DNA from: a virus
IMG/VR virus record: IMGVR_UViG_3300046028_000866
Span: 1 to 25,953 of that record
Reading direction: 5' to 3' (one strand)
DNA: 25,953 bases
Below, in pieces: positions 1-25,953 of the stretch (position 1 is its first letter; every line of letters starts with the position of its first letter). The notes under the pieces are model-generated. The model did not search any database. It was given only the letters and a program-made list of their open reading frames with translations, and was not told the DNA's origin. Made by a program: the position numbers and the translations under genes.

Positions 1-243
1 AGATGTTATGTAACCAGAGGTTCTATTGCCGCCTGCACCTACATAACGAATTGTGTTACCGCCTGTGCCTACGGTTCCTTTACTTACTCCTGTTACAGGT
101 CGCCAGCCGTCGTTATAAAATTCTAATAAATTCATACTAGTGTTATAACGCAGCATTCCAGCAACAGGTGATCCTGGACGCTCAGCTGTAGTACCCGATG
201 GCAGTATTAGATTACCAAACGTTGTTTCCTGTAGGGTTGCCAT
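1..243 (-). CDS. Fibre-like virion protein, N-terminal part (runs off left edge)
   Basis: The gene starts with ATG at 243 and stays open to the window edge, giving 81 codons. The protein opens MATLQETTFGNLILPSGTTA and carries the block 'LPSGTTAERPGSPVAGMLRYNTSMN..LEFYNDGW' at residues about 14-47. Variants of this block occur in three other proteins here (15871-16923, 17048-18136, 18139-18765), where it precedes a Trp-containing end. A Gly/Thr-rich stretch follows. The Shine-Dalgarno AAGGT overlaps the stop of the upstream gene, so the two are probably co-translated. I read it as a tail-fibre or virion decoration protein. Its C-terminal domains lie outside the window, so the class is inferred from composition and neighbours. 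Confidence 0.7.
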   Translation of the reverse strand, partial: MATLQETTFGNLILPSGTTAERPGSPVAGMLRYNTSMNLLEFYNDGWRPVTGVSKGTVGTGGNTIRYVGAGGNRTSGYITS

Positions 244-250
244 TTATTGA

Positions 251-1225
251 TTACCTTTTAAGTTCGTTAATTTCTTGTTTAAGAGATTTAATACATTCAA
301 CAAGATATGCACCTAATTTGGTATACTGAATACCGTAGGGCTTACCGGTCTCGTCCAGTGTTACTAAATCTGGAACAATTTTATAAACATCTTCTGCAAT
401 TAAACCAATTTCGTGTTTTCTTGATCCGTCTTTACGATCATAAGTAACACCTAGTAGTTGTAATACGGAATCTAATGCTCCAGTAATCGGTTCAACATTT
501 TCTTTAAATGCAATACTGGAAGTTTCAACAATTGTAGCGGCTGTTACTTGTCCGCTTACGCCTACACCGCCTGTAACTACCAATGTACCAGTAGCAGTAG
601 TAGTTGATGCAACAGCGTCTGTCATTAGCACACTTGCTGTGGCTTTAGTAGCATTTGTTGTACCTCTAATTGTAATAGTACCGCCGCTGCCTGTGCCGCC
701 ATAGTGATTGGCAGCATTTAATGCTGTGGCTGTCAACTCTCCTGTACTAGGCACAAATGATAAGTTTGCCCTGTTGTTCATTGCAGTAACTTGGCCGGTT
801 GTATATATACTACCACTGTTGGTTGCAAATATTGGATAGTGTACAGTTGCAGTAGATCCTGCGTCTGTTACCGCTACACCAGCAGAAGATAAACTCAGCC
901 AACTTAATGTGCCGCTTCCGTTGGTTGATAAAACATAACCACCGGTTCCATCTGCTGCGGGCAATGTCCAAGTTACATTTGAAGCTACTGTAGCTGCGGA
1001 TCTAAAGGCTACATAGTTACTGCTGTCAGAGTCTGCTAGACGCAGTTCTGATTGTGCATTTAGCTGAGTGGCTCCAACTATCTGTGTGATACCAGTTCCG
1101 TTAGGATCTATAATTAGATTCTGGTTTGTTACTGCGGTCGTTAAAGTATTACCAGTCCCGCCGGCAACAATAGTACCTAGGCCTCCACCTGAACCGACAA
1201 CACCAATGCTTACTTTACGTCCCAT
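251..1225 (-). CDS. Tail fibre/spike protein with C-terminal S74 intramolecular chaperone
   Basis: This is a 324-aa protein. Residues 1-230 are low-complexity Gly/Thr/Val-rich beta repeats with motifs common in marine phage fibres, such as 'TLPAADGTGGYVLSTNGSG' (88-106) and 'TGTLVVTGGVGVSG' (212-225). Residues about 236-324 match the peptidase S74 (endosialidase-type) chaperone: 'SSIAFKENVEPI' at the start, 'GLIAEDV' at 274-280, and a helical end 'YTKLGAYLVECIKSLKQEI' likely to form a trimeric coiled coil. In this family the chaperone trimerises the fibre and then cuts itself off at a Ser/Lys dyad. Ser236 and Lys241 have the matching five-residue spacing, so release of about 89 residues is inferred. 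SD AAGGAA lies before the ATG. Confidence 0.88.
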   Translation of the reverse strand: MGRKVSIGVVGSGGGLGTIVAGGTGNTLTTAVTNQNLIIDPNGTGITQIVGATQLNAQSELRLADSDSSNYVAFRSAATVASNVTWTLPAADGTGGYVLSTNGSGTLSWLSLSSAGVAVTDAGSTATVHYPIFATNSGSIYTTGQVTAMNNRANLSFVPSTGELTATALNAANHYGGTGSGGTITIRGTTNATKATASVLMTDAVASTTTATGTLVVTGGVGVSGQVTAATIVETSSIAFKENVEPITGALDSVLQLLGVTYDRKDGSRKHEIGLIAEDVYKIVPDLVTLDETGKPYGIQYTKLGAYLVECIKSLKQEINELKR

Positions 1226-1235
1226 TTTAATTTCC

Positions 1236-1565
1236 TTATGCTGTTGATGTTTCGATACCGTAAGCTACTACACTAATTGTGGGTGTAGCTGAAGATACCT
1301 GAACAACTAAAAGTTTATTAGCGTCTACTACTAGACCAGTGCGTTCAACAACTCCGCTGGCCACCAATGAAGTATCGTATTCGATCCATTCATCTGGGTC
1401 AGGGGATGCCGAGTCTGCTACCGCTACTCTAATTGTTGCCGCTGTTGTGCTGCTTCTATTACAAATATTTAAGCTAACTACTGCGAAAGTACTTGAGGGT
1501 ACTGTGTATATTGTGGTATTAGCTGTGGTTGTAATGTTAGCTGTACCTAATCTTCCTGTTGCCAT
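1236..1565 (-). CDS. Small beta-sandwich virion protein (paralogue family of three)
   Basis: This 109-aa protein has no signal peptide or membrane segment. It is rich in Thr, Val, Ala and Ser and predicted all-beta. The pattern is 'TIYTVPSSTFAVVSLNICN' (about residues 18-36), then alternating hydrophobic strands, ending 'ISVVAYGIET'. The order (strand ending in 'xICN', variable loop, 'VxVxxN/GxxL.V', final 'VxYxx' strand) recurs in the products at 15534-15866 and 18762-19151, so I treat the three as distant paralogues. A Shine-Dalgarno (CGGAG) stands 8 nt before the ATG, and the gene sits between the giant adhesin and the S74 fibre. A role as a small fibre-tip, collar or decoration subunit is inference. 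No enzymatic motif is visible. Confidence 0.72.
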   Translation of the reverse strand: MATGRLGTANITTTANTTIYTVPSSTFAVVSLNICNRSSTTAATIRVAVADSASPDPDEWIEYDTSLVASGVVERTGLVVDANKLLVVQVSSATPTISVVAYGIETSTA

Positions 1566-1577
1566 ATAATTCTCCGA

Positions 1578-4500
1578 TTAATTTAAAAAGTAATTCCATG
1601 CTATTGGGTATCCTCGGACACCAGCTCGGAAGTCAAAAGTAGCCTTCATTGCTATTGTACCACCCGTTGTAGTAGTAATTTGATTGGTGTTGATTTCCAC
1701 AAATCCTGCTACAATGCTATTTACATTCAATGCTGCTCCACCACCACCAATCTGTGCAGCAATATAAGATTTAATGGCTCTCTGTGTTGAAACCACATTG
1801 TCTGAATTAGCTGTCAAGAACGGATCAGTTGAAAACTCAGTAATTGTAGCTGAATTTCCACCTAATGTAAGATTACCTAGACTAAGTTCTGCCAGTCCTG
1901 CAATATTAAAGGCATCTGCATTTAATGTAGCAACACCGGTTGATTGTTCAATTGTAAACAATTCACCTACTCTAAAGTTACCATCTTGGTCGGTTGATGT
2001 ATAGAACACGCGGCCGCCGTTATTGTCCACAGTCTCGTTGGCCTGTATTGGCGGCTGTAGTGGAGTACCGGGATAATTGGTTTCTGTAAAGTTACCTGTG
2101 CCTATATCCAAGAAATCATGTCCTGTTAGTCTAACCTGGCTGTAACGCACACGAGTAGTAATTGCAGTAGCATCTGCAGGAGAATCAAACGGTGTCATGT
2201 TTGGCGATACTTGGAAGAACGCCGATCTTGAACCGTCAACTGAACCGCTTTGACTTAGAACTGCTACCAACTTATATACCACAGTAGGCTGTGTAGCAAA
2301 TACCACATTAGCGCCTGCTGAAGGAACACCAGTTAAACGCTTAACTCCAATAAATTTACCATTTTGGAAGTTGTCGGCATAGCCGTCTCCAGTATCTTCT
2401 TCAACAATAGCAGCGTCAAATCCTGTTCCACGATTTTTAAAGCTGACATTTGCACAGGCTCCGTTGCCTATTCTCACCGATGTTGGAGCTTCAAACAGAT
2501 TGTTTGGATCGGTAATGGTTACAGTTGGTGCTGATCCATATGCTGATCCGGGATCTTCCATTCTTATTGCAAATATTTTATTATCTGCCACATATGCACG
2601 AGCTTTAGCTGTGGCGCCTAATACTGCACTAGATGCTGCTGTTGTAGAAGCACTTGGAATAATTGCCCAGATGCTGTTTTGATTTGGATTACCATTTACA
2701 GCAATAAGTGCTCCTGTACCACTAGCACGAGTAATTGCTCTTGTGGTCCAATTGATACCATCTTCCGAACTCGCCATGTTATTGCTGCTGGATGTTGTTA
2801 CAACAAATACACCTTGGCCGTATCTAATATTGGTAATAGTACCTGAACCTGGGTAACCTGTTTCACCGATTTTACTCCAAGTTACTCCTTTATCTACAGA
2901 ATAAGCAGGATCTATAGCACCATCGCTAGATACCGCAACAAATTTATTCTTACCATAGGTAATGCTGATCCAAGTACTTGAATCTGGCAATGCTCCGCCG
3001 GCAACCCATGTTACACCATTTGTTGAATAGCTAGTATCTGTGCCGCCTGTGCTAACTGCTATCCATACACCTTGACCGTAAGTGATACTACTCCATGTGC
3101 CTGCTGCAAGACTGCCGCCTGCCACCCACGATGTGCCACCGTTGACCGAATAAGCTGTAACACCTGTTGATCCTAAAACTACCCAACGTGCTGCTCCTGA
3201 TACATTTCCGTAGGCTATTCCAACAGCCAAGCCACTTATACCTCCCGGTAGTGCGGCTCCTGCGGTCCATGATGTACCGCCGTCTGTCGAATATGCATTT
3301 ACTGTAGTACTAGAACTCACTGCTAATAAATGACTGGCTATTGGTGTTGCTGTGCCTGTACCTGATCCAGCGCCAGTTGCCACAAAATATTGTCCAACTA
3401 AGTTTGCATCAGCCCCTATGCTTGTGAACACAGTGTTACCTAAAGAAGTAATAACATAACTTCTACCGGTTACAAATCCGCCCGCAGTTTCTATTGTTGT
3501 TAGTTTACCTCCAGCTAACCCCACCCAGTTTGATGTGCTTGGTAAAGATAATAAATTTTCTGTCCATGTAGTTCCATTTACAGAAGTGTTAGTGGTTCTC
3601 GATCCACTTGAAATTGCTGCAAACTTGCCACCTGCGCCTACACCTGTGTATTCTATAGCAAGAATAGCACCTGTAGTTGAATTTACCGAAGTCACGGTCA
3701 CTGTGATATCGTTGGTAGTAGTTGCGCCACCAACAGCCGTACCTAACAAAGTGATAGTGTCTAATCTAGCATATCCTGTGCCTGCGGCTTTTAATACCAC
3801 TGCTGAATATTTTACACCTTTACGAGCCACTGTAAATGTAGCGCCTGTGCCTGTGCCAGATGTTGACGCAGCTGATACTGTAGGATATACTGCTCTAGTA
3901 GGAGTATATATTGCATCAGTATATGTCTGTGCAGTAGCCAATGTTCTTGCAGTAGATGCATATGTTGGACTAGTAAATGCAACACGAGGTTCTACAATAT
4001 ATGTGCTAGAAGCATCTGGAGCCACAATTGCAGTACCTGGAACTATATGGTCCCAACCTGCTGCGCCTGTTGATTCTTTAGTAACCGTAGCCACTTTGGT
4101 AGCTGCTGTATATGAATCTATAATACCAACCTGTCCTGCTCCCGTACCTGCGGTAATGATTAGTTTCATGCCTACATACGCACCACTAATTTCATCATCA
4201 ACTGCGGCCAATGCTAACTGTGTAGTAGATCCTGACTGTGCAGTATTGGAGTTAGTGATATAACCACTGCCTCCGAGATTACCATCTGCTTCTTCAGCTG
4301 TGGTACTATCGTCTGTGTTATCCAATAATCTAACTTGGAATACAGCACCGTCGCGGAAATCATCTTGCTCAACTTCTGCGCCACTGCCGCCACCACTGAC
4401 TGACCAAGTAACTTCGGTATAGTCTGTGCCTGCATTATCATATTCGAACTGCAATATTTTGTTAATGCCGTCTGTGAGCGATGATCCCACTGTAGCGTTA

Positions 4501-7500
4501 AATGCACGATTGTCTACTACGCAAACTATTGGAGTTTCGTTAGCGTCAAAGCCTTCTGCTACAGAACCAAAATCTCCGTATGAATTATTACCGTTGGTGC
4601 CGCGGATACGACCACCGTTTTCTGCTAGGTATCCAATGTGAGCATAATATGAGAACACAGAAACAAGCTCAGCACGACCATTATTAGTAATCCAAGCGCC
4701 AATACCGTCTGATATTACCTGTGTAAAGTCATTGGAAACAATAGAATCGTTGCCTCCGTTGTGTAATGCTCCGTCGATCTTTTGACCGATAGCCGCAGTA
4801 CCAAATGTGGCAACGTTTTGTACATAAGGTGAACGGCCAATGATCCAAGTGCGGAAGTCGTCTGGGCCCCAACCTGGATCCAATGAACAATAGGCTCCGG
4901 CACTAACTCTGCTGGTACCGTATTCGTTTGGTGCTAGCAGATCGCCGGTAAGTCCTGCCAATGTTTGATTACGCAAACCTGTGCCATTACGCAGATAATA
5001 CATGTCTTCTTCTAGACTGCCTGTAACTGCATTAGCATAGTATCTTGCGGCCAATCTTGATTTATAGTTTCCTGGATACTGTAGATCAAATTTTAAAGCA
5101 TCTATGTATCTACCAACGTCTCTTAGGCACAATTCACTGTTGTAATAAAGACTCACTGTCATTGATCCTGCTGCATCGAGTGGTATAGTTACTGCTGTGT
5201 TTGAGTTTCGTGTCTCAGAAATTTTAAATGTAGTTGAACTTACAACATTCTGTATGTAATAGGTAGTGCTTGTGCTAACTCCACCAATAGTTGTACCGGT
5301 AAATCTTACCGCAGCATTACGCTGCATCCAGGCAGTACTAGTACAAGTGAATAAGGATGTGGCCGCGGTGGCCGCAGTCACAGTGGTAGTATAGGTACTA
5401 TCAATATACGCATCAATTTCTGCAGTAATATATGATCTATTACGCTCTAGTTGTAGTCTAGCCCAATCAGCACCTCTAATACTTGTTTGACATATTGAAC
5501 CTTCGTTGGTTGCACCGTAGACAATGTCGTCTAACATGGTCATTAGAGTTTCTATACGAGCCTGTGCAGTAGCATTACCTCCTACATTGGCCAGTGCTTC
5601 TGTCTTGGCATTAGCGAATGCATCTCTAGTAATTGTTTTTTGATCGCCGACAAACACTTCTGCCGCTGTAGCTCTTAGATATGAATATGCTGCGGTGCGT
5701 GTTAGACTGTTGCTGTCAAACATAAAGTCAAACATTACCGCTTCAAGAATCAATCTAGTATCTCTAATACACTTGGTTTGGAGATATCGAATTTTAGGAG
5801 TAATTCCGTCAGTTTTGTAGGCATTTGGAAATACTGCGTTAAAGGCAGTACCACCTGACGATAGGCAAGATACAGTAATGTCTGTTATATTAACAATATC
5901 GCCCGCTGCTAAACTGTGAGTCGTAGTAGTTACTACTGCATAACCTGTGGAGTTATTGTAGACAAAATTACTAACTGCCAGTGTTGTTCCGTCAGATTTA
6001 GTTACAACACCACCGCTTACATAGGTATGAGCTAGAGTATGTTTTCCAACATAGATTCTAAAATCTGTTGAAGTCAAAGAAGTTGCGTCTACTACAAAGT
6101 CAGTATGCCAAGCTACTGCATTCAAGTCATCTATAACATTTTGAACAATAGTTTCTTGGGCAGCGTCTAATGTTGTTGCCGCTGTGATCAATGCAGTTGT
6201 GCTTGTTATCGCGTTTGTAGCTGTAGGATAGTCAATGGTTTCAAAGTCTAAATCTAGACCAGCGCCGTTAGTAAACGAAGCTAATACTGATCCACCGTAA
6301 GTAGCTGCAAGTTGGAAGGTATTTGTGTTAACTGTTCCTACTACCCAATATTTTACTCCTGCTGTTAGTCCGTTAGCAGTGGTTCTTGGAACAATAGCAT
6401 CGCCTACTTCGAGTCCGTGACTGTTAGATGTAAATGTGTTAAGAGTTGCAATCTGTGTAACGTTAATCTGAGGAGTTAAACTTGCAGTTGAATCACCTTG
6501 AATGATGTTGATAATAACATCTATAAGACCACCAACAGTGGCATTAGCACTAGATCCACTCATTAAATTAGTACTGTCAGTCCACTGAGTGGCAGCATTA
6601 CCTGTAGATTTAGTCACTGTAGTATTAGCAATAATCTGTTGCATTACAGTTTTTAATCTACTGTAAGAATCAGCAGTAGCAGCTATTTCAGTACTGTCAA
6701 TCTGTAAGTCAGTGCTGGCATTGCCATCAAAGTAAGCCAGTCCCGCAGTCAGTGTTTGATATTTTCCACCGTAGGTTAAATCGTAACATACTGCATCTAC
6801 TATAAATCCAATGTCTCTACGGCATTTAGTTTTACTATACTTTACTGAAGGATAATTTACAGCAATGTACGCTGTAATTTCATCTTTTAGAAATTCTTTG
6901 TTTTCTTTTATTAAAGTGCGAGCATCACCGAATCCTGATAAAAACACAGTGTTGTAAGTTGTAGGGTCGGTTATAGTTTCTAATATATTTGTACCGATCT
7001 TAAAATCGATCTGGTGTTGCATTGTTCTAACCAGTCTCTTGATGTCAGTTTCTTCTACAGAACTAGCATAAGGAAACGCTACACTCTGAGTAGCAGTATT
7101 TCCAGCACTTTCTGTTACATTTGAACCTAATATAATTTGTCCAACAACTGTTTCTAATCTGCCTAGAGCACCAATACTATATTTTGCATCGTCACGACTG
7201 GTTAAACTGCCTGCTGGGCCTGCGTTTACTGAACGCTTTTCGTCGCCCACTAATGCAGTTTCTACAGGTACAATAATAGGAAGTGTTTCTCTGTACTGAC
7301 CTGTTTTAATATTAATTGTGTTATTAGGTACTCGTCTTGCTGGAAGGGCTGCTGTATCTTGGTCAGCAAGAGCTGTAATAACAATGTCAATTAATTCGTC
7401 TGTGGTAGCAGTAATACCGGTTTCAGCCACATAGTCAGTGTTGATATACTGTGCAACTACTGCTGTTGAGTCTTGACCAACATTTTGATAAACAGTGCTA

Positions 7501-9569
7501 GGAACTTCGTTAGCTAATACATCTGCTACTAACAGTTTTAATTGTTCATAAGCTGCAACACCTTCGTCTGCTTCTGCTGCTAGTGTTACATATGTTTCGC
7601 TTTCTTCAGGTGCTGAAAATTCTCCAGCTTCGCCAAATGCACCAAGTAAACTGAAAGCAGCGGCACGCATTTTTAAATTGCCGCCATGTCCTAGGTCCCA
7701 AATTAATCTATCAACAATAAATCCAACATCGCGTTCACATTTATATTCATCATAGTCAAAATTATACCATAGTTGGCCAATAGTTGCCGCTGAAATTTGT
7801 GTTCTAATCCAAGCGGTAATTTCTTTTTGTATAAATGCTCGATTTAATTCTAACAGATGCTGTGAGTTAGGATTGCGAGGACCGTTATCTACCTGCTCAC
7901 AAGCATAACGAATTGTTTTCCAAGGCTTGTCTAAACTTGCTCCACAATCTGGATACGCTCTGTCTTCTCCAGTTGGAGAAACATAATAAACATGCTGAGT
8001 ATTACCCCAAGTAACCCATTCTGGAATACCAGCAGCACTTACACGAAGAACCTGTCCTTCTGTACCAACTGGTAATCTAGTTGGGCCTGCGCCGCCGTAA
8101 TAGACCATATCACCTGTGGTTGTTAACACAGACGTTTCACTACCAACTGTTACTAAATTCCAATATGTACCTGAAGCGTCTAAGTCTGGACGACTAAGGG
8201 CTTGTCCGCCACCTTGTGTGCCGAGTGTTGATCCGTCGTCACCTTCTGCACGATGTGATAGTACGCAGATGTAAGCATTTGATCCGTGTCTAACAGTGTC
8301 ACCAACATTGTATTCTGTGTCGTCTGACCACTCACCTCTCCAATTGAATCCACGAGAAATATCAGTCCAGTATGCTGTGTTTGGTGGTTCTGCAGAAATC
8401 GTAGCTGTCATTGTGCCGCTGGCATCTGTTACAACATCGAATGTTGTTCCACCGGAAGTGGTGCTGATTGTAATGTATCCAGCTGCTACTGTTTTAACAT
8501 AGTATCTACCACTAGTAAATACTCCGCCAAATGTAGATCCTGTAAATCTTACAGTCATTCCTACTACAATGCCCGTAGTACTAACAATGGTAAATCTATC
8601 ATTTGACGCAGTGGCTGCGGTAACTGTAAATGTTAGGCTTGGGCTGTCTGTTGTGGCTAGGTAATTATTTCCGCCGTATTGAACTACTTCGCCTATTTTA
8701 TAAGACGTGCCACCAGCCCAAGACTGTTGATAGCTTAGTCCTTCTGAGAATAAATCCCAATCACTTGTACCAGTTAGTGGATTAGAGTTTGTGTGTTGTG
8801 TTTTAGAAACATAGTTGTTACCACCATAAGATACAACATCACCTGGCTGATATGCGGTTGCACCGCTCCAGACACTTTCGTATTCTAGACCTTCTGCAAA
8901 CTGTGTCCAATTTGCGCTATCTGCTGCAAAAGTGGTGTCTGAACTATGTGGTATTGTACAGATCCAAGTGCCTGCACCGTATTTTACAATATCATTTAAT
9001 TTATAACGTGTATTAGGACCAATCCATGTTCCTAGATATTCTTGCCCTTGGGTAAAGACCTGCCAATTTGCTATTCCGTTTTCTAATCCCAATGCGGCTG
9101 TAGATGCGGATGTATGGCCTGTGATACAGATATAATTGATGCCACTGTATCTTACAATGTCGTTGAGTTTGTATCTTGTTGAAACAGTCCAGGTATTTTT
9201 CCAGTCTGTACCTTCAACAAATGTATTCCAATCGCCGGAGTTGGCTTCTAGTCCCGAAGCGACTGTAGCTGCAGATGTGTGACCGTCTATACAAACGTAT
9301 ATAGTGCCACCGTATTTAACTAGGTCGCCTTCTTCATACACAGTACCAACAGTCCAATCGTCTCTCCAACGTTGTCCGTCACTCATCAAATTCCATTTAG
9401 TTGGATTGATATCTAGATCTGTGTTGAAATCAGCAGACGCTGTGTGACCAACTTGGCAGATATATACTTTTCCGCCAAATCTAATCACATCATCTTTGTA
9501 GTATGTGGTGCCTGTTACCCAAGCTGCCTTCCATACAAATCTAATTCTACCTAATTTAAATTCTGCCAT
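1578..9569 (-). CDS. Giant multi-domain adhesin/tail fibre, 2663 aa (CBM repeats, beta-helix, propeller)
   Basis: This is a virion-associated adhesin, probably a host- or polysaccharide-contacting fibre. Rough layout: residues 1-480, seven repeats of 'W....Y..gDvV.yGg..Y.C...H', resembling CBM5/12 chitin-binding type 3 domains; 486-525, 'LPVGTEGQVLRVSAAG', common in phage fibres; about 528 onward, beta-helix entry 'YYVSPTGED' and 'PWKTIRYA'; about 570-1500, four helical modules marked by 'C.RD.g.i.D' (about 611, 916, 1266, 1480); about 1560-1680, a block highly similar to the 1846-aa neighbour ('SLDPGWGP', 'NDFTQVISDGIGAW'); about 1970-2310, six BNR/Asp-box-like blades ('YSxNGxxW'); about 2475-2663, a conserved C-terminus ('GHDFLDIGTG', 'GGRVFYTSTDQ'). 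An ~80-residue module occurs twice and another is inserted in the propeller. SD CGGAG precedes the ATG; a late promoter lies 19 nt upstream. Export is unlikely, as there is no signal peptide. Confidence 0.88.
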   Translation of the reverse strand: MAEFKLGRIRFVWKAAWVTGTTYYKDDVIRFGGKVYICQVGHTASADFNTDLDINPTKWNLMSDGQRWRDDWTVGTVYEEGDLVKYGGTIYVCIDGHTSAATVASGLEANSGDWNTFVEGTDWKNTWTVSTRYKLNDIVRYSGINYICITGHTSASTAALGLENGIANWQVFTQGQEYLGTWIGPNTRYKLNDIVKYGAGTWICTIPHSSDTTFAADSANWTQFAEGLEYESVWSGATAYQPGDVVSYGGNNYVSKTQHTNSNPLTGTSDWDLFSEGLSYQQSWAGGTSYKIGEVVQYGGNNYLATTDSPSLTFTVTAATASNDRFTIVSTTGIVVGMTVRFTGSTFGGVFTSGRYYVKTVAAGYITISTTSGGTTFDVVTDASGTMTATISAEPPNTAYWTDISRGFNWRGEWSDDTEYNVGDTVRHGSNAYICVLSHRAEGDDGSTLGTQGGGQALSRPDLDASGTYWNLVTVGSETSVLTTTGDMVYYGGAGPTRLPVGTEGQVLRVSAAGIPEWVTWGNTQHVYYVSPTGEDRAYPDCGASLDKPWKTIRYACEQVDNGPRNPNSQHLLELNRAFIQKEITAWIRTQISAATIGQLWYNFDYDEYKCERDVGFIVDRLIWDLGHGGNLKMRAAAFSLLGAFGEAGEFSAPEESETYVTLAAEADEGVAAYEQLKLLVADVLANEVPSTVYQNVGQDSTAVVAQYINTDYVAETGITATTDELIDIVITALADQDTAALPARRVPNNTINIKTGQYRETLPIIVPVETALVGDEKRSVNAGPAGSLTSRDDAKYSIGALGRLETVVGQIILGSNVTESAGNTATQSVAFPYASSVEETDIKRLVRTMQHQIDFKIGTNILETITDPTTYNTVFLSGFGDARTLIKENKEFLKDEITAYIAVNYPSVKYSKTKCRRDIGFIVDAVCYDLTYGGKYQTLTAGLAYFDGNASTDLQIDSTEIAATADSYSRLKTVMQQIIANTTVTKSTGNAATQWTDSTNLMSGSSANATVGGLIDVIINIIQGDSTASLTPQINVTQIATLNTFTSNSHGLEVGDAIVPRTTANGLTAGVKYWVVGTVNTNTFQLAATYGGSVLASFTNGAGLDLDFETIDYPTATNAITSTTALITAATTLDAAQETIVQNVIDDLNAVAWHTDFVVDATSLTSTDFRIYVGKHTLAHTYVSGGVVTKSDGTTLAVSNFVYNNSTGYAVVTTTTHSLAAGDIVNITDITVSCLSSGGTAFNAVFPNAYKTDGITPKIRYLQTKCIRDTRLILEAVMFDFMFDSNSLTRTAAYSYLRATAAEVFVGDQKTITRDAFANAKTEALANVGGNATAQARIETLMTMLDDIVYGATNEGSICQTSIRGADWARLQLERNRSYITAEIDAYIDSTYTTTVTAATAATSLFTCTSTAWMQRNAAVRFTGTTIGGVSTSTTYYIQNVVSSTTFKISETRNSNTAVTIPLDAAGSMTVSLYYNSELCLRDVGRYIDALKFDLQYPGNYKSRLAARYYANAVTGSLEEDMYYLRNGTGLRNQTLAGLTGDLLAPNEYGTSRVSAGAYCSLDPGWGPDDFRTWIIGRSPYVQNVATFGTAAIGQKIDGALHNGGNDSIVSNDFTQVISDGIGAWITNNGRAELVSVFSYYAHIGYLAENGGRIRGTNGNNSYGDFGSVAEGFDANETPIVCVVDNRAFNATVGSSLTDGINKILQFEYDNAGTDYTEVTWSVSGGGSGAEVEQDDFRDGAVFQVRLLDNTDDSTTAEEADGNLGGSGYITNSNTAQSGSTTQLALAAVDDEISGAYVGMKLIITAGTGAGQVGIIDSYTAATKVATVTKESTGAAGWDHIVPGTAIVAPDASSTYIVEPRVAFTSPTYASTARTLATAQTYTDAIYTPTRAVYPTVSAASTSGTGTGATFTVARKGVKYSAVVLKAAGTGYARLDTITLLGTAVGGATTTNDITVTVTSVNSTTGAILAIEYTGVGAGGKFAAISSGSRTTNTSVNGTTWTENLLSLPSTSNWVGLAGGKLTTIETAGGFVTGRSYVITSLGNTVFTSIGADANLVGQYFVATGAGSGTGTATPIASHLLAVSSSTTVNAYSTDGGTSWTAGAALPGGISGLAVGIAYGNVSGAARWVVLGSTGVTAYSVNGGTSWVAGGSLAAGTWSSITYGQGVWIAVSTGGTDTSYSTNGVTWVAGGALPDSSTWISITYGKNKFVAVSSDGAIDPAYSVDKGVTWSKIGETGYPGSGTITNIRYGQGVFVVTTSSSNNMASSEDGINWTTRAITRASGTGALIAVNGNPNQNSIWAIIPSASTTAASSAVLGATAKARAYVADNKIFAIRMEDPGSAYGSAPTVTITDPNNLFEAPTSVRIGNGACANVSFKNRGTGFDAAIVEEDTGDGYADNFQNGKFIGVKRLTGVPSAGANVVFATQPTVVYKLVAVLSQSGSVDGSRSAFFQVSPNMTPFDSPADATAITTRVRYSQVRLTGHDFLDIGTGNFTETNYPGTPLQPPIQANETVDNNGGRVFYTSTDQDGNFRVGELFTIEQSTGVATLNADAFNIAGLAELSLGNLTLGGNSATITEFSTDPFLTANSDNVVSTQRAIKSYIAAQIGGGGAALNVNSIVAGFVEINTNQITTTTGGTIAMKATFDFRAGVRGYPIAWNYFLN

Positions 9570-9587
9570 TACCGACTCCGTATTGTA

Positions 9588-9595
9588 TATTTATG
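9588..9595 (-). promoter_or_regulatory. T4-type late promoter (CATAAATA) for the 2663-aa adhesin
   Basis: On the minus strand the sequence reads CATAAATA, fitting the NATAAATA late-promoter consensus described for T4-like phages (gp33/gp55-dependent). It ends 19 nt before the ATG at 9569, leaving room for a short leader that includes the CGGAG Shine-Dalgarno. It lies immediately past the stop codon of the 1846-aa gene (9597-9599), so it would give the distal fibre genes their own start. No -35 element is expected for this class. Confidence 0.65.
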
Positions 9596-9596
9596 C

Positions 9597-12500
9597 TTAT
9601 TCGAAACTACGAAAGAACATAGTCTGTGCTAGATAACCATGACTAATTCCCGACGCTACACCACTAAAATCTGCTAAAACGTTAACATAGATTGTTAGTC
9701 CTGCTGTATTACTAATCTCACCCGGTCCTACTTTTACTGTACCAGCTATAATACTAGGTGTTAATAAATCTTCTCCGCCTATGTTTAATCTGCTTTGTAG
9801 ATATGATCTAACAGCTCTCTGTGTGGGTATAACATTGTTAGAATTCTGTAAAAACAATGGATCTTTACTAAACTCTCTAATCACTGCGGTAGAACCTACG
9901 TTAATGCCCGCTAACCGCAATTCTGTTAATCCTGATAGATCAAAGAAATCTGCAGAGATAGTTATAATACCAGTAGACTGCTCTACAGCAAACTGTTCTC
10001 CTGCTCTAAAGTTACCGCTTTGATCTGTAGAAGTATAAAATACTCTTCCGCCATTTAAGTTTTTTACTTCTTGATCTGGGAACGGAGTATAGTCGTAGTC
10101 TTGATATAATACAGGATAGTTAGTTTCTACAAATCCGCCAGTTCCGATATCTAAGAAGTCGTGTCCAGTAATACGCACCTGACTGTATTGTTCTCTTATC
10201 AATACTTCCATCCCGTGTTCTATAATGTCAGTGAGACTTGGTCTAGGACTCAGCTGGAATGTTGATCTAATTAATCCATTAGGTTGTATAGTTTCATCGA
10301 TGCCTGTTAGCACTGCTACATAAATTGTAGGTTTGCCGCCTATATAAAACTGTGCTCCAGGTCCTGGCATAACCGTTAAATCATCAATAGTGATATATCT
10401 ACCGGTAGGGGTGACATCGGCAAATCCGTCTCCTGTAACTGTGACTGTTGTGGTACTGGTTTTATAAGCACTACCAGTAGAAGTAAAGGTAGGCTGTGTT
10501 AACGCCCCGTCGCCGAGACGTGGTCTAAATATTGGCTCTGCGATCTTGTTAGGATCGATAATAGAAACTGTGGGATCTGAAGTATAGCCGCTGCCTGGTT
10601 CCCAAATTTTAATACGCGATATGCCAATGCCTTCTACACTACATCTACCTAAGATTCTAGCACCTGTATATATCCTAGCCAAATCAGTGGTTGCATCAGT
10701 TGGTGCTGCTATCCAGGTTGGTTTGTTGTTAGAAATAGTACTGTCGCCTAGAGTAATATCTGGATTACCAAATGCTATTACTCCCCAATTTTGACTCGAT
10801 GGCATGGTTCTTTCTGTCCACACAATACCATCATAGCTGGTAGCAGCATAAGTGGTTGGTCCTACAGTAGGATCAGCTCCAACTGTTCTTCCGCCAGTAT
10901 TTCCTACCGCAAAAAATACTCCCTGTCCGTAACGAATCTGTTGCCAATTATGTGTGGTAGATCCGTCTTGTGATGGCATAATATCTGCTGTCCACTCTAA
11001 TCCGTTAAAGCTATAAGCTGCATCTCCTGTAGAACTAATTGCAACAAATCTACGATTACCGTAGGCTACACTGATCCAATCTTTAGCAGAACTATCTGCT
11101 ACAACATCCATGATTGTTCCTTGCCATGTTAAAGTAGTTCCGTTCCATGTGCCTACAGCGGCAATATTTCCTGAGTTGGCTATGGCTACAAATAAACCGT
11201 AGCCGAATGTAATATCTACCCATTCATTTAGCGTAGAGTCACCAAATACTGGCATGCTAGATGCTGTCCATGTGGTCCCGTTAGTAGAGTAGGCGGCTGA
11301 ATTTAAATTGCCTGCTACTGCAACAAATACCCCCGTACTTACTCCAGGAGGTTTACCATAAGCAACACTGTTCCAATTTCTAGAACTAAGACCACTACTT
11401 GCAGTCCAATCTACACCGTTAGAGCTATAAGCAGCATTAGAACTGCCGTTGGCTATGGCCACAAACTTATTATCTCCAGCTGTCAAGCAGCGCCAATTTC
11501 CGTCGGTGGGTAGATCAAAACTAGTCCAAGTTTCACCATTTGATGAATATCTACCAAAATGCCCTGTGTTTGGCACAATAACAAACTTACCGCTAGCAGC
11601 AATAGGAGTGGTGTCTGAGATTGTAAATGCCATCACAGAATTTGTACTATCATCTGATATATCTATAACTGTGATTGTGAGATCGTGTTCATTGCTAATA
11701 CCGCCTATGTCGGCTCCGTCAATAACAATGTTATCACCAACTGCATAACCTGCACCACCACTGGTGATTGTAGCAGAATATGTTCTTCCAGTTTTGGTTA
11801 CTGTAAATACTGCGTTTGCAGGGGTTACTTCAACAACAGTTCCAGTACCTGCACCACCTGTAACTGATGTAAACACTTCGCTGGTTTCACCATAGACTGC
11901 TGCGGCCCAAGAATTAGCGGTGGCCAGTGTTATTACTTCGGCAGTATAAGGTGGTTCAGAAAATATAGGACGAGGTTCAATACGATAGCGTGTACCGGTA
12001 GTCATTGTGTCTCTTGACGGTGTTCCTGGATTAATATGATCCCATCCTGGCTGATCGTCACTTTCTCTGTACACTGTACATAATTTAATGCTAGGATTAT
12101 AGGCCTGTACATAGCCATACTGTCCAGTACCTTCACCCGAAATGATAATTATTCTTTTACCTATAATTTCTTCAGCCGTTGCGCTCTCTGCTGTGGCTAG
12201 TGTAATTGAAGTTGTATTACCAGTTATTGCCTGATTACCTCGAACTTCAAATCCCGAACCAGGAGATAACACTTGCATTTCAAACATAGCGTTGTCTCGG
12301 AATTCCTCTTGAACCGCTACGGCACCTGATCCAGAACTTTGAAAGCTGTATGCAGCAGTAGTATAATTTTCACCACAATGACTAAACTCCAACCCTAGAA
12401 TGTAGTCATTGATTTCACCGGCAAATGCACTGTCTATCACAGCATCGGTAAGTTGTGTGTTTACAATTCCGTATCTTACAGTTTCTGAAGAATCAATACC

Positions 12501-15137
12501 ATCGGCTACTGCACCAAAATTTCCGTAGGAACTATTGCCGTTGGTGGCACGTATAATACCACCATTTTTGGCAAACATTCCGATATGCGCATAATAACTA
12601 AACACCGAAACAAGTTCGCCGCGGCCACCGTTAATCATCCATGCACCAATGCCGTCTGATATTACCTGTGTAAAATCGTTGGAAACTATTGACTTGTTTC
12701 CTCCGTTGTGTAATGATCCGTCAACTTTTTGGCCTACAGCGCCTGTACCAAATGTTGTAACGTTCTGAATATAACAACTTCTAGAAGTAATCCATACTCT
12801 AGTATCTGCAGGACCCCATCCAGGATCAAGGCTGACAAATGCACCACCTGTTGGAATCTGATACGTTTCTCCTTCTACCGGTGCTGGCAGCGTGCCTTCT
12901 AGACCTCTCAAAGTCATGTTCCTTATGCCTGTACTATCTCTAACATAGAACATGTCTTCTAATTCGCTACCTATAATTGCATTAGCATATCGTCGACCTG
13001 CTAGTACTGATTTATAATTACCTGGATATTGTAGATCGTATTGCATTGCATTGATAAAATTATCAATGTAGTTGTCTAAAAGTTCAGTATCTATAACAGT
13101 ATCGGGGTAGATTACTGCTAGGTAAGTTTGAAATTCTGCTTTAACAAACTCTCTATTAATTTCTAATAAATCAACAGTGCTGAGTCTTTGTGCATTAGTA
13201 GTTAATGTATTATCGCCGGTAATTGCCGGTAATGCTCCACTGTCATCAACTAGGTAACTAATCGTGGTTAGTATATTCCCCCACAAGGCATTCACGACTC
13301 CCGGTAATCCAGCAGGCGAACTTTGTTCTCCAAAACTTTGTGTAATGGTATTTCCCGGCGTAGGCACAACAATATTTTTTTGTACAATAGCTGATAATAT
13401 AGTTCCAACATGTACTAGAGTTAGATATATATCGTCGTTCGCAGCCGCCAGCACTGAGTCTGCCGCTTTGGCTCTAATAGTAACTGATCTTAATTCTTCA
13501 CCTACTATTGCTGTGCGGGCTGGAACAATTAAAGGCAATACTTCGTCGTACAACCCAGTGGACACTAAAATTGAAGTAAATCCGCTGTAGCCATCATCTA
13601 CTTGTGATAATGCAAATGCCACAGTACGCCAAGGTTTAAAATAATTTATACCTCTATCTGGATCTGTAAGATCATCTACTCCGTTTTGTCTAACATAATA
13701 GGCTCGCGGGTTATTCCCCCAGGTAGTATATCCTATATCTCCTAGATTGTTCTCAACCACCAGCAATTGATCTTTAGTACCAATTGCTATTGGTGCTGGA
13801 CCTATGGTACTACCATCTCCTAGGGTAAATGTAGTGCTGCCATCTTCAAGAATATTTCTCTTGAGATTGTATGCCAGCAAATCGCCATATTGAGTTAGAG
13901 CAGCATCTTGGTCACCTACTAATGCCGTGGTCCAATAGTCAATGCCTTCTCCATTATCTCCGGGAAAGTTTTCAAAAGAACTTTGGTGTGGAGTGTTTGC
14001 ATAGTAAACTACGCCTCGATAATATACTACATCATATAAATTATAGTCTTGATTTGCGTTCCATGAACTTCTAAAATTCTGGGCAGCTATAACCAATTGC
14101 CAATTTGATGTGTCTAACGATCTTAGCGTACTATCATCTGTATATTGATTGGTTAAACTAACCCATAGAGCTCCGCCTCTTCGTACTACATCACCTTGAA
14201 AATAATCTCTGCTAGATTGAGGATCATATTCTCCCGCAAAATTGATACCATTGTTAATCACAGTCCACGCAGGATTTCCAGCGCCGCCGAAATCATTAGT
14301 TTCTGTTATTCCTGGCTGACTATTATAATTATTTTCAGCAGCAGTATAAAGAATTCCGCCCAATGCTACAGCATCACCTACAGCATAATATGAGGAACTG
14401 TTCCATTGATTGTCGTATTCAAAACCTAGAAGATATGTTACAAAATTTGCATTAACTATAAATCCCGGTGTTGCAGGACTGGTATGTTCTATTATACATT
14501 TTAATATAGACCCACCGTATTTGACTAAATCATTTATTCTGTATCGTGTTGATCCAGTATAGGGGCCTACATAAGAATAGTTTTCAACTTTAACTGCCCA
14601 TGTTTCGGCTGTGCTGTCATCGTTGCCGTCGTTGTTACCTACAATCACCCCTTGAGACACAGAGCCAGATGTATGCTCTAATACGCATTGATAGGTATAG
14701 CTATTATAGCGTATAACATCTCCTACTCTATATCTAGTAGCGGCTGTCCAGGTATTTCTAAAATTTGATCCTACAGCAAAAATTTCCCAATTAGACAAAT
14801 CACTATTAAAGTTTGCTGAAGATTCGTGACTAGACAGACAGAGGTAAGCATTTCCTCCAGAATATACTAGTACTCCTGGATCATATCGGATACCGTTGGT
14901 CCAGTCACCTAAAAATTGTCGTCCTTCAGACATTTTGACCCATCCCGGTAACGGATTGGTGTTGCCTGCAGGAATATATGTCTGTGCAGAATTAAACACG
15001 TCACTAGTGTGTGCCCGAATACAAACCCAGGCAGACCCGCGATAATAAATCACATCATCTTTGATATACTCAACTGAACTGGCTGACCAATTACCTCGCC
15101 ATGTGTATCTAAATCTGCTTATTTTAAACTCTGCCAT
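9597..15137 (-). CDS. Giant multi-domain adhesin/tail fibre, 1846 aa (paralogue of the 2663-aa protein)
   Basis: The architecture parallels the downstream giant. Both start 'MAEFK.(S/G)R.R(Y/F).W' and carry seven CBM5/12-like repeats (residues about 1-395, e.g. 'FRNTWTAATRYRVGDVIRY'). A beta-helix entry ('YYVRQNGVDD', 'PWRTVAFAL', about 479-510) follows. There is one helical module ('LLEINREFVKAEF' about 654, 'QYDLQYPGNYKS' about 700). The shared block ('SLDPGWGP', 'SIVSNDFTQVISDGIGAW') spans about 769-880. Six BNR-like blades lie at about 1182-1455 ('YSSNGVDW', 'YSTNGTTW') and the shared C-terminus at 1649-1846 ('GHDFLDIGTG', 'VFYTSTDQSG'). It lacks three of the helical modules and the inserted cassettes of its paralogue. 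SD AGGGAT precedes the ATG. I infer a trimeric, carbohydrate-binding appendage. No catalytic residues are identifiable, although the fold families include lyases and sialidases. Confidence 0.88.
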   Translation of the reverse strand: MAEFKISRFRYTWRGNWSASSVEYIKDDVIYYRGSAWVCIRAHTSDVFNSAQTYIPAGNTNPLPGWVKMSEGRQFLGDWTNGIRYDPGVLVYSGGNAYLCLSSHESSANFNSDLSNWEIFAVGSNFRNTWTAATRYRVGDVIRYNSYTYQCVLEHTSGSVSQGVIVGNNDGNDDSTAETWAVKVENYSYVGPYTGSTRYRINDLVKYGGSILKCIIEHTSPATPGFIVNANFVTYLLGFEYDNQWNSSSYYAVGDAVALGGILYTAAENNYNSQPGITETNDFGGAGNPAWTVINNGINFAGEYDPQSSRDYFQGDVVRRGGALWVSLTNQYTDDSTLRSLDTSNWQLVIAAQNFRSSWNANQDYNLYDVVYYRGVVYYANTPHQSSFENFPGDNGEGIDYWTTALVGDQDAALTQYGDLLAYNLKRNILEDGSTTFTLGDGSTIGPAPIAIGTKDQLLVVENNLGDIGYTTWGNNPRAYYVRQNGVDDLTDPDRGINYFKPWRTVAFALSQVDDGYSGFTSILVSTGLYDEVLPLIVPARTAIVGEELRSVTIRAKAADSVLAAANDDIYLTLVHVGTILSAIVQKNIVVPTPGNTITQSFGEQSSPAGLPGVVNALWGNILTTISYLVDDSGALPAITGDNTLTTNAQRLSTVDLLEINREFVKAEFQTYLAVIYPDTVIDTELLDNYIDNFINAMQYDLQYPGNYKSVLAGRRYANAIIGSELEDMFYVRDSTGIRNMTLRGLEGTLPAPVEGETYQIPTGGAFVSLDPGWGPADTRVWITSRSCYIQNVTTFGTGAVGQKVDGSLHNGGNKSIVSNDFTQVISDGIGAWMINGGRGELVSVFSYYAHIGMFAKNGGIIRATNGNSSYGNFGAVADGIDSSETVRYGIVNTQLTDAVIDSAFAGEINDYILGLEFSHCGENYTTAAYSFQSSGSGAVAVQEEFRDNAMFEMQVLSPGSGFEVRGNQAITGNTTSITLATAESATAEEIIGKRIIIISGEGTGQYGYVQAYNPSIKLCTVYRESDDQPGWDHINPGTPSRDTMTTGTRYRIEPRPIFSEPPYTAEVITLATANSWAAAVYGETSEVFTSVTGGAGTGTVVEVTPANAVFTVTKTGRTYSATITSGGAGYAVGDNIVIDGADIGGISNEHDLTITVIDISDDSTNSVMAFTISDTTPIAASGKFVIVPNTGHFGRYSSNGETWTSFDLPTDGNWRCLTAGDNKFVAIANGSSNAAYSSNGVDWTASSGLSSRNWNSVAYGKPPGVSTGVFVAVAGNLNSAAYSTNGTTWTASSMPVFGDSTLNEWVDITFGYGLFVAIANSGNIAAVGTWNGTTLTWQGTIMDVVADSSAKDWISVAYGNRRFVAISSTGDAAYSFNGLEWTADIMPSQDGSTTHNWQQIRYGQGVFFAVGNTGGRTVGADPTVGPTTYAATSYDGIVWTERTMPSSQNWGVIAFGNPDITLGDSTISNNKPTWIAAPTDATTDLARIYTGARILGRCSVEGIGISRIKIWEPGSGYTSDPTVSIIDPNKIAEPIFRPRLGDGALTQPTFTSTGSAYKTSTTTVTVTGDGFADVTPTGRYITIDDLTVMPGPGAQFYIGGKPTIYVAVLTGIDETIQPNGLIRSTFQLSPRPSLTDIIEHGMEVLIREQYSQVRITGHDFLDIGTGGFVETNYPVLYQDYDYTPFPDQEVKNLNGGRVFYTSTDQSGNFRAGEQFAVEQSTGIITISADFFDLSGLTELRLAGINVGSTAVIREFSKDPLFLQNSNNVIPTQRAVRSYLQSRLNIGGEDLLTPSIIAGTVKVGPGEISNTAGLTIYVNVLADFSGVASGISHGYLAQTMFFRSFE

Positions 15138-15153
15138 TTCTAATCCCTAATAA

Positions 15154-15522
15154 TTATGTTGAAATTCCACTAGGGTATGAATACCCTTGATTGATTCTTT
15201 GAACTAGTACTCCTTGAGAATCTATGTAATAAAATATCGATCTGTCATCCCAACGATATTGTGTGTAATACATGTTTTCGTGTTCAGGTTCGTGGTCAAC
15301 AGTTATCCCGTCAAAATAATCAACGCCAGGTTCAAAATCTTCAAAGTTTTCTTCAGGAGCTCCTGGAATATTTAACTCGTAGGCTTCCTTGTCTTTAACT
15401 TGATCGCTTCGAACAATATATAATTCGCCGTCATCATTTCTTCTTAAAGCATACCAATAACGAGGACTTTGTCCTAACGTTTCTACTGGATCCCTACCTA
15501 GATAATAATTACTTTGTGCCAT
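15154..15522 (-). CDS. Conserved virion-associated hypothetical protein, 122 aa, acidic and Tyr-rich
   Basis: This soluble 122-aa protein is unlike the low-complexity fibres around it. It is rich in Tyr, Asp and Glu, with 'YYLGRDPVETLGQSPRYWYA' near the N-terminus (residues 6-25), a central acidic run 'EENFEDFEPGVDYF', and a C-terminal 'YTQYRWDDRSIFYYIDSQG'. I do not recognise a named family, but its style resembles small structural proteins in marine T4-like fibre clusters. The ATG has an AAGGAT Shine-Dalgarno overlapping the stop of the upstream gene, and it sits between the small beta-sandwich gene and the 1846-aa adhesin. A connector or chaperone role for the adhesin is a guess from position only. 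Confidence 0.68.
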   Translation of the reverse strand: MAQSNYYLGRDPVETLGQSPRYWYALRRNDDGELYIVRSDQVKDKEAYELNIPGAPEENFEDFEPGVDYFDGITVDHEPEHENMYYTQYRWDDRSIFYYIDSQGVLVQRINQGYSYPSGIST

Positions 15523-15533
15523 AGTATTGATCC

Positions 15534-15866
15534 TTATGATATTTCAACATAGCTGACGGTTGCATCAATTGCATTGTCAACGTCTGCATCAATTCTTAAT
15601 CCAGTAAGTTCAGGTAAAATTAATTTTTCACCGTTGGTAATAACTTTTAAACTGGTATTCGGTGGAATTGGAATTTGTTTAACATAATAACTTAATGTGG
15701 TGTCCGATCCAATAACATAAACATTAACTGTAACTGTATCATAGTCCGTAACATTGGCAAGATTGCAACCAATCACAGTAGCTCTGACGCCTGCTTGAAT
15801 ATCAAGTACATCGACTGGTACTGTTCCTATTTCTGTAGATATTGCTTGTTTAAAAACTGTTGGCAT
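15534..15866 (-). CDS. Small beta-sandwich virion protein (paralogue family of three)
   Basis: This 110-aa protein is predicted all-beta. It starts MPTVFKQAIS and contains 'ATVIGCNLANVTDYDTVTVN', then 'YVKQIPIPPNTSLKVI' and 'NGEKLILPELTGLRI'. The order 'xCN', variable strand, 'VKQxxIPxxxxL.V', 'NxEKxxL', final beta strand follows the 129-aa product of 18762-19151 ('AICNTG', 'VVKQLTVPAGETVFF', 'NDEKFVL') closely. The 109-aa product of 1236-1565 is a more distant relative. SD AGGATAAT lies inside the last codons of the upstream fibre gene, whose stop is 4 nt before this ATG, suggesting translational coupling. It is probably a small subunit of the fibre or tail apparatus; no finer function can be given. 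Confidence 0.74.
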   Translation of the reverse strand: MPTVFKQAISTEIGTVPVDVLDIQAGVRATVIGCNLANVTDYDTVTVNVYVIGSDTTLSYYVKQIPIPPNTSLKVITNGEKLILPELTGLRIDADVDNAIDATVSYVEIS

Positions 15867-15870
15867 AATA

Positions 15871-16923
15871 TTATCCTAATGTCAATGCAAATGCTGCGGC
15901 CGCGTCTTCAGCCTGTGTCAATGTTACTGCACCACTAGATCCTGCAGGGCTTGCCCAACTAAATCCGTCCCATACTTCAAGAGCTCTCTGTTCTATATTG
16001 TATCTAGTCATACCTAATACTGCATAGGCTGTAGGTCTTTCTGCATTAGTGCCTCTTGGTAATACAACTCCATTAGTTCCTGCAATTTTAAAATATCCAG
16101 TCCCGGTAGAAATCAGCTGACTGATTGCATTGTTTGAAATGTTAGTTACTGTATTATCTCTAAATCTAAAATTACCTAGTTTAACACCGCCAACTCCGTT
16201 GCCGAAGATTGATAAGTCAGTGCCTGTAGTTGTGGTAATTTCGTTGTCTCTAAACTGTAAATTACCTATGTCTAGAGAATTTAAACTCAACATATCAGTG
16301 AAGAAATTCTGTGCATAGACTGTGCGCCATGCATAGGCTGCAGATCCTAGATCGTATGTGTTATCTACTTCTGGTACTAGACTGCTTTTAATTGCCGCAT
16401 TGATTGTAATGTTGTCTGTCAGCGCATCGCCAATGGTAATATTTCCACTGATCACTACATTGCCAGTAACTCCTACATTTCCCGTTACTGTTAGATTTCC
16501 ATTAACTGTAGTGTTGGCATAGATATCAACAATACCAATGCCGTTTGGTCTTAGTTCTATGTTGGAATTAGAAACATTTGTTGATATTGTATTGCCTTGA
16601 ATTTCAAGATCGTTGATCTGCAGGCGACTATGATATACCGTGGCCTGTCCGCCTGCAGGTATAAAATTAATTGTATTGTTAGAACTTGCAATCGTGTTGC
16701 CTGAAATTGTGAACTGGGCAATAGTTGCTTGGGTGTCTACTATTAAATCAGTAGTTCTTGTGGTACCGGAAATGTCTAGGTCGTATTGAGGAGACGCAGT
16801 CTTAACACCTATGCGAGAGTTGTTAACATCAAGATAGAGAAGGTCGGTCTCAAACGCTAAATTTACGCCCTCACGGACTAAATTTGCTTTTAAGAGCGGC
16901 CCTGAAATACGTCCAATAGCCAT
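15871..16923 (-). CDS. Fibre-like virion structural protein, 350 aa
   Basis: I chose the ATG at 16923 (MAIGRISGPLLKANL) over the in-frame ATG nine codons upstream. It has a good Shine-Dalgarno (AAAGGAG), and the paralogue at 17048-18136 starts the same way (MSQLGRISGPLLDANL). The body is beta-repeat sequence typical of phage fibres: 'DLLYLDVNNSRIGV' (with 'SPQYDLDISGTT'), 'IELRPNGIGIVDIYANTTVN', 'GNLTVTGNVGVTGN', 'NTYDLGSAAYAWRTVYAQ'. Near the C-terminus is the shared block 'LPRGTNAERPTAYAVLGMTR', then 'LEVWDGFSW'. The last residues, 'AAAAFALTLG', parallel 'LANAYILILG' in the paralogue. It is likely a trimeric fibre or baseplate-proximal subunit. A 124-nt leader with a hairpin precedes it. 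Confidence 0.8.
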   Translation of the reverse strand: MAIGRISGPLLKANLVREGVNLAFETDLLYLDVNNSRIGVKTASPQYDLDISGTTRTTDLIVDTQATIAQFTISGNTIASSNNTINFIPAGGQATVYHSRLQINDLEIQGNTISTNVSNSNIELRPNGIGIVDIYANTTVNGNLTVTGNVGVTGNVVISGNITIGDALTDNITINAAIKSSLVPEVDNTYDLGSAAYAWRTVYAQNFFTDMLSLNSLDIGNLQFRDNEITTTTGTDLSIFGNGVGGVKLGNFRFRDNTVTNISNNAISQLISTGTGYFKIAGTNGVVLPRGTNAERPTAYAVLGMTRYNIEQRALEVWDGFSWASPAGSSGAVTLTQAEDAAAAFALTLG

Positions 16924-16939
16924 AGCTCTCCTTTGTACC

Positions 16940-16952
16940 CCGTGTTTCACGG
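16940..16952 (-). promoter_or_regulatory. Hairpin just upstream of the Shine-Dalgarno of the 350-aa fibre gene
   Basis: On the minus strand CCGTG-AAA-CACGG forms a perfect 5-bp stem with a 3-nt loop. It ends a few bases before AAAGGAG and the ATG at 16923. There is no U-run, so it is not a terminator. It could keep the ribosome site open or mark the 5' end of a processed transcript. This is a sequence observation only. Confidence 0.4.
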
Positions 16953-17047
16953 TTAACCAAATTCTCAGCTTGCGCTCTTTGCTGGTTTACCACAGTAATA
17001 GACCACAGTTGGACACCGCGGTATTATTATTTAGCTCAAAGGAGATT
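16953..17047 (-). other. Longest gene-free gap among the fibre genes (leader region)
   Basis: This is the largest non-coding stretch between fibre genes. Read on the minus strand it begins just after the stop of the upstream fibre gene. It contains a weak late-promoter-like GCTAAATA (17028-17035), a CCGCGG palindrome beside it, two similar 8-mers (GGTAAACC and GGTTAACC) that could pair with one mismatch, and finally the hairpin before the Shine-Dalgarno. I found no tRNA fold and no open frame with a start and a ribosome site. It probably serves as the 5' leader of the 350-aa fibre gene. Confidence 0.4.
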
Positions 17048-18136
17048 TTAGCCTAGTATAAGGATGTAGGCGTTGGCAAGGTCGTAGTTTTCAACAGAAG
17101 AAATAGAACCACCGGGACCTGTTGCTAAGTTCCAAGTAGTACCGTCAAAACATTCCATATAGTTGTCAAGAGGATTATCAGTGTTCCATCGAGTGTCGCC
17201 TGCTTCGGGACTTGCTGCTCGTTGCGCATCGGTACCTGCAGGAATAATTAATGCATTGGTATCCATGAACCTAACATAGCCTATACCGGTAGATGCTAGA
17301 GTAAATGCCGTAGCATCAAGATTGGTGATGTCGTTACCGTTAAATCTAAAACGCTCAATGTCGATATTGCCAGTATCTGAATTTAATATAACATCATCAT
17401 TGCTTTGCAGTGTTCTAATACTAGGAAGTCCGCTTTCTATCTCGAGCTGTAGTCCAACAGTCACATCATTAAACGATAAAGAGCCTATGTCTAAATTTTG
17501 ATGTACGTGAACCTGTCTCCATCTTTTTATCGTTGTTCCTAAATCATAGGTTATGTGATCTCCAGGAATAATACTTTGAGTAAAATCCGGAGCAATAGTT
17601 ACAGTATCAAGTATGCTGTCTCCAACTATGATGTTGGTAGCTTCTGTTAAATTACCGTTGATCTGTGTGTTGCCTGTTACTGTTATATTTCCGTTGACTG
17701 TGGCATTGGAATATATGTCAATAATGCCTGTGCCGTTAGGATTTAATTCAATACCACCATTGACTGCGTAATTTTTAATTATGTTGTCTTTGAAATCTAA
17801 ATCCCCGGCACGCATGTTGTCAAATGTAACTAATGGATTGACTTGATTTGGGCTTACGATAATTGTGCTTGATATATCTGTGGAAAATATATTGGTTGTG
17901 GCTGTGATTGTGGCAATGTCTGCACTGGTTGTACTAATTAAATTTGTACTGTGTGTGATGCCATCAATTTCAACTCGTCGATTTGCTGGTTGTTTATTAA
18001 CACCAATTCTGTTGTTGGTTACATCAAGATATAATAAGTCATCATCAGCACCGTAGTTGCGAAATGTGAGATCAACGCCTAGCCTATTTAGGTTTGCATC
18101 TAGTAGAGGACCACTGATACGACCCAACTGTGACAT
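17048..18136 (-). CDS. Fibre-like virion structural protein, 362 aa (paralogue of the 350-aa protein)
   Basis: This protein opens MSQLGRISGPLLDANLNRLG and follows its downstream paralogue in order: 'DLLYLDVTNNRIGV', 'IELNPNGTGIIDIYSNATVN', 'GNITVTGNTQINGN', 'ITYDLGTTIKRWRQVHV', then 'IPAGTDAQRAASPEAGDTRW', 'MECFDGTTW', and the end 'YDLANAYILILG'. These repeats form elongated beta structures in many marine phage fibres. The ATG lies 2 nt past the stop of the upstream gene, and the weak Shine-Dalgarno (CGGAAAC) overlaps that gene's last codons, so coupling is likely. I infer an ancient tandem duplication, as identity is concentrated at both ends and in the central repeat. No enzymatic motif is seen. 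Confidence 0.8.
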   Translation of the reverse strand: MSQLGRISGPLLDANLNRLGVDLTFRNYGADDDLLYLDVTNNRIGVNKQPANRRVEIDGITHSTNLISTTSADIATITATTNIFSTDISSTIIVSPNQVNPLVTFDNMRAGDLDFKDNIIKNYAVNGGIELNPNGTGIIDIYSNATVNGNITVTGNTQINGNLTEATNIIVGDSILDTVTIAPDFTQSIIPGDHITYDLGTTIKRWRQVHVHQNLDIGSLSFNDVTVGLQLEIESGLPSIRTLQSNDDVILNSDTGNIDIERFRFNGNDITNLDATAFTLASTGIGYVRFMDTNALIIPAGTDAQRAASPEAGDTRWNTDNPLDNYMECFDGTTWNLATGPGGSISSVENYDLANAYILILG

Positions 18137-18138
18137 GA

Positions 18139-18765
18139 TTAGTTTCCGTAACCGTAAAACACAGTTACATAAATTGGATCACCAGTTCCACCTGTTGCAG
18201 GTACTGCTGTGGCAAATTGAACGTAGTATTCATCGTTGGTATATGTACCAGGACCTGATGCGCTGAGCGGGGTGTAGTTTACACTGACAAATGCGCCAGC
18301 TTGTCTTTTTACCACGGTGTAGTTTATCGTTGCACCAATTTGTATAACATTGTCGACTAATACCATTAAATTATAATCACTGTTTGTGTATGATGTGCGA
18401 TAGTCTACATTGGCACTCAATGGGCCAAATGTTGTTTCGGTGCCATTGGCAGCAAATCTGCTAACTTGGATGGCAGATGCTCCTGCTTTTTTAACAACTT
18501 CCCATATTCCGTCAATGTATGCTTCAATGCTGTTAGTTGATGTATTATATCTAATATACCCGTTGGGGCCGTTAGGTGTACGAACATTGCTGAGCTTAGG
18601 TCTTTGATCTGTAGTGCCTTTTGGCAATCGTAAACCGCCGGTAATGTCCATAACAGCACGACCACCATTATTTGTGTGCGTTGCCAAATCTCTGTTGTCG
18701 TAGATCATTAGCGCATCATCGGATGCACTATAACTAGACAGAGTTTTTTGTTTTAAGAATCTCAT
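18139..18765 (-). CDS. Fibre-like virion structural protein, 208 aa
   Basis: This is a compact protein. The N-terminus 'MRFLKQKTLSSYSASDDALM' leads into the shared block 'LRLPKGTTDQRP' (about residues 45-56), 'GYIRYNTSTNSIEAYIDGIW' (69-88), then a C-terminal beta domain with 'LMVLVDNVIQIGATINYTVV' and a closing 'GDPIYVTVFYGYGN'. The pattern 'V.VDN.iQ....NYTV' followed by 'P..GdpI.V' is common in short phage fibre and tail-tip domains. The first bases overlap the end of the upstream gene (ATGA at 18762-18765), a classic translational coupling. It may serve as an adaptor using the same module as its larger neighbours; receptor contact is speculative. Confidence 0.76.
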   Translation of the reverse strand: MRFLKQKTLSSYSASDDALMIYDNRDLATHTNNGGRAVMDITGGLRLPKGTTDQRPKLSNVRTPNGPNGYIRYNTSTNSIEAYIDGIWEVVKKAGASAIQVSRFAANGTETTFGPLSANVDYRTSYTNSDYNLMVLVDNVIQIGATINYTVVKRQAGAFVSVNYTPLSASGPGTYTNDEYYVQFATAVPATGGTGDPIYVTVFYGYGN

Positions 18766-19151
18766 ACTGGTAATGTGCTGACTGTAACGTTTAATAAATT
18801 AGTAACTGGACTGGCTGCATTGCTCATTTGATATCCAACTGCAATATAGTCTGTATTGGCTAAAACAAATTTTTCATCGTTAAAAAATACAGTTTCTCCT
18901 GCTGGAACTGTTAGTTGTTTAACCACTAAAGATTTTGCAGTACCTCCAGTTATTGTGTTGTTGTCACTACCGCCGCTTGGAGAAACAATATAGATATTGA
19001 TGTCAACTGATTCACTAGTTTCGTCAGTTAAACTTATTGTTCCAGTATTGCATATTGCTATACAGGTTACTGCATTATTTCCACTACTTGTGTATACAGT
19101 AGTAGGAGTTGTCATTGTAGTACCCTCAACTATTTTTCCTATAACGGCCAT
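18762..19151 (-). CDS. Small beta-sandwich virion protein (paralogue family of three)
   Basis: This 129-aa protein begins MAVIGKIVEGTTMTTPTTVY. It has 'VTCIAICNTGTISL', an Asp/Ser-rich loop, 'NIYIVSPSGG', then 'SLVVKQLTVPAGETVFFNDE' and 'KFVLANTDYIAVGYQM'. It is closest to the 110-aa product at 15534-15866 and is the longest of the trio, the extra length lying in the loop after the first strands. The Shine-Dalgarno AAGGAT is 6 nt before the ATG and overlaps the upstream stop region. No signal peptide or membrane helix is present. It is probably a structural subunit that partners the fibre next to it: each family member lies beside a fibre-type gene. Confidence 0.74.
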   Translation of the reverse strand: MAVIGKIVEGTTMTTPTTVYTSSGNNAVTCIAICNTGTISLTDETSESVDINIYIVSPSGGSDNNTITGGTAKSLVVKQLTVPAGETVFFNDEKFVLANTDYIAVGYQMSNAASPVTNLLNVTVSTLPV

Positions 19152-19160
19152 TTTTAATCC

Positions 19161-20213
19161 TTAAAATAACATGCTAAACAGCAATGCTCTGTTTTTACTT
19201 ACCAATTCGTCTCTAGTATTTTCTGTGTTAACAAAATAAAGTCCTGACCTACCAGTACTTTCTGCTCTAGAATATATTACATGACTACCAGATACCAAGC
19301 CTGGACTACCCACATCATTGTTTATCTGTAATGTTGTATTGATCTCAACTTTTCCAGTTCCAAAAGGAGTAAGTTTTATGTTATCATTTCCAGAACCTAC
19401 CGTTAAAATTTCTGTTTGGTCAAATTCTAATCTTTGCAATTGTACTCGATCTGCATAAATGTTTGCAGCCAATACTCCGTCTACAAAGAATCCAACTGTG
19501 CTTGCAGTAGTTGGATATCCTGTTTGGGTTCCATAGTATGTTAGACTTCCGCCTGTACTAGAATTATTTGGTGTAATATCTTTATCTGCAATAATAACAC
19601 GAGTATCCTGACTCTGCGGAGCACGAATTTGAAATGTTGGATTATTCAAGATAGAAAAGTCAACATAATCTTTGTTTGGAATATCGTCGTTGTCAGTTAC
19701 CTGTAATCGATAATTTGTTGTACCTGCTACTTTAACAACACCTGTACCTGTACCAATAAGAGTAAGGTCACCGCTGTCTGTTGATGAATCAGTTAAAATT
19801 CTTCTAATTTTTAAATTACTATCAGCAAATCCGTATGCTGTTTCCGACGATCCGGTAACAATTTGCCAATAGCCGGACGCAGAAGCAGGATCTTCATCTG
19901 TGGCGAATCCTGGATCTGTTTCATTCCACACAAAAGCTGCTCGAGGAACTGCTGTAGAATCCACATATGTACCTCGATCGATTTCAATGCCTGAATATGT
20001 GAGGCTGACTCCGGGACCGTTTTCTCCATCATTGAGGGTAATTATTCTATCTGAAATTTCTAAATTGGTAGTAGAAACAGAAGTAACATCACCTTGAACT
20101 GTTAGATTGCCGGTTATAATAGTGTCGCCAGATGTTCCGGTATCTAACTTAATAGTACCGCCATCTTTAACTTTAATATTATAATCGCCGTTGACGCGGA
20201 AAAACTGTCCCAT
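19161..20213 (-). CDS. Virion structural protein with phage-fibre repeats, 350 aa
   Basis: The first residues are MGQFFRVNGDYNIKVKDGGT. 'GDTIITGNLTVQGDVTSVST' and 'LEISDRIITLNDGENGPGVS' follow, a layout I associate with virion structural proteins of marine T4-like phages. Mid-protein it has 'RAAFVWNETDP' and 'GYWQIVTG'. The second half holds 'NIKLTPFGTGKVEINTTL', again the GTGxVxI repeat seen in the 350/362-aa pair, and the C-terminal 'LVSGSHVIYSRAESTGRSG'. It starts 14 nt after the upstream stop, with an AGGAAT Shine-Dalgarno. I infer an elongated trimeric subunit, perhaps at the base of a fibre. The exact virion location cannot be told from sequence. Confidence 0.78.
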   Translation of the reverse strand: MGQFFRVNGDYNIKVKDGGTIKLDTGTSGDTIITGNLTVQGDVTSVSTTNLEISDRIITLNDGENGPGVSLTYSGIEIDRGTYVDSTAVPRAAFVWNETDPGFATDEDPASASGYWQIVTGSSETAYGFADSNLKIRRILTDSSTDSGDLTLIGTGTGVVKVAGTTNYRLQVTDNDDIPNKDYVDFSILNNPTFQIRAPQSQDTRVIIADKDITPNNSSTGGSLTYYGTQTGYPTTASTVGFFVDGVLAANIYADRVQLQRLEFDQTEILTVGSGNDNIKLTPFGTGKVEINTTLQINNDVGSPGLVSGSHVIYSRAESTGRSGLYFVNTENTRDELVSKNRALLFSMLF

Positions 20214-20227
20214 TGCTGATTCCTAAA

Positions 20228-20623
20228 TTATAAAGGATATAGTGTAAGTTGATCGCCTGTACTGTCCTGAAAGTTTTCTAACTTCCATGTGTACCGAGCT
20301 CCGGCAAAATCAATAGCAATGCGTTTTGACAATGATCTAATGAATACTTCACTAGCATCTGCACCACCATTTAAATAACCTTTAATTGCTATTTCTCCGT
20401 ATGCGTTAGGTGCATCAGCAGTTGTAGTTCCGGTCATGTAGGCAGTAGTGGTTCCAATGTTGCCAATTTGAGCAACTACAAAAGTTCTTCTTCCTCGTTG
20501 CTTAATAATAACTCCGTCGGTTCTTGAACTGGCATCATAGAATGTAACTCTAATACCAGAATTGCCGTTATATGTACCTACAACATCGGTACCGAATGCA
20601 TCTTTTCTTAATGGACGTCCCAT
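20228..20623 (-). CDS. Conserved virion structural protein, 131 aa (MGRPL family)
   Basis: This is a soluble 131-aa protein. It starts 'MGRPLRKDAFGTDVVGTYN' and continues with 'IRVTFYDASSRTDGVIIKQR' and 'GRRTFVVAQIG'. It ends 'YTWKLENFQDSTGDQLTLYP'. I recall this type of small basic-to-neutral structural protein from marine T4-like phages, where it sits near the fibre genes, but I cannot name a validated function. A strong Shine-Dalgarno (AAGGAG) precedes the ATG at 20623. About 60 nt upstream is a GATAAATA late promoter, with a short hairpin between. It therefore heads the fibre transcription unit. Early position and good translation signals suggest a protein needed in many copies. Confidence 0.74.
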   Translation of the reverse strand: MGRPLRKDAFGTDVVGTYNGNSGIRVTFYDASSRTDGVIIKQRGRRTFVVAQIGNIGTTTAYMTGTTTADAPNAYGEIAIKGYLNGGADASEVFIRSLSKRIAIDFAGARYTWKLENFQDSTGDQLTLYPL

Positions 20624-20657
20624 TTGTTTCTCCTTAAATATGACGTTCTAGGTCTAC

Positions 20658-20672
20658 GCAGAGGGATTCTGC
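20658..20672 (-). promoter_or_regulatory. Leader hairpin between late promoter and the 131-aa gene
   Basis: GCAGA-ATCCC-TCTGC on the minus strand makes a perfect 5-bp stem with a 5-nt loop. It lies in the predicted ~70-nt leader, well upstream of AAGGAG. No U-run follows, so it is unlikely to terminate transcription. It may protect the 5' end of the mRNA. This is inferred from sequence alone. Confidence 0.35.
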
Positions 20673-20691
20673 ATAAATCTTCTTGACTGTT

Positions 20692-20699
20692 TATTTATC
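20692..20699 (-). promoter_or_regulatory. T4-type late promoter (GATAAATA) for the fibre unit
   Basis: GATAAATA on the minus strand fits NATAAATA. It overlaps the last codons and stop of the small helical gene (stop codon at 20695-20697). The first ATG downstream is at 20623, preceded by AAGGAG. This placement would restart late transcription after the head cassette and its terminator. Confidence 0.6.
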
Positions 20700-20964
20700 C
20701 GCGACTCAGCATAGCCATCAGTTCCATTTTTTCTACTGTATCTATTATTTTATTGATAGCATCTATTTCCTGTTGTGCTTTTTCTAAGTGACTTCTATTT
20801 TTGGTCTGCCTATGTAACACCATTATTTTACTGTGTTCTTGTATGTGCTGATTGATCATTTTTTCGATGAGTTGTACATCGTGTGTAAACATAGGGAAGC
20901 GTTTGCGCCATCCGGTAAACTGAGCGCGAAGTTGTTCGAAGTCTTTGTCTGATTCTATTTTCAC
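20695..20964 (-). CDS. Small helical (coiled-coil) protein between gp23 and the fibre cluster, 89 aa
   Basis: The reading frame starts with GTG at 20964 (MKIESDKDFEQLRAQFTGWR). The protein is charged and predicted almost wholly helical, with 'VQLIEKMINQHIQEHSKIMV' and 'SHLEKAQQEIDAINKIIDTV' as likely coiled-coil segments, ending 'MAMLSRG'. No Shine-Dalgarno is evident: the GTG stands only 5 nt after a weak CTTAAATA and about 19 nt after the gp23 terminator, so the true start may be another codon or translation may be leaderless. I do not recognise the family by name. Helical proteins of this size in T4-like phages are often assembly factors or neck/tail connectors, but that is inference. Confidence 0.66.
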   Translation of the reverse strand: MKIESDKDFEQLRAQFTGWRKRFPMFTHDVQLIEKMINQHIQEHSKIMVLHRQTKNRSHLEKAQQEIDAINKIIDTVEKMELMAMLSRG

Positions 20965-20982
20965 TTGCTATTTAAGTCAAAC

Positions 20983-21006
20983 AAAAAGGCTCCGAAGAGC
21001 CTTTTT
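20983..21006 (-). terminator. Rho-independent terminator after gp23 (UUCG tetraloop)
   Basis: A perfect 10-bp inverted repeat, AAAAAGGCTC-TTCG-GAGCCTTTTT on the minus strand, ends in a T-run and begins 25 nt after the gp23 stop codon. The GC-rich core closed by a UUCG loop is a textbook strong terminator. The A/T arms make it symmetric, so it could also stop transcripts from the other strand, but no plus-strand gene is present here. Confidence 0.93.
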
Positions 21007-21030
21007 GGATTTGCGTAATACGCCTGCTGA

Positions 21031-22200
21031 TTAAGCGAAACGTAGGTTAGCGGAAGTTACTGCAACTTTAGCTAGGTAGTCAGCTGCGTTACCTAGAGAA
21101 GAAGCTGTATTTGTCAACTCAACATAACCATATCGTGTCATGAATGATACGACTGGTTCGAAAGTTGCTGGGTCAAGAACAACACCGCTGCTCATCAATG
21201 GAATGTATGGGCAGTAGAATGCTGGAGCATCAGACTCGCTAGAACCTTTGTAACCGATAAGAACATCATCAGATGTAGCATAACCGTTAACATAAACTTT
21301 CATTGCGCTGTTCAATGTACCAACAAACTTGGTGTTTGTAGGAGCTTCGAATGTACCTTCTGTTGTTCTTGCGAACGCAGAAGTTGTTGCGCTTTGTAGC
21401 AATGTCAATACTGTTGGAGATACAACAGCGTAGTTACCAGCACCACGACGTGTACGCTGAGCGATCAAGTTAGCTGCACGATTGATTTGAACAGCTAGAG
21501 CAGCGTGTTCATCACCAACGAATGTAGCAGTACCAGAAACAGCAGCTTGGTCATAAGTTAAAACTGTACCAGCTAGGCTGTTCAAAGAAGCAATAACTTC
21601 TTGGTCGATTTCAGCTGTAATTTCTTGTGCTAGAGCAGCCATGATTTCTGCTTCGATGTCAATGCCTTGTTGGGCTTGTGCATCTTGAGCAGCTTCAAAC
21701 GTCCAACGAGCTGACAACTTGCGTGTCTTAGCTTCGACGGTTTGTTTCAAGATTTGGATGCTCATTCTGTTACCAGCTACACCTTCAAGAGCGGCTGTAG
21801 AAGCAGCTTTATCAGAAGCAGCACCAGAATAGCCTTCAGCAATCTTGAATGGGCTTAGTGCTTCATCACCAGCTGTTACATCAGTACCTGATGTGCTGTT
21901 GAATGTGTCAGCGTAACGCACACGCAATGTGTGAATTTGACCAACTGGGCCAGTCATAGGCTGGACACCTACCAACTCGTTAGCGATAACGGTTGGCATT
22001 ACACGTCTGATGACGGGTAGAATAACACGGTTAAGTGTTGCAACGTTGCCAGCGGAAGTAGCTCCAGCAGTAGCACTTTCTGCGAGATACTTGCGGGTAT
22101 TCTCTAGAGTAGTTGCCATTACTGAACGCTTGTTACCTTGTAGACCTTCTAATAGGGCCTCTTTGGTCTCCGACCAGCGTGACTCGAGTAATTGTGACAT
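21031..22200 (-). CDS. 23: Major capsid protein precursor, gp23
   Basis: This HK97-fold major head protein of T4-like phages builds the capsid hexamers. It opens MSQLLESRWSETKEALLEGL. The hallmark 'NELVGVQPMTGPVGQIHTLR' spans about residues 73-92, resembling the 'VGVQPM.GP.GQ' region of T4 gp23. Later come 'NAMKVYVNGYA..DDVLIGYKG' and a C-terminal 'VSFMTRYGYVELTN'. A gp21-type site [L/I]-x-E occurs as LAE at 39-41, just after the acidic/helical propeptide, so a mature chain of about 348 residues starting SATAGATSAG is predicted. At 389 aa it is much shorter than T4 gp23 (521 aa), so the T4 insertion domain may be reduced or missing. It has the best Shine-Dalgarno here (AAGGAGA, overlapping the gp22 stop) and a strong terminator downstream, consistent with very high expression. 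Confidence 0.97.
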   Translation of the reverse strand: MSQLLESRWSETKEALLEGLQGNKRSVMATTLENTRKYLAESATAGATSAGNVATLNRVILPVIRRVMPTVIANELVGVQPMTGPVGQIHTLRVRYADTFNSTSGTDVTAGDEALSPFKIAEGYSGAASDKAASTAALEGVAGNRMSIQILKQTVEAKTRKLSARWTFEAAQDAQAQQGIDIEAEIMAALAQEITAEIDQEVIASLNSLAGTVLTYDQAAVSGTATFVGDEHAALAVQINRAANLIAQRTRRGAGNYAVVSPTVLTLLQSATTSAFARTTEGTFEAPTNTKFVGTLNSAMKVYVNGYATSDDVLIGYKGSSESDAPAFYCPYIPLMSSGVVLDPATFEPVVSFMTRYGYVELTNTASSLGNAADYLAKVAVTSANLRFA

Positions 22201-22211
22201 AGTAGTTCTCC

Positions 22212-23309
22212 TTAAACTTTTAGTCCCGCAAGCCTGCGGATGTCAAAAATTTCAGCAGTTTTTTCTTCACTGCTAAATTGTTGTGCCTGTTTCTTATCGC
22301 CTGTAATTTCTTTGCCTTCGGTCAACGCTTTCTTAACTGGAGTATTACCGCCGTTCATTACTGAAGGAATATACTTGTCATAAGCATTTCTTAATTTGTC
22401 TGTTTGAACTGATTCTAACAGTTCACGCATAACTACTTTCTTGTCGCCGGATAATGGGTTTAGCAATTCGCTCATAACTTCTTTGCGTGCCATTGTGTCC
22501 TTTGCCATGCGTAATTGTGCATCACGACTTTCTACTAACTTTTGTGTATCTGCAACGATCTTTGCTGCTTCTTCTAATTCTTGTTCTCTTTGAACAAGCA
22601 CTTTTAGAAGTTTAGCTGTCTCTGATTTCTCATTAAGATGGCTAGCTGCATACTCGCTTGCAAAACTTTCGAATATTCTGCGACCAAAATCATTTCTGCG
22701 GGCTGCTTCAATGTCTTCTTTCAATTGTTTCATTTCAGACTTCAGTCCTTTAGAGACTGTTTCTTCGATGATTTGACTTGAACGAGCAATGAATTCTTTC
22801 TTGATAGCTTCAAACTTAGCTTTGCTTTCGCGAACCAATTTAACTTTGGTTTCAGCTAGGTCTTTCTTATCGCTGTGGAATTCTGCGATTTCTTTCGCCA
22901 GTGCGTCCACAATAAAGGATTCTAATTGACTAACATTTCCTGCTACCTTTGAACGGTCTTCGTGTAGTTCGCCGATCTCTTTACGCAGATTATTCATGAT
23001 AAAAGATTCCATTGTGGCGGAATCTTGATTCATTTTTTCTGCATAACGAGCTCTTGCTTCAATAAGTCCCTGACGGTCTTCGGCTAGTTCACCTAATTCA
23101 GCTGACAAGCGGTCAGCTAACATAGATTCAACAGCTTCTACCAATGAGGATTTATCGTGCTCATATTTCTGAGCAAATTCTTCACGTAGCATTGCAGTGA
23201 CTTGTTCACGGTTTTCTTCGATTCTGCCTTGCCAGGCAGACTCAATTTCCGATTTCATATCTTCGGAAATCACATTGTCTTCAAACAATTTTTTAACGAA
23301 ATCTAGCAT
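22212..23309 (-). CDS. 22: Prohead core scaffolding protein, gp22
   Basis: This is the main internal scaffold around which the gp23 shell assembles. In T4 it is then degraded by gp21. The 365-aa chain starts MLDFVKKLFEDNVISEDMKS and is charged, Glu/Lys-rich and predicted almost entirely helical. A repeated segment begins at residues about 60, 100, 129 and 181 ('VESMLADRLSAELGELAEDR', 'MESFIMNNLRKEIGELHEDR', 'LESFIVDALAKEIAEFHSDK', and a weaker copy). Possible cleavage sites of the type [L/I]-x-E are many, including 'LVE', 'IIE', 'LLE' and 'LTE'. The C-terminus 'IFDIRRLAGLKV' is short and basic/hydrophobic, as expected for contact with the shell. Position between gp21 and gp23 matches T4. SD AGGAGA precedes the ATG. 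Confidence 0.93.
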   Translation of the reverse strand: MLDFVKKLFEDNVISEDMKSEIESAWQGRIEENREQVTAMLREEFAQKYEHDKSSLVEAVESMLADRLSAELGELAEDRQGLIEARARYAEKMNQDSATMESFIMNNLRKEIGELHEDRSKVAGNVSQLESFIVDALAKEIAEFHSDKKDLAETKVKLVRESKAKFEAIKKEFIARSSQIIEETVSKGLKSEMKQLKEDIEAARRNDFGRRIFESFASEYAASHLNEKSETAKLLKVLVQREQELEEAAKIVADTQKLVESRDAQLRMAKDTMARKEVMSELLNPLSGDKKVVMRELLESVQTDKLRNAYDKYIPSVMNGGNTPVKKALTEGKEITGDKKQAQQFSSEEKTAEIFDIRRLAGLKV

Positions 23310-23324
23310 GTGATTCTCCTACTG

Positions 23325-23951
23325 TTATTTGAGACCCTTGATGATCTTCACCAAGCTCTCTGCTATGTATTTCTGTGCCTTTGGGTCGCCTTGAACTTCT
23401 CTTGATATGTTTAATGCCTTGTTTCCACCTAATGTATTCATTAAATGTTCGTATACTGGAGTTGGGTATGCTCCCGGGGCGCTGGGTTGTGCTACAACAT
23501 CCACTGTGATAATTTCAAAACCTTGTACGTTCCCGGATCCATCTACTTCACCAGAACCTCTGCTTGAAACTCCCAACTTGACTCCTGCTTCCAACATGGA
23601 CTGAATTAACTGCCCCATTGGAGTTGGGAGTATTTTTAGTTTTCCGTAGCCGTTAGGACCATCCATCCACATCTTGGTAATCATATGACTAACTCGATCT
23701 AGATTGATTTTTAAATCCTGTGGGTGATCAACTTCTCCTAGTACGGAGTATCCGCCAGAGATTTGTTCGTTAAGCGTTTTGACAGCCTTGCCAATCTCTT
23801 GCGAAGAATATATACGTTGATTTGCATTACGGATATCACCCTGAATGCAAATCCCGTTTAGATGCAGTGACTTCTTGCCACCGACATCCTCGCTCTCCAA
23901 TACAATCTTGGCCTGGTCGAAACTCAAATGTTCACTAAGAGTATGCTTCAC
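23325..23951 (-). CDS. 21: Prohead protease, gp21
   Basis: This serine protease of the T4 gp21 / herpesvirus assemblin-like group digests the scaffold and trims gp23 after head assembly. It has 208 aa with a GTG start at 23951 (MKHTLSEHLS), chosen because it has an AGGAC Shine-Dalgarno and follows the upstream stop by 12 nt. Visible motifs: 'GEVDHPQDLKINLDRVSHMI' with candidate catalytic His76; 'GVSSRGSGE' with candidate Ser129/130; 'DVVAQPSAPGAY' (151-162). These follow the order in T4 gp21. Sites matching the enzyme's own specificity ([L/I]-x-E) lie near both ends (LSE 5-7, IAE 196-198), suggesting self-trimming. Which Ser is catalytic is inferred. Confidence 0.94.
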   Translation of the reverse strand: MKHTLSEHLSFDQAKIVLESEDVGGKKSLHLNGICIQGDIRNANQRIYSSQEIGKAVKTLNEQISGGYSVLGEVDHPQDLKINLDRVSHMITKMWMDGPNGYGKLKILPTPMGQLIQSMLEAGVKLGVSSRGSGEVDGSGNVQGFEIITVDVVAQPSAPGAYPTPVYEHLMNTLGGNKALNISREVQGDPKAQKYIAESLVKIIKGLK

Positions 23952-23963
23952 CTTGTCGTCCTA

Positions 23964-24809
23964 TTACCTACGACCACGGAAAAGACCTGCGGCGCCTTTG
24001 TCTGCAGATTCTTTAGAACCAGCTTTCTCGGCACCGTGTCCTGGTTCTTTAGTAGAGAATGCATTACCATTCTTAGCACCAGGAGTATTTACATTACCAC
24101 CGTCTTGTAACTGTGGCTTACCTTTTGATAGGCCTGAACCTTTTAGGTCACCGGACATACCTTGTTGGCCAGCATCGCTGCCGTTCTTGCCGCCTAGGAT
24201 GTTGGCTGCTGTGCCGCCCATGTCGTTCTTGCTGAACTTTAGACCACCTGCAGAACCGTCAGCTTTTTCGCCTTGGCCTTTCTTTTCTGCGCCGTGACCT
24301 GCTGGAACTTTCTCAACATATTCACGAACTGTTGCTAGATCAAAACCGTCTTTCATTTCTTCTTCGTCACCGCCCATGTCGTCACCGCCCATGTCGTCAC
24401 CGTTCATTGCATCAAACTTAGCTTGTAGTTCGTCAACAATAGCGTCTAGATCTTGAAATAGTTCTTCTGGGGCTTTGTCAGCAAATTCGTCATTGCCTTC
24501 TTCGTCTGGACCCATTTCACCGGCTAGATCATCAGTTGGGTCTCCACCCATATCTGGCATTTCGTCATCACCTTCGTAGGCAATGTCTTCAAAGTTTTCT
24601 TCTAGGTCGTCTTCACCTTCTTCTTTTTCTTCTTCAGAAGCTTCGTCGACTTCTTCTTCCTCTTCGTCGTCCATTTCAGCTTCGATTAGTTGCTCATAGA
24701 TTTCGCGAGATTTAGCTACCACATACTCGTGGAATAGTTCTTCTGCTTTTTGTTTGTCGTCGTTGACCAGATGTCCAAGCATCTGCTCAAGAATATTTTT
24801 ATCTGCCAT
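23964..24809 (-). CDS. Acidic prohead core protein (gp67/gp68-like)
   Basis: This is a 281-aa protein. Residues 1-45 form a helix-rich head ('ILEQMLGHLVNDDKQKAEEL', 'EYVVAKSREIYEQLIEAEMD'). They are followed by a strongly acidic stretch (46-75, mostly Glu/Asp), a Gly/Asp/Met-rich tandem repeat (136-149), and a Gly/Lys/Ser-rich basic tail with two related copies of 'GHGAEKxGxxEKADGxAGGL' (about 171-190 and 257-276), ending GLFRGRR. Internal [L/I]-x-E sites (e.g. LIE 41-43) suit processing by gp21. Position directly before gp21 matches T4 genes 67/68, which encode core proteins packaged with the DNA, but this chain is longer (T4 gp67 80 aa, gp68 141 aa). It may merge both roles. SD AAGGAG. Confidence 0.8.
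   Translation of the reverse strand: MADKNILEQMLGHLVNDDKQKAEELFHEYVVAKSREIYEQLIEAEMDDEEEEEVDEASEEEKEEGEDDLEENFEDIAYEGDDEMPDMGGDPTDDLAGEMGPDEEGNDEFADKAPEELFQDLDAIVDELQAKFDAMNGDDMGGDDMGGDEEEMKDGFDLATVREYVEKVPAGHGAEKKGQGEKADGSAGGLKFSKNDMGGTAANILGGKNGSDAGQQGMSGDLKGSGLSKGKPQLQDGGNVNTPGAKNGNAFSTKEPGHGAEKAGSKESADKGAAGLFRGRR
24365..24407. repeat. 15-bp tandem repeat within the core-protein gene (2.9 copies)
   Basis: Two exact 15-bp units and a 13-bp partial unit with one change follow each other in frame. On the coding strand they encode the repeat Gly-Asp-Asp-Met-Gly. Because the unit is a multiple of three, slippage would change copy number without breaking the frame. This fits a flexible acidic linker whose length can vary. 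Confidence 0.88.
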
Positions 24810-24869
24810 AGCGTATTCTCCTTGATTGTTAGGCTGTAAGTTATTTACTACGCATTTAAAAAAATGGTG

Positions 24870-25520
24870 TTAAATGATAGTTTTTTGATGATTTTCGGTA
24901 GTATAAGTACTACCCTTGAACTTTTGTTCAAAGTTGTCGTAGGTGATGTGCTGAAGGTTGGGAATGCCTTGTAGCTTGTCTGGAACAAATTGTCCTGGCT
25001 CCATCACTCTAAAGAAGTTTATATTCTTGAATTCTTTAACAGTTTTTTCTGTTTGGCTCAACCAGTTGCCAAAGAATGTTGCAGCGTCATTACTCTTTTT
25101 GTAGTTAAAAGTATCTGCATACACATTATTAAACTTGCCTTCTAGCCCTTGATAGTCAAATCCAAAGATGTAAATTTGTGAATATGCTTGTTGACAGGCA
25201 AACCATAATGCTGTAGGGCCGCTACTCCAACCCTTGTGCGGGCTAAAGAAGTTTACATGGCTCTTGCTGGTAATGCCTTTGTTGGGGTTTGTCCAAACTT
25301 GATGATCTTTATGGTAGCCTGCGGCAATAATTTCATTGACCATTTTGGTATCAACAGCAATTAAATAATCGGGTTCAAACTCTCTGTATAGGGCATTGCA
25401 CCCATAGACAGTTCCACGATTTTTTATTTCGTTTAGGTTTAGGTTTTTTCTGCTTGTTCCGTTGCCTAATACAAAGGCAACATTATGCGGCTGGTTGTTC
25501 TGCTTCAACTTTTGTACCAT
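24870..25520 (-). CDS. Rossmann-type protein resembling GT42 sialyltransferase / DUF115 (MptE-like) enzymes
   Basis: This 216-aa protein lies inside the head cassette. Start MVQKLKQNN at 25520 is preferred to the in-frame ATG at 25565, as it gives only a 38-bp overlap with the upstream gene; neither has a clear ribosome site. Motifs (numbered from 25520): 'VAFVLGNGTSRKN' (14-26), a beta strand and Gly loop; 'GTVYGCNALYREFEPDYLIA' (36-55) ending in 'VD'; later 'SSGPTALWFACQQ', 'IYIFGFDYQG' and 'FNNVYADTFNY'. The opening GNGxS plus the later xCNxLY resembles CstII-like sialyltransferases (GT42) and DUF115/MptE-fold proteins, which use nucleotide-linked substrates. I recall such proteins beside gp20-gp21 in other marine T4-like phages, usually unnamed. 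Substrate and role are unknown. Confidence 0.78.
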   Translation of the reverse strand: MVQKLKQNNQPHNVAFVLGNGTSRKNLNLNEIKNRGTVYGCNALYREFEPDYLIAVDTKMVNEIIAAGYHKDHQVWTNPNKGITSKSHVNFFSPHKGWSSGPTALWFACQQAYSQIYIFGFDYQGLEGKFNNVYADTFNYKKSNDAATFFGNWLSQTEKTVKEFKNINFFRVMEPGQFVPDKLQGIPNLQHITYDNFEQKFKGSTYTTENHQKTII

Positions 25521-25731
25521 ACATCTGTTTAATAAAACCGCGCTCGGACTCTGTTTCAAACTCATGCGCTTCGGTTTGATGTCTTAGCTGGTTGATTTGA
25601 CGAAGTGTAAGTTTGATCTTACGAGTATCGTCCTTTTCTAATACAGATTTGTCGCGAGAGGCATCATAGCGACGATCATTGGCAAAATCGTTGTGATTGT
25701 CATTAAAATAAAAAAACTCTCTTAAAAGCAT
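25483..25731 (-). CDS. Small conserved head-cassette protein, 82 aa, helical
   Basis: It starts at ATG 25731 (MLLREFFYFNDNHNDFANDR). The longer in-frame opening up to 25857 is rejected because it would run through the portal gene. Residues 1-30 are rich in Phe, Asn and Asp; 30-75 are charged and helical ('RKIKLTLRQINQLRHQTEAH', 'FIKQMYG'); the end is 'EAEQPAA'. The gene begins 17 nt after the portal stop (25748) and overlaps the Rossmann gene by 38 bp. No Shine-Dalgarno is visible, and the late promoter ends only 6 nt before the ATG, so translation may be leaderless or coupled to gp20. The position corresponds to T4 gene 67, but similarity is not evident, so a core or portal-associated role is only suggested. 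Confidence 0.68.
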   Translation of the reverse strand: MLLREFFYFNDNHNDFANDRRYDASRDKSVLEKDDTRKIKLTLRQINQLRHQTEAHEFETESERGFIKQMYGTKVEAEQPAA

Positions 25732-25736
25732 ATCTG

Positions 25737-25744
25737 TATTTATA
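25737..25744 (-). promoter_or_regulatory. T4-type late promoter (TATAAATA) after gp20
   Basis: This is a perfect copy of the T4 late consensus, on the minus strand, between the portal stop codon and the 82-aa gene. It would drive the head cassette down to the terminator at 20983-21006. The promoter is so close to the next ATG that the predicted RNA start falls at or inside that start codon. Confidence 0.78.
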
Positions 25745-25747
25745 TCT

Positions 25748-25953
25748 TTAGACTGCTGGAGCGGGTGCAGGTGCAGCCTCTCCTTCTGCAGGTACTGCGC
25801 CAGCTTCTGCTGCTGCGGCCATGCCTGGATCAGCATCAGGCTCTTGAGCTTCAGCACCCATGCCGCCCGGTGTAATGCCTACTGAGCGCATAGCTCCTGG
25901 AGCATCCATAGGAGCAGCTAGGTTGTCGCCTTGCTCTTCTCTCCATAGGCGTT
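25748..25953 (-). CDS. 20: Portal vertex protein gp20, C-terminal tail (runs off right edge)
   Basis: About 68 codons are visible, ending in TAA at 25748-25750. The readable tail begins 'LWREEQGDNLAAPMDAPGAM' and continues through a Gly/Met/Ala-rich stretch to a low-complexity Ala/Pro/Glu end ('EAAPAPAPAV'). Flexible Ala/Pro/Gly tails of this kind end the gp20 portals of marine T4-like phages, and the gene sits where T4 gene 20 sits, upstream of the core-protease-scaffold-capsid set. The portal forms the dodecameric ring for DNA packaging and tail attachment. The call relies mainly on order: the conserved portal body is outside the window. Confidence 0.72.
   Translation of the reverse strand, partial: RLWREEQGDNLAAPMDAPGAMRSVGITPGGMGAEAQEPDADPGMAAAAEAGAVPAEGEAAPAPAPAV

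Follow-up and report, generated by a model that had tools for sequence, protein, structure and literature searches.

Two adjacent giant fibre genes of an uncultured aquatic T4-like phage, P1 and P2, which almost all relatives examined keep next to each other, very probably go back to a single duplication in place, after which P1 was lengthened step by step through added modules; each protein is proposed to form its own fibre. The DNA analysed (the window) is a 25,953-base IMG/VR virus fragment. After a T4-like head module, with gp23 (E=5e-100) and a prohead protease, come several fibre-like genes in a row, every one encoded on the minus strand. The window shows mixed affinity: the head gene gp23 (21031-22200) is closest to jumbo T4-like phages (among named gp23 proteins, 72% identity with Sinorhizobium phage Phosso and about 67% with PA5oct and GAP32), but the genes for the fibres resemble those of Kyanoviridae.

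Two paralogous fibre proteins with one plan

P1 (1578..9569, 2663 aa) and P2 (9597..15137, 1846 aa), both on the minus strand like all of their parts given below, are separated by 27 nt, and orthologues of both exist, those of P1 in 70+ IMG/VR loci. Both match the tail fiber protein profile PHROG 9851 (E=6e-169 for P1 and 3e-133 for P2), a family match by which they are predicted tail-fibre (adhesin) proteins. The original prediction had described two giant adhesins sharing a plan of seven repeats, helix, propeller and tail, and its landmarks are borne out: both proteins begin with MAEFK, a repeat profile built from the two together finds exactly seven units in each (residues 13-453 of P1 and 12-398 of P2), and SLDPGWGP, DGIGAW, GHDFLDIGTG and VFYTSTDQ are present in both. 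The possibility that the shared blocks align no better to each other than to unrelated fibres is contradicted by BLASTP, in which P1 and P2 share 38.7% identity over ~1,200 columns (P1 1477-2625 / P2 683-1802) with 694 bits and an E-value of about 0, against at most 189 bits to the single-copy fibres of named cyanophages and the pelagiphage Mosig; the match thus exceeds both chance and generic fibre similarity.

The shared parts include a beta-helix core, delimited by conservation and AlphaFold models (P1 residues 1517-1685, 4515..5021; P2 residues 723-888, 12474..12971), a beta-propeller region (P1 residues 1951-2325, 2595..3719, recognised from sequence repeats and the alignment to P2; P2 residues 1151-1488, 10674..11687, modelled at a pLDDT of about 90 and matched by Foldseek), and a conserved C-terminal block running from GHDFLDIGTG to VFYTSTDQ (P1 residues 2466-2610, 1740..2174; P2 residues 1643-1795, 9753..10211, placed by the P1/P2 alignment and conservation). 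The core and the C-terminal block are the most conserved parts of P1, with an all-pairs identity of 0.81 each (0.72 for the P2 core), and the P1 propeller, at 0.47, is its least conserved large domain, lowest together with small beta inserts. Other regions of P2 are about as variable as its propeller, so variability alone singles out no receptor site. Upstream of the P2-P1 pair, further fibre ORFs of the same genomes contain the C-terminal block too.

AlphaFold was applied to monomer segments, giving a mean pLDDT of 81.5 and a pTM of 0.84 for P1 481-1680, and 89.1 and 0.66 for P2 471-1660. In these models, the helical modules loop out between the beta strands that make up the stem; the P2 segment also contains a propeller, for which Foldseek returned virginiamycin B lyase (TM 0.77) and YCF48 (TM 0.62). 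By its predicted fold this P2 domain is a BNR/Asp-box-type beta-propeller; Pfam BNR gave no hit in P1 or P2. The six BNR-like blades originally proposed hold as far as the propeller fold of P2 and six Asp-box-like motifs (S-x-[DN]-G-x-x-W/L) in the propeller sequence are concerned, the blade number itself being approximate because the best fold matches are 7-bladed.

Tandem duplication in a conserved genomic slot

Besides the window, 77 IMG/VR loci (about 55-58 non-redundant) carry both copies through the core and C-terminal block, in the order [w15534]-[gc295]-P2-P1-[w1236] and with 18-68 nt between P2 and P1. The small conserved gene gc295 (15154..15522, minus strand), a homologue of cyanophage T4-GC 295 whose product shares 34% identity with S-CAM1 SXBG_00230, lies directly upstream of the fibre slot wherever a paired locus extends that far, and its position is identical in single- and double-copy loci. 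Directly downstream lies another small conserved gene, w1236 (1236..1565, minus strand), whose homologues follow the single fibre in cyanophages and P1 in paired loci where the locus is long enough and the gene still recognisable. Just downstream of the pair (251-1225) lies a gene for a tail-fibre-like protein that has a Peptidase_S74 (intramolecular chaperone) domain at its C-terminus.

Cyanophages have one fibre gene, coding for 1000-1770 aa, between gc295 and w1236. These fibres (T4-GC 296: P-SSM2 PSSM2_301, S-CAM1 SXBG_00229 and S-SSM7 SSSM7_113 of the Kyanoviridae, with pelagiphage Mosig_00063) resemble P1 and P2 in their MA[DE]F start, beta-helix core, C-terminal block and CBM5/12-like array (3-6 repeats detected, mostly 5), but they are encoded by one gene instead of two and have no helical module (33/33) and no detectable propeller, a region common to P1 and P2 only. 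The one-copy phages that the original prediction had suggested looking for were therefore found, both as cyanophages with this slot and as a single-copy locus, L203, with its fibre in the same slot, with a basal position in the paired clade and without helical module or propeller.

A maximum-likelihood tree of the core and C-terminal block, with single-copy fibres set as outgroup, separates the singles from all paired fibres (100/99) and supports one clade for P1 (93/87) and one for P2 (97/90); the first copy of locus L204 is placed in neither of them, at the base of the paired fibres. Among complete pairs, the size difference is stable (medians of 1846 aa for P2 and 2552 aa for P1). The proposed tandem duplication is thus supported by synteny, trees and module counts, and the simplest reading of tree and slot is that the gene was duplicated in tandem once, after its lineage had separated from that of the cyanophages. 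Because the root was placed by the outgroup, an older duplication, before that split and with loss in cyanophages, is possible, though less parsimonious.

The duplication is old, since orthologues in different genomes are more alike in the core (about 72-81%; P1 0.81, P2 0.72) than paralogues in one genome (about 66%), which rules out a recent event. Core similarity between P1 and P2 is slightly higher within a genome than between genomes (0.659 vs 0.645; permutation p=0.0005); limited gene conversion between the copies is possible on these figures, and the same-genome excess is too small for conversion to be the main cause of their similarity. The propeller may have been gained after the duplication and then have spread between the copies, as the first copy of L204 and the L203 fibre lack it. 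A divided P2 in L066 looks like a frameshift and was not taken as a biological split. Duplication is recurrent in the fibre cluster of the window, which also holds a second tandem pair of related fibre-like genes (15871-16950 and 17048-18136; 38.7% identity over 362 residues). Host assignment from photosystem genes was set aside, psbA being found in 0/26 paired contigs and in 3 single-copy contigs (34 records searched, most of them fragments).

Stepwise growth of P1

The difference in size, 817 residues, had been attributed to extra internal modules in the larger copy, and pairwise alignment agrees, placing the excess almost wholly within P1 563-1476 (+46 up to residue 562, +183 in 563-781, +565 in 782-1476 and +23 thereafter). 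The inserted region is made up of repeated alpha-helical modules (signature C-x-R-D-x-G-x-x-x-D-A-x-x-Y-D-L-x-x-G-G-N) and small beta inserts. Module HMM searches and AlphaFold models define M1 (residues 563-746, 7332..7883, motif KCERDVG, all-helical in the model), M2 (residues 866-1045, 6435..6974, KCRRDIG), M3 (about residues 1116-1350, 5520..6224, KCIRDTR) and M4 (about residues 1365-1516, 5022..5477, LCLRDVG, with two partial HMM hits), the last two with a beta insert inside. P2 has a single degenerate helical module with a spacer (residues 557-722, 12972..13469; HMM match at 657-720, and AlphaFold), in which CxRD has been lost (ELLDNYIDN). Beta inserts interrupt M3, M4 and also the CBM array of P1, where one lies between repeats 6 and 7 (residues 313-395, 8385..8633, a gap in the P1/P2 alignment); a stretch inside M4 (about residues 1413-1475) resembles it, a likeness judged by eye only, with strands in the model.

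The helical module is present in 0 copies in 33/33 single fibres, 1 in 35/37 P2 proteins and 4-5 in 15/17 P1 proteins, partial hits included. The two P1 exceptions, with 1 module in L204 and 2 in L205, are successively the earliest branches of the P1 clade, and, mapped on the tree, the counts of 0, 1, 2 and 4-5 trace a nested ladder of stepwise growth. The earlier proposal of a tandem duplication followed by growth in one copy therefore stands for the duplication itself and for growth mostly in P1, but the duplication is not recent, and P2 has grown too relative to its single-copy relatives, since it also has a propeller and one helical module.

Several loci show further variation. Size asymmetry is pronounced in L204 (9029-21231), with a first copy of 1211 aa without module or propeller and a second of 2840 aa, whose propeller is interrupted by a very long low-complexity, beta-like insert. 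In L203 (5885-9718), an apparent w1236 homologue is swollen to 1277 aa by many beta-rich repeats of about 70-80 residues (by eye), for which Pfam supplied no useful name; the repeat unit resembles, again by eye, the beta inserts of P1, and this enlargement suggests that internal repetition may be a general route of growth around the fibre genes. Six contigs, which belong to two related types, encode P1 as two ORFs, one of 667/674 aa with the CBM array and one of 2086/2089 aa, and these overlap by 1 nt (TAATG stop-start) at the M1 boundary, with the same junction in both diverged types. The array ORF of these contigs (L041 10001-18285; also L044, L046, L047, L049 and L051) ends in a glycine-rich tail, GGYGGGDNDGGGYY.

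CBM5/12-like arrays without the chitin-binding pair

The N-terminal arrays of P1 (residues 13-453, 8211..9533) and P2 (residues 12-398, 13944..15104) each give seven hits to the repeat HMM, and Pfam CBM_5_12 (PF02839) covers seven stretches in P1 (E=2e-38, 130.6 bits) and five in P2 (E=4e-19, 68.7 bits), above the gathering cut-off of 26.2. PDB matches of the P1 array to ChtBD3 domains include 1ED7. The repeats share the W..Y..GD.V.Y.G..Y....HT core of CBM5/12 (ChtBD3) domains such as those of chitinase A1 (1ED7) and chitin oligosaccharide deacetylase (3WX7), but the match ends ahead of the binding region. Chitin binding by CBM5 needs a consecutive exposed aromatic pair, Y-W or W-W (PMC8449059), and by inspection of the repeat alignment such a pair is present at the aligned place in 0/14 repeats of P1 and P2. 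Chitin binding was therefore dropped, and the repeats are treated as a structural or differently specific array. In S-BM3 (L132 10001-10894), the CBM5/12-like array is a stand-alone 297-aa gene, followed by a gene for a large structural protein.

A possible kinship of the helical module with phycobiliproteins

Foldseek comparison of the P1 model with the PDB gave flavohaemoglobins, of the globin superfamily, as top matches, and phycobiliproteins dominated the results (probability about 0.99, TM by target 0.5-0.62, 16-22% identity, E 0.045 or weaker). When a profile of 40 modules was searched against all PDB sequences, phycocyanins came first and fourth (E=0.25 and 1.2), with KCxRDxGYxxxxxxYxLxxGG as the aligned stretch. 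In hhalign comparisons with 51 clusters from the same loci as decoys, the module matched CpcA at P=3e-6 to 9e-6, against about 0.02 for the best decoy other than the phycocyanin clusters; with 110 diverse modules against CpcA and CpcB, the alignment spans 101 columns and the CpcB cluster, too, outranks all unrelated decoys. Phycobiliproteins attach bilin at a CxRD motif, as do some of the bilin biosynthesis-associated globins (BBAGs), for which bilin loading can proceed with no lyase (PMC10151467). The motif is found in 4/4 P1 modules of the window, in 217/264 intact cores and in 56/71 further modules; among P1 orthologues with four cores, it occurs in 66/71 M1, 45/71 M2 (with CxQD in another 20/71) and 57/71 M3 modules, and it is kept in 30/76 P2 modules.

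Kinship with phycobiliproteins is thus likely but not proven, because the profile signal leans on CxRD: with the C, R and D columns masked, the match falls to P=0.043-0.053, in register yet not significant. That the module is an ordinary helical spacer, and that the likeness reflects convergence around a CxRD-bearing helix, is accordingly a real possibility, if a somewhat doubtful one. Apart from the effect of masking, it is favoured by the Foldseek E-values against phycobiliproteins, by the replacement of Cys in part of the modules, by the absence of CxRD from 46/76 P2 cores, and by Pfam Phycobilisome (PF00502), which gave no hit above cut-off in the window modules; no useful Pfam name was obtained for the module at all. 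It is harder to reconcile with the fact that fold search and sequence profile single out the same family across the whole PDB, with CpcA and CpcB profiles that exceed the unrelated families among the 51 clusters over alignments of up to about 100 columns, and with top fold matches that, as flavohaemoglobins, are globins too. Set beside phycobiliproteins (CpcA, CpcB) and BBAGs, the P1 module resembles them in predicted fold, finds its top profile match among them and has CxRD where the corresponding long helix begins, but it is repeated within extracellular fibre proteins, its Cys is not invariant, and its sequence kinship is weak outside CxRD.

The module reaches well beyond the pair. In INPHARED it occurs in 261 records, all cyanophages except one uncultured marine virus. 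The maximum, 35 copies, lies in a 6590-residue stretch of one open frame of about 6,680 aa (G036:C1:103400-123300, L485), part of a virus record of 399,796 bases. Giant cyanophage structural proteins (PHROG 4527, 5342, 701 and 18802) carry the same module, often in several copies, unrecognised under names such as 'tail fiber' or 'virion structural protein'; unlike P1 and P2, the examples looked at lie outside any duplicated CBM-propeller pair. A literature search that covered neither subscription journals nor preprints found no description of this kind of module in phage virions.

Adjacent genes for a haem oxygenase and a ferredoxin-dependent bilin reductase (G001:C1:10466-11669; L294 about 6455-7673) lie in a 280-kb record that has a P2-P1 pair as well and in which psbA was not detected. 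Modules occur in 8/9 bilin-reductase-bearing records over 120 kb, but also in 5/5 gp23 relatives over 100 kb, which served as control and had a detectable bilin reductase in 0/5. A specific link between modules and bilin genes, beyond membership of the clade, was therefore rejected. That fibres of this large aquatic T4-like group bear bilin-binding arrays of phycobiliprotein-related globins, making the virions biliprotein-bearing, would be a very long shot.

A model for the evolution of the fibre pair

In the proposed scenario, a single fibre gene between gc295 and w1236 would have been duplicated in place once, before the T4-like lineage of the window diversified, and both copies would have been kept in fixed order since. 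P1 would then have been lengthened stepwise as copies of a globin-like alpha-helical module were inserted into loops of the beta-helix stem, and some of these modules would themselves have taken up small beta domains. Each protein would form its own fibre, with the CBM5/12-like array and beta-helix stem as shaft, the helical modules projecting from the shaft of P1, the variable propeller as the likely receptor-contacting head facing the host, and the C-terminal block as an assembly or docking part, a role that fits its recurrence in other fibre ORFs of the same genomes. Trimer state, orientation, receptor contact and any ligand of P1 and P2 are what we infer here. Two paralogues giving two binding specificities, as originally suggested, is plausible by analogy with phages that have several receptor-binding proteins, e.g. 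Ackermannviridae (PMC11414711).

Two other histories have to be weighed against this one. Tail-fibre genes of T4-like phages exchange modules, and P1 and P2 could have been acquired independently as different fibre genes that came to share blocks by horizontal exchange, a view to which the presence of the C-terminal block in other fibre ORFs and the unlike propeller content of L204 and L203 lend some weight. It is nevertheless most improbable: in the tree, P1 and P2 group together to the exclusion of all single-copy fibres (100/99), their reciprocal monophyly is near-complete and their adjacency fixed across divergent contigs, and one slot, between gc295 and w1236, holds a single gene in cyanophages and the pair here. 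Independent acquisition was also looked for among relatives, which do not show it. The other alternative concerns architecture: P1 and P2 might be proximal and distal segments of one composite fibre, like T4 gp34/gp37, and not separate appendages. The strict co-occurrence and order of the two genes would suit such an arrangement, and the splitting of P1 in six contigs and the separate array gene of S-BM3 indicate that such fibres can be built from separate chains. A composite fibre still seems rather unlikely, as each protein has the full set of parts (array, stem, head and C-terminal block) and single-copy relatives make do with one such gene.

With duplication in place and separate fibres as the preferred reading, the growth of a fibre after gene duplication is documented step by step, and living relatives show in what order the steps were taken because intermediates with 0, 1, 2 and 4-5 modules are still present. 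At the same time, a helical module that is common in the structural proteins of cyanophages and huge phages, yet has had no name, gains a candidate kinship, with phycobiliprotein-like globins. If true, this kinship would bear on the origin of phycobiliproteins and on why phages of non-phototrophs carry bilin genes, a question left open in PMC11480375; if the modules did bind bilin, such phages might have in them a use for their genes for haem oxygenase and bilin reductase.
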